Positions 1-44,438 of a stretch of 44,438 nt of DNA are shown here, piece by piece (position 1 is the first letter of the stretch; each line of letters starts with the position of its first letter). The DNA is from Candidatus Thermoplasmatota archaeon (lineage in GTDB: Archaea; Thermoplasmatota; SW-10-69-26; JACQPN01; JAJPHT01): assembly GCA_035540375.1 (NCBI GenBank), contig DATLGO010000015.1, positions 1 to 44,438 of the forward strand, read 5' to 3'. The position numbers were made by a program, and so were the translations under genes. Below the pieces are notes generated by a model, which saw only the letters and a list, made by a program, of their open reading frames with translations, was not told where the DNA came from and made no database searches.

Positions 1-92
1 GTCGCGCTCCTTGCAGCGGGCTTTGCGGTCGCGGCGCGGTTCGCGCGTTGAACCACAAGCCCCAAGGCGACGCCGGGGGGCCGGTCCGCTGG

Positions 93-371
93 ATGCTCGG
101 CGGACGCAGGAGCTCCCTCGACATCATCCACGCGGTCCTCCGGCTCGTGGACGAAGGGGAGCGCAAGACGAGGATCATGACGGCCGCGAACCTGAGCCAC
201 GAGCTCCTCACGCGGTACCTGGGGTTTCTCGTCGACGGGGGATTCGTCCTTCCGCGGGAAGGCGGCGCCTACCGCCTGACCCCGGAGGGGCGATCCCTCC
301 TCGACGACGTGGGCCGCGTCCGGCGCCGCCTCGCGGGCGGGCCCGCCTGCGCGCCGGGCCTACGCTTATAA
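93..371 (+). CDS. Winged-helix DNA-binding protein (HTH_45-like)
   Basis: Small archaeal winged-helix protein of about 92 residues, probably a transcription regulator. The segment after GGRRSS (LDIIHAVLRLVDEG, then KTRIMTAANLSHELLTRYL) follows the usual order of this family: helix 1, a KTRIM turn and the recognition helix. GGFVLPREGGAYRLTPEG then forms the wing. I chose ATG 93 because the family normally starts just before the first helix; a TTG at 48 would add 15 residues of no recognisable character. Its TAA stop (369-371) lies inside the TATA box of purS, so its end and the purine operon promoter share bases. The DNA target is unknown. A role in controlling the adjacent purine operon is only a guess from position. 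Confidence 0.7.
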   Translation: MLGGRRSSLDIIHAVLRLVDEGERKTRIMTAANLSHELLTRYLGFLVDGGFVLPREGGAYRLTPEGRSLLDDVGRVRRRLAGGPACAPGLRL

Positions 372-372
372 C
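363..372 (+). promoter_or_regulatory. TATA box of the purS-purL-purQ-endA operon
   Basis: CTTATAAC at 365-372 is a strong archaeal box A. It lies about 35 nt before ATG 404 and about 26 nt before an in-frame GTG at 395. It overlaps the TAA stop of the upstream winged-helix gene. The next bases (371-382) contain two GGGACC-type units like those in the large arrays elsewhere in the window. Confidence 0.7.
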
Positions 373-403
373 CGGGACCGGGAATGGTCGGCCGGTGCCA
401 GCC

Positions 404-652
404 ATGTTCCGGGCGGAAGTGCGGGTCGAGCTGAGGCCGGGCGTCACGGATCCCGAAGGGGCGAACACGAAGAAGACGCTCGAGCTTCTCGGATTCGGGG
501 GCGTCAAGGCCGTGAAGAGCGTCAAGAGCTTCACGGTGGACCTCGAAGCCGCGAACGAGTCGGCCGCGCGCGAGCAGGTCGAGGAGATGGCCCGCCGCCT
601 TCTTTCGAACCCCGTGATCCACACGACGAAGATCACGCTCTCGAAGGCCTGA
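404..652 (+). CDS. purS: Phosphoribosylformylglycinamidine synthase, PurS subunit
   Basis: Small subunit (82 aa) of the three-part FGAM synthase (PurS, PurL, PurQ), which converts FGAR, ATP and glutamine to FGAM in de novo purine synthesis. PurS bridges the synthetase and glutaminase subunits. The sequence has the typical start (MFRAEVRVELRPGVTDPEG), followed by a GFGGVKAVKSVKSF strand pattern and a C-terminal NPVIHTTKI strand; the length is normal for PurS. It is the first gene of a tight operon, with 5 nt to purL. ATG 404 matches family N-termini. An in-frame GTG at 395 fits the leaderless spacing from the TATA box and would add three residues (VPA). Confidence 0.92.
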   Translation: MFRAEVRVELRPGVTDPEGANTKKTLELLGFGGVKAVKSVKSFTVDLEAANESAAREQVEEMARRLLSNPVIHTTKITLSKA

Positions 653-657
653 TCGCC

Positions 658-3093
658 ATGGCGCTCGACAAGTATCTGCGCCTCGTGCGCGCGGACCCGC
701 CGGTCTACGAGGTCGACCTCCTGCACGCGAGCGACGAGGGTCTCCTCGAGATCAGCGCCGAGACGCGCATCGGCCTGTCGCTCGACGAGATGAAGGTCGT
801 GCGCGACCACTTCAAGGCGAAGGGCCGCAACCCGCGCGACGTGGAGCTCGAGAGCCTCGGCCAGGCCTGGAGCGAGCACTGCTGCTACAAGTCCTCGAAG
901 CCGGTCCTCAAGCGCCACGTGTACGGCATCCACGAGGACAAGCTCGTGTGCCGCGAGGACGCGGGCGTCGCGCCCTTCGACGACAAGCACCACTATGTCG
1001 TCAAGATCGAGAGCCACAACCACCCGTCCGCGATCGAGCCGTACGGCGGCGCGGCGACGGGCATCGGCGGCGTCCTGCGCGACGTCGTCTGCATGGGCGC
1101 CGAGCCCATCGGCCTCATCGACCCCCTCTTCTTCGGCCCCCTCGACACGCCCCGCGAGGCGCTGCCGCCCGGCACGCGCTCCCCGCGCTACCTCTTCGGC
1201 GGCGTCGTCGCGGGCATCCGCGACTACGGCAACCGCGTCGGCATCCCGACGGTCGCGGGCATGATCCACTTCCACCCCAAGTTCATCACGAACAACCTCG
1301 TGAACGTGGGCTGCGTCGGCATCATGCCGAAGGAGCACCTCATCCACAGCCGCGTGGGCGGCGTCGGCGACGTGTTTATCCTCCTCGGCGGCCGCACGGG
1401 CCGCGACGGCATCCACGGCGTCACGTTCGCGAGCGCCGACCTCGCCGAGGACGCGGAGGAGACGTCGCGCTCCGCCGTGCAGCTCGGCGACCCCATCACG
1501 AAGGAGCCGCTCATCCACGCGGTGCTCGAGGCGAACGCGAAGGGTATCCTCACGGGCATGAAGGACCTCGGCGGCGGCGGCCTCTCGTGCGTCTGCGGCG
1601 AGATGGCGCTCGACGCGGGCCTCGGCGTCGTCGTGAACCTCGACAAGGTTCACCTCAAGGAACCCGGCATGAAGCCGTGGGAGGTCTGGGTCTCCGAATC
1701 GCAGGAGCGCATGATGGTCACGGTGCGCCCCTCGAACGTGCAGAAGGTCCTTGACGTCGCCCGGAAGTGGGACGTCGAGGCCGTCGTCGTCGCGGAGGCG
1801 ATCCGCGAGAAGGTCGTGCGCGTCCTCTGGAAGGGCGAGCCCGTCCTCGAGATGGAAAGCGAGTTCCTCTACGGCGGCCCCGTCTACAACCGCCCCATGG
1901 AGAAGCCCGCCACGGTGGATGTCGACGAGAAGGCGAGGCCGCGCAAGGACTGGTCGAAGACGCTGAAGGACCTCCTCGCGTCAGAGAACATCTGCTCGCG
2001 CGAGCTCGTCATCCGCATGTACGACCACGAGGTCAAGGCGAACACCGTCATCAAGCCCCTCCAGGGCAAGGTCGGCGTCGCCTCGCACGGCGACGCGACG
2101 GTCCTCAAGCCCGTCGCCTCCTCGTGGCGCGGCCTCGCGCTCACGACCGACGTGAACCCGAACTTCACGGACATCGACCCGTATTGGGGCGCGGCGAGCG
2201 CCTTCGACGAGGTCGTCCGCAACCTCGCGGCGGTCGGCGCGCGCCTCGACTCGGTCGCCGACAACCTGAACCTCGCGAACCCGCAGCGGCCGAACCGCAT
2301 GTGGGAGACGGAGGAGGCGACGCGCGGCCTCGGCGACGCGGCGCGCGCGCTCGGCGTCCCGTTCATCTCGGGCAACGTCTCGATGTACAACGAGTCCCCG
2401 ACGACGCCCATCCCGCCGACGCCCACGCTCCTCGGCGCGGGCCTCGTGAAGGACATCCGCAAGTGCGTCACGACGGACCTCAAGAAGAAGGGCGCGAAGC
2501 TCTACCTCGTCGGCGTCACCCGCGACGAGATGGGCGGCAGCGAATTCAACCGCCTCCTCGGCCTGAAGTCGAACCGCGTCCCGCGCGTGGACTTCCGCGT
2601 CACGAAGGTCTGGAGCGAGGCGCTCGTCACAGCGATCGAGAAGGGCCTCGTCGCCGCCGCGCACGACGTGAGCGCGGGCGGCCTCGCCGTCGCCGTCTCC
2701 GAGATGGCCTTCGGCGGCGACCTCGGCGCGACGGTGAAGATCCCCGAGGACGTCCGTGCGGACGTCGCGCTCTTCAGCGAGTCCAACACGCGCTGGGTCG
2801 TCGAGGCGAAGGACCCGAAGAAGCTCGAAGCGCACTTCCGCAAGGCGGGCGCGCCCCTCGCGCTCCTCGGCGCGGTCGGCGGCAGGGATCTCGTGTTCAA
2901 GCAGGGCCGCTCGACGGTCGCGAAGCTCGCGCTCGTCGACGCCCGCCGCGCGTGGACGGAAGCGCTCCCGAGGCTCGTGGGGTCGCTTTCGCCCGCGCCG
3001 CCCGCGGTCGCGCCGAAGGCGCGCCGCGCGGCGAAGGCGAAGCGCGCCGCGAAACCCGCGGCCCGCCGGTCGAAGGGAGGTCGGAAGCGATGA
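658..3093 (+). CDS. purL: Phosphoribosylformylglycinamidine synthase, PurL subunit
   Basis: ATP-dependent synthetase subunit of FGAM synthase in the cytoplasm (811 aa). The N-terminal SLGQAWSEHCCYKSSKP and the nucleotide-binding ESHNHPSAIEPYGGAATGIG are diagnostic. The two tandem AIRS-like halves follow, the second with DLGGGGLS-like and HDVSAGGLAVAVSEMA segments. It is longer than usual small PurL proteins (about 720-770 aa) because of a C-terminal tail of roughly 45 residues made almost only of Ala, Lys and Arg. Such a tail is not part of the enzyme fold and could bind RNA or act in complex assembly; that is inference. The stop overlaps the start of purQ by 4 nt (ATGA at 3090-3093), indicating coupled translation. 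Confidence 0.97.
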   Translation: MALDKYLRLVRADPPVYEVDLLHASDEGLLEISAETRIGLSLDEMKVVRDHFKAKGRNPRDVELESLGQAWSEHCCYKSSKPVLKRHVYGIHEDKLVCREDAGVAPFDDKHHYVVKIESHNHPSAIEPYGGAATGIGGVLRDVVCMGAEPIGLIDPLFFGPLDTPREALPPGTRSPRYLFGGVVAGIRDYGNRVGIPTVAGMIHFHPKFITNNLVNVGCVGIMPKEHLIHSRVGGVGDVFILLGGRTGRDGIHGVTFASADLAEDAEETSRSAVQLGDPITKEPLIHAVLEANAKGILTGMKDLGGGGLSCVCGEMALDAGLGVVVNLDKVHLKEPGMKPWEVWVSESQERMMVTVRPSNVQKVLDVARKWDVEAVVVAEAIREKVVRVLWKGEPVLEMESEFLYGGPVYNRPMEKPATVDVDEKARPRKDWSKTLKDLLASENICSRELVIRMYDHEVKANTVIKPLQGKVGVASHGDATVLKPVASSWRGLALTTDVNPNFTDIDPYWGAASAFDEVVRNLAAVGARLDSVADNLNLANPQRPNRMWETEEATRGLGDAARALGVPFISGNVSMYNESPTTPIPPTPTLLGAGLVKDIRKCVTTDLKKKGAKLYLVGVTRDEMGGSEFNRLLGLKSNRVPRVDFRVTKVWSEALVTAIEKGLVAAAHDVSAGGLAVAVSEMAFGGDLGATVKIPEDVRADVALFSESNTRWVVEAKDPKKLEAHFRKAGAPLALLGAVGGRDLVFKQGRSTVAKLALVDARRAWTEALPRLVGSLSPAPPAVAPKARRAAKAKRAAKPAARRSKGGRKR

Positions 3094-3935
3094 AGCGCAA
3101 GGACATTCGCGTCGCGGTGCTCCGCATCGAAGGCACGAACTCCGAGGCCGAGACCGCGCGCTGCTTCAGCGAGCTCGGCGCCTCGGCGGAGCTCGTCCAC
3201 ATGAACCAGCTCGACCGATCGAAGGTCGCGCCCGAGGACTTCCGCAGGCTCGAGGACTACCAGGCCCTCATGATCCCGGGCGGCTTCAGCGCGGGCGACT
3301 ACATCCGCGCGGGCGCCATCTGGGCCGCGCGCCTGAAGTCCCGCCACGCGAAGGAGCTCGAGGCGTTCGTCGCGGAGGGCAAGCCCGTCGGCGGGATCTG
3401 CAACGGTTTCCAGGTGCTCGTCGAGGTGGGCCTCCTGCCGGCGATCGGACACGAGGTCATGAGCCCCGATCCGCAGGCCGTGCTGCACATCAACGACTCC
3501 AACCGCTACGAGTGCCGCCCCGTGCACCTCAAGCACGTGAACAAGGGTCGCTGCGTCGCGACGCGCGGCATCCGGACGGGCGAGGTGCGCACGATCATCG
3601 CGAGCCACGGCGAGGGCAAGCTCCTCTACCCGAAGGACGCGATCGCGCGCATCCTCAAGGACCTCGAGAAGAACGACCAGATCCTCTTCCGCTACGTGGG
3701 CCCCGACGGGAAGCCCGCGGGCTACCCGTGGAACCCGAACGGCGCCCCCGGCGACGTCGCGGGCATCACGAACGAGGCCGGCACCGTGTTCGGCATGATG
3801 CCGCACCCGGAGCGCGTCTTCCACCGGTACCAGCACCCGGACTGGACGCGCGACGCGAAGGCGAAGCCGGACGCGGCGGGCGACGGACGCGCGATCTTCG
3901 AAGGCGTGCTCAGGTACGTCGAGAAGACGCTCTGA
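3090..3935 (+). CDS. purQ: Phosphoribosylformylglycinamidine synthase, PurQ (glutaminase) subunit
   Basis: Class I glutamine amidotransferase subunit (281 aa) that hydrolyses glutamine and passes ammonia to PurL. The catalytic Cys lies in PVGGICNGFQVL and the His in MMPHPERVF. The early GTNSEAETA and the IPGGFSAGDYIRAGAIWA segment are typical. It is longer than bacterial PurQ (about 225 aa), as in the longer archaeal forms, with an insertion around GPDGKPAGYPWNPNG. It starts inside the purL stop codon and ends 2 nt before endA, so it belongs to the same transcript. Confidence 0.97.
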   Translation: MKRKDIRVAVLRIEGTNSEAETARCFSELGASAELVHMNQLDRSKVAPEDFRRLEDYQALMIPGGFSAGDYIRAGAIWAARLKSRHAKELEAFVAEGKPVGGICNGFQVLVEVGLLPAIGHEVMSPDPQAVLHINDSNRYECRPVHLKHVNKGRCVATRGIRTGEVRTIIASHGEGKLLYPKDAIARILKDLEKNDQILFRYVGPDGKPAGYPWNPNGAPGDVAGITNEAGTVFGMMPHPERVFHRYQHPDWTRDAKAKPDAAGDGRAIFEGVLRYVEKTL

Positions 3936-3937
3936 CG

Positions 3938-5008
3938 ATGGCGCCCACGGGATCGCTGAAAGGCAACCGCGTCCTCCTGCGCGACGAGAAGGAGGCGAGC
4001 CCGCTCTACAACAAGGGCGCCTTCGGCACGCCGCTCTCGGGCGGCGGCATCGACCTCGACATCGTCGAGGCGCTCTACCTCGTCGACGCGGGACGCCTCT
4101 CGGTCGAGGACGCGGGACGCCGCATGGACCCCGCGGACCTCCTCGCGCTCGGCGCGCGCTCGGAGCGCGAGTTCGAGGTGCGCTACGTCGTGTACCGCGA
4201 CCTCCGCAACCGCGGCTTCCTGGTGAAGGCCGGCGTGCCCTCGCAGGACCCGCTCGTGAAGGCGTACGATTTCCACCTGTATCCGCGCGGCGGCTTCCCG
4301 GGCAAGACGCCGTCGTCGACGCTCGTCCGCGCGGGCACCGAGCGCGTCGCGTTCCACGCGGCGCGATGGGCCGAGGAGGCGGCGCGGGCCGCGGGCCTCG
4401 GCAAGAGCCTGCTTGCGGCCATCGTGGACGAGGAGGGGGACCTCACCTACTACGACGTGAAGCTCGCGGATCCCCGCGGCGAGGTGCCGGTTCGGCCGCG
4501 CGACCATTCGGGCGAGCGCGCGCACCTGCTCGCGGACCGCGTCGTCGCGCACGGCGCCCTCGCGGACGCCCTCGCCTCGGAGGAGCATTACGGCCGCGCG
4601 CTCTCGCCCGGCCGCCAGCTCTCGCCCGAGGAAACGCTCTACCTCCTCGAGGAAACGGGGATGGGCCTCGAGGACGCGGCGAGCGGCGAGCGCGTGGCGG
4701 CCTCCGCGTTCCGCGCCCGCGCGCGGGGCCTCAACCCTGAATTCGACGCGCTCTATCCCGTCTTCCGCGACCTCAGGGCCCGCGCGCTCGTCGTGAAGAC
4801 CGGCTTCAAGTACGGCACGCACTTCCGCGTGTACCGCTCGGGTCCCGACGAGGGGCACGCGCCCTACCTCGTGCACGTGCTCGGGGAGAAGGGCGTTCCC
4901 TGGCCCGAGATCGCGGGCTTCATCCGTCTCGCTCACGGCGTCCGTAAGGCGATGCTCTTCGCGACGAGCGGAGGCCGCTACGTCGAGCTGACGCGGACCC
5001 GGCCCTGA
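3938..5008 (+). CDS. endA: tRNA-splicing endonuclease, alpha2 (tandem-repeat) type
   Basis: Cleaves introns from pre-tRNA at bulge-helix-bulge sites. At 356 aa it is the two-repeat form that works as a homodimer. The N-terminal half carries a degenerate copy (VRYVVYRDLRNRGFLVKAG, residues about 87-105). The C-terminal half carries the catalytic copy (VFRDLRARALVVKTGFKYG, about 273-291). The catalytic His is expected in GHAPYLVHV and the Lys in AHGVRKAMLF; the catalytic Tyr should come from the YGTHFRVY segment, but which Tyr serves I cannot settle by eye. It is the last gene of the purine operon, 2 nt after purQ, an unusual but plausible co-transcription of a tRNA processing enzyme with purine synthesis. 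Confidence 0.93.
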   Translation: MAPTGSLKGNRVLLRDEKEASPLYNKGAFGTPLSGGGIDLDIVEALYLVDAGRLSVEDAGRRMDPADLLALGARSEREFEVRYVVYRDLRNRGFLVKAGVPSQDPLVKAYDFHLYPRGGFPGKTPSSTLVRAGTERVAFHAARWAEEAARAAGLGKSLLAAIVDEEGDLTYYDVKLADPRGEVPVRPRDHSGERAHLLADRVVAHGALADALASEEHYGRALSPGRQLSPEETLYLLEETGMGLEDAASGERVAASAFRARARGLNPEFDALYPVFRDLRARALVVKTGFKYGTHFRVYRSGPDEGHAPYLVHVLGEKGVPWPEIAGFIRLAHGVRKAMLFATSGGRYVELTRTRP

Positions 5009-5232
5009 GCGGCTGGAGTCCCGAAACCGTCGCCGCGACGGCCACGGTGCGATCCTTCATCCACAACGCTTTTGACGCGGGGGGTGGAGCGACGACGCAG
5101 GAGCGGGCCCGGCCGGGCGCGCCTTCCTCCAAGCCTCTCAGCCTCCCACCTTCCCGCGCCCGGCCGCGCCGCACCTTTTCGATCGACCCTGGGGCCACAC
5201 GGTTCTTCGACGGAGGCGGGGCCACGGGACCC

Positions 5233-5799
5233 ATGCACGTCGAGCACTTCATGACGCCGCACCCGGTCGCGTGCGACGCTTCGGATACCGTCGACAAGGT
5301 CGCGCGCCAGATGCGGGACAAGGGCGTGGGCGCCGTCGTCGTCCTCGAGCGCGGAAAGGTCGCGGGCATCGTGACGGACCGCGACATCGCGACGACGGTC
5401 GTCGCCGAAGGACTCGCGCCCGATCGCACCCCCGTCGAGGACGTGATGACGCGCGATCCGGCGCGCCTCACCCTCGACGACAACATCTTCTCCGCGATCG
5501 ACACCATGCGCAGCGCCAACGTGGCCCGACGCATCCCCGTGGTGAACGAGTACAACGAGCTTCTCGGCATCGTCAGCATCAGCGACGTCGCGGTCGTCGC
5601 GAAAGACCTCATCGAGGCGGTGCTTCTCGAGGAGACCCACCAGGCCATGGAGGAGACGCACGTGCTCACGGGGGGCAAGCGCATCCTCCGAGCGTTGCGA
5701 AGCCCGACGAAGGCGGAACGCCTGCCCCCCGAGGAAGCGCTTCGGCCCGTGACGGCGCCGACCCCCGAGGGTCCCGCGCCCTCGACCGGCCGACCCTGA
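5233..5799 (+). CDS. Two-CBS-domain protein
   Basis: Cytoplasmic protein of 188 aa built from a tandem pair of CBS domains, a module that binds adenosine nucleotides and acts as an energy or redox sensor. The first copy begins at VEHFMTPHPVACDASDTV and ends with VAGIVTDRDIA; the second begins at VEDVMTRDPARLTLDDN and ends with LLGIVSISDVA (about residues 75-130). A further 55 residues, partly Pro-rich, have no known domain. ATG 5233 was chosen because the first CBS strand begins immediately after it; a GTG at 5047 would add 62 Pro/Arg-rich residues with no domain. Its TGA stop abuts the stop of the convergent gene to form TGATCA at 5797-5802. The partner protein is unknown. Confidence 0.9.
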   Translation: MHVEHFMTPHPVACDASDTVDKVARQMRDKGVGAVVVLERGKVAGIVTDRDIATTVVAEGLAPDRTPVEDVMTRDPARLTLDDNIFSAIDTMRSANVARRIPVVNEYNELLGIVSISDVAVVAKDLIEAVLLEETHQAMEETHVLTGGKRILRALRSPTKAERLPPEEALRPVTAPTPEGPAPSTGRP

Positions 5800-6294
5800 T
5801 CACCGGCCGCCCAGGCCGAACAGCTCGACGAGCGGCTCGGGACGGACGCGCGCGTGCGCCAGGGCGACATACTGCGCGACGAATTCGGGCTCGTCGATCC
5901 CCCGCTGCAGGTAGAAGAACGAGCGGGCGATCTCGTTGCCTTCCCGCCCGGGCTTCGCGCTCTCGAGAACGCCCGCGGCGGTATGGAACATCGCGTCGAG
6001 GACGCCGTCGACCGCGCGGACGACGGGCGCGCCCGCGCGGCCGACGCACCACGCTCCCTCGAGCGTCGGGACGACGGCGTACGTCGCGCGCGGGCCGACG
6101 AAGGCCACCCCGCCCTCCTTCACGTTCCAAAGACCGCCCCACGCGACGCGGCCGCCGCACGCGTCGACGACGGCGGGGTGCTGGCTCGCGAGGATGCCGA
6201 GTCCCGCCTGGAAGAGGCGATGCAGCGGGCGGAGCCTCCGCGCGAGCGTCGCGTGGCGACGGAGCACGCAGGTAAGGAGGCGGGGAGGCGCCAT
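5800..6294 (-). CDS. Uncharacterised protein (164 aa)
   Basis: I do not recognise this family. The reading frame is supported by its position between real genes, with no overlap except the shared TGATCA stop with the CBS gene, and by a normal non-repetitive composition. The N-terminal 30 residues are basic and helical. The middle (GGRVAWGGLWNVKEGGVAFVGPRATYAVVPTLEGAWCVGR) looks like alternating beta strands. The C-terminal half (VVRAVDGVLDAMFHTAAGVLE, then EIARSFFYLQRGIDEPEFVAQYVALAHA) is helical. No signal peptide or membrane segment is visible. It is divergent from trpS, with about 115 bp between the starts. Confidence 0.7.
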   Translation of the reverse strand: MAPPRLLTCVLRRHATLARRLRPLHRLFQAGLGILASQHPAVVDACGGRVAWGGLWNVKEGGVAFVGPRATYAVVPTLEGAWCVGRAGAPVVRAVDGVLDAMFHTAAGVLESAKPGREGNEIARSFFYLQRGIDEPEFVAQYVALAHARVRPEPLVELFGLGGR

Positions 6295-6375
6295 GCCAGA
6301 TGCGGCCGCGGCGAAACGGCGCTTCGCCCGGAGGCGAGACCCGTTCGGGGCGCGCGGCGCGGCCGGGCCCCGAAC

Positions 6376-6384
6376 GCTTTAAGG
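6376..6384 (+). promoter_or_regulatory. TATA box of trpS-pheS
   Basis: GCTTTAAGG, centred 31 nt before ATG 6411, which fits a transcript with almost no 5' leader. Confidence 0.6.
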
Positions 6385-6410
6385 GCCACACCCTCCATCC
6401 GCGCTCGCCC

Positions 6411-7838
6411 ATGCGGATCGATCCCTGGTCGTCGCAGCAATCCACGGACTATCAGCGGCTGCGCGACGAGTTCGGGATCGCGGCCTTCGACTACGGCGAG
6501 CGCCTCGCCGCCCTCGCCCGACAGCGCGGGCTCCCGCCCCCGCCGCCCATCGTGCGGCGCGGCATCGTGTTCGGCGAGCGCGGCTTCGACCGCGTCTTCG
6601 GCGCGATCGAGCGCGGCGACCCCTGGGCGGTGCTCACGGGCCTCATGCCGAGCGGGCCGATGCACCTCGGCCACAAGCTCGTGATCGACCAGGTGCGCTA
6701 CTACCAGAGCCTCGGCGCCGACGTCTTCATCGTCGTCGCCGACGTCGAGGCGCACGTCACGCGCGGCCTCACCCTCGAGCGCGCCCGGGAGATCGCGATG
6801 AGCGACTACCTCCCGAACTACTTCGCCCTGGGCCTCAAGCCGGACCGCACGCAGATCTACTTCCAGAGCGAGCGCGCCGCGGTCAAGGACCTCGCGTGGA
6901 AGCTCGGGCGCAGGATCAATTGGTCCACGATGGAGGCCATCTACGGATTCTCGGGCGAGACCAACATGGGGCACGCGATGGCGCCCCTCGTCCAGGTGGG
7001 CGACATCCTCCACGTGCAGCTTCCCGAGTACGGGGGGCCCCGGCCCGTCGTCGTGCCCGTCGGCGTCGACCAGGACCCGCACATCCGCCTCACCCGCGAC
7101 CTCGCGCAGGCGACGCGCATCTTCTCGATCAACCACGAACCGGGCAAGGGCGTCGTGGTCGCGCTCAAGGACAACCAGGACAAGGCGACCGTCGAGCGCC
7201 TGCATGCGGCCCTCGCCCGCCGCCGGCCCGAGCTCGCGGGAAAGCCGGGCCACGAGACCAAGGCGCTCCTCGAAGCCGCGCTCCGCGAGGCGCTCCACGC
7301 GATCGGCGCGAGCGACGTCGAGAAGAACGTCCCCTACGGCACGCTCACCTGGAAGGCCGCCTCGGCGCGGGACGTGTACGACCTCGACCTCGCGCTCGCG
7401 AAGTTCGAGGCGTCGGCGCTCGAGGGCTTCGGCTTCGTCGCCCCCGCCTCGACGTACCACCGCTTCATGCAGGGGCTCACGGGCGGCAAGATGTCGTCCT
7501 CGAAGCCCGAGACGCACATCGCGCTCAACGATCCGCCCGCGCTCGCCGAGAAGAAGCTCGCGGGCGCCGTGACCGGCGGCCGCGCGACCGCCGAGGAGCA
7601 GCGCCGCCTCGGCGCCGATTGCGGCAAGTGCATGGCGTACGAGACATACGTCTACCACCTCGTCCCCGACGACGACAGGCTCGCCGAGGCCTTCGAGAAG
7701 GGCACGGGCGGGAAGATGCTCTGCGGCGAGTGCAAATCCATCTACGGCAAGCCCGCGATCGCGAAGCTCGTGGGCGACCTCGCCGACGGCCGGAAGGCCG
7801 CAGAGAGCGCCCTAAAGGCCACCGTGAGGAGCGAATGA
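6411..7838 (+). CDS. trpS: Tryptophanyl-tRNA synthetase
   Basis: Class I aminoacyl-tRNA synthetase (475 aa) that charges tRNA-Trp. The HIGH-type motif is PMHLGHK (residues 83-89) and the KMSKS-type motif is GGKMSSSKPET (about 358-368). The archaeal/eukaryal TrpRS signature VGVDQDPHIRLTRDLA distinguishes it from TyrRS. A pair of Cys in DCGKCMAY and another in LCGECKSIYG near the C-terminus suggest a structural metal site. ATG 6411 sits 31 nt after the TATA box; an upstream extension would run through that box. pheS follows after a single base, so two aromatic aminoacyl-tRNA synthetases are co-transcribed. Confidence 0.95.
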   Translation: MRIDPWSSQQSTDYQRLRDEFGIAAFDYGERLAALARQRGLPPPPPIVRRGIVFGERGFDRVFGAIERGDPWAVLTGLMPSGPMHLGHKLVIDQVRYYQSLGADVFIVVADVEAHVTRGLTLERAREIAMSDYLPNYFALGLKPDRTQIYFQSERAAVKDLAWKLGRRINWSTMEAIYGFSGETNMGHAMAPLVQVGDILHVQLPEYGGPRPVVVPVGVDQDPHIRLTRDLAQATRIFSINHEPGKGVVVALKDNQDKATVERLHAALARRRPELAGKPGHETKALLEAALREALHAIGASDVEKNVPYGTLTWKAASARDVYDLDLALAKFEASALEGFGFVAPASTYHRFMQGLTGGKMSSSKPETHIALNDPPALAEKKLAGAVTGGRATAEEQRRLGADCGKCMAYETYVYHLVPDDDRLAEAFEKGTGGKMLCGECKSIYGKPAIAKLVGDLADGRKAAESALKATVRSE

Positions 7839-7839
7839 C

Positions 7840-9366
7840 ATGGAACCCCTGAGCCCCACCGAGAAGCGCGTGCTCGTCGCGCTCGGCGCGATCGGCGAGA
7901 AGGCGACCCCGGACGAGATCCTCGCGCGCGGGGCCTTCCGCGAGATCGTCGAGGTCATGAACGGATCCTCGTGGCTGCAGGCCAAGGGCCTCGTGCGGCA
8001 CGAGGAGACGATGCGGAACTTCATCGCGCTCGGCCGCGAAGGCGCCGACGCGCTCGAGCGCGGGCTCCCCGAGCGCCGCGCCCTCGTCGCCCTCGCCGCG
8101 CGCGGCGGCCGCGCGACCGTCGCCGACGTCTCGGCGGACCCGAACGTGGGCGCCGACGAGGCCAACATCGCGACCGGGTGGCTCAAGCGCAAGGGTCTCG
8201 TGGACATCCGCAAGGAAGCGGGCGGGAGCGTCCTCGAGATCACCGACCAGGGCCGGAAGCTCCTCGACGCGAGCGGCCTCATGCCCGACGAAATCGTGCT
8301 CGCGATGCTGCGCGACGGCGAGGTCCCGGAGCAGGACCTCGATCCCGACGGCCTGAAGCTCCTGCTCGGACGGCAGAACCTCGTGCGTCGCCGCGAGGAG
8401 ATCACGCGCGTCGTCCACCTGACCGAGAAGGGCCGCCGCGCGCTCGTGGCGGGCATCACGATCGAGGACGAGGGCGTGAGCCAGATCACGCCCGACTTCA
8501 TCACCTCGGGCGCGTGGCGGCGCGAGAAGATCCGCCCGTACGACGTGTCCGCGTTCGCGCCCACGGCGACGGGCGGCAAGAAGCACCCGCTTCGCCAGGT
8601 CATCGACGAGGTCCGCCACATCTTCCTCTCGATGGGCTTCACGGAGATCGAGGGCCCGTACGTCACGAGCGCCTTCTGGGACCTCGACGCGCTCTTCGTG
8701 CCGCAGGACCACCCGGCGCGCGCGATGCAGGACACCTTCTACCTGGAGCGGCCCGCGACCGCGGACCTCTCGAACGAGCCGTACGTGAAGAAGATCAAGG
8801 CCGTCCACGAGAACGGGGGCGGCACGGGCTCGACGGGTTGGCGCCACGCCTGGGACCCGCGCGTCGCCGAGCAGAACCTCCTGCGCACGCACACGACGCC
8901 CGACACGCTCCAGTACCTCAAGGCCCACCCGGAAGCGCCGATCAAGATCTTCAGCGTGGACCGCGTGTTCCGCAACGAGGCCATCGACGCGACGCACCTG
9001 CCCGAGTTCCACCAGGTCGAGGGCGTCGTGCACGAGGAGGGCGGCAATCTCCGTACCCTCATCGCGCTCCTGCGCGAATTCACGACGCAGCTCGGCGCGA
9101 AAGGCGTCCGCGTGCGCCCGGCGTACTTCCCCTACACGGAGCCGTCGCTCGAGTTCGAGGTCCACTACAACAACCGGTGGATGGAGCTCGGCGGCGCCGG
9201 CATCTTCAGGCCCGAGGTCACGGAGCCGATGGGCATCCGGCGCCCCGTCCTCGCGTGGGGCCTCGGCCTCGAGCGCCTCGCGATGATGAAGCTCGGCCTC
9301 AAGGACGTGCGCGAGCTGTACCTCCCCGACATCGACTGGCTCCGCTCCGCGCCGCTCGTCGACTGA
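7840..9366 (+). CDS. pheS: Phenylalanyl-tRNA synthetase alpha subunit
   Basis: Catalytic subunit (508 aa) of the alpha2-beta2 class II enzyme that charges tRNA-Phe. The N-terminal 200 residues hold winged-helix modules that contact tRNA (LTEKGRRALVAG ends one). Class II motifs follow: HPLRQVIDEVRHIFLSMGF (motif 1 region), FSVDRVFRNEAIDATHLPEFHQVEG (motif 2 region) and GLGLERLAMMKLGLKDVRELY (motif 3). The gene starts one base after trpS. The beta subunit gene (pheT) is not adjacent: it lies 19 kb away on the other strand. The TGA stop abuts the stop of the next, convergent gene as TGATCA (9364-9369). Confidence 0.96.
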   Translation: MEPLSPTEKRVLVALGAIGEKATPDEILARGAFREIVEVMNGSSWLQAKGLVRHEETMRNFIALGREGADALERGLPERRALVALAARGGRATVADVSADPNVGADEANIATGWLKRKGLVDIRKEAGGSVLEITDQGRKLLDASGLMPDEIVLAMLRDGEVPEQDLDPDGLKLLLGRQNLVRRREEITRVVHLTEKGRRALVAGITIEDEGVSQITPDFITSGAWRREKIRPYDVSAFAPTATGGKKHPLRQVIDEVRHIFLSMGFTEIEGPYVTSAFWDLDALFVPQDHPARAMQDTFYLERPATADLSNEPYVKKIKAVHENGGGTGSTGWRHAWDPRVAEQNLLRTHTTPDTLQYLKAHPEAPIKIFSVDRVFRNEAIDATHLPEFHQVEGVVHEEGGNLRTLIALLREFTTQLGAKGVRVRPAYFPYTEPSLEFEVHYNNRWMELGGAGIFRPEVTEPMGIRRPVLAWGLGLERLAMMKLGLKDVRELYLPDIDWLRSAPLVD

Positions 9367-9897
9367 TCACGCGGCCAGCCCGCCGACGATCCGTCCGATC
9401 GCGAAGGCCGCAAGGCCCGCCCCGCCGCCCACGAGCGCCATCTCGAGGCCGGCGCGCAACGCCCCGGAAGGCAGGTACGCCGCGCGCGCGGCGCCGATCG
9501 CGCCGAGCGCGACGAGGGCGAGCGCCATCGCGACCGCGAAACGCCCGAGGCCCGGCCCCACGGGGACGAGAAGCGCGAGGAGCGGGACGGCGCCCGCGAG
9601 GATGAATGCGAGGAACGTGGCGAACGCGTGGCGCACGGGCTTCTCCTCCGCGACCGAGGCGCCCGTCTGCTCCAGCTCCGATTTGAGGCCGAGATAGTTG
9701 CTTGCGCCCATCGAGAGTCCGTCGGCCGCGAGGTTCGCGAGGCCGAGGACGATGGCGACGATGGGTGGGAACGCGGCGCCTTCGACGCCGCTCACGACCG
9801 CGAGCGTCGTGATGACGCCGTCGTTCGCGCCGTAGACCGCATCCCGGAGATAATGGCCCGGCCCCGTAGGAGGCCGGCCGACGACGGCGTCGGGCAT
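9367..9897 (-). CDS. VIT1/CCC1-family metal transporter-like membrane protein
   Basis: Polytopic membrane protein (176 aa) related to vacuolar/ferrous iron and manganese transporters. The signature is the start: LRDAVYGANDGVITTLAVVSG (first membrane segment), then GLANLAADGLSMGASNYLG, where Asp and Met residues line the ion path in the family. Three further hydrophobic segments follow (AFATFLAFILAGAVPLLALL, FAVAMALALVALGAIGAA, MALVGGGAGLAAFAIG). It is short for the family, lacking the long cytoplasmic metal-binding helix region between segments 2 and 3, as in compact prokaryotic members. The substrate (Fe2+ or Mn2+) cannot be told. Confidence 0.85.
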   Translation of the reverse strand: MPDAVVGRPPTGPGHYLRDAVYGANDGVITTLAVVSGVEGAAFPPIVAIVLGLANLAADGLSMGASNYLGLKSELEQTGASVAEEKPVRHAFATFLAFILAGAVPLLALLVPVGPGLGRFAVAMALALVALGAIGAARAAYLPSGALRAGLEMALVGGGAGLAAFAIGRIVGGLAA

Positions 9898-9941
9898 GCG
9901 CGCAGCATGGGCGGACGCGCTGCTTCAGCGTGGCGCCTCGA

Positions 9942-10280
9942 TCAGACTTCGGGCGCCTCGCCTTCCTTCTCGATTTCCTTCTTGAGGCGCTTCTGGCGCT
10001 CCTTCGCGTTGTAGCCCGTCGCGAGCTCCAGGAAGTCGTAGTAGGCGCGGATCGTCTTCTGGCTCTCCTCGCCTGCGACCTTCGGGTTCATCACGGTGTC
10101 GACGCGCAGGTGCGTCTTGCCGAGCTTCTCGACGTAGAGGCGCTGGAGCGCGCCGAAGTTCTCGACGACGTAGCCCTTGTCTTCGGTCTTCGTCTCGCCG
10201 AAGACGTCCTGCATGAGGTGGAGGAGCGCGTCGCCGTCGATGTTCTTCCAGTGGCCGCGGCGGAGCTCATAGTCGCGCAT
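9942..10280 (-). CDS. DUF5611-like small archaeal protein
   Basis: Cytoplasmic protein of 112 aa. The start MRDYELRRGHWKNIDGDALLHLM and the middle (ENFGALQRLYVEKLGKTHLRVDTVMNPK) resemble a family of small archaeal proteins that I recall as DUF5611, common in Thermoplasmata. The assignment is from memory and should be checked. The C-terminus is a charged helix (YNAKERQKRLKKEIEKEGE). The start is ATG 10280, about 27 nt downstream of a weak CTTTTCA box on this strand; the longer frame to 10403 would cross an obvious hairpin terminator. The function is unknown. Confidence 0.82.
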   Translation of the reverse strand: MRDYELRRGHWKNIDGDALLHLMQDVFGETKTEDKGYVVENFGALQRLYVEKLGKTHLRVDTVMNPKVAGEESQKTIRAYYDFLELATGYNAKERQKRLKKEIEKEGEAPEV

Positions 10281-10353
10281 GGGAGCGCGAATCGTGGACA
10301 ACGTGAAAAGCGTATCGGGTCCGGACCCGCCCGCGGTTTGAAGGGGAAGAGAG

Positions 10354-10379
10354 GGGCCGCGGCCTCCCAGCCGCGGCCC
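10354..10379 (-). terminator. Hairpin terminator after the small basic protein gene
   Basis: Perfect 10-bp stem: GGGCCGCGGC at 10354-10363 pairs with GCCGCGGCCC at 10370-10379, with a 6-nt loop. Read on the minus strand it follows the 10387-10611 gene and is followed by a pyrimidine-rich stretch. Confidence 0.6.
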
Positions 10380-10386
10380 TCCTGAC

Positions 10387-10611
10387 TCAAGCTTCGAGAC
10401 CATCGCGGACCTGCGACGAGGCCCGCTCGAAACGGAAGAAGGCGACCTTGCCTTCGGGGTACGCGTACGCGCCGTTCACGTGCGTCGGACACATGTCGAT
10501 GAGCGCGATCGGGGCGCTCATGCGACCGATCCGGTCGCGCGTCTTGGGCGCGGCGCGGCGCGCCGCCGCGTTCTTCTTCGAGCTTCGCGACGGCTTCCGT
10601 TTCGCAGTCAC
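10387..10611 (-). CDS. Small basic protein, unknown function
   Basis: A 74-aa protein with a strongly basic N-terminal third (KRKPSRSSKKNAAARR) and a conserved-looking C-terminal part (PIALIDMCPTHVNGAYAYPEGKVAFFRFERA). I do not recognise the family. Support for expression: a GTG start about 25 nt downstream of a GAAATA box, and a hairpin terminator directly after the stop. The basic tail could bind nucleic acid; that is inference. A single Cys-x2-His-like pair (MCPTH) is too little for a metal site. It is divergent from the methyltransferase-like gene at 10694. Confidence 0.6.
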   Translation of the reverse strand: MTAKRKPSRSSKKNAAARRAAPKTRDRIGRMSAPIALIDMCPTHVNGAYAYPEGKVAFFRFERASSQVRDGLEA

Positions 10612-10693
10612 GCCCGAGTGTTCGCCAGGGGGTATTTCAAGGGTCTTGTACGCCCGGCCCAGGCTTCATGAGCGCGCGCGTCCTCGCGCTCGC

Positions 10694-11413
10694 GTGGACG
10701 ACCCGACCGCGCTCGCGATCGCAGACTTCTCGCCGAGAAGCGGCGACGCGCGCGCCGCCCTCCTCTGGCCCCCGACGCGGCTCGACGTCGCGCGGCTCGT
10801 CGCGGGCCTGCGCGCCGCGAGCGGACGCGCGCGGCCGCGCGTCCTCGAGGCGGGCGCCGGCAGCGGCCTCCTCGCGCGGCTCCTCGCGGAGGCATGCGAC
10901 GTCGACGCGGTGGACCCCGGCGACGCGGGCTTCGCCTCGCGCCGGGTCGGTCGTTTCTTCCCCGTCCGTTCCGCGCGCGTCGAGGACGTGGCGGCCCCGT
11001 ACGACGCCGTCGTCGTGAGCTGGATGGAGGCGGGCGTCGATTGCCGCGCGGGCGTCAAGCGCCTCGCGCCCGTCATCGCGCAGGCCTTCGACCTCGGCGG
11101 GGGCTGCGGCGTCAAGGGCGCGACGAGCTACGCGCGCTTCGGCTTCGTGGACGCGGCCGCGTGGACAGGCCCCTCGTTCGAGACCGTCGACCGCGCGCTG
11201 CGCGAGCGGGGCCGCGGCCTCCCGCCGCCCCCGCCGATGAACGCGATCGAGATCGTCGTGCGCGACATCGCGCTCGCGCCCCGCGTCGCCGAAGCCGTTC
11301 GCGCCGCGAAGCCCCGGGGCGCGCCGTACGCGTGGGAGCCCGCGCTCGAGGCGCTCCGTCTCGGGCCCGGACCGGTCCTCGCGTCCGCGCCGGTCGAGCG
11401 TGTCCGGAATTAG
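10694..11413 (+). CDS. SAM-dependent methyltransferase-like protein
   Basis: Protein of 239 aa with a Rossmann-type SAM-binding motif I (RVLEAGAGSGLLARLLAE, about residues 50-67). An acidic residue follows at the end of strand 2 (VDAVDPGD), and a motif IV-like strand follows (YDAVVVSWMEAG). The C-terminal half has a Pro-rich turn (GLPPPPPMNAIEIVVRD). The substrate is unknown. I chose GTG 10694, the in-frame start just before the first helix; the frame continues upstream but would run through the promoter of the divergent gene. Nothing in the neighbours points to a target. Confidence 0.7.
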   Translation: MDDPTALAIADFSPRSGDARAALLWPPTRLDVARLVAGLRAASGRARPRVLEAGAGSGLLARLLAEACDVDAVDPGDAGFASRRVGRFFPVRSARVEDVAAPYDAVVVSWMEAGVDCRAGVKRLAPVIAQAFDLGGGCGVKGATSYARFGFVDAAAWTGPSFETVDRALRERGRGLPPPPPMNAIEIVVRDIALAPRVAEAVRAAKPRGAPYAWEPALEALRLGPGPVLASAPVERVRN

Positions 11414-11450
11414 ACATCCTCGTCCCGTAAGGTTCGGGACCGGTCGCACG

Positions 11451-11458
11451 CCTTATGA
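11451..11458 (+). promoter_or_regulatory. TATA box of the 71-aa protein gene
   Basis: CCTTATGA, centred 28 nt before GTG 11483; leaderless spacing. Confidence 0.55.
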
Positions 11459-11482
11459 CCGGAGACGACGCCATACGTCCTC

Positions 11483-11698
11483 GTGAAGTCGGTCACCATC
11501 CCGCTCGGTCCGCTCGCCGGCGCCGAGGTCGAGACCCTCCTCGCCCACGCCACGGGGCTCGACGGCGTCGTCGCCGCCCTCGTGGACCTCGAGACGCGCG
11601 CCCTCCACGTCGTGTGCGCGCACCCCGGCAGCGTCGAGGTCGTCCGCGCGGCGATGCGCCCCTGGGCCGCGGCCCACGGCGAGCGCGGCCTCGCGTGA
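11483..11698 (+). CDS. Small ferredoxin-fold/HMA-like protein
   Basis: A 71-aa protein whose layout (VTIPLGPLAGAEVETLLAHATGLDGVVAALVDLETRALHVV, then SVEVVRAAM) follows the beta-alpha-beta-beta-alpha-beta order of heavy-metal-associated domains. The usual CxxC metal motif is absent: the first loop reads GPLAGAE. It therefore probably does not bind copper in the classical way. The GTG start is supported by a TATA box 28 nt upstream. A T-rich stretch (CTTTTTCTCCCTT, about 11711-11725) after the stop may terminate it. The fold assignment is a pattern-based inference. Confidence 0.65.
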   Translation: MKSVTIPLGPLAGAEVETLLAHATGLDGVVAALVDLETRALHVVCAHPGSVEVVRAAMRPWAAAHGERGLA

Positions 11699-11740
11699 CC
11701 CTTCCGCGCGCTTTTTCTCCCTTGAGACGCTAGGCCCGCC

Positions 11741-12316
11741 GTGGCCTCGCTCACCTTCCACCTCCTCGTCCCCCTGCTCGCGATGCTCGCCATCCCGGGC
11801 ATCGACAGGAGGAAGGCGTTCTGGCTCCTCCCCCTCGTCCTGCTGCCCGACCTCGACCACTTCGTCGGCGTCCACCGGTCGTGGCTGCACAACGTGTTCC
11901 TCCTCGCGCCGACGCTCGCGGTCGCCCTCCACGCGCACCGACGGCGCGACCGCGAGACGCGGGAATGGATGCTCGTCGCGACCGCCTACCTCGCAAGCCA
12001 CCTGGTGCTCGACGTCTTCGTCGGCGGCGCGACGCTGCTCTGGCCGTTCACCGACTACAACGTGTGCTACTACTTCACCATCGTCGTCGCGACCGCCACC
12101 AACACGCCCCACTTCTACTACGGCGACTGCAGCGCGCCCGGCGCCCCCACGACCGTCGAGTTCTACCCGTGGCTCGATTACGACGAAACCGCCGCCTGGG
12201 CGTTCATCCTCGTCGCCATCCTCGCCGTCGGGGTCCTGAAGGTCCGCCGCTTCGTCTCGCATCGAAGAAAGGGCGTCAAGTCTCAAGCAAGCGGGCCCCG
12301 CGACGACGAGGCATGA
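11741..12316 (+). CDS. YdjM-like metal-dependent hydrolase family membrane protein
   Basis: Membrane protein of 191 aa. The HxxD-type motifs of the YdjM/DUF457 family are visible: LLPDLDHFVGVHRSWLHN (about residues 29-46) and ASHLVLDVF (about 86-94). Asp and His residues are placed as in predicted metal-dependent hydrolases. Hydrophobic segments occur at the start, around FLLAPTLAVALHA and near the C-terminus (AWAFILVAILAVGVL). Members are usually annotated as membrane-bound hydrolases of unknown substrate. The GTG start gives an N-terminus that begins directly with a membrane helix. It overlaps the next gene by 4 nt (ATGA), so the two form an operon. Confidence 0.83.
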   Translation: MASLTFHLLVPLLAMLAIPGIDRRKAFWLLPLVLLPDLDHFVGVHRSWLHNVFLLAPTLAVALHAHRRRDRETREWMLVATAYLASHLVLDVFVGGATLLWPFTDYNVCYYFTIVVATATNTPHFYYGDCSAPGAPTTVEFYPWLDYDETAAWAFILVAILAVGVLKVRRFVSHRRKGVKSQASGPRDDEA

Positions 12317-12501
12317 GCCTCGCCGCATGGGGCGTCGCCTTCGCCATCCTGGGCATCCTCATCACGTTGAGCAACGTCCTCGGCTTCGTCGTCGGCCTTC
12401 CCATCCTCGTGACCGGCATCCTCCTGTTCATCGTCGGCCTCGTCATCGCCCTCGTGAGCTGGCCCGTCAAGGCCATCTGGCGCACCCGACGCCACGCCTG
12501 A
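12313..12501 (+). CDS. Small two-helix membrane protein
   Basis: A 62-aa protein made of two hydrophobic helices (WGVAFAILGILITLSNVLGF and LPILVTGILLFIVGLVIALV) and a basic end (AIWRTRRHA). The start overlaps the stop of the YdjM-like gene (ATGA), suggesting joint translation and perhaps a partner role. No family is recognised. Its TGA stop joins the convergent zinc-ribbon stop as TGATCA at 12499-12504. Confidence 0.7.
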   Translation: MSLAAWGVAFAILGILITLSNVLGFVVGLPILVTGILLFIVGLVIALVSWPVKAIWRTRRHA

Positions 12502-12630
12502 TCAGGGCAGCTTGAAATCCGCGGGGCGGCCGCACTTCGGACACCACGGGTTGAAATGCGCGTCCAGGACCGGACCCGTCCCCTCCCAGCCGCACAGGCA
12601 CCAGAACGCGATTTCGGGGGCGTTTGCCAT
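12502..12630 (-). CDS. Mini zinc-ribbon protein
   Basis: A 42-aa protein. CLCGW and CPKCG supply four Cys separated by about 19 residues, the layout of a single zinc ribbon. It is too short for more than this one domain. A TATA-like box on the minus strand (CTTATG region, 12655-12662) is centred 28 nt before the ATG, and the stop abuts the convergent neighbour; both support a real gene. Its promoter faces the GGG array that starts at about 12683. Confidence 0.72.
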   Translation of the reverse strand: MANAPEIAFWCLCGWEGTGPVLDAHFNPWCPKCGRPADFKLP

Positions 12631-12654
12631 CGAGCGCGCCAAGGCGCCGACGCG

Positions 12655-12662
12655 GCATAAGC
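12655..12662 (-). promoter_or_regulatory. TATA box of the mini zinc-ribbon gene
   Basis: GCTTATGC read on the minus strand, 28 nt from ATG 12630. Confidence 0.5.
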
Positions 12663-12682
12663 CCGACACCCGCGCCCGCGCT

Positions 12683-12852
12683 GGGCGCCGGATGCCGGGA
12701 CTCGGGACCGGGCGCCGTGCGCCGGGTGACGGGCGCCGGGATTCGGGACCGGGCGCCGGGTCCGGGTCCGGGACCGGGCGCCGGGTCCGGGACCGGGACC
12801 GGGTCCGGGTCCGGGTCCGGGACCGGGACCGGGACCGGGTCCGGGTCGGGGG
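12683..12852 (+). repeat. GGG-triplet array 1 (G-rich strand = plus)
   Basis: About 170 bp in which GGG recurs every 6-7 nt; I count about 25 triplets. The spacers are mainly ACC and TCC, with CGCC, TGAC, ATTC and CTC in the upstream half. The downstream half is almost a pure hexamer tandem (GGGACC and GGGTCC mixed). It fills the space between two divergent promoters (zinc ribbon and O-methyltransferase). Three G-triplet spacings of 3-4 nt meet the standard G-quadruplex rule many times over. There are no spacers of CRISPR length. Confidence 0.9.
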
Positions 12853-12861
12853 CGGCGTGGC

Positions 12862-12869
12862 CCTTATGC
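12862..12869 (+). promoter_or_regulatory. TATA box of the O-methyltransferase gene
   Basis: CCTTATGC, centred 26 nt before GTG 12892, directly after GGG array 1. Confidence 0.55.
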
Positions 12870-12891
12870 CGGACCCCGCCTTCCCCCGCGC

Positions 12892-13524
12892 GTGATCCCC
12901 GAGAACGACGACGCAATCCTCGCGTGGGTGCGCGCCGCCCAGGGCGAAGGCCCCGAACCGCTCCCGGAGCTCGCGAAGCTCACGCGCGAGGCCGAGGTGA
13001 CGCCCCTCTCCCCCGAGGAGCTTCGGCTCATCGCGCTCCTCGCGCGCGCCCACGACGCGAAGCGCGTCCTCGAGATCGGGACCGCCCTCGGCAACGCGAC
13101 CGCGTGGCTCCTCGGGTCGCTTCCGGACGACGCGACCGTCGACACGATCGAGATCGACGAGCCCCGCGCCGAGGCCGCGCGCAAGAACCTGGAGACGCTC
13201 GGCTTCGCCGGGCGCGCGAACGTCATCGCGGACGACGCGCGCCACGCCGTGCCCGGCCTCGCCGGGACGTACGACTTCGTCCTCCTCGACGCTGACCCCA
13301 TGATCTACCCCGGCATCTTCCAGTTCCTCGCGCCGAAGATGAGACCCGGCGCGCTCCTCGTCGTCGCGCACGTCTTCGCGAAGGGGGCGGCCCCCAAGGG
13401 CGCGAACGCGGCGGGCCTCGGGGCGCGCGCGTTCCTCGACCAGCTCACGCGGTCGCGGAAGTTCGCAAGCGCCGTCCTGATGGCGGGCGACGGGCTCGCC
13501 CTCGCGCGACGCGAGGACGCGTAG
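12892..13524 (+). CDS. O-methyltransferase (family 3, CCoAOMT-like)
   Basis: SAM-dependent O-methyltransferase of 210 aa. Motif I is KRVLEIGTALGNATAWLL (about residues 61-78). An acidic strand end (TIEIDEPRAEAARKNLETLGF) binds the ribose, and YDFVLLDADPMIYP is the motif carrying the metal/catalytic Asp. The C-terminal LLVVAHVF replaces the usual VxDNxL. Family members methylate catechol-like hydroxyls with Mg2+; the substrate here is unknown. The GTG start is fixed by a TATA box 26 nt upstream. Two adjacent stem-loops follow the stop. Confidence 0.87.
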   Translation: MIPENDDAILAWVRAAQGEGPEPLPELAKLTREAEVTPLSPEELRLIALLARAHDAKRVLEIGTALGNATAWLLGSLPDDATVDTIEIDEPRAEAARKNLETLGFAGRANVIADDARHAVPGLAGTYDFVLLDADPMIYPGIFQFLAPKMRPGALLVVAHVFAKGAAPKGANAAGLGARAFLDQLTRSRKFASAVLMAGDGLALARREDA

Positions 13525-13911
13525 AAGGATGGGTTGACTCCCGGCCCCCGATCAGGGGGCGCCGCTCGAAAGCGGCGTCACGCCCCGTTTGGTGTGTGTC
13601 GTCGGCCGTTCGTGGGATGCAAAGGAGTCCGCGCATGAGGGATGCGTGGCCCGAGGCGTGTCCCGCGGCTGGCTCGGAAATGGGATGGGATGCGTGAGTC
13701 GCCACGGGACGGCGTGGGGCCGTCGCGCGGCGGTCGGCGGCGCAATCATCCGGGTACCGGAGGCCGGTGAGCCCTGACCCGATCCTTAGGAACGAGCTTC
13801 CCGAAATGAAGCTGGCGCTTCGCGCCGCGGGCGTGCTACGCCGCGGCGGGCGCGGGCTTTTGAAGCGCGCCGGACCGCACCGTTAAGGGGGCCCCGCGCC
13901 ATCGCGGCGAC
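13525..13911. other. 387-bp intergenic region with adjacent stem-loops
   Basis: I see no convincing gene; the short frames on both strands lack start signals. Just after the O-methyltransferase stop are two perfect hairpins. In the first, GCCCCC (13544-13549) pairs with GGGGGC (13555-13560). In the second, CGCCGCT (13560-13566) pairs with AGCGGCG (13571-13577) around a CGAA tetraloop. More GC-rich self-complementary stretches follow around 13700-13740 and 13825-13850. It could be a terminator region or a structured non-coding RNA. At 13881-13888 CGTTAAGG is the TATA box of the next gene. Confidence 0.4.
13881..13888 (+). promoter_or_regulatory. TATA box of the Nudix-like gene
   Basis: CGTTAAGG, centred about 27 nt before ATG 13912. 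Confidence 0.55.
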
Positions 13912-14355
13912 ATGCACGTCCGCCCCGCCGGCGAGCCCATCCTCGCGAAGTTCCGACACGAGAACGGCACCCACCTCCGACTCCAGGCGTTCCTCGCCGT
14001 CCGCGACGGCGAGCGTCGCGTCGCGACGATGCGGCTCGAGGCGAGCCCCGACGCCTGGTCCCTCCCGGGCGAGAACATCCGCCTCAACGAGGCGCCGCTC
14101 GACGCCGCGAAGCGCGTCGCGAAGTCGTGGTTCGAGACGCCGCTCGGCGAGCCGAAGCTCGTCGACGTCCAGAGCTATCCGGCCACGGGCCCCGAGGACG
14201 ACCGGTGGTATCTCATCCTCGTGTACGAAGTGAACGCCCCGAAGGACCTCAAGGGCACGCCCGACACGCTCGAGCTCGTCTTCACGCCCGTCGGCAAGGC
14301 GCCCGGGGAGTTCTACGGGGACCACGCCTCCGTTTTCGCGCGTCTTGCGAAGTAG
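13912..14355 (+). CDS. Degenerate Nudix-like protein
   Basis: A 147-aa protein with the outline of a Nudix fold. Beta strands (THLRLQAFLAVRDGERRVATMRLE) lead to WSLPGENIRLNEAPLDAAKRVAKSWFET, which occupies the place of the Nudix box, followed by a YLILVYEV strand. The catalytic REUXEE glutamates are not present: the helix reads RVAKSWFE. Hydrolase activity is therefore doubtful, and it may be a binding-only member. The alternative is chance resemblance. The start is supported by the upstream TATA box. The minus-strand AhpD-like gene converges on it across a hairpin. Confidence 0.75.
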   Translation: MHVRPAGEPILAKFRHENGTHLRLQAFLAVRDGERRVATMRLEASPDAWSLPGENIRLNEAPLDAAKRVAKSWFETPLGEPKLVDVQSYPATGPEDDRWYLILVYEVNAPKDLKGTPDTLELVFTPVGKAPGEFYGDHASVFARLAK

Positions 14356-14363
14356 AAAAAGCG

Positions 14364-14391
14364 GAGCCGCGCGCGGGGGAACGCGCGGCTC
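14364..14391 (-). terminator. Hairpin plus T5 terminator of the AhpD-like gene
   Basis: Perfect 10-bp stem: GAGCCGCGCG (14364-14373) and CGCGCGGCTC (14382-14391), with an 8-nt loop. On the minus strand it is followed by a run of five T (A5 at 14356-14360 on plus). It lies between convergent genes and may stop both. Confidence 0.7.
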
Positions 14392-14400
14392 GGAGGAGAT

Positions 14401-14895
14401 TCAGCGCCGCATGCCGGAGGTCGGCTGCGCGCGCGCCTTCTCGCCGCCCGCGCTGCCGCCCATCTGCTGCTTCATGTGCTGGATCATCTCCTTCGTCTCG
14501 TCCTTGAACTCGCGGAAGTCCACCGCCATGCCGTTCAGGACCGTGGACCACATGCGGGTCGTGGCGGCCATGAAGGTGGCCTCGCGCAGCTCCTCCTCGG
14601 TCGCGCCGAGCGCCTTCGCGGCCTCCGTGTGGTAGAGGACGCAGTACGTGCAGGGGATCTGCGACGCGACGCCGAGGCCGATGAGCTGCTTCGTCTTGTT
14701 GTCGAGCTTCGTCTCCTCGCTCGATTCGAAGTCGCGCATCGACATCCACGCCGTCTCGACCGCGGTCTTGGGGACCGCGCCGAAGAAGCTGGGCACCATG
14801 CCGAGCGACTGCTCGATCTCGCTCTTGATGTTCTGCGGGACGTGTTCGGGGGGCAGGGTTCGGGTCGCCACGAGGTTCACCTTCGCGGCGGCCAC
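14401..14895 (-). CDS. AhpD/carboxymuconolactone decarboxylase-family protein
   Basis: Protein of 164 aa with the AhpD-like redox motif PCTYCVLYHTEAAKALGA (Cys82, Cys85, His89). This is the site of alkylhydroperoxidase activity in the family. The preceding helix (DNKTKQLIGLGVASQI) and the following GATEEELREATFMAA are typical. The last 35 residues (Met/Gln/Lys-rich, ending SGMRR) are an extra tail. Probably a cytoplasmic peroxidase-type or disulfide-reactive protein; the reducing partner is not evident here. The GTG start at 14895 is followed immediately by the conserved region. Confidence 0.87.
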   Translation of the reverse strand: MAAAKVNLVATRTLPPEHVPQNIKSEIEQSLGMVPSFFGAVPKTAVETAWMSMRDFESSEETKLDNKTKQLIGLGVASQIPCTYCVLYHTEAAKALGATEEELREATFMAATTRMWSTVLNGMAVDFREFKDETKEMIQHMKQQMGGSAGGEKARAQPTSGMRR

Positions 14896-14972
14896 GACCG
14901 GCGTCGTGCAAAGGTCTTCGGGCTACCGGGAGGCGCGACGTTATGCGGACCCTCACCGATCCCGCACGCGCC

Positions 14973-15995
14973 ATGGTCCAGACGCTCGACCCCGCGCCCC
15001 CGCCCAGGCTGCTCATCGGGGAGGCGGCGCTCGCCCTCTGGCGCCTCGCGCGCCCCGAAATCTGGCTCGTGAGCCTCGTCCCGATGGTTGTCGGGCACCT
15101 GCTTGCGACGCGCGAGATCGCGCCCGGTTTCGGCGCGTGGCTCGCGTTCTGGAGCCGCGCGTCGACGGAGGGCGCGACGACGTCGGAGTTCCTCGCGACG
15201 CTCGTCGGGTGGCTCCAGGACGCGTGGCCGTTCCTCCTCGCGGCGGTCGTCATGGGGCCCCTCGTGTGGCTCGCCACCTTGCTCGTGAACGACGTGCACG
15301 ACCTCGCGGGCGACCGCCTGAACCCGCGCAAGGCGAGAAGCCCGCTCGTCCAGGGCATCGTGACGGCGGGATGGGCGCGCGCGACGGCGCGGCTTGCGGG
15401 CGCCTCGGCCCTAGCGCTCGCCCTCCTCGTCAACGTCGAGTTCGCGGCGCTCGTCGCGGGCGCCCTCGCGCTCGCGTGGGCCTACTCCGCCCCGCCCCTC
15501 CGGCTCAAGACGCGCCCCGGCGCGGACGTCCTCGTGAACGCCATGGGCGTGGGAGGCCTTGCGGGCCTTGCGGGCTGGAGCGTCGCGCGTCCCCTCGCCG
15601 AAGCGCCCTGGCTCTTCATGCCGCAGGCGCTTCTCGTCGCGGCCGCCGTCTATGTCCCGACGACGCTCGTCGATTACGATGCGGACGTGCGCGCGGGCTA
15701 CGCGACCTTCGCGACGAAGCTCGGTCGCGACCGCGCCTACCGGGTCGGCTTCGCGTGCTGGGTGGCCGCGAACCTCGGCGCGCTCGGCTTCGCGTGGACG
15801 GGCACGATCATCCCGCGCGCGATGTTCCCCCTGCTCGCCATCTTCGCTCCCCTCCTCGTGTGGCAATACCACACGTTCATCGGGCACGCCCGCGACGGAC
15901 CCGAGATGGTGAAAGGCATCGTCCTCGCGAGCCTCACCTTCCTCGCCGTGAATCTCGTCTTCGCGCTGATGTACACGGGACTCTGGCGCGGCTGA
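14973..15995 (+). CDS. UbiA-superfamily prenyltransferase
   Basis: Integral membrane prenyltransferase (340 aa, about eight to nine helices) that joins an isoprenyl chain to an acceptor. The first Asp-rich motif is NDVHDLAGDRLNPRKARSPL (NDxxDxxxD type, about residues 106-125). The second is the TTLVDYDADVRAGYATFATKLG stretch. The Lys/Arg-rich segment after motif 1 is normal for the superfamily. The acceptor could be glycerol phosphate derivatives (archaeal lipid), a quinone ring or another ring; motifs alone do not decide. I chose ATG 14973 because CGTTATGCG (about 14939-14947) is a TATA-like box exactly 30 nt before it, and the upstream ATG 14943 lies inside that box. Confidence 0.86.
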   Translation: MVQTLDPAPPPRLLIGEAALALWRLARPEIWLVSLVPMVVGHLLATREIAPGFGAWLAFWSRASTEGATTSEFLATLVGWLQDAWPFLLAAVVMGPLVWLATLLVNDVHDLAGDRLNPRKARSPLVQGIVTAGWARATARLAGASALALALLVNVEFAALVAGALALAWAYSAPPLRLKTRPGADVLVNAMGVGGLAGLAGWSVARPLAEAPWLFMPQALLVAAAVYVPTTLVDYDADVRAGYATFATKLGRDRAYRVGFACWVAANLGALGFAWTGTIIPRAMFPLLAIFAPLLVWQYHTFIGHARDGPEMVKGIVLASLTFLAVNLVFALMYTGLWRG

Positions 15996-15998
15996 CCG

Positions 15999-16289
15999 TC
16001 ACTCGGCTCGCGCGGCCGGCTCGCCCCGGCGCCCGCTCCAGACCCAGAGCCCGAAGGCTCCGAGGATGAAGAAAGGCGGCAGGATCCAGTCGAGGCCGAC
16101 GCCGAAGAGGAGCGGCGCGCCGGCGAGGCCCGCGGCCAGGAACGCGGCGACGCCCGTGAGCGTGCAATGGGCGCAGAAGAGCGCCGCGAAAACGGCGCTC
16201 CGGCCGGTGAATCGGCGCGGCTTGCAGGCGGCGCCTTCGGCGTGCTCGCGCGGGGCGGTCAACGCTCCCGCTTGGCGGCCGGGCCTCAT
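15999..16289 (-). CDS. Small two-helix membrane protein with CAHC motif
   Basis: Up to 96 aa. The C-terminal part has two membrane helices (FAALFCAHCTLTGVAAFLAAG and LDWILPPFFILGAFGLWVW), and the first carries a CAHC pair. Vicinal Cys in a membrane helix recalls small mercury transporters such as MerC, but the resemblance is weak and no mer gene is nearby. The ATG at 16289 lies inside a TATA-like box (AGCTATATGA on the minus strand). The true start may therefore be TTG 16262, 29 nt from that box, giving 87 aa. Convergent with the UbiA gene; the stops are 3 nt apart. Confidence 0.68.
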   Translation of the reverse strand: MRPGRQAGALTAPREHAEGAACKPRRFTGRSAVFAALFCAHCTLTGVAAFLAAGLAGAPLLFGVGLDWILPPFFILGAFGLWVWSGRRGEPAARAE

Positions 16290-16317
16290 ATAGCTTGGGC
16301 TCACACCGTCCGAGGCA

Positions 16318-16719
16318 TCAGGCGAGGGCGAGCGGCGCGCCGCCGCGCTCGTAGTGCGCGTCGAGGACCTGGAGGAACCAGGCGTCCTCGCCTGCCTGCT
16401 CCTCGGTGTGGAACATCTCGGGCCGGTGAACGTAGGCGCGCAGGCGCCGGTCACCGTCGCGGGACGCGGTCGCCTGCACCTGGCCGACGAGCGTGCGCGA
16501 CCCGTCGATCGCGACGGACCAGAGTCGCAGCACGCTCACGCGGAGGTCGCCCTCGACGTCGATCCAGGGGGTCGCCGCGGCGTCCACGAAGAGCCCCGGC
16601 CGGTCACCTGCCTCTGCCAAGGCGGGGAGGACCGTCCGCAGGTGCCGTACCAGGGGCTCTCCCGAAGCCCAGCGGCGGAGGCCCTCCGCCGCGTCGGCGG
16701 CCGGGGTTTCGCGTTGCAT
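16318..16719 (-). CDS. Uncharacterised protein (133 aa)
   Basis: Not recognised. The sequence starts with a helical segment (DAAEGLRRWASGEPLVRHLRTVLPALAEAG). Four or five strands follow (GLFVDAAATPWIDVEGDLRVSVLRLWSVAIDGSRTLVGQVQATAS), and it ends with a helix near AWFLQVLDAHYERGG. The layout suggests a small alpha/beta domain without membrane segments. A TATA-like box on the minus strand (CCTTATGG region, 16742-16749) lies 27 nt before ATG 16719, supporting a leaderless gene with this start. Confidence 0.7.
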   Translation of the reverse strand: MQRETPAADAAEGLRRWASGEPLVRHLRTVLPALAEAGDRPGLFVDAAATPWIDVEGDLRVSVLRLWSVAIDGSRTLVGQVQATASRDGDRRLRAYVHRPEMFHTEEQAGEDAWFLQVLDAHYERGGAPLALA

Positions 16720-16760
16720 GAGGCAACGCTGACCCGGGCCGCCATAAGGCTTCGCGTGCG

Positions 16761-17768
16761 CTACTTCTTCGAGTCCTTGTGGTGGTGGTCGCCCTCTTCG
16801 GCCTGGGCCGCGACGAGGGCGCCGCGCGCGACGCTGTAGAGCGGGTGGCGCGCTTCGCTCACCGACTTCACGCGGAACGGCAGGTCCGCCTCGCGGAGCT
16901 TGGCCTCGAAGGCCTGGCGGAAGCCCTTTGGCGCCGCCGTACCGCCCGTGATGACGCACGGGATCTCGAGATCCTCCTGGACCTTCGCGTCGCGGGTCTG
17001 GCGCTCGAGACCGCGCACGACGTACTCGAGCAGGTTGTCGTAGTACACCGCGAGCGCGCCTTGGAGCTCACCGAGGTGGCTCGAGGCGTCGAGGCGGAAG
17101 TCGCGCTCCTTCGCGGCCGTCACGCGGTCGACCGGCGTGCCGGTGGCCTGCGCGACCGAGTTGTCGATCCAGTCGCCGCCGCGCGCGACGCTGAACTGCG
17201 TCACGGGGACCGCGTAGTACGACAGGCACGCGTTCGTCATGCCCGCGCCGAAGGACACGCCGAGGCCCGTGAAGCTCGAGTCGGCGAGCTCCGAGTAGAC
17301 GACGGCCATGCCCTCGTTGATCGCATGGGCGTTGTAGCCCATGTTATGGAGGATCGCCTCGAGCGTCTTCTGGTGGTAGAGCGTGTCGATCGGCGCGTCG
17401 ACCGGCTTCGCCGGGCACGTGAAGTACACGTGCTCGCCCTTCTTGTGCGGGGCGCCCACGACGCGCTCGACGATGAGGCGGATCATGGGGATGGCGTCCT
17501 TCTCCTTCCGGGAGAGGATACCCGCGTTCATCGGGCGGCGCGTCTCCTTGTTGAAGATGTTCGCGAAGTTCAGCGCGTCCTCGCCGACGATGTACACCTT
17601 CTTGCCGTTCTTGATGTAGAGCACGTTGCTGCGGCTCAGCATCTTCTCGGCGATGTCGGAGTACTCGACCTCGACGAAGAGGTTCCTCTGCTTCGTCAGG
17701 TCGATCTGTCCGTCCTTCGGCTTGGCGCTCACGATGTTCATCGTACCGATGTCGAGACCCTTGGGCAT
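16761..17768 (-). CDS. Actin/MreB/Hsp70-superfamily ATPase (archaeal cytoskeletal candidate)
   Basis: Protein of 335 aa with the three nucleotide motifs of the actin fold: phosphate-1 GLDIGTMNIVSAK at the N-terminus, phosphate-2 GLGVSFGAGMTNACLSYY (about residue 163), and adenosine CVITGGTAAPKGFRQAFE (about 278). The connect region INEGMAVVYSELADSS precedes phosphate 2. It is closer in size to MreB, ParM and archaeal actin-like proteins such as Ta0583 and salactin than to DnaK, and the substrate-binding domain of Hsp70 is missing. The C-terminus ends in an acidic/His run (EEGDHHHKDSKK). The upstream gene in the same operon, 4 nt away, encodes a four-helix membrane protein, suggesting a filament anchored at the membrane; polymerisation is inference. 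Confidence 0.87.
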   Translation of the reverse strand: MPKGLDIGTMNIVSAKPKDGQIDLTKQRNLFVEVEYSDIAEKMLSRSNVLYIKNGKKVYIVGEDALNFANIFNKETRRPMNAGILSRKEKDAIPMIRLIVERVVGAPHKKGEHVYFTCPAKPVDAPIDTLYHQKTLEAILHNMGYNAHAINEGMAVVYSELADSSFTGLGVSFGAGMTNACLSYYAVPVTQFSVARGGDWIDNSVAQATGTPVDRVTAAKERDFRLDASSHLGELQGALAVYYDNLLEYVVRGLERQTRDAKVQEDLEIPCVITGGTAAPKGFRQAFEAKLREADLPFRVKSVSEARHPLYSVARGALVAAQAEEGDHHHKDSKK

Positions 17769-17772
17769 TCTG

Positions 17773-18885
17773 TCACCTTTCCTTCTGTTCGCCAGGGAGA
17801 GGAGCGTGAAGCGCGCGCATCGAGCGCGCGATGTGGTCGAGTTCCGCGGCCGCCGCGAGGTCGCTCGCGCCCGCGCGGTAGGGGTCCGCGCGCTTCGCGG
17901 CGAGGGGCGCGAGGCGGAGCGTCCTGTCGAGCTCGAGCGCGGCCGCGAGGTCCGCGCGGTCGCCGCGGTAAGGATCCTCGAGCCAGGCCGCGGCCTGCGG
18001 GACCTCGGCCACGGGGCCGTCCTCGTCCGCCGGGACCGCGGAGGCGGCGCGCGGCGCCAAGAGGCGATCGAGCCCGAAGAGGCGGCCGGTCTTGAGGCGG
18101 AACCAGAAGCTCGCCTCGAGCTCGGCCTGCTTCGCGGCGCGGAGGGCCGCGAGCGCGCTCGTCTCGCCGAGCGTCGAGTCGGATTCGCTCCACTCGACGA
18201 AGCTTCCGCGCATCGCGCGAAGACGCGTCGTCGAGGCGTGGGGCGCGTCGTCGAGCGTCACGGTCGTTCCGACCATGCGGCTGAGCGAGAGCGTCTCGGC
18301 CGAGTTCGCCGGGAGCGTCACGGAAAGCGGCGGGGATCCCCGCGAGGCGATGCCGCCCCAGTTGAGCGTGGCGCGCGAGGCGTTCTCGAGGTCCGCGCGG
18401 ATCTCGTCCTCGCTCACGTCCTCGAACGCTTCCGTCTCGGACTCGGGGAGGAAGCGCGAGAGGACCGCGCGGAAGACCAGCACGCTCAGAACGCCGAGGC
18501 CCGTCGCGTACACGAGGATGATCTGCGGGCTCCAGTCCGTGCGCGCCTGGACGTTCCAGTTGTACGGATAGAGCCATGCGAAGGCGGCGAGGCCCGCAAG
18601 GACAAGGAGCGCCCCCGCGGCGCCGACGAAGCGCTCGAGGAGACGCTGCGGATACGCGAGGAGCACGCCTGCGAGGAAGGTCGGGAGGGAGAGGCCGAGC
18701 GCGAGGCCCGCAAGCTCGCGGAACCCGTATCGCGAGAAGTCCTGGGCATACACGCTCCAGACCGCGGCCGCGACGCCGACGACGGCGAGGAAGCCGCTGC
18801 CGAAGAGGAGGACGAGGCTCGCCCGCGAGGCGCGGACGAGGTGCTCGCGAAGACCGGCGAGTCCCGACTCGATTTCGCGGCGCAT
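17773..18885 (-). CDS. Four-helix membrane protein with cytoplasmic tail, partner of the actin-like ATPase
   Basis: Protein of 370 aa. Four membrane helices occupy about residues 22-140 (LVLLFGSGFLAVVGVAAAVW; LAGLALGLSLPTFLAGVLLAY; VGAAGALLVLAGLAAFAWL; IILVYATGLGVLSVLVF). About 225 hydrophilic residues follow. The tail has an acidic part (ESETEAFEDVSEDEIRADLE) and a beta-rich middle. Near the end is a repeated motif: DPYRGDRADLAAALELD (about 304) and DPYRAGASDLAAAAELD (about 334), 30 residues apart. It resembles haloarchaeal membrane proteins of unknown function (DUF7139-like, from memory). The order membrane protein then actin-like ATPase, 4 nt apart, suggests that the tail recruits the filament. 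Confidence 0.83.
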   Translation of the reverse strand: MRREIESGLAGLREHLVRASRASLVLLFGSGFLAVVGVAAAVWSVYAQDFSRYGFRELAGLALGLSLPTFLAGVLLAYPQRLLERFVGAAGALLVLAGLAAFAWLYPYNWNVQARTDWSPQIILVYATGLGVLSVLVFRAVLSRFLPESETEAFEDVSEDEIRADLENASRATLNWGGIASRGSPPLSVTLPANSAETLSLSRMVGTTVTLDDAPHASTTRLRAMRGSFVEWSESDSTLGETSALAALRAAKQAELEASFWFRLKTGRLFGLDRLLAPRAASAVPADEDGPVAEVPQAAAWLEDPYRGDRADLAAALELDRTLRLAPLAAKRADPYRAGASDLAAAAELDHIARSMRALHAPLPGEQKER

Positions 18886-19048
18886 GGACCCGCGGCTCTG
18901 TGGGGGGGCCTATTCACGGGTTCTCAATCACTCCTTTGACGGCCGGACGGGCGACGGCGCGGGCGGTCGCGAGCGCCCCGCGCCGCGCTCTTGGGGAAAG
19001 TCGACATGTCAGAGCCGGGACGAAAACGCGCGTCGGATTCGGACAGGT

Positions 19049-19057
19049 CCATAAAGG
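19049..19057 (+). promoter_or_regulatory. TATA box of the TlpA-like gene
   Basis: CCATAAAGG, centred 25 nt before GTG 19078. Confidence 0.55.
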
Positions 19058-19077
19058 AGGAGACGCGATGACGTTTC

Positions 19078-19611
19078 GTGCGACCCCTCCTCGCTCTCGC
19101 CGTCCTCGGTCTCGTCGCGGCGCCCCTTGCGGGATGCATCGGCCAGTCGAACTCGGGGGTCCCGGCCCCGATCGACCAGGACCCGGACGCGGCGCAGGGG
19201 CCCGCGTGGTCGCTTCGCGACACGATGGGCGTCACGCATGCGCGCGAAACGACGGCGGGGGACGCCGTCGTCCTCTTCTTCATGGCGACCTGGTGCGGCT
19301 CCTGCCGCTCCAAAGCCCCCGTCCTCGCCTCGATCGAGCGCGATTACGCCGAGCGCGGGGTTCGCCTGTTCTCCGTGGGATACGATCCGCTCGAAACGGA
19401 CGGCGATCTCGAGGCCTGGAAGGCCCGCCACGGCCAGCCCTGGCCCCACGGCATCGACCATGGCCAGAAGCTCCAGAGGACCTTCGGCGTGACGTCGCAG
19501 AGCAGCGTCGTGCTTCTCGACGGCGACGGAAAGGTCGTCGAGCGGTGGGGCTACGGCCAGGTCACGGAGGACGCGCTCCGCAGGGCCCTCGACAGGCTCG
19601 CGCGCGCCTGA
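19078..19611 (+). CDS. TlpA/ResA-like thioredoxin-fold lipoprotein
   Basis: Exported thiol-disulfide protein of 177 aa. The signal peptide ends in a lipobox (LAGC, Cys20), so the mature protein is lipid-anchored outside the membrane. The redox site is MATWCGSCRSKAP (Cys73 and Cys76). The cis-Pro region (TSQSSVVLLDGDG) and the C-terminal helix are as in TlpA. The CGSC dipeptide is less oxidising than DsbA-type motifs, which suggests a reductase role. The GTG start is set by a TATA box 25 nt upstream. The convergent gene encodes a CcdA-like electron transporter, the usual source of electrons for such proteins. The two stops form TGATCA at 19609-19614. Confidence 0.9.
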   Translation: MRPLLALAVLGLVAAPLAGCIGQSNSGVPAPIDQDPDAAQGPAWSLRDTMGVTHARETTAGDAVVLFFMATWCGSCRSKAPVLASIERDYAERGVRLFSVGYDPLETDGDLEAWKARHGQPWPHGIDHGQKLQRTFGVTSQSSVVLLDGDGKVVERWGYGQVTEDALRRALDRLARA

Positions 19612-20313
19612 TCAAAGCGGCGCGAGAAGCGTGTAGTAGTAGATCACGTACAGGCCGGCCGCGACGAGCACGACGCCGCCCGCCTTCTTCGCGATCCGCG
19701 CCGCGCGCGCGACGAACGCGCGCGCCGCGTCGCCCGCGACGGCGGTCGCGACGCTCAGCGCGAGGAGGGGCGCGGCGATGCCGCCCCCGAACGCCGCGAG
19801 CGCCGCGGCGGCGCCGATCGCGTCCTGGTCGAAGGAGGCGACGACGACGCCGAGAAAGAGCGGAAGCGTGCAACCGAGGCTCGCGATCGCGAAGACGACG
19901 CCGAAGCCCGCCATCGCGAGCGGACCGCGACCGCGAGGCGCGGTGAGCCTGGGGGCGAACGTGGGCGCGCGGTCCGCGAGGATGAGCAGGCCGAGCAGGA
20001 TGAGCGCGAGACCGGCGGCGATGCTCAGCGCGCCGACGGCCGAGGCGAGCGCGGCCGACGTGAGGGCGAATCGCACGCGCAGCAGGTAGACGACGAGGGC
20101 CGCGGCGAGGAAGAGGGCGAGGGCGCCTCCGGCCGCGGCGAGACCCACGCGGGCTCCCCGAAGCGCGTTCGCGGCCGTCCCGCGACGGGCCTTGGCGTCG
20201 AGCCCCGCGTAGAATGCGACGTAGGCCGGAACAAGCGCGACGCTGCAAGGGCTGAGGAAGGTGCCGACGCCGGCCGAGAAGGCGAACGCCGCGAGGAACG
20301 GATCGACCGGCAC
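19612..20313 (-). CDS. CcdA/DsbD-like cytochrome c biogenesis membrane protein
   Basis: Membrane protein of 233 aa with about six helices that carries reducing power from cytoplasmic thioredoxin to the outside. The two functional Cys are in GTFLSPCSVALVPAYVAFYAG (Cys23) and IASLGCTLPLFLG (Cys148), the standard CcdA positions in helices 1 and 4. Gly/Pro residues around both are conserved. I chose GTG 20313, which starts directly at the first helix; the longer frame to 20391 adds an Arg/Pro-rich stretch. It converges with the TlpA-like gene and probably works with it, either in cytochrome c maturation or in reducing exported disulfides. Confidence 0.88.
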   Translation of the reverse strand: MPVDPFLAAFAFSAGVGTFLSPCSVALVPAYVAFYAGLDAKARRGTAANALRGARVGLAAAGGALALFLAAALVVYLLRVRFALTSAALASAVGALSIAAGLALILLGLLILADRAPTFAPRLTAPRGRGPLAMAGFGVVFAIASLGCTLPLFLGVVVASFDQDAIGAAAALAAFGGGIAAPLLALSVATAVAGDAARAFVARAARIAKKAGGVVLVAAGLYVIYYYTLLAPL

Positions 20314-20441
20314 GCGCGGAAACACCCCCCGGGCGCCAAAGGCCTGCCGGTCGGGGAAGCGAACCCGTGGACCGCGCGTGACCGCGGCCATCGACGGGGC
20401 CTCCGCAACCGCCTTGGTCCGAAGATGACCGTCCCGGAAAC

Positions 20442-20921
20442 ATGCTCGACGCCCGCGCGCTCGAGGCGCTGAAGTCGCTGACGCCGCGCTCGCCCGCCTT
20501 CGCCGCCGGGGGGCCGATCCCCCCGCGCCACACGTGCGAAGGCGACGACGTCGCGCCCGCGATCGAATTCGGACCGCGTCCCGTGGGGACGTGCGCGGTC
20601 GCGCTCCTCGTCGACGACCCGGACGCCCCGCGCGGCGCGTTCACGCATTGGGTGGCCTGGAACCTCCCCGCCGACCTCGACGCCCTGCCCGAGGGCGCCG
20701 ACGTCACGGCCCTCGGCGGCCTCGAAGGGCGCAACGACTTCGCGGACGTCGGCTACCGGGGTCCTTGCCCACCCTCCGGCACCCACCGCTACTTCTTCAA
20801 GGTCTACGCGCTCGACGCGCTCCTCGACCTCCCGCGCGGCGCGCGACGGTCCACCTTTGAAGACGCGATTGCGGGCCACGTCCTCGCCTGGGGCGAGACG
20901 ATGGGGACGTCGACGCGATGA
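20442..20921 (+). CDS. PEBP/YbhB-family protein
   Basis: Phosphatidylethanolamine-binding/Raf kinase inhibitor-like protein (159 aa), normal length. The ligand-pocket signatures are LLVDDPDAPRGAFTHWVAWN (DPDAP and HW) and GYRGPCPPSGTHRYFFKVYALD (GPxPPxGxHRY). HTCEGDDVAPAIEF is the conserved early segment. The biochemical role of prokaryotic members is largely unknown; the fold binds small anions or phospholipid headgroups. It overlaps the next gene by 4 nt (ATGA at 20918-20921). Confidence 0.92.
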   Translation: MLDARALEALKSLTPRSPAFAAGGPIPPRHTCEGDDVAPAIEFGPRPVGTCAVALLVDDPDAPRGAFTHWVAWNLPADLDALPEGADVTALGGLEGRNDFADVGYRGPCPPSGTHRYFFKVYALDALLDLPRGARRSTFEDAIAGHVLAWGETMGTSTR

Positions 20922-21652
20922 GACCCGCGCTCGCGGCGGCGGTCCTGCTGATCGCGGGCCTCGCGGCCGCGCACCAGCCGACGGAGATGGTCGAGGGACG
21001 GATGCTTGCGCTCGGCGTTCCGGGGTGGTCGTGGTCGATCGACGGCGTTCTCGAGGACGGCGACGACGTGGACTGGATCCGCATCCCGTACGACGGAAGG
21101 CTCGAAGTCGACCTCCTCGTGCCCGCGGGCGAAGGCGCGCGCGAGGTCCCCCTCGCGGGCGTTCTCGTCGCCAAGGATCTCCCCGCTCCCGGCGAGGGCG
21201 CGCTCCCGCCGGGCGTGAGCCTCGCCCCGGGGGAGGGCGCCGTCGTCGCGCGGACCCCGGAGCCCGAAGGCGAGGTCTGCCACCTCGGATTCTGCTGGCT
21301 CGAGCGCGGTCGCCTCAGCGTCGAGGGGCAAGGCGTCGCGCACCTCGCGGTCCATGCCTCTGCCGACCGGGGCGGCCCCTACACGATCGCGATCGGGGGG
21401 GCGGAGGGCATGCCCCCCGTCGAGCCGCGCCTCTTGCCGGATCCCGGGCGGGGCGAGCCCGCCTCGGCCGTCGCCGGAACGGGGGGTCCCGCCTCGTTCC
21501 CGGGCGTCCTCGATTTCTTCGGCCAGAACGCGCACGCGCCGCACGGGGCCTGGTGGCTGGGCCTCGTCGTCTACGGCGTCCCGGCCCTCGTCATCGGCCT
21601 CGCGCTCTACGGCGCGGGACGTCTCCTCGGTCGCCGCGGGCGCGCCGTCTGA
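20918..21652 (+). CDS. Secreted, C-terminally anchored protein of unknown function
   Basis: Protein of 244 aa with a cleavable-looking signal peptide (ALAAAVLLIAGLAAAHQ) and one C-terminal membrane helix (WWLGLVVYGVPALVIGLALY) followed by Arg residues. The main body therefore sits outside the cell. The ectodomain is beta-rich; GVLEDGDDVDWIRIPYDGRLEVDLLVP resembles bacterial pre-peptidase C-terminal (PPC-like) domains. Two Cys lie close together (VCHLGFCWLE) and could form a disulfide. Translationally coupled to the PEBP gene. Confidence 0.8.
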   Translation: MRPALAAAVLLIAGLAAAHQPTEMVEGRMLALGVPGWSWSIDGVLEDGDDVDWIRIPYDGRLEVDLLVPAGEGAREVPLAGVLVAKDLPAPGEGALPPGVSLAPGEGAVVARTPEPEGEVCHLGFCWLERGRLSVEGQGVAHLAVHASADRGGPYTIAIGGAEGMPPVEPRLLPDPGRGEPASAVAGTGGPASFPGVLDFFGQNAHAPHGAWWLGLVVYGVPALVIGLALYGAGRLLGRRGRAV

Positions 21653-21725
21653 CGCTTTGGCAAGCCCGACCGTCCCTGGAAAGGGTTATCGTGCGCGAGA
21701 CCCCCTCGCGCTCGGGAGGCTCATC

Positions 21726-23426
21726 TTGACCGTCCGCGTCCTCGCCGTCCTTGCGCTCCTCGTCGCCGCCGCCCCCCTCGCGGCCGCCGCTTCCACCTAC
21801 AGCTCGTCCGCGTGGCTCGAGGGTTCCGAGAATCCGCAGGCCCCCGGCCAGGCCAACTGCGTCGCGGAAGCCTGGCACGGCCTCGAGACCTCGACCTGCT
21901 TCTACGAGATTGTGAAGCACAGCAAGTGGTCCTCCTCCCGGAGCATGATGCGCATGCTCGACCTCGTCTACATGGCCTCGGGCGTCGCGACGCAGGCCCC
22001 CGAATCCCTCATGGAGCCGATCGGGCCGGGAACGCCCAACAACCTCGCCGGTTCCACGAGCACGCGCGGCGGCAACCTCCACCGGGCCTCGGGCGGCGTG
22101 CTTCCCGACGTGATCTGGCCCGGCGCCGGCACGTTCGAAGGCTGGTACGGCTATTGGGCGGACACGAATCCCGACGGCATCATCCGCAACCGCGTGGAAG
22201 GAGACCAGCCGACGCTCGACAGCGAGTGGCTCATCGACTCGAGGACGTTCCTCGCCGCGTTCGTCGACCCCGGCGCGCACCCGCAGTTCCTGAACTCGGA
22301 GCGGCCGCGCGACACGACCCCGGACATCGTCTTCCAGTCCGCGACCAACTACGGATACTATACGTCGAGGCACGGCGACATCGCCCAGGTGGGCGGGCTC
22401 ATCGTCTTCCTCGACGGCAGCCTCCTGCAGGACGTCACCGTTACCGCCGTCTCCGACCCCGTCCTCGCGCCGGACGGGGAGCGACCCTTCACGGCCCGGC
22501 CCACCTCGCTCGTCGACGTGGACCGCCACCCGGCCGCGGCCCCCGGGCCCGTCGCGGCCCTCTACGCCGCCACCGCGGGACCCGCCGTGAACGCCGTCGG
22601 GAGCCCCAGCCTCGGCTACTGTCCCGGCGGCTGCAGGATCGGCCCCGCCCCCCTCGGCACGGCGGCCTCCCCGGTCACGGAACCGGTGGCCGATGGCCTT
22701 TACGCGCCCTACCCGCGCGAATGGCAGCCGGGCTCCTTGAGCACCAACGAGGACCACGGGCTCGCCTACCGCGACGCCTACCACGCCTGGATCGACCTTC
22801 TTCCCCGCTGGGGCCCCGGCACCGCGGAAGCCTCCGCGGCCGCCCGCCCCGGCCCCCTCGCGGGCCGCGCCGCCGACGGCTCCCAGGCGGCGCTCCCCGG
22901 CTACGTCGGGTTCGAGATGCGCATCGGCGTCTGGCGCGACCACAACGGCGACGGCTTCATCGGCGTCGCGAACCCGGAGGATCCGTACGAAGGCGGCACG
23001 CGGCCCCTCCCGGACGACTATTACAACGCGGGCGTCGAGTACTTCCCGACGGCGGCGCTCGACCCCGTCAAGCCGTCCGGAAACCTCCAGAACCTGCGCC
23101 TCTACATCACCCCGCTTTCGACCTGGGGCCCGATCGGCGCGTTCATCACCACGAGCGGATCCGGGACGATGCTCTTCCTGAACACGAACGGCGGCGACCC
23201 GCTCGCCTACCACTACGAGGGCGACGAGCCGATTCAACTCGAACTCCGCCTCGACTCCGTCGTGCAAGGCCGCTACGCCGCGACGCGCAACCTCTTCCTG
23301 CCGCAGGGCACGATGCACGGGGGCTTCCTCGCGTGCACGCAGGACATCGGCGTCCGCTTCCAGGACGCCGGCGCGGACGTGACCGAGACCGTGCGGGACT
23401 GCGACGTGATCGGGCAGCTCGCGTGA
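21726..23426 (+). CDS. Large secreted protein, paralogue A of an unassigned family
   Basis: Exported protein of 566 aa with an N-terminal signal peptide (VLAVLALLVAAAPLAAAAS). No known domain is recognised. It shares a clear co-linear pattern with the protein at 32934-34568: ANCVAEA, PDVIWPG plus WYGYW, GLIVFLDGSL, VDVDRHPA, GSPSLGYCPGGC, then GVWRDHNGDGFIG and the C-terminal ACTQD and RDCDV. Six Cys are conserved between the two and should form disulfides. DHNGDG resembles a Ca2+-binding loop. The only in-frame start near the signal peptide is TTG 21726, preceded 6 nt away by GGGAGG (21714-21719), one of few Shine-Dalgarno-like sites here. The stop forms TGATCA with DUF35. Confidence 0.85.
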   Translation: MTVRVLAVLALLVAAAPLAAAASTYSSSAWLEGSENPQAPGQANCVAEAWHGLETSTCFYEIVKHSKWSSSRSMMRMLDLVYMASGVATQAPESLMEPIGPGTPNNLAGSTSTRGGNLHRASGGVLPDVIWPGAGTFEGWYGYWADTNPDGIIRNRVEGDQPTLDSEWLIDSRTFLAAFVDPGAHPQFLNSERPRDTTPDIVFQSATNYGYYTSRHGDIAQVGGLIVFLDGSLLQDVTVTAVSDPVLAPDGERPFTARPTSLVDVDRHPAAAPGPVAALYAATAGPAVNAVGSPSLGYCPGGCRIGPAPLGTAASPVTEPVADGLYAPYPREWQPGSLSTNEDHGLAYRDAYHAWIDLLPRWGPGTAEASAAARPGPLAGRAADGSQAALPGYVGFEMRIGVWRDHNGDGFIGVANPEDPYEGGTRPLPDDYYNAGVEYFPTAALDPVKPSGNLQNLRLYITPLSTWGPIGAFITTSGSGTMLFLNTNGGDPLAYHYEGDEPIQLELRLDSVVQGRYAATRNLFLPQGTMHGGFLACTQDIGVRFQDAGADVTETVRDCDVIGQLA

Positions 23427-23825
23427 TCAGGCGACGGCGAACTTGTACCCGTAGTGCAGCACGCCGGACTCGCCGTCCTGGTTGATGCGCCGGAAGACCT
23501 TCCGGACCTTCATCCCGACGGCGACCGTCTTGCCTCCCACGTCCACGATCTGAGCCGTGACGCGCGGGCCTTCGGCGAGGCGGACGATCGCGAGCACGTA
23601 CGGCGCCTGCAGCTCGAAGCCCGCGGGCGCGCTGTGGACCGTCGTGAAGCTCTCGACGACGCCCTCTCCGGAGAGCGACTGCGGGACGAGCTTTCCGACG
23701 CTTGCGTGCCGGCACTTCGGGCAAAGGCTGCGCGCGGGGAAGAGGATCGTCGCGCAGTTCGTGCACTTCGCGCCCTTGAGGTTGTAGCGCTCGTGGTTTT
23801 CGCGCCAGAAGCGGGGAACCGCCAT
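23427..23825 (-). CDS. DUF35 zinc-ribbon/OB-fold acyl-CoA-binding protein
   Basis: Protein of 132 aa. The rubredoxin-like zinc ribbon is CTNC (Cys21, Cys24) and CPKC (Cys35, Cys38). The OB-fold follows (GEGVVESFTTVHSAPAGF, PYVLAIVRLAEGPRVTAQIVD, VGMKVRKVF). In archaea this protein bridges acetoacetyl-CoA thiolase and HMG-CoA synthase and shares a CoA site that channels acetoacetyl-CoA. It is the last gene of that operon; its ATG overlaps the thiolase TAA (23823-23827). Confidence 0.93.
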   Translation of the reverse strand: MAVPRFWRENHERYNLKGAKCTNCATILFPARSLCPKCRHASVGKLVPQSLSGEGVVESFTTVHSAPAGFELQAPYVLAIVRLAEGPRVTAQIVDVGGKTVAVGMKVRKVFRRINQDGESGVLHYGYKFAVA

Positions 23826-25000
23826 TACTTCATCCTCCCGAAGATCGTGACGACGGCCGTGCCGCCGGATCCGCCGACGTTGTGCGCGAGCCCGATCTCG
23901 GCGTCCGCGACCTGCCGCTTGCCGGCCTCGCCGCGGAGCTGCTGGACGATCTCGGCCGCCTGCGCGACGCCCGTCGCGCCCGGCGGGTGGCCGCGCGCCT
24001 TGAGGCCGCCCGACGTGTTGACGGGCTTCTCGCCCTTCCACGACGTCAAGCCCTTCTCGGCGGCCGCGCCGCCCGAGCCCTTCGCGTAGAATCCGAGGTC
24101 CTCGATCGCGAGGATCTCGGCGATCGTGAAGGCGTCGTGGACCTCCGCGACGTCGATGTCCGCGGGCGTGAGGCGCGCGCGCTCGTAGGCGCGCTTCGCG
24201 GCGTGCTTCGTCGCGGCGAGCTCCGTGATGCTCGCGCGGTCGTGCATCGCAAGCGTGTCGCTCGCCTGGTGCGAGGCGAGGATCTTCACGGCGCGGTCCT
24301 TCCGCGTGAATTCCGCGACCTTGTCGGCCGCGCAGAGCACGACCGCGGCGGCGCCGTCGAGGTTCGCCGCGCAGTCGAGCATGCGGAGCGGGTCCGCGAC
24401 CATCGGGCTCTTGAGGACCGCGTCCTTCGTGATCGCGAAGGGATAGGCGGCATTGGGGTTCATCGCGCCGTGCTCGTGGTTCTTCACCGAGACCGCGGCG
24501 AGCTGGGCCGCGGTCGTCCCGTACTTGTGCGCGTGGCGCTGCGCCATGAGGGCGTAGACCGAGGGAAAGGTCGCGCCGAAGAACGCCTCCCATTCCTGGT
24601 CGAGCACCGTCGCAAGCGTGTTCGTCTGCTCCTGGTCGATGACGTCCGTCATCTTCTCGACGCCGCCGACCACGACGACGTCCGCGTCCCCCGAGGCGAC
24701 CGCGAGGTAGCCCTGGCGAAGCGCGACGCCGCCCGAGGCGTCGGCGGCCTCGATGCGCGTCGAGGGGATGTGGTGGTGCGCGAGGCCCGCCTCGTCCACG
24801 ACGAGCGCGCCGACGTGCTCCTGCCCGACGAAGCGGCCCGCGCTCATCGAGCCGACGTACATGGCGTCGATCCGGTCGCCGGGGACGCCCGCGTCCTTCA
24901 CGGCCGCGAGGCCCGCCTCGGTGACGAGCTGGCGGAGGGAGCGCTCCCAGAGCTCGCCGAACTTCGTCATGCCCTGGCCGATGATCGCGACGTCGCGCAT
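23825..25000 (-). CDS. Archaeal acetoacetyl-CoA thiolase-family protein (Asp at the nucleophile position)
   Basis: Thiolase of 391 aa, second gene of the mevalonate-entry operon. Typical segments: [20 protein letters not shown] at the start, GGVEKMTDV, DQEWEAFFGATFPS, VAEVHDAFTIAEI, ARGHPPGATG (catalytic His) and HNVGGSGGTA. At the usual nucleophile motif (EAACASG in related archaeal proteins, from memory) this protein reads IEAADASGG: residue 87 is Asp (codon GAC on the minus strand, about 24740-24742). If the alignment holds, the classical acyl-enzyme step is impossible. It may still serve as a complex scaffold or have altered chemistry. The start overlaps the HMG-CoA synthase stop (TGATG). 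Confidence 0.92.
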   Translation of the reverse strand: MRDVAIIGQGMTKFGELWERSLRQLVTEAGLAAVKDAGVPGDRIDAMYVGSMSAGRFVGQEHVGALVVDEAGLAHHHIPSTRIEAADASGGVALRQGYLAVASGDADVVVVGGVEKMTDVIDQEQTNTLATVLDQEWEAFFGATFPSVYALMAQRHAHKYGTTAAQLAAVSVKNHEHGAMNPNAAYPFAITKDAVLKSPMVADPLRMLDCAANLDGAAAVVLCAADKVAEFTRKDRAVKILASHQASDTLAMHDRASITELAATKHAAKRAYERARLTPADIDVAEVHDAFTIAEILAIEDLGFYAKGSGGAAAEKGLTSWKGEKPVNTSGGLKARGHPPGATGVAQAAEIVQQLRGEAGKRQVADAEIGLAHNVGGSGGTAVVTIFGRMK

Positions 25001-26055
25001 CAGGCCGACGCTCCCTTGATGATCTTGCCGCGGAACTTCGCGTAGGTCGCGTAGTCCACGTACTCCTTGTCGTCGATGAGCTGCTTCATCGTGGGGGTCC
25101 CCTCGCGGTGGAGGTTGCGGATCTCGTCCGTGACCGTGATGTCGAAGGCGTCGGCGCCCGCGCCCGAGCCGTACGCGCACATGAAGATGCGGTCGCCCGG
25201 CTTCGCCTCGTCGAGGATGGCGCAGAGGCCGAGCACCGACGAGCCCGAGTACGTGTTGCCGATGATCGGCGTGAGGAGGCCGGTCTTGAACTGGGGTTCA
25301 TTGAATCCGAGCTTCTGGGCGACGCGGATCGGGAACTTGCCGTTCGGCTGGTGGAAGACCGCGTACTGGTAGCTCGCGGGCTTCATGTCCGCGCGCTCCA
25401 TGAGGCGCTCCGAGGCCGCCTGGACGTGGCGGAAGTACGACGGCTCGCCCGTGAAGCGGCCGCCGTGCGTCGGGTAGCGTTGCCCCTCGCGGCGCCAGAA
25501 GTCGGGCGTGTCCGTCGTGTAGGAGACGGTGTGGTTGATGGACGCGATGACCCGCTCGCGGCCGATCACGAACGCCGCCGCGCCCGCGGAGGCGCTGTAC
25601 TCGAGCGCGTCGCCGGGGGCGCCCTGGCTCGTGTCGGCGCCGACCGCGAGGCCGCGCTCGATCATGCCCGCGCCCACGAGGCCGACGCACGTCTGGATCG
25701 CGGCCGTCCCCGCCTTGCACGCGAACTCGAAGTCTGCGGCCGTGAGGTACGGAGAGGCCTCGATCGCCTCCGAAAGGATCGTCGCCGTCGGCTTCACCGC
25801 GTAGACGTGCGACTCGCTCCCGACGTAGATCGCGCCGATCGTCTTCGGGTCGAACCGGCCGCGCTTGATCGCGACGCGCGCCGCCTCGACCGAGAGCGTC
25901 GTCGTGTCCTGGTCCGGCGACGGCACCGTCTTCTCGTGGACATTGAGGCCCTTCTTGATGCTGTCGGGGTCCTCGCCCCACACGCGGGCGATCTCCTCCG
26001 ACTTGATGCGGTAGCGCGGGATCGCCGCGCCGTAGCTCACGATGCCGACCGTCAT
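25000..26055 (-). CDS. Archaeal hydroxymethylglutaryl-CoA synthase
   Basis: Condenses acetyl-CoA with acetoacetyl-CoA to HMG-CoA, the committed entry to the mevalonate pathway for archaeal isoprenoid lipids. Length 351 aa, normal for the archaeal form. The catalytic triad can be placed: Glu81 ([12 protein letters not shown]), Cys113 ([13 protein letters not shown]) and His235 ([12 protein letters not shown]). [16 protein letters not shown] and [12 protein letters not shown] near the C-terminus are family hallmarks. It is first in a three-gene operon with thiolase and DUF35, with overlapping stop and start codons. A strong TATA box lies upstream, and a 330-bp GGG array lies behind that. Confidence 0.96.
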
Positions 26056-26088
26056 GGGTCCACCGGACGGCGCGCAACGCCCGCGGTA

Positions 26089-26098
26089 CTTAATAAAG
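26089..26098 (-). promoter_or_regulatory. TATA box of the HMG-CoA synthase operon
   Basis: CTTTATTAAG on the minus strand, the most AT-rich stretch in this area, centred about 39 nt before ATG 26055. This implies a leader of about 12 nt. GGG array 2 begins about 75 bp further upstream. Confidence 0.7.
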
Positions 26099-26170
26099 CA
26101 ACCGATGGAAATACCGGCAAATGCCGAAAAAACCGGTGAAAAGGGCGTCGGGCGGGCGCTCGCATTCGCG

Positions 26171-26506
26171 CGCCGGGTACCGGGCGTCGGGAACCGGGAC
26201 CGGGACCGGGAACCGGGACCGGGAACCGGGACCGGGCGCCGGGAACCGGGAACGGGCCCGGGAGTCGGGACCGGGTGCCGGGAACCGGGACCGGGACCGG
26301 GAGGCGGGTGCCGGGCGTCGGGAACCGGGACCGGGCCCGGGAGTCGGGACCGGGTGCCGGGCGCCGGGTGTCGGGACCGGGCCCGGGAGTCGGGACCGGG
26401 TGCCGGGTCTCGGGACCGGGAGCCGGGTCCGGGCAGCGGGCCCGGGACCGGGTCCGGGACCGGGTCCGGGTCCGGGTCCGGGAGCGGGAGCGGGAGAGGG
26501 AGCGGG
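26171..26506 (+). repeat. GGG-triplet array 2 (G-rich strand = plus), the largest of three
   Basis: About 335 bp. By hand I count 52 GGG triplets at 6-7 nt intervals. The spacers come from a small set: ACC, AACC, TCC, TGCC, CGCC, CGTC, AGTC, CCC, TGTC, AGC. Longer words such as CCCGGGAGTCGGGACCGGG recur (for example near 26258 and 26386), so the array has higher-order duplication. It ends directly at the stop codon of the V4R-like gene (TCA at 26507-26509) and starts about 75 bp before the HMG-CoA synthase TATA box. It has no start signals or coding character; frames through it give only Pro/Gly dipeptides. Confidence 0.93.
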
Positions 26507-27085
26507 TCAGGCCCACGCGCCGACAAAGCGGCAGCGGGGCGCGCCCTTCGCGAGGCACTCGGGGTGCTCGAGCCGGACGGCGTTCGCGCCGACGCGCGTG
26601 AGGAGGCCGCCGAAGAAGCCCTGGAGGCTCGCGCAGAACGCGGGGGTCGGCGCGAAGCCCGTGAACGCGATCTCGCCCGCGCCGTCGCGGCCTTCCGCGC
26701 GCTCGATGCGGCCGAAGTCCGCGTACGTCTTCCAGAGCATCGGCGCCTCCGAGAGGAGACGGCGCGGCTTCACGAACTTGAGGAGGAAACCCACGCCCGG
26801 CACGACCCGCTCGACGTGGCGCGCGTTGTAGCGGCCCGCCTCCGCGAGGCGGTCGACGCCGACCTCCGACGCGAGCGCGTCGAGGAGCGCGAGATGGGTC
26901 GCGAACGGCGCCCACGCGCCTTCGGCCTCCACACGCACGCCGTGGCGGCGCTCCGCCTCCGCGACGACGCGCGCCGTCGTCGACGAGCCCAGGGTCTCGC
27001 GGGACCAGTCGAGGACGAGGCGGTTCGCGGCGGCCGAGACGCGGCCGGGATGACGGGCGAGGACGAGGGCCTGCTCCGCGGGCAT
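26507..27085 (-). CDS. V4R/DUF2378-like protein
   Basis: Protein of 192 aa. The C-terminal end ([22 protein letters not shown]) has the His/Cys-x-Gly-x-Cys-x-Phe pattern seen at the end of 4-vinyl reductase (V4R)-like domains. These domains bind small hydrophobic ligands or metals. The body is helical ([60 protein letters not shown]), which also fits the related DUF2378 family. The function is open: a sensor or carrier. Its stop codon touches GGG array 2, so any transcript running past the stop enters C-rich RNA. Confidence 0.75.
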
Positions 27086-27176
27086 AAACTGGCAGAAGCC
27101 CGGCGGGTGAGGATACCGGTTGTGGAACGCTCGAGGACCGGCGGGTTTATCAGGCGAGGCCGCCGGCCCCGGGGTC

Positions 27177-27728
27177 TCAGTCCTGCTTCGCCTTCTTCGC
27201 GCGGGGCTTCTTCGCGCCGCCCGCCTTCGCGGCGACGGGCTCGGGCGCGGCCGCGACCGGCGCGCCGGCCGACGGGGTCTCGCCCACGGCCGCGGCCTCC
27301 TCGGGCTCCCCGACGGGGCTTGCGCGCCCGAAGATGCGCTCGACCGCGTCGTCGATCTCGCCCTCGAGCTGGACGTAGCGCTGCTCGACCTCGCGCGTCA
27401 CGTCGTTGAAGCGCGCGTGGACGAAGGTCTCGAGCTCCTTCGCGCGCGCCTTGAACTCCTCGGGCGAGAGCTTGGAGGCGTACGCGCGGACACGGTCCGC
27501 GGGGTTGCCGTGGCGGTCCGTGAACTGCCTGACCTGGCCCACCGTGAGGTCCGCGTGCTCGCGGGCGAACCGTCCGAGGTCGGCGAGCATCGCGCGCGGG
27601 CGTTCGAGCACCTTCGAGACGCGGCTCCCTTCGAGGTCGGGCCGCGTCACGACGAGGACCTCGCGGCCGGGGGCGAGGCCCGTGATCGTGCCGTCCTCGT
27701 TGACCTTGCGGGTCTCGACCTTCACCAT
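27177..27728 (-). CDS. AbrB-like N-terminus plus coiled coil, paralogue of the upstream gene
   Basis: Protein of 183 aa. The first 30 residues (VETRKVNEDGTITGLAPGREVLVV) match the neighbouring protein (TKKVSANGQISG then GREVLVV) and recall the swapped-hairpin AbrB fold. The middle (residues about 45-135) is a long charged helical region, probably coiled coil (KLSPEEFKARAKELETFVHARFNDVTREVEQRYVQLEGEID). The last 50 residues are an Ala/Pro-rich linker and a Lys-rich end (KKPRAKKAKQD). It lies 10 nt after the upstream gene in the same operon. It could bind DNA or coat a surface such as a granule; neither is shown. Confidence 0.8.
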   Translation of the reverse strand: MVKVETRKVNEDGTITGLAPGREVLVVTRPDLEGSRVSKVLERPRAMLADLGRFAREHADLTVGQVRQFTDRHGNPADRVRAYASKLSPEEFKARAKELETFVHARFNDVTREVEQRYVQLEGEIDDAVERIFGRASPVGEPEEAAAVGETPSAGAPVAAAPEPVAAKAGGAKKPRAKKAKQD

Positions 27729-27738
27729 GGCGACCCCC

Positions 27739-28170
27739 TCAGAGGCGGATCTCCTCGGTCTCCTTCGCGGGCTCCGGGGCGTGCCCGTTCGAGCCTTCCA
27801 TGCCGAGCGCCTTCTCGACGCGCGCCTCGGCCTTGCCGAGGTTCGACTTCACGAACGAGTCGACCTTCTCGTAGAGGCCCTGGAAGGTTTCGGGCGCGTG
27901 CTTGGACATGAACTCCTTCGTCGCGCGGTCGGGCGTCTCGAACCGCTTCTTGAGATCCTTGTACTGGATGAACGCGAGCTTCATGTGCTCGTGGGCCGCG
28001 GTCTGCAGCTCCTTCGCGTACTCGCGCGCGTCGAGGCGCACCTGCGGCTCGCCGTCCGGGAGGACGACGAGGACCTCGCGGCCCGCGTACTCCGTGAAGC
28101 CGCTGATCTGGCCGTTCGCGCTCACCTTCTTCGTGCCGAGGATCTTGCCGTTCCCGATGTCGATCTTCAT
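27739..28170 (-). CDS. AbrB-like N-terminus plus helical tail, first gene of a regulated pair
   Basis: Protein of 143 aa. The N-terminal GKILGTKKVSANGQISGF, then EYAGREVLVVLP, is close to AbrB/SpoVT-type sequences (KVSxxGQI, then a Gly-x-x-V-x-V strand). Residues 50-125 are helical with heptad-like spacing (HEHMKLAFIQYKDLKKRF; LYEKVDSFVKSNLGKAEARVEKAL), and the end is acidic. A perfect inverted repeat lies 18-40 bp upstream of the ATG and covers the core promoter. Autoregulation by this protein or its partner is a reasonable inference. Alternative: a phasin-like structural protein, given the amphipathic helices. Confidence 0.83.
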   Translation of the reverse strand: MKIDIGNGKILGTKKVSANGQISGFTEYAGREVLVVLPDGEPQVRLDAREYAKELQTAAHEHMKLAFIQYKDLKKRFETPDRATKEFMSKHAPETFQGLYEKVDSFVKSNLGKAEARVEKALGMEGSNGHAPEPAKETEEIRL

Positions 28171-28187
28171 GGAGCCACCCGTAGTAT

Positions 28188-28210
28188 GCCATAGTGTGGG
28201 ACACTATGGC
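28188..28210. promoter_or_regulatory. Perfect palindromic operator
   Basis: GCCATAGTGT at 28188-28197 and its exact reverse complement ACACTATGGC at 28201-28210, separated by GGG. The half-site length and spacing suit a dimeric winged-helix or AbrB-type repressor. The site spans -18 to -40 relative to ATG 28170, where the TATA box of the AbrB-like gene would be (ACTATGG on the minus strand). A bound protein would therefore block TBP. Confidence 0.8.
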
Positions 28211-28334
28211 CAAAACGCTGAGAGGTCGATCGGCTTTATAACTATGTCGCCAAGGAGCTTTCACACCGTCAACTCCGAGCTTGTTAGGACCGATTAAATA
28301 GAGATAGCCATTTACGAAGACTGAGGACCCGTCA

Positions 28335-28748
28335 ATGGCAATCTATGGCGTTGGCTCGTACTACGATCCCGATGATATGACGCAGGCATTCCTCGACCGT
28401 TCGGTTGCGGCCGTTGGATACAGCGAGAAGGAAGCCCCGGTCTTCCATGCAATCCTCAATCGACTCCAGACCGGGGACATTGTGTACATGAAATCGTTCC
28501 CGCCTAACCAAGGCCTGATTATCAAGGCCGTCGGCATCGTGAATCGGGCCCGCCCCAGACACCCGGATGCGCGTGATGACAAGGTGGGTTCGTTCATTAG
28601 TGTAGATTGGGTCTGGCGCGGCAATGAGGTAGTTGGACGTATCGAGGACAAGTACACGGCCCGCTCGCTCTCGTTATATGAGGAGTTGAATCCCGAGGTC
28701 CAAGAACTCGTGGTCCGCCTCCTAAAGTCGATGCTAAATCGACGTTAG
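28335..28748 (+). CDS. Lower-GC small protein, EVE/PUA-like candidate, probably acquired
   Basis: Protein of 137 aa. The opening (YGVGSYYD), the helix ending SVAAVGYSEKEAPVFHAIL and GDIVYMKSFPPNQGLIIKAVGIV resemble a widespread group of small proteins with a PUA/EVE-like core. Members that I recall occur in mobile or defence regions of bacteria. The assignment is by memory and weak. Base use stands out: codons such as ATT, GTA, TTA, CTA and AAA, rare in neighbours, are common here, and GC is roughly half. The 120 bp upstream are AT-rich too, with TTAAATA at about 28294-28300 as TATA box. This suggests horizontal transfer of a single gene with its promoter. Confidence 0.85.
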   Translation: MAIYGVGSYYDPDDMTQAFLDRSVAAVGYSEKEAPVFHAILNRLQTGDIVYMKSFPPNQGLIIKAVGIVNRARPRHPDARDDKVGSFISVDWVWRGNEVVGRIEDKYTARSLSLYEELNPEVQELVVRLLKSMLNRR

Positions 28749-28751
28749 GGA

Positions 28752-30410
28752 TCAGAGCACGAACTCGAACGCCACGACCGGGTTCGCGAGCCCGAACGCG
28801 GTGATGACGGCCGGGGAGAGCTCCCCGAACACCCCGCGCGTCCGCCCGTCCGTGTCCGTCACGGCCGCGACGCGGCCCTCGACGTAGCTCGCGTGGTGGC
28901 CGGGACCGATCTCGGCGCTCCAGCCGAGGTCGCGCTCGAGCGCCTGGACGACGGACTTCGCGTCGGAGTAGCCGACCTTGCTCGCGATCCACGCGCCCGC
29001 GACGCGCTTCTCGTGCCGCGGCGTCCCGTCCTCGCGCTCGACCGTGACCGTGCCGACCTCGAAGACGCGCTGCGGGAGATCGCGGTGCGCGTTGCGGGCG
29101 AGCACGTTGAGGAGGCTCGGGAGGACGTGCACGCGCAGGAGCGTGTGGTCCTCCGAGAGCGGGTTCATCACGTCGACGCTCCAGTCGCGCGCGAGCTGCA
29201 TGCGCGCGAACTGGTCGCGCGCGTTCGACAGGGAGAGCGACATCACCTCCAGGAAGCCGAGGCCGACGAGGCTCTGCCGGGCGCGCTCCGCGGCGCGGGC
29301 GCCGGGAAGCGGCGTGCCGTAGGTCACGGCGTGCGGCCGCTCGTGCGGGAATTCGTTGATGCCGTACCCGATCGCCACGTCTTCGATGAGGTCGACGTCG
29401 TGCAGGATGTCCGTGCGCCACGCGGGAACCTCGACCGCGACCTTGCCTTTCGTCGAGGGCTTCGCGCCGTAGCCCATCCGCGCGAGGCACGCCGCGGCCT
29501 CCTTCGGCGTGAAGGGGAGGCCGAGGAGCTTCTCGACGTCGGCGACCGCGAGCGTCCGCTTCTCGGGTTCGAGGGCGGGCGCGCGGCGCGTCTTCGCCTT
29601 CGCGCCCCTCTTCGCGGGCGGCGTCTCGATCGTGATCGCCTCGATGCGGCCGCCGCTCTCGGCGAGGCTCGTGACGACGAGGTTGAGCGCGCGCTCGACG
29701 GCCCACGCGTCCCAGCCGGTGACGTCGACGAGGACGTCCCGCGTCTTCGTCGTGACCGTGGTGAGCGCGCCGTTGATGATCGGCGGAAACGAGAGGAGGT
29801 TCCCCGCCGCGTCGAGGATGACGGGGAAGCGTCCGTGGCCCGCAAGGAGATGAGCGTAGTCCTGACCCTTCGGGTGGCGCTTCAGCACCTCGGCGAGGTC
29901 CATCTCCTCCTCGGAGGCGAGCGGCACGAAGCGGATGGACTCGGGATCGACGGCCTTGTAGACGAAGGGACCCTTGACGGGCTTGTGGTCGTGGACGCCG
30001 ATCGCGACCTTCCGGCGACGCGCCCCGAGACCCCAGTGCAGCGCCTCCTGGAGCGCGATGAGGCCCTCGAGCCGGTCCTCCGTCACGTCGACGCCGCGCA
30101 CGACGGCCGCGGTGATGTGCGGCCGGACCTTCGCGACGCTCGGGTCGACGACGAGCTTCGACTTCGGAGCCGCGACCTTGTACGTCGCGAGGCCGGGCTT
30201 CACGTCGAGGAATGCGCGCATCGCGCGCGCGATGCCCTCGACCGTGAAGAGGTCGGGCCGGTCGGGGAAGAACTCGATCGCCCATCGGTCCCCCGACACG
30301 TCGTCCACGTCGGCGCCGATCATCGGGATCTTCTCGGCGAGCGTCCCGCGCGGGATTTTCTTCCCGACGAGGCGCGTGAGCTCGCGGGCGTCGAAGCGGA
30401 TGACCGGCAT
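28752..30410 (-). CDS. pheT: Phenylalanyl-tRNA synthetase beta subunit (archaeal type)
   Basis: Beta subunit (552 aa) of PheRS, which carries tRNA-binding and editing domains. It starts MPVIRFDARELTRLVGKKIP, the archaeal/eukaryal type without the bacterial EMAP-like domain. The B3/4 region (LHWGLGARRRKVAIGVHDHKPV; KGQDYAHLLAGHGRFPVILDAAGNLLSFPPIING) holds the editing pocket, and the B5 and catalytic-like core (DILHDVDLIEDVAIGYGINEF) follow. ATG 30410 was chosen because a TATA box (CTTATATGG) lies 29 nt upstream; the longer frame to 30476 runs through that box. pheS is 19 kb away, so subunit balance must be set by separate promoters. Confidence 0.96.
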   Translation of the reverse strand: MPVIRFDARELTRLVGKKIPRGTLAEKIPMIGADVDDVSGDRWAIEFFPDRPDLFTVEGIARAMRAFLDVKPGLATYKVAAPKSKLVVDPSVAKVRPHITAAVVRGVDVTEDRLEGLIALQEALHWGLGARRRKVAIGVHDHKPVKGPFVYKAVDPESIRFVPLASEEEMDLAEVLKRHPKGQDYAHLLAGHGRFPVILDAAGNLLSFPPIINGALTTVTTKTRDVLVDVTGWDAWAVERALNLVVTSLAESGGRIEAITIETPPAKRGAKAKTRRAPALEPEKRTLAVADVEKLLGLPFTPKEAAACLARMGYGAKPSTKGKVAVEVPAWRTDILHDVDLIEDVAIGYGINEFPHERPHAVTYGTPLPGARAAERARQSLVGLGFLEVMSLSLSNARDQFARMQLARDWSVDVMNPLSEDHTLLRVHVLPSLLNVLARNAHRDLPQRVFEVGTVTVEREDGTPRHEKRVAGAWIASKVGYSDAKSVVQALERDLGWSAEIGPGHHASYVEGRVAAVTDTDGRTRGVFGELSPAVITAFGLANPVVAFEFVL

Positions 30411-30433
30411 CTGCGGCGCGCATCCGCTTCCTG

Positions 30434-30444
30434 CCATATAAGAG
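30434..30444 (-). promoter_or_regulatory. TATA box of pheT
   Basis: CTCTTATATGG on the minus strand, centred 29 nt before ATG 30410; leaderless spacing. Confidence 0.7.
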
Positions 30445-30507
30445 GGTTCCGCGACGTTCCGGCTCCCGACGCGCAAGCCTCATGCATACGCCGACGCGCG
30501 GACGATC

Positions 30508-31509
30508 GTGACCGATCTCCTCATCCTCGGGGCGGGCCTCGGGCTCGTCGGTCTCACGCTCCTCGACGCGGGGTGGACCATCTGGTGGGTGGACGGGGAC
30601 GCCGGGCCCATGACGCGACGCCTCCTGGGCGGCCTGCGCGCCCTCGCGCGGCGTCCTCGAGGCCGCCGTCTCCGCTCGCTCCTCGGTCCCGCGAGCCTCG
30701 TTGCGACCCTCATGGCGTGGTTCGTCCTCATCGGCATCGGCTGGACGCTCGTTTTCGCGAGCGACGGGGCAAGCCTCGCGGCGACCGGCTCTTTGCCGCC
30801 CCCGGGCCTCGCGGCCAAGGCGTACTATGTCGCCTACACGCTCCTCACGATGGGCAACGGCGATTACGTCCCCAACGGCACGCCGTGGCAGGCCGCGACG
30901 TCGGTCGCCGTCCTGAGCGGTCTCGTCCTGCTCACGCTCGCGATCACCTACACGATGTCGGTCCTCGAGGGCGTCGTCAAGAAACGCACCACGGCCATGC
31001 GCGTGCACGCGCTCGGCGCGACCCCCGCGGCCATCGTGGCGACGGGGCTCGTGGACGGGCGCCCCCGAGGCTTCGACCGGATGTTGTCCAGCCTCGCGGA
31101 GCAGTTGGCCCTCGTGACGGAGCAGCACCTCGCGTATCCCGTGCTCCACTTCTACGACGCTCGCGACCGCCGCGTCTCCCTTTCGCTCGCGGCGGCCCTC
31201 CTCGACGACGCCGTGACGCTCCTCGCTTCCGCCCGCGAGGCGGAGGCGCGTCCGCAGCCGCTTGCGCTCGCGGAGGCCCGCGGCGCGATCGACCGTTACG
31301 CGGCGGTGCTCGCGCGCACGTTCGTCGAGGCCGAAGCGCCCCCTCCGCCGCCCTCGGCGGACGGCCTCGAGGCGCGCGGATTCGGGATCGACCCCGAGGC
31401 CCTCGGACGCGAGACCGCGACCGGCGCGAAGCGACGCGCGCGATTGCGGGGCGCCGTGGAGGCGGAAGGCTGGTCGTGGGACCGCGACGTCAGCGGTCGC
31501 GGTGCATGA
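30508..31509 (+). CDS. Two-helix pore ion channel (K+ channel-like)
   Basis: Membrane protein of 333 aa. Helices occur at residues 4-28, about 62-85 and about 128-150. The pore loop before the last helix reads YTLLTMGNGDYVP (Thr114 to Asp119), which corresponds to the TxGxGD selectivity filter of ion-channel-family proteins. Met and Asn replace the usual Val/Ile and Tyr/Phe, so selectivity may differ from a classical K+ channel. About 180 cytoplasmic residues follow (helical, Ala/Arg-rich) with a Pro run at about 290. The GTG start is directly before the first helix. The last 20 nt overlap the convergent GGPP synthase gene. Confidence 0.85.
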   Translation: MTDLLILGAGLGLVGLTLLDAGWTIWWVDGDAGPMTRRLLGGLRALARRPRGRRLRSLLGPASLVATLMAWFVLIGIGWTLVFASDGASLAATGSLPPPGLAAKAYYVAYTLLTMGNGDYVPNGTPWQAATSVAVLSGLVLLTLAITYTMSVLEGVVKKRTTAMRVHALGATPAAIVATGLVDGRPRGFDRMLSSLAEQLALVTEQHLAYPVLHFYDARDRRVSLSLAAALLDDAVTLLASAREAEARPQPLALAEARGAIDRYAAVLARTFVEAEAPPPPPSADGLEARGFGIDPEALGRETATGAKRRARLRGAVEAEGWSWDRDVSGRGA

Positions 31510-32578
31510 TGTAGTCCGCGACCGTCGCGAGCGCCTCGAGCGCCTCGCCGCCCGGCGTCGCGGGAAGCTTCGCGAGCGCGTTCTTCGATTCCGAGAGGAA
31601 CCGCTCGGCCGTTTCCTCCGCGAAGCGGATCGACCCGGCGCGCTCGAGGATCCGGATGCCTTCCCGCACCTCGGCGTCGGTCGTCTTCGCGGCGGGCTTC
31701 TCCAAAATCTCGGCGAGGCGCCCCGCGTCGGGCGACTCGGCCATCGCGTGGACGACCATGAGCGTGCGCTTGCCGCTCCGGATGTCGGAGCCCACCGGCT
31801 TCCCGAGCCGCTTCTCGTCGGCGACGAGGTCGAGGACGTCGTCCTTGATCTGGAACGCCATGCCGAGGGGCGCGCCGAAGCGCGCGATCGCCTCCGCGTC
31901 CTCCTTCGTGCCGCCGCCGAGCGTGGCGCCGGCCGCGAGCGAGAACTCGAGGAGGACGCCGGTCTTGAGGCGGATCATCTCCAGATACTCGTCGATGGGC
32001 ACGTCGGCGCGGTGCGCCATGAGCAGGTCCATCGTCTGGCCCTGCGCGAGGAGAAGCGACGTCTCGGCGGCCCCCTCCATCACGCGGAAGACGCGGCCCG
32101 GCGGAACGCCGGGCACGTCCGCGTTCGCGGCGACGGCCTTGAATGCGAGCGCGAAGAGCCCGTCCCCGACCGTGATCGCGACCTCGTCGCCCCACAGCGC
32201 GCCGACGGTCTCGCGTCCGCGCCGGACGAGATCCTTGTCCATGATGTCGTCGTGGACGAGCGTGAAGGTGTGGAGGAACTCGATGCCCGCGGCCGTGGGA
32301 AGCGCCATCTCGCGCTTGCCGCCGACCGCTTCGCACGCGAGCATGCAGAGCGTGGGCCGGATGCGCTTGCCGCCCGCCTCGACGACGTGGCGCATGGGCT
32401 CGTAGACGGCGAGCGACGGCCGCAGCCGCTTCTCGGAGAAGGCGAGGTATTCGGCGAGCGACTTCGCGAACGTCCCGCCCGTGGCGGGAAGGTACGAAGC
32501 GAGGGCGCCGTTCACGAGGACCGCGTGCTCGCGGATGGTGGCCTCCAGGCGGGCGATGCGCCCCGGGTCGGCACGCAT
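31490..32578 (-). CDS. Geranylgeranyl diphosphate synthase-type prenyltransferase
   Basis: Trans-isoprenyl diphosphate synthase (362 aa) that extends allylic diphosphates with IPP. In archaea the main product is C20 GGPP for membrane lipids. The first Asp-rich motif is LVHDDIMDKD (Asp110, Asp111, Asp114) with the following RRGRETVG. The second is FQIKDDVLDL, then GKPVGSDIRSGKRTLMVVHA. GGKRIRPTL is the IPP-binding GGKxxRP element. Residues 5 upstream of the first motif (Phe/His/Thr pattern in EFLHTFTLVHDD) set chain length; the exact length cannot be settled by eye. ATG 32578 was preferred over an upstream frame that would cross the tRNA gene. Confidence 0.94.
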   Translation of the reverse strand: MRADPGRIARLEATIREHAVLVNGALASYLPATGGTFAKSLAEYLAFSEKRLRPSLAVYEPMRHVVEAGGKRIRPTLCMLACEAVGGKREMALPTAAGIEFLHTFTLVHDDIMDKDLVRRGRETVGALWGDEVAITVGDGLFALAFKAVAANADVPGVPPGRVFRVMEGAAETSLLLAQGQTMDLLMAHRADVPIDEYLEMIRLKTGVLLEFSLAAGATLGGGTKEDAEAIARFGAPLGMAFQIKDDVLDLVADEKRLGKPVGSDIRSGKRTLMVVHAMAESPDAGRLAEILEKPAAKTTDAEVREGIRILERAGSIRFAEETAERFLSESKNALAKLPATPGGEALEALATVADYIMHRDR

Positions 32579-32640
32579 GGGCGCTCGAAGCTTTGCGGCC
32601 GCCTTCAAGCTATTCCCTCGGATCCAGGGCTCCGAAAGCT

Positions 32641-32648
32641 CATATATG
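32641..32648 (+). promoter_or_regulatory. TATA box of the tRNA-Ile gene
   Basis: CATATATG, 50-57 nt before the mature tRNA start, which allows a short leader removed by RNase P. Confidence 0.6.
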
Positions 32649-32697
32649 AAAAAGCGAATCACGGCAAGCCCGGCCGGGGTCTTTCTCCGGTCGGTCC

Positions 32698-32772
32698 GGG
32701 CCATTAGCTTAGACTGGCTGGAGCATCCGGCTGATAACCGGAAGGTCCCAGGTTCAAATCCTGGATGGCCCA
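32698..32772 (+). tRNA. trnI: tRNA-Ile (anticodon GAU)
   Basis: 75-nt cloverleaf. The acceptor stem is GGGCCAT with ATGGCCC and discriminator A at 32772. The D arm is GCTT with GAGC. The anticodon arm is TCCGG with CCGGA around loop CTGATAA, which places GAT at the anticodon. The variable loop is 5 nt, and the T arm is CCAGG with CCTGG around TTCAAAT. No intron; CCA is not encoded (TGC follows). Confidence 0.97.
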
Positions 32773-32933
32773 TGCAAGGAAGGGCGAGGACAGGGAGAGG
32801 CGCGACCTTTCCCCCTCAACCACCCCCGTTCAGCGTTCGACCTTCTTTTCGTCGCGTCCCTGGGCGGGAGCGGCGCGAACTCGCCCCGACAAACCTTCGC
32901 CACCTCCATGACCCCCAAGGGACAGCCGCGCCC

Positions 32934-34568
32934 ATGCGCGTCCTCGCCTGCGTTGTCCTGCTTCTCGCGGCTCCGCTCGCCCTCGCCCAGACCGCGTCGG
33001 AGGAGTTCCATCCCGTCGGCTTCGAGCGGCGCGAGGCCCAACGGATCGCGCTCGACGGGGCCGGCCAGATGAACTGCGTCGCGGAGGCGCAGGCGCGCGT
33101 CGCCACCCCGTCATGTCCGGAGGAGATCGAGGCCTTCAGGCCCTTTCCCCCGTCCGGAATCCGCATCCTCGATGCGATGCCCATCACGGGCCGGGGGAAT
33201 CCCCACCACGCGACGAACGGCGAGGCGCCGGACGCGATCCTGCCGGGCTGGACGCAGTTCGTCGCCTGGTACGGGCTGTGGGGCAACATCGACGGTGACG
33301 AGCGCGTGCGGGCCCTGCAGGCGAGGACCGCCTCTTCGAACGAATGGATCGCGAAGCACCTCACGCTCCTCGTCGCTTACGTCGAGCCCGGAAGCCACCC
33401 CTCCACGCTCACGTTCGACAGGCCCGATGCGTGGTCGCCCGATTTCTTCTACGACGCGGCCGGACGATCCGGATTCTATTACCGGCAGCCCATGACCGTC
33501 GGCTACAGCGGCGTGATCTTCCTCGACGGATCGCTCGCCCGCGCCCTGGAGGTCGCGACGGTCGCGGAGCCCGAGTTGCGTCCGAGCGTCGATGCGGCAG
33601 GCCACGTGCGGCCCTACACGCCGGTGCCGGGCTCGCGCGTGGACATCGACCGGTACCCCGCCCTCGCGCCTCCGGCGCTCGCGGCCCTGTACGACGCCCT
33701 CGCCGGCCCGCTCATGGACGACATCGGGAGCCCGAGCCTCGGCCTCTGCCCGGCGGAGTGCCGACCCTCGCCGTCGCTCTTCTCGGGTCCGGCCGAAACC
33801 GTCGTCGGCCCGCTCGTCTCGGCGGCGTTCGCCCGCTACGAGCACGAGGTCGAGCCGGGATCGGGCGCGACCGCGTCGGGACGGCATGCGGAGTATATCG
33901 ACGCGTACTCGGACTGGATGGACCTCGTGCTTCGCCAAGGATGGGCTTGCCCGACGTGCTCCACGGCGCCCCTGAGCGAGCGGTCCGGCGACGTCGTCGG
34001 ACGTGGGCCGGACGGCCGGATGGCGCCGATCCCGGGGACCTTCTCCTTCGAGATCTGGATCGGCCTCTGGAAGGACCGCGACGGCGACGGGTTCGTCGGG
34101 ACAGCCTCGCCGGGCGACGCGTACGAGAGCGGCACGCGGGCCTACCCGGACCGCCCGTACGCATCCGCCGGCGAGTTCGTCGGCGCCGCCATCCCGCAGC
34201 AGGCGAGCTGCGTCGGGCGCGGCACGATCTGCCGGTTCCTCGTCACCCTCGTGCCCGACGACGATTGGCGCCCCGGGACCTTCACGTGGGTCGGGGGCGT
34301 CGCGCGCGAGCCCGCAGGCCCGCTCTACGGCGAGGAGGCGAGATTCGTCGCCGGTCGAGCGCCGATCGAGCTCGTCGTGATCCACGATCCGACGCTCCCG
34401 GGCCGGTACGCGACGGAAAGCGTCACGTTCGCGGCGGGCGCGCCCGCGTTCACGGCCTGCACCGACGCGGGCGTCACGCTCGCGTGGACGGACGAGATCG
34501 GGTCGCCGCGCGAGGCCCCGGTGCGCGATTGCGACCGGTTCGAGGCCTGGACGCCTACGACGGCTTGA
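32934..34568 (+). CDS. Large secreted protein, paralogue B of an unassigned family
   Basis: Exported protein of 544 aa with a signal peptide (VLACVVLLLAAPLALAQ). It is co-linear with the protein at 21726-23426: MNCVAEAQ, PDAILPG plus WYGLWGNIDGD, GVIFLDGSL, VDIDRYPALAPPALAALYDALAGP, GSPSLGLCPAEC, IGLWKDRDGDGFVG, YESGTRAYPD, TACTDAG and VRDCDRF at the end. The six Cys shared with A are kept and at least four more are added (WACPTC, ASC, TIC). DRDGDG resembles a Ca2+ loop. It lies just downstream of tRNA-Ile, divergent from the GGPP synthase. No catalytic motif or membrane anchor is seen; it is probably a soluble or surface-associated protein. Confidence 0.85.
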   Translation: MRVLACVVLLLAAPLALAQTASEEFHPVGFERREAQRIALDGAGQMNCVAEAQARVATPSCPEEIEAFRPFPPSGIRILDAMPITGRGNPHHATNGEAPDAILPGWTQFVAWYGLWGNIDGDERVRALQARTASSNEWIAKHLTLLVAYVEPGSHPSTLTFDRPDAWSPDFFYDAAGRSGFYYRQPMTVGYSGVIFLDGSLARALEVATVAEPELRPSVDAAGHVRPYTPVPGSRVDIDRYPALAPPALAALYDALAGPLMDDIGSPSLGLCPAECRPSPSLFSGPAETVVGPLVSAAFARYEHEVEPGSGATASGRHAEYIDAYSDWMDLVLRQGWACPTCSTAPLSERSGDVVGRGPDGRMAPIPGTFSFEIWIGLWKDRDGDGFVGTASPGDAYESGTRAYPDRPYASAGEFVGAAIPQQASCVGRGTICRFLVTLVPDDDWRPGTFTWVGGVAREPAGPLYGEEARFVAGRAPIELVVIHDPTLPGRYATESVTFAAGAPAFTACTDAGVTLAWTDEIGSPREAPVRDCDRFEAWTPTTA

Positions 34569-34578
34569 AAAAAAGGGG

Positions 34579-34600
34579 GCCGCCCGCGCGGGCGGGCGGC
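34579..34600 (-). terminator. Hairpin plus T7 terminator
   Basis: GCCGCCCG (34579-34586) pairs with CGGGCGGC (34593-34600), with a 6-nt loop. Read on the minus strand a run of seven T follows (A7 at 34568-34574 on plus). It terminates the 34610-35149 gene and lies just after the stop of the convergent paralogue B gene. Confidence 0.75.
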
Positions 34601-34609
34601 GTCGCGCGT

Positions 34610-35149
34610 TCAGAGCGCGGGGACGACGAGCGGCGGGTCGACGACTTTGATGTCGCGGACGTCCGAGTGCGTCGCGCCGTCGCAGCCGGTCGCCGTGAGC
34701 GTCATGTGGATGTCGACGAGGTCCCAGCCGACGGGGATCGCGTACGTGTCGACGCCCGCGAAGCAGTTCGGGTAGACCGTCGTCGTGAAGGACGTCGGGC
34801 CGCCGATCATGCTCGTCTTCGTCCACGAGAACGTGTATTCGCGGACGCACTTGTGAACGACCTCGACGTCGAGCTGGCCCGTCGTGGAGATCGCGATCGC
34901 GAGGTCCTTGCGCGGGAGCTCGACGGCGCTGTTCCCGACTTGCGTCTGCAGCGTGACGGTTCCGGCCTGGATGTTGCCGATCGCGGCCGCGGAGTTGCCC
35001 TTCTCGAAGCACTCCTTCGGCGGCTCGCACGGCGTCCCGTCGGGGTTGGGGCAGTGGCGGTCCGCGACGGAGGCGGGGAACGCGAAGGCGATCGTCATCA
35101 GACCCAGGGCCACGAAGAGGGCCGTGCGGGCGGAGCGGGTGGCGGTCAT
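34610..35149 (-). CDS. Secreted Cys-containing protein, unknown function
   Basis: Protein of 179 aa with a signal peptide (RTALFVALGLMTIAFAFPASVA). The mature part starts with a Cys-rich segment (HCPNPDGTPCEPPKECFEKG). A beta-rich domain follows (AAIGNIQAGTVTLQTQVGNSAVEL; REYTFSWTKTSMIGG; FTTTVYPNCFAG; IHMTLTATGCDG), which looks like an immunoglobulin-type sandwich. Six Cys suggest disulfides. No family is recognised. ATG 35149 is 28 nt from a TATA-like box (CCTTATC, 35174-35180), and a hairpin/T7 terminator follows the stop, so it is a single-gene transcript. Confidence 0.82.
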   Translation of the reverse strand: MTATRSARTALFVALGLMTIAFAFPASVADRHCPNPDGTPCEPPKECFEKGNSAAAIGNIQAGTVTLQTQVGNSAVELPRKDLAIAISTTGQLDVEVVHKCVREYTFSWTKTSMIGGPTSFTTTVYPNCFAGVDTYAIPVGWDLVDIHMTLTATGCDGATHSDVRDIKVVDPPLVVPAL

Positions 35150-35171
35150 CGCGGGGCGAGGGCCGGCCCGC

Positions 35172-35180
35172 TTGATAAGG
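35172..35180 (-). promoter_or_regulatory. TATA box of the secreted 179-aa protein gene
   Basis: CCTTATCAA on the minus strand, about 28 nt before ATG 35149. Confidence 0.55.
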
Positions 35181-35344
35181 ACGACCTTGAGATCGTATGC
35201 CCTGACCCGCGCGGGTCGGATCGGGCCTGCGACCGCGACGCCCGGCCATGGCGGGCGAGATCGCCCCCGGGCCTCGTTCGGGTCGCGGACGCGACCCTGG
35301 GGCGGGGAGTCCTGCACAACTCCCGCCGTCGCGGGAGGATCCCC

Positions 35345-36034
35345 TCAGAGCGTCCGCAGGCGCTCCGTGATCTTGTCGAGCGGCGCGCGCGAGATGACGA
35401 GCGGGATCGACTCCGTCTTCGCGAGGCGGAGCGCGAGGTCGTCCACCTTCTCGGGGCGGTGGTAGACGATGCACGCGGGCTTCATCGGGTGCACGCGGAT
35501 CGCGACCATCGGCGAACGCCCGTACGTGATGCCCGTGAACACGAGCGCGCGCTCGCTCGACCACCCGTAGATCTTCATGTATTCGAAGGCCGTGAGCGAC
35601 GTGATCGCCTTCACGGAGTCGATGATCGTGTAGCCCTTGAGCTCGCGCTCGACGTTCTCCTCGTTCGCGATGATCTCGCCGTCGATCGCCTCGACGAACT
35701 TCGGGATCGTGATCGGCACGAAGAGCTCGCGGATGTCGATGATCGCCTCGTTCGTCTCCATCATCGACTGGTACGTCCGGAGCACGCGGTAGCCGCGCGT
35801 CTCGTCGATCTTGATGAGCGCGTGCACGATGCGCTGGACCGTGACCGTGCCCGGGCTCTTGCGGCGGCCCGACTCGTAGTCGCTGATGACCGACGGCGAG
35901 ACCTCCAGGATCTCCGCGAGCTGCGTCTGCGAGACGCTGAAGATCTCCCGCCACTTGCGGATCGTCTGGCCCGGCTCGCGGGAGAGCGTGATCTCGCCCG
36001 CCATCTTCTCGGCCATCCGATCGTTCATCGTCAT
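35345..36034 (-). CDS. XRE-family transcription regulator with C-terminal archaeal domain
   Basis: Predicted regulator of 229 aa. Residues about 24-70 form a Cro/C1-type helix-turn-helix (TIRKWREIFSVSQTQLAEILEVSPSVISDYESGRRKSPG), with the recognition helix at SPSVISDYESG. The C-terminal 150 residues (FVEAIDGEIIANEENVERELKGYTIIDSVKAITSLTAFEYMKIYG; RALVFTGITYGRSPMVAIRVHPMKPACIVYH) match archaeal COG1709-type regulators and may bind a ligand. ATG 36034 lies 27 nt after a TATA box (CCTTATCG). An ATG two codons later is the alternative. Divergent from the lipoprotein at 36247, which it might control; that is inference. Confidence 0.9.
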   Translation of the reverse strand: MTMNDRMAEKMAGEITLSREPGQTIRKWREIFSVSQTQLAEILEVSPSVISDYESGRRKSPGTVTVQRIVHALIKIDETRGYRVLRTYQSMMETNEAIIDIRELFVPITIPKFVEAIDGEIIANEENVERELKGYTIIDSVKAITSLTAFEYMKIYGWSSERALVFTGITYGRSPMVAIRVHPMKPACIVYHRPEKVDDLALRLAKTESIPLVISRAPLDKITERLRTL

Positions 36035-36056
36035 GCGTCGACATCCGGTCCTCGAT

Positions 36057-36064
36057 CGATAAGG
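36057..36064 (-). promoter_or_regulatory. TATA box of the XRE regulator gene
   Basis: CCTTATCG on the minus strand, centred 27 nt before ATG 36034. Confidence 0.6.
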
Positions 36065-36246
36065 CTGCCGAAGGTGGCGACGGCTCGCGCCGAAAGAATG
36101 GCGTGGGGGAGGGTCAGTCCGCCCTCCGGCGTCCGTTCCCCCGCCCGTCTGCGCCTTGTTGACGGGTGGGGTCGGGCGGAATCGCGGCGAGTGGCGGTCG
36201 CCTCCCGGGGTATGCACCATCCCGCCGCGGGTGGCCCCCGACAGCC

Positions 36247-37182
36247 ATGCTCGAACGGCGCACCTTGATCCTCGGGGCCCTGTTGTCGACCGCCGCCCTC
36301 ACCTTCGCGGGGTGCGTCACGCCCTCCGCGATGCCGATCCCGCTCGAGGCGACGGGCGACGAAGGGGCCTCCGCCGACGGCCTCGCGCCCGATGCGGGGG
36401 ACCTCGCGAACCTCACCCCCCCGACCGAGGCGACGATGCCCACATCGGGCGTCGGATCGATCGGATTCCCGCAGGGCCTCGACGCGCTCCCGCCCGCGCC
36501 CCCCGCGGGCGCAACCGAAGCGGTCGCGCCCGACACCCTGGGCGACGCCCCTCTCGCCGACGCCGGCGTCGTGCCCCCGGACGGCGTCGCTGAAGACGCG
36601 CTCGCGGAGATCCCCGCAACGGACGCAGCCGCTTCGGGCGCGTCGCCCGCGGAGGCGAAGGACGCGGAGAAGGCCGAGCGCGAGGCCGAGCGGAAGGAGC
36701 GCAAGGAGAAGCGCGAAGCCGAGCGCGAGGAGCGGAAGGCCAAGCGCGAGGCCGAGCGCGAAGCGCGCAACGCCGAGAAGAAGGGCGAGGACGCGAAGAA
36801 GGACAAGGGCAAGGGGAAGGACGCCAAGCCCAAGGAGGGGAAGGCGAAGGACAAGAAGAAGGACAAGGCCGGGAAGGACGGGAAGGCGGCCGACAAGAAG
36901 CCGAAGCCGAAGGGCAAGGACAAGAAGGACGGAAAGGCCGACGGCCAGTCCAAGAACAAAGGCAAGAAGGAAGGCAAGGACACGGCCGATTCGAAGGCCA
37001 AGCCGAAGGGGAAGGATTCGAAGAAGGGGTCCAACGACGGGACGTCCAAGAAGGACGGCGAGGGGATGGAGAAGGCCTCGAGGTCGAAGGACAAGGGCGG
37101 GAAGAAGGACGCGAAGCCGAAGCAGGCGAAGCCGGACGGCCAGAAGTCCGCGTCCAAGTCGAAGGATAGGAAGAGCGGCTGA
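36247..37182 (+). CDS. Lipoprotein with a very Lys-rich low-complexity C-terminus
   Basis: Protein of 311 aa. The signal peptide ends in a lipobox (LTFAGC, Cys23), so it is probably lipid-anchored on the outer face. Residues about 24-135 are an acidic, Ala/Pro/Asp-rich spacer. Residues about 137-180 are a charged helix of alternating Glu/Arg/Lys (AEKAEREAERKERKEKREAE and similar). The remaining 130 residues consist almost only of Lys, Asp, Gly and Ala in KKDK/GKDGK patterns. Such a tail is likely disordered and strongly basic, and could bind DNA, polyanionic surface polymers or cells. ATG 36247 starts right at the signal peptide. No enzymatic domain is visible. Confidence 0.8.
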   Translation: MLERRTLILGALLSTAALTFAGCVTPSAMPIPLEATGDEGASADGLAPDAGDLANLTPPTEATMPTSGVGSIGFPQGLDALPPAPPAGATEAVAPDTLGDAPLADAGVVPPDGVAEDALAEIPATDAAASGASPAEAKDAEKAEREAERKERKEKREAEREERKAKREAEREARNAEKKGEDAKKDKGKGKDAKPKEGKAKDKKKDKAGKDGKAADKKPKPKGKDKKDGKADGQSKNKGKKEGKDTADSKAKPKGKDSKKGSNDGTSKKDGEGMEKASRSKDKGGKKDAKPKQAKPDGQKSASKSKDRKSG

Positions 37183-37212
37183 TCGCGCGTCGCGAGGAGG
37201 CATCGGATCCGG

Positions 37213-37376
37213 ACCCGGACCCGGACCCGGACCCGGACCCGACGCCCGGCTCCCGGCGCCCGGTCCCGGCACCCGCGCCCGGTCCCGACGCCCGGACCCG
37301 GCCCCGAATCCCGGCACCCGGTCCCGGTCCCGGGTCCGACGCCCGGACCCCGGTCCCCGCGCCCGAAGGCCCCCGC
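37213..37376 (-). repeat. GGG-triplet array 3 (G-rich strand = minus)
   Basis: About 165 bp. On the plus strand CCC recurs every 6-7 nt (about 24 triplets), beginning with five GGACCC hexamers in tandem. The spacer words GAC, GGT, GGCA, GACG, GGCG and GAAT are the reverse complements of those in arrays 1 and 2. It is therefore the same repeat family in opposite orientation. It fills the gap between the Lys-rich lipoprotein stop and the UbiB-type kinase promoter (TATA at about 37478). Confidence 0.9.
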
Positions 37377-37476
37377 TCCAGGGGTGGGTGTGCCTCCCAC
37401 AATGATCCGGCCCGCTGCCCCCGCCTCGGTTGTGCCTCGCACTTTCCCCCCAGGAAGCCGGGGTCCGGAACCCAGT

Positions 37477-37487
37477 AGATATAAAGA
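37477..37487 (+). promoter_or_regulatory. TATA box of the UbiB-type kinase gene
   Basis: AGATATAAAG region, centred about 42 nt before ATG 37524, which leaves a leader of about 15 nt. Confidence 0.65.
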
Positions 37488-37523
37488 AGGGCGTGGCCTT
37501 ACCGCGCGTCAGGAACTCCTTCC

Positions 37524-39158
37524 ATGGCGCGCGCACGCGCGGTGAGCAAGCTCCAGCGGACGGTGGAGATCTCCCGCATCCTCTACAAGAACGACGTCTT
37601 CGGCATGATGCGGGAGATGGCCGTCGCGGAGAGGACCCCCGGTCCGCGGGGCGGCCAGGTCGTGATCCCGCCCGAGGTGCCCCGGAAGACGCGGCGCGCC
37701 CTCGAGGAGCTGGGCCCGACGTTCGTGAAGATCGGGCAGCTGCTCGGCACGCGCCCGGACCTCGTGCCGAAGGCGTTCGTGGACGAGTTCAAGAGCCTCT
37801 ACGACCGCACGACGCCCTCGCCGTTCCCGCTCATCAAGCAGCTCATCGAGCGGGAGCTGGGCCGCCCGATGGAGGAGCTGTTCGACCACTTCGAGGAGGT
37901 CCCGGTCGCGTCGGCCTCGATCGGGCAGGTCCATTTCGCGGTGCTGAAGAACGGCGAGAAGGTCGCCGTGAAGTGCCAGCACCCGGATATCGAGGAGCGC
38001 GTCTTCGTCGACTTCGAGATCATGGAGCCCATGGTCCGGTTCGTGGAGAACCTCTTCGCGGCGAGCCGGGTGTGGCAGCCCCGCGAGCACCTGAACGAGG
38101 TGTTCGACATGCTCGTGAAGGAGCTGGACTACCGCTACGAGGCGCGCAACCATCAGCGCGTGTACGAGTCCTTCCAGGGTTTCGAGGGGGTGAAGATCCC
38201 GAAGATCCACTGGGAGTTCACCGCGAAGCGCGTCCTCGTCCTCGAGCGCATCGAGGGCTACAAGCTCTCGGACTTCGACAACCCGGACCTCAAGGCCCTC
38301 GACGGCAAGCGCCTCGCCCGCGTGATCACGCACGCGATGGCGAAGCAGATGTTCGAGGACCGCCTCTTCCACGCCGACCCGTCGCCGGGCAACCTGATGG
38401 CCGTGGACGCGACGACGGTCGCGTTCCTCGACTTCGGCGCCGTCGGCAAGGTCACGAAGCGCCGCGCCGAGCGCATCCTGCATCTCATCATGGGCTTCGT
38501 GCGCAACGACGTCGAAGCCGTCGCGCAGAGCCTCTACGACATCTGCAACGTGTACGGGGAGGTCGACCTGCGGGCGCTATCGCGCGACGCGGAGCGCATC
38601 ATGGACTACCACGAGCGCGAGCGGGCGAGCGTCGGCGACCCGGTCGTTCTCGACATGATCATCCAGGTCGCGCAGCGGCACAACATGCTGCTCCCGCCGG
38701 ATTTCATGCTCATCACGCGCGCGCTTTTCCAGTTCGAGGGCCTCTGCAAGAAGCTCGACCCCGAATTCGAGCTCGTCGAAGTGCTGCAACCCTACATCCT
38801 CGGCGTCATCCGCCGTCGCGTCGTGAGCGCGGAAGGCGGCGCGGAGATGCTCCTCGACGCCGCGCTCCAGACGACCGAGTTCGTGAAGGCGCTCCCGACG
38901 CGCCTCGCGGCGCTCTCGCGCAAGATCGAGGGCAACGACCTGCGCATCAAGGTGGACCTCGCGTCGATGACCGAGTACCATGCGCAGGAGGAGCGCAGGA
39001 GCTTCCGGACCTCGTTCACGGCGCTCATCGCGGCGCTCGTCCTCGGCTCCGGCCTCGTGCTCGCCTTCGGAAGCCCGACCTTCCTGCTCCCGTTCCTCTT
39101 CGTCGCGTCGCTCTTCGTCCTGCTCTGGGCGTTCGTGATGCTCTATCTCGCCGATTGA
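37524..39158 (+). CDS. UbiB/ABC1/ADCK atypical kinase
   Basis: Protein kinase-like ATPase of 544 aa from the family that supports isoprenoid quinone synthesis or lipid transport. Diagnostic elements: the KxGQ motif LGPTFVKIGQLLGTRPDLVP (Lys69-Gln72), the Ala-rich loop VASASIGQVH replacing the Gly-rich loop (about 129-137), the ATP-binding VAVKCQHP (Lys150), the catalytic HADPSPGNLM and the metal-binding LDFGAVG. Two C-terminal hydrophobic segments (FTALIAALVLGSGLVLAFG and LLPFLFVASLFVLLWAFVML) anchor it in the membrane, as in UbiB. The substrate is unknown; the UbiA and GGPP synthase genes in this window are possible pathway partners. Confidence 0.94.
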   Translation: MARARAVSKLQRTVEISRILYKNDVFGMMREMAVAERTPGPRGGQVVIPPEVPRKTRRALEELGPTFVKIGQLLGTRPDLVPKAFVDEFKSLYDRTTPSPFPLIKQLIERELGRPMEELFDHFEEVPVASASIGQVHFAVLKNGEKVAVKCQHPDIEERVFVDFEIMEPMVRFVENLFAASRVWQPREHLNEVFDMLVKELDYRYEARNHQRVYESFQGFEGVKIPKIHWEFTAKRVLVLERIEGYKLSDFDNPDLKALDGKRLARVITHAMAKQMFEDRLFHADPSPGNLMAVDATTVAFLDFGAVGKVTKRRAERILHLIMGFVRNDVEAVAQSLYDICNVYGEVDLRALSRDAERIMDYHERERASVGDPVVLDMIIQVAQRHNMLLPPDFMLITRALFQFEGLCKKLDPEFELVEVLQPYILGVIRRRVVSAEGGAEMLLDAALQTTEFVKALPTRLAALSRKIEGNDLRIKVDLASMTEYHAQEERRSFRTSFTALIAALVLGSGLVLAFGSPTFLLPFLFVASLFVLLWAFVMLYLAD

Positions 39159-39183
39159 CGGAGCGCCGCGGGCCGCCCGCGGC

Positions 39184-39378
39184 TCAGCGGCGGACGCGCG
39201 TCGCGGCGAGTAGCCTTGCCGCGTCCTTGCGGTCGAACGTGACGGTCACGCCGCAAACGCGCGCGTGCGGCCGCACGAGGCGCACCTCGATCGCGCGGCG
39301 ATCGCTCTCGATCGACGCGAGCCGGAACCCGTGTCGCAGATACGCCCTCAGCCTCTCCATCTTCGGGTGCACGATCAC
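39184..39378 (-). CDS. Small basic protein (64 aa), unknown
   Basis: Short protein starting at GTG 39378 (VIVHPKMERLRAYLRHGF) or ATG 39360. About one residue in five is Arg, and two strands are visible (RAIEVRLVRPHARVCGVTVTFD). Evidence for a real gene is moderate: it fills the space after the UbiB-type gene without overlap. A TATA-like sequence (GTATAAAC on the minus strand, 39438-39445) lies about 60 nt upstream. No family is recognised. Confidence 0.5.
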   Translation of the reverse strand: MIVHPKMERLRAYLRHGFRLASIESDRRAIEVRLVRPHARVCGVTVTFDRKDAARLLAATRVRR

Positions 39379-39437
39379 ACCAGGCAGGCTGGCGACCGCG
39401 GACGGCTTCTTCCCTCTAGTTGTGTCGCCCCGCCAAT

Positions 39438-39482
39438 GTTTATACGCCCCCGGCGGGCCCGGCGAGCGACCGCAGCGGGCCC
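39438..39482. promoter_or_regulatory. TATA-like box and inverted repeat in a 314-bp gap
   Basis: GTTTATAC at 39438-39445 reads as a TATA box on either strand. It is followed by GGGCCCG (39455-39461) and CGGGCCC (39476-39482), a perfect 7-bp inverted repeat. The rest of the gap (39483-39650) is very GC-rich with no supported frame. It is either the promoter of the minus-strand 64-aa gene or the start of an unannotated plus-strand RNA. Confidence 0.35.
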
Positions 39483-39659
39483 ACGGCGCGCGACGACGCG
39501 CGAAGGGCGGCGGCGACGGCGCGCGCCGCGCGCACACCGGCAGCGCGCGGGTGAGACGATGCGCGCGGGGCGCGCTCGCGTCGCTGTGGCGGCCCAACGC
39601 GACGGGGTCATTTTGCGCGACGACCCAGGGACCCTGACGCGGCGGTCCCCTTGACAGGA

Positions 39660-39668
39660 AAGATAAAG
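39660..39668 (+). promoter_or_regulatory. TATA box of the 162-aa lipoprotein gene
   Basis: AAGATAAAG, centred 28 nt before ATG 39693. Confidence 0.55.
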
Positions 39669-39692
39669 CTGGGCCCGTCCCATGACCCCGTC

Positions 39693-40181
39693 ATGTCGGC
39701 CCCGAGCGTCATCCTCGTCGCCCTTGCGGTCGCGTTCGCCGGCTGCCTCGGCTCCACCGTCGAGCCCGCGCCCGTCGCGCCGGCCTCGAAACCCGCCGTC
39801 CCCGACCCCGAGACCACGAAGAAGGCGTTCACCATCGACGCCTCGCTCGCGGCGCCGCCCGTCTTCGTCTCCGTCGGCTTCAGCGGCCCGGCGTCGGCCC
39901 CGGCGGGCCCGGCGCCCCGCGCGCTCGTCGTGGAAGGAACGTGGACGTGCACCGCGCCGCCTTCGTGCAATGGCTTCCTCTATGCGTTCGGTCCCGCGGA
40001 GGAACTTCGCGATCAGGTGAGCGGCCGCGGTGGCGCGCGCATGGTCCTCGACCTCACGGACGACGACCGCGGAACGTGGCGCATCGTCCCGCAGGCTGGA
40101 GAGCCCGTCGTGAACCTGCGCGGCACGATCGCGGTCACCGTGTTCTACGAGACGCCGCCCGCGGACTTCACGGCCCTTTGA
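39693..40181 (+). CDS. Small lipoprotein, unknown function
   Basis: Protein of 162 aa. The signal peptide with lipobox (AFAGC, Cys18) predicts a lipid anchor. A Pro/Ala-rich linker (PAPVAPASKPAVPDPE) leads to a beta-rich domain (APPVFVSVGFSG; RALVVEGTWTC; RGTWRIVPQAGEPVVNLRGTIAVTVFYE) with two Cys close together (WTCTAPPSCNG), probably a disulfide. ATG 39693 is fixed by a TATA box 28 nt upstream; a nearby ATG at 39682 is in another frame. No known family is recognised. Confidence 0.82.
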   Translation: MSAPSVILVALAVAFAGCLGSTVEPAPVAPASKPAVPDPETTKKAFTIDASLAAPPVFVSVGFSGPASAPAGPAPRALVVEGTWTCTAPPSCNGFLYAFGPAEELRDQVSGRGGARMVLDLTDDDRGTWRIVPQAGEPVVNLRGTIAVTVFYETPPADFTAL

Positions 40182-40380
40182 TCGAGGCAAGGCCGCCGCG
40201 AAAGGCAGCCCGCCTCGCGCGGAGAAAGACGCCGCCTGCACACGCCGCGGCACGCCTGCGGCGCGTCGCGTCGCATGCGGTCCGACCGAGCGCATCGAGC
40301 GCGACGTTGCGCGGATGATCGGCGCCGCCGGGGACCTCGCGCGTCATCGGCGGCGAAAAAACGTGGATCATCGAAGATCG

Positions 40381-40405
40381 CCCCGGAGCGCTGGGCGCTC
40401 CGGGG
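40381..40405 (-). terminator. 11-bp hairpin terminator of the Cys-rich peptide gene
   Basis: CCCCGGAGCGC (40381-40391) and GCGCTCCGGGG (40395-40405) around a TGG loop. On the minus strand a run of six T occurs 19 nt further on (A6 at 40356-40361 on plus). Confidence 0.65.
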
Positions 40406-40427
40406 ATGGGGCGACGTCAAACCCTCT

Positions 40428-40670
40428 TCAGGGAAGGTGGACGCGCGCGCGGCACGTCGAACAACCCGGGTCCAGGATGTTCGTGCAGAACCCGTCGACC
40501 CAGAGCTCGCAGGGGTCGCGGCAGTCCTCGATGGACCCCGTGTCCTCGCAGTACGCGAAGCAGTGCTCATCCACGAGACCCTCGCACTTGTGCGTCCCGT
40601 GGGCGAGCGCGACGGACGGCGCGAGGGCGGTCACGAGGCCTGCGATGACGATCCAGCGAAGGATTTCCAT
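40428..40670 (-). CDS. Small secreted Cys-rich protein (80 aa)
   Basis: The signal peptide (WIVIAGLVTALAPSVALAHG) is followed by a mature part of about 57 residues with eight Cys (residues 29, 37, 41, 50, 54, 62, 70, 73). That spacing suggests four disulfides or a metal-binding knot. The mature part is acidic (LVDEHCFAYCEDTGSIEDC). It is followed by a strong hairpin terminator. No family is recognised. It could be a disulfide-stabilised surface or antagonistic peptide, or a metal-binding protein. The TlpA/CcdA pair elsewhere in the window could act on such disulfides. Confidence 0.72.
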   Translation of the reverse strand: MEILRWIVIAGLVTALAPSVALAHGTHKCEGLVDEHCFAYCEDTGSIEDCRDPCELWVDGFCTNILDPGCSTCRARVHLP

Positions 40671-40821
40671 CGGGGTCGAACGAACCGCGCAGGGAATGAT
40701 GCTGTCGACCGCCTGTCGCTCGCTCGACCCGGGAGGCGTCCTGATGGGTCAACGGCGCGGCGAAGCGCGAGCCGCTCGATAGGGCGGCTCGCCCCCGGGG
40801 AGCGCCGCCGCGAGGGTCCTC

Positions 40822-41823
40822 TCACGGCTTCGCGACCGCGCCGCCTTCGAGCCGACCCCCGACGTAGCGCGTCTTCGCGGGCACCCGCGATTGCGCGCCG
40901 AGGACCGCGTCCTCGACGACGGCGCCCTCTTCGACGATCGCGCCGTCGCAGAGGATGCTCCGCGCGACGCGCGCGCCCGGGCCCACCGAGGCGCCGTCGT
41001 AGAGGATCGAGCCCTCGACCTGCGCGTCGCGCGCGACCTTCGCGCCTGCGTAGAGGTCCGTCGCGACGACCTTCGCCGTGCGGTCGACCTCGGCCTTGTC
41101 CTTGAACGGTCCGCCGTGGTGGCGCTTGCCGAGCTCCGCGCTCGCGGCGATGAGGTCCGCGGGGCGGCCGACGTCCATCCAGAAGCCCTTGATCTCGCGC
41201 CCGTAGAGCGGCTTGCCCTCGGCGAGCATCCTGGGAAAGAGCTGCTTCGAGAAGTCGAAGGCCCCCTCCGCGGGGATCATCGAGAGGACCTCGGGCTCGA
41301 GGACGTAGATGCCCGCGTTGATGAGGTTCGAGAACACGTCCTCGCGCTTCGGCTTCTCCGCGAAGCGCACGATGCGGTCGTTGCCGTCGAGGCCCACAAT
41401 GCCGAACTGAGTCGGGTCCTCGACGCGCGTGAGCGCCATCGTCGCCATCGCGCCCTTCGCCTTGTGGGCCTTCACGAGGTCGCCGATGTCGACGTCGGCG
41501 AGCACGTCGCCCGAGGTGACGACGAAGGTGGAGTCGAGGAGCGCGCCGACCTTCTTGACGCCGCCCGCGGTGCCGGCGGGCGTGTCCTCCACGCTGTAGA
41601 AGACGCGCGCGCCGACCTTCGTACCGCCCGCGAGGCGTTCGATGAGGAGGTGGGGCTTGTAGTAGGTGGTGACGATGACGTCGCGGAAGCCGGCCTCGAC
41701 GAGGCGGTCGAGGACATACTCGATGGTGGGCTTTCCGGCGACGCGGACGAAGGGCTTCGGGAGCCGCTCGGTGATGGGGCGGAGCCGCGTGCCCTCGCCC
41801 CCGGCCATCACGATCGCTTTCAT
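40822..41823 (-). CDS. Sugar-phosphate nucleotidylyltransferase with left-handed beta-helix tail
   Basis: Makes NDP-sugars (for example GDP-mannose, dTDP- or UDP-glucose) for glycosylation. Length 333 aa. The nucleotide-binding signature is AIVMAGGEGTRLRPITERLPKPF at the N-terminus, and VVTSGDVLADVD holds the metal-binding Asp. GFWMDVGRPADLIAASAELG closes the catalytic domain. The C-terminal 90 residues show hexapeptide periodicity (YAGAKVARDAQVEGSILYDGASVGPGARVARSILCDGAIVEEGAVV), typical of GMP- and glucose-1-phosphate-type enzymes. The exact sugar and base cannot be read from the motifs. ATG 41823 is preferred over a frame extension to 41838. Confidence 0.93.
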   Translation of the reverse strand: MKAIVMAGGEGTRLRPITERLPKPFVRVAGKPTIEYVLDRLVEAGFRDVIVTTYYKPHLLIERLAGGTKVGARVFYSVEDTPAGTAGGVKKVGALLDSTFVVTSGDVLADVDIGDLVKAHKAKGAMATMALTRVEDPTQFGIVGLDGNDRIVRFAEKPKREDVFSNLINAGIYVLEPEVLSMIPAEGAFDFSKQLFPRMLAEGKPLYGREIKGFWMDVGRPADLIAASAELGKRHHGGPFKDKAEVDRTAKVVATDLYAGAKVARDAQVEGSILYDGASVGPGARVARSILCDGAIVEEGAVVEDAVLGAQSRVPAKTRYVGGRLEGGAVAKP

Positions 41824-41901
41824 GGGACGGGTGCCCAAAGGACCGCTAGTCCTTGAGCGTTCCTCCTACGATCTCGCGAGGCGTGACGCATCCTGGCCGG
41901 G

Positions 41902-43068
41902 TCATTCCCGCCAGGCCGCGTACGGAAAGCCGCTTCCGGTGTTGAAGAGGACCACCCGCTCGGACGGCCGGATCCACCCGCGATCGGCGAGCAGGCGCGC
42001 GGCCGCGACCGTCGCGCCGCCTTCCGGCGCCGCGTAGATGCCCGCGCGCGCGAGGTCGCGCGTCCCCTCCGCGATCGCCTTCTCGGAGACCGCAACGGCC
42101 GTCCCGCCGCTTGCGCGAAGCGCCCGGAGCACGAGGAAGTCGCCGATCGCGCGCGGCACGCGGAGGCCCGCGGCGCGCGTCGCCGCGTTTTCCCACGGCG
42201 TCGCGTCCTCGCGCCCCGCCTCGAACGCGGCGACGAGGGGCGCGCACCCCTCGCTCTGCACGGTGACGAGGCGCGGCCGCTCGGGGCCGACGAGGCCGAG
42301 CGCCTCCATCTCGGCGAACGCCTTCCACATCCCGACGATGCCGGTGCCGCCGCCCGTCGGGTAGACCACGACGTCGGGCATCGTCCAACCGAGGTCCTGG
42401 ACGACCTCGTAGCCCATCGTCTTCTTGCCCTCCGCGCGGTAGGGCTCCTTGAGCGTGCTCACGTCGAAGATCGACGGATCCTTCGCGACGAGCGCCTGGG
42501 CCTCCTTCGCGGCGTCGGTGATGAGGCCGCTCACGAGCGTCACGCGCGCCCCGAAGGCCTCGCATTCCTCGCGGATGACGGGCGGCACGTCGCGCGGCAT
42601 GAACACGTGCGCGGGCAGGCCCGCGGCCGCAGCGTACGCGGCGAGGGCGGCGGCCGCGTTGCCCGCGCTCGGGACGGCGAAGCCGCGCGCGCCGCGCTCC
42701 GCGTTCGCGGAGACGGCCATCGCGAGGCCGCGCGCCTTGAAGGACCCGGTCGGGTTGAGGCCCTCCTCCTTCACCGCCAGGTTCGGGATTCCGAGCGCCT
42801 CGCGAAGCCGCGCGGGCGCAAGAAGCGGCGTGCCCCCTTCGCCGAGCGTGAAGCGGAATCGCGCGTCCTCCACGGGGAGGACCTCGGCATAGCGCCAGAG
42901 GCCGGGGCGCCTCGCTTCGAGCGCCGAGCGCGTGACGCGACCGCGGAGGGCCGCGAGATCGTAGCGCGCGAGAAGCGGCTTTCCGCAGCAGCGCGACACG
43001 GTCGCGAGCGCGCGCGGGCCGTCCTCGTGGACGCGGCCGCAGCGGCCGCATTCGAGCCGCGCGATCAA
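41902..43068 (-). CDS. thrC: Threonine synthase
   Basis: PLP enzyme (388 aa) that converts O-phosphohomoserine to threonine. The Schiff-base Lys111 is in NPTGSFKARGLA, the phosphate loop is TGGGTGIVG, and AVPSAGNAAAALAAYAA is the Asn-containing substrate loop. The N-terminus has a small zinc-ribbon-like cluster (Cys7, Cys10, Cys27, Cys28), common in this branch. The start is TTG 43068, which overlaps the TGA stop of the symporter gene in TTGA (43065-43068), as ATGA overlaps do elsewhere. No ATG or GTG is near the conserved start. Co-transcription with the symporter suggests shared amino acid control. Confidence 0.93.
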   Translation of the reverse strand: MIARLECGRCGRVHEDGPRALATVSRCCGKPLLARYDLAALRGRVTRSALEARRPGLWRYAEVLPVEDARFRFTLGEGGTPLLAPARLREALGIPNLAVKEEGLNPTGSFKARGLAMAVSANAERGARGFAVPSAGNAAAALAAYAAAAGLPAHVFMPRDVPPVIREECEAFGARVTLVSGLITDAAKEAQALVAKDPSIFDVSTLKEPYRAEGKKTMGYEVVQDLGWTMPDVVVYPTGGGTGIVGMWKAFAEMEALGLVGPERPRLVTVQSEGCAPLVAAFEAGREDATPWENAATRAAGLRVPRAIGDFLVLRALRASGGTAVAVSEKAIAEGTRDLARAGIYAAPEGGATVAAARLLADRGWIRPSERVVLFNTGSGFPYAAWRE

Positions 43069-44315
43069 GGCGCCCGGATCTCCGGCGCGGGCTTCCCGGC
43101 CTCGGGACGCGTCGCGCGCACGATGCGGTGCACGAGGATCGCGAGCGCGCCGTTCGAGATGACGTTCGCGGCCGAGCGCAGCTGGTCGTTCGGGCCCGCG
43201 GCCATCGAGACGAAGAACGCCGTGTAGGTCGCGGCGGCCTCGGGCGGGATGCCGAGGCCGGCGATCGCGATCGGGGGGACGACCGCGACGAAGCCGCCCG
43301 GGACGCCCGGGATGCCGTGGAGGACGATGCCGAGCGGGATCGCGAGAAGGGCGATCTCCGCGAAGGTGGGCACGTGCCCGGTCGCGACGGCGGCGGTGAC
43401 GACGAGCGCGAAGGCGCCGATCATGCTGCCGTCGAGGTTCACGACGGCGCCGATGCCGAGCACCGCGTCGCCGACGTCCTCCGGGACCTCGAGATCGTCG
43501 CGCGCGGACTCGAGCGCGAGCGGGAGCGCGGCCATGCTCGAGGAGGCGGCCCAAGCGGGCGTTCCGGACTTGAGCGTGAAGCGACCGAAGCGGCGCACGC
43601 CGTCCTTGCCCGCGGCGAAGTAGACGAGCGCCGTGTAGAGGCCGAGGAATGATCCGAGGAGGACGACCGTGAGCGCGAAGCTCACGCCGTACCAGTAGGC
43701 CGCGTCGCCCGCGGCCCCGACCGCGCCGATGAGCGCGAGGCCCGCGGCGAAGAGGAGGAGCGGAAGGCCGACCTTGAGGACGGAGGCCAGGATGCGCAGC
43801 ATGAACGCGCCCCAGCGCGCGAAGGTAAGCCGCGTCTGGGTCGCGACGTATCCGACGACGCCCGTGCGGGCTCCGAGGATCGCGAGCGTGAAACCGACGA
43901 AGAGGCCGTACACGACCGCGATCACGGTCTGGGCGCGCAGGCCCTCCGCGAGGTGCTCCATGATCGAAGGTCCCTCCGCCGCGGCCGCGTCGGTCGACGC
44001 CGCGCCGAGGATCGGAAGACCGAAGAATCCCGCGATGAGGACGACCGCGTAGACCGCCGCGAGCACGGTCGAGATGACGAACGAGACGAAGACGAGAGGC
44101 AGCACGCGGCGACGGGACTTGTCGCCGAAATGGTCCGCGACGGTGGCCGCGAGAAGGAAGAGGATGAGGTAAGGGGCGATCACGTTGAAGGCCGCGACGA
44201 AGAGCTTGATGCCCTCCTTGCCCCAGGCCGTGGTGTCCGGGACGGCGACGGCGAGCAGGACGCCCGCGACGAGCGCGGCGAGCGGGATGATCGGGCCGAG
44301 GAGCTTCCGGACCAT
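43065..44315 (-). CDS. Dicarboxylate/amino acid:cation symporter (SDF/DAACS family)
   Basis: Secondary transporter (416 aa, eight helices plus two re-entrant hairpins) for glutamate, aspartate or related acids with Na+ or H+. The first re-entrant hairpin has the Ser-rich loop WAASSSMAALPLALE. VNLDGSMIGAFALVV corresponds to the NMDGT motif, and PGVPGGFVAVVPP is the second hairpin. FFVSMAAGPNDQLRSAANVISNGA contains the substrate-binding Asp and Arg/Asn of the last helix. ATG 44315 lies 29 nt after a TATA box. First gene of an operon with thrC. Confidence 0.92.
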   Translation of the reverse strand: MVRKLLGPIIPLAALVAGVLLAVAVPDTTAWGKEGIKLFVAAFNVIAPYLILFLLAATVADHFGDKSRRRVLPLVFVSFVISTVLAAVYAVVLIAGFFGLPILGAASTDAAAAEGPSIMEHLAEGLRAQTVIAVVYGLFVGFTLAILGARTGVVGYVATQTRLTFARWGAFMLRILASVLKVGLPLLLFAAGLALIGAVGAAGDAAYWYGVSFALTVVLLGSFLGLYTALVYFAAGKDGVRRFGRFTLKSGTPAWAASSSMAALPLALESARDDLEVPEDVGDAVLGIGAVVNLDGSMIGAFALVVTAAVATGHVPTFAEIALLAIPLGIVLHGIPGVPGGFVAVVPPIAIAGLGIPPEAAATYTAFFVSMAAGPNDQLRSAANVISNGALAILVHRIVRATRPEAGKPAPEIRAP

Positions 44316-44339
44316 GGCACCCCCCGAACACCACCCCCG

Positions 44340-44347
44340 CATTTAAC
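44340..44347 (-). promoter_or_regulatory. TATA box of the symporter-thrC operon
   Basis: GTTAAAT on the minus strand, centred 29 nt before ATG 44315. Confidence 0.6.
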
Positions 44348-44438
44348 GTGCGCCCCACCGTCGGAGGGCGACGGCGAGGGTCTCAGCGGGGGAAGGCGCC
44401 GGAGGCGCCGGAGGAGGGGGAAGGACTGGGTCGGGAAC

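Follow-up and report, generated by a model that had tools for sequence, protein, structure and literature searches.

A family of polar GGG-triplet arrays in the intergenic gaps of a Thermoplasmatota archaeon

The window analyzed here, a stretch of 44,438 nucleotides, is contig 15 of a 3.13-Mb Candidatus Thermoplasmatota genome (110 contigs, 97% complete), and its gene content is archaeal: models of archaeal hydroxymethylglutaryl (HMG)-CoA synthase and archaeal pheT matched it far above their cut-offs. It contains three arrays of GGG triplets, which we delimited as strict chains with GGG runs at most 7 nt apart (Table 1). These chains confirmed the three places named in an earlier note on this DNA as well as its triplet count for array 2; the wider bounds starting at 12683, 26171 and 37213 add a few decayed units. 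Array 1 is flanked by two divergent gene starts (12630 on the minus strand and 12892 on the plus strand). Array 2 has on one side the start of the gene for archaeal-type HMG-CoA synthase and on the other the stop codon of the V4R-domain gene, both genes being on the minus strand, and its purer hexamer segment is the G-strand 3' end, in contact with the stop codon of this upstream gene. Array 3 separates a gene stop at 37182 from the start of the gene for the ABC1/UbiB-like kinase. TATA-like sequences sit between array 2 and the HMG-CoA synthase gene (TTTATTAA) and between array 3 and the kinase gene (TATAAAG). An Rfam search of the window returned a tRNA as its sole match and no known RNA family at the arrays, and in 50 first-order Markov versions of the window no chain exceeded 6 triplets.

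Table 1 Coordinates of the arrays, TATA-like sequences and neighboring genes in the window
Feature	Position	Strand	Remarks
Array 1, G-rich on +	12683..12852	+	strict chain 12724-12852, 21 triplets
Array 2, G-rich on +	26171..26506	+	strict chain 26175-26506, 52 triplets
Array 2, purer hexamer end	26438..26506	+	mainly GGGACC/GGGTCC, then GGGAGC units
Array 3, G-rich on -	37213..37376	-	chains 37214-37331 and 37342-37374, 19 + 5 triplets
TATA-like TTTATTAA	26090..26097	-	about 35-42 nt 5' of HMG-CoA synthase start
TATA-like TATAAAG	37480..37486	+	about 38-44 nt 5' of ATG at 37524
HMG-CoA synthase, archaeal type	25000..26055	-	TIGR00748; start faces array 2
V4R-domain protein gene	26507..27085	-	domain match under Pfam's cut-off; stop codon abuts array 2
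ABC1/UbiB-like atypical kinase gene	37524..39158	+	downstream of array 3

Searching the whole genome by pattern and by similarity revealed about 60 such arrays. The set analyzed comprised 59 chains of at least 8 triplets, taken from stretches of about 6 kb around most of the arrays; their lengths ranged from 8 to 67 triplets, and two further places with heptamers only (C20 and C64) fall outside this set. The spacers between triplets were 874 three-base and 845 four-base words from one vocabulary common to the arrays (ACC, TCC, CGCC, CGTC, TGCC, AGCC, TGTC and ATTC), so that the single repeat family with shared spacer words proposed from the window holds genome-wide. Genes were called with a home-made codon model, and a few orientation assignments may therefore be wrong. 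None of the 59 arrays overlapped a gene called by this model, with about 82-87% of the sampled DNA being coding, in agreement with the earlier view that the arrays lie strictly between genes. The zero gene overlap and the frame-breaking mixture of 6- and 7-nt units ruled out coding tandem repeats. Seven contigs (C16, C23, C28, C49, C62, C86 and C103) end inside or near an array or the hairpin element described below; array lengths there are thus minimum values, the assembly having been broken by these repeats. One contig end (L147:3034-3357) carries two back-to-back arrays in opposite orientation and may be an assembly fold-back.

Along the G-rich strand the arrays are polar, with a 3' end of pure GGGWCC and a 5' end of mixed 6/7-mers. 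ACC/TCC made up a share of 0.31 of the words in the first third of the arrays and 0.63 in the last (46 vs 5 arrays, P = 2e-9), and TCC in particular was enriched towards the last third, from 0.04 to 0.31. Polarity was present whether or not an array carried the linked element, and it was kept in 5 of 5 arrays of opposite gene orientation, which indicates that it is a property of the array and not of the gene. Eight-word strings were repeated 17 times within arrays, once between arrays and never in shuffles. Since such repeats are almost all within arrays, growth by local block duplication is indicated, in line with the earlier note, which took the mixing of spacer words to favor unequal exchange over simple slippage. 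Four-word strings were about twice as frequent between arrays as in shuffles, which suggests a common source. Since the heptamer words belong to a limited vocabulary common to the arrays and do not look like the product of random decay, the 5' zone cannot be put down entirely to hexamers that have simply aged.

We mapped the array positions against genes, and the placement next to promoters or stop codons was borne out. In co-directional gaps, 25 arrays have their C-rich strand as sense and 5 their G-rich strand (binomial P about 3e-4); a further 15 arrays occupy divergent gaps and 4 convergent ones. The earlier note had described neither the opposite strand of array 3 nor this non-random orientation and internal order. 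Where a gene start faces the 5' side of an array, the array ends a median of 88 nt short of it. AT-rich promoter-like windows occurred in 15 of 39 gaps from array to gene start and inside none of the 59 arrays. The downstream genes, 10 of which were checked, are mostly housekeeping genes, e.g., those for EF-2, ribosomal protein L11, glycine-cleavage T, QueC and thiolase; phase variation of surface genes was rejected because most of the 10 are housekeeping or regulatory. Array positions are best matched by a transcription boundary, from terminator to promoter.

About 15 arrays, roughly a quarter of the family, continue at their pure end into a dispersed multi-hairpin element, which is carried by none of the three window arrays. 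The junction is constant, GGGACC-GCAGCCGGTGTTCGCGCCC, with a few substitutions. On the C-rich strand the element begins at the upstream gene's stop codon or close to it and includes at least two hairpins, and its 3' part is C-rich and then U-rich, a terminator-like tract. Its stable hairpin followed by CGCGTTTCTTTCTC, just 3' of the stop codon, has the layout of a putative intrinsic terminator. A covariance model of the element matched 39 places in its own genome and 2 in each of the class genomes G001 and G003. The start is intact in 27 copies; in 18 of these it lies no more than 60 nt from the stop of a sense ORF, and 11 of the 27 bear an array with 8 or more triplets. From copy to copy, changes in one hairpin arm are matched in the other; paired changes occur in the first stem (columns 8-42), and the covariation is modest, with three double-change pairs in the model alignment. 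Examples are L127:3485-3830, L121:2802-3057, L154, L155 and L157, and some copies have no array. Extra hairpins are inserted in the copies at L103, L107, L148 and L151. At three arrays (L119, L134 and L137) a second dispersed sequence, accggacgcggttgcccctcgcgca..., replaces the main element on the G-strand 3' side.

The element resembles the REP/BIME sequences of the RepRanger survey (PMC12306157) in being formed of extragenic hairpins with paired arm changes after stop codons, and its 39 model matches provide many extragenic palindrome copies with compensatory changes. It differs from them in that it is larger and modular and bears a G-rich array, and in that no Y1 HuH transposase (RAYT) was found in the genome to go with it. 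A search for the REP-type Y1 transposase (PF01797) gave no match in the own genome and was positive in 5 of 14 control genomes; mobilization by a REP transposase was discarded on this ground. A series of 5'-truncated retroelements was likewise discarded, because arrays without the hairpin element lack graded truncation at the junction as judged by eye. The best reading of these data is that the arrays are in part the tail module of a REP-like 3'-UTR element.

The array patterns had 159 and 209 matches in the own genome in the hexamer and heptamer searches, respectively. Six other genomes of the class gave no match to the pure hexamer pattern and none to the heptamer pattern, and 389 further genomes of the phylum were free of a longer hexamer pattern. 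These results fit the earlier note, according to which no such repeat family is known in this group. A protein scan of named genomes gave no match. A relative of the same family has 72% GC in the stretches read, yet is without arrays; this relative and the Markov control ruled out chance in a genome of 71% GC. Upstream of the gene for the ABC1 kinase, the same-family relative G001 (L351, about 1560-1630) has a terminator-like hairpin and a U tract but no array, and these two resemble the final hairpin of the element.

Prokaryotes are known to have lineage-specific G-rich repeats, and some human minisatellites grow from one end. We give an even chance to the reading that the present arrays are a lineage-specific polar satellite, which is extended at the 3' end of its G strand and tolerated in the gaps from terminator to promoter. 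The arrays occupy the gap from a gene end to the next core promoter, or that between two divergent promoters. New GGGWCC units would be added at the G-strand 3' end, a direction read from sequence purity, and older units would diverge towards the promoter; arrays would persist only where genes and core promoters stay undamaged. The C-rich strand may be mainly sense because G-rich sense RNA would favor R-loops or RNA quadruplexes. A benefit such as the blocking of upstream read-through, if there is any, would probably be secondary. Together, the orientation bias, the polarity and the fixed junction constitute a natural record of tandem-repeat growth in archaea, and population genomes could show if G-rich repeats are filtered by the direction of transcription and if satellites in prokaryotes, too, are extended at one end.

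A benefit of this kind could instead be the reason for the arrays. As a transcription insulator, a structured array on a G-rich template, with or without the hairpin terminator, would halt or slow RNA polymerase and shield the next promoter. The location of arrays between a stop codon and a TATA-bearing gap, the 25:5 excess of C-strand sense, the hairpin element with its U-rich tract directly 3' of stop codons and the lack of AT-rich promoter-like windows within arrays all fit this account. However, the 15 arrays in divergent gaps lie where upstream read-through is absent, many gaps have neither array nor element, and the relatives manage without arrays, so we consider insulation unlikely as the main explanation, though the strongest of the rivals. 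The satellite reading can also be carried further: the hairpin element and the polar CCGGG array might form a compound archaeal gene-boundary module, made of a terminator and a directionally growing, self-renewing GGGWCC tail, that keeps transcription units apart. We regard this extension as speculative and rather improbable.

The repeated unit itself bears on two other explanations. A cytosine stands directly 5' of GGG in 1695 of 1709 units, and the G following CGG, i.e., the third G, is present in 1694 of 1719. This C and the third G are thus equally conserved, which makes (Y)CGGG plus 1-2 bases the repeated unit, and the spacers are not free loops. Such a unit could be read by a DNA-binding protein or methylase recognizing (C)CGGG, with cooperative arrays marking promoter-upstream regions. 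The conserved YCGGG core with variable linkers of 1-2 nt and the regular placement upstream of core promoters are in line with recognition of this type, but the alternation of 6- and 7-bp spacing over 8-67 triplets does not allow a constant helical phase, the analysis identified no candidate protein, and descent by duplication alone would likewise yield a conserved core. We therefore hold a protein-binding function to be improbable.

The earlier note had also called the arrays G-quadruplex capable. As far as the motif goes this stands, since any four consecutive triplets match the quadruplex motif; the scores and predicted folds gave less. The mean G4Hunter score over whole arrays was 0.96, and with a 25-nt window a score of at least 1.2 was obtained in 53 of 59 arrays and 1.5 was reached in 10. 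With quadruplex energies switched on, the RNA minimum-energy fold contained a quadruplex in 23 of the 59 arrays, and hairpins prevailed in the other 36. A minimal 21-mer was predicted to fold as a quadruplex, and the Xanthomonas/Nostoc repeats GGGAATC and GGGGATT fold as quadruplexes under the same RNA model settings. The loops of our arrays end in CC or TC, which makes pairing with the G runs possible, and hairpins are predicted to compete with quadruplexes in the arrays. Judging from these models, quadruplexes are possible but would not account for the conserved unit in the most economical way. That the arrays are kept for DNA or RNA quadruplexes acting in gene control or replication is the least probable of the explanations weighed here: the motif, the scores of 1.2 or more and the 21-mer fold speak for it, but few arrays reach 1.5, most RNA folds lack a quadruplex, and a C before GGG kept as strictly as the third G is unexpected under a pure G-run constraint.

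Heptamer repeats of Xanthomonas and Nostoc, GGGNATC and GGGGA(C/T)T, are dispersed, intergenic and rare in genes (Rehm et al. 2015, PMC4692102). They prefer the antisense strand just upstream of ORFs, favor four units, avoid divergent gaps (7-9%) and have circular dichroism (CD) evidence for quadruplexes (PMC4692102). The arrays described here are likewise G-rich tandem repeats of 6-7 nt that are dispersed, avoided in coding sequence and antisense upstream of ORFs. In contrast to these heptamers, they are built on (Y)CGGG with mixed 6/7 spacing and up to 67 triplets, and their spacers, half of 3 nt and half of 4 nt and with ACC, TCC, CGCC, CGTC and TGCC as the prevailing words, do not follow the NATC of the GGGNATC class. 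Divergent gaps are common among them, they are polar, and some are joined to a hairpin element; quadruplexes in them are predicted, with a mixed outcome, whereas the Xanthomonas/Nostoc repeats have the CD evidence.

Within archaea, species-specific GGG repeats such as (GGGCGA)n in Halomicrobium have been reported as simple regular repeats and left out of that paper's analysis (Chashchina et al. 2021, PMC8044849). Both cases concern a GGG tandem repeat in one archaeon that is missing in relatives of the same family, but the present unit is a 6/7-nt mixture with internal order rather than a simple regular one; mixed units, polarity, orientation bias and a linked element are not described for the species-specific archaeal repeats in PMC8044849. 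The repetitive potential quadruplex sequences (PQS) of Methanomicrobiaceae are single four-run motifs, about half of them tail-to-tail and without strand preference (PMC8044849). They are similarly intergenic and genome-wide, and a C-rich partner permits a hairpin or triplex in place of a quadruplex; our arrays, unlike them, are long, rarely tail-to-tail and of strong strand preference. The family is distinguished from these known counterparts by its mixed unit length, its polarity and its terminator-like partner. The string CCGGGWCC, shared with our arrays, was also present in Streptomyces, other high-GC bacteria and viral contigs among the matches listed. The bacterial and viral runs are of hexamer type and contain at most one four-base word, and are thus frame-preserving, among the matches listed; many of them sit in an open frame, again among the matches listed. 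Several viral contigs (L300-L346) have long GGG runs spaced by TCC, TAC or AC, up to 68 in number, and these hexamer-type runs are possibly collagen-like coding repeats.
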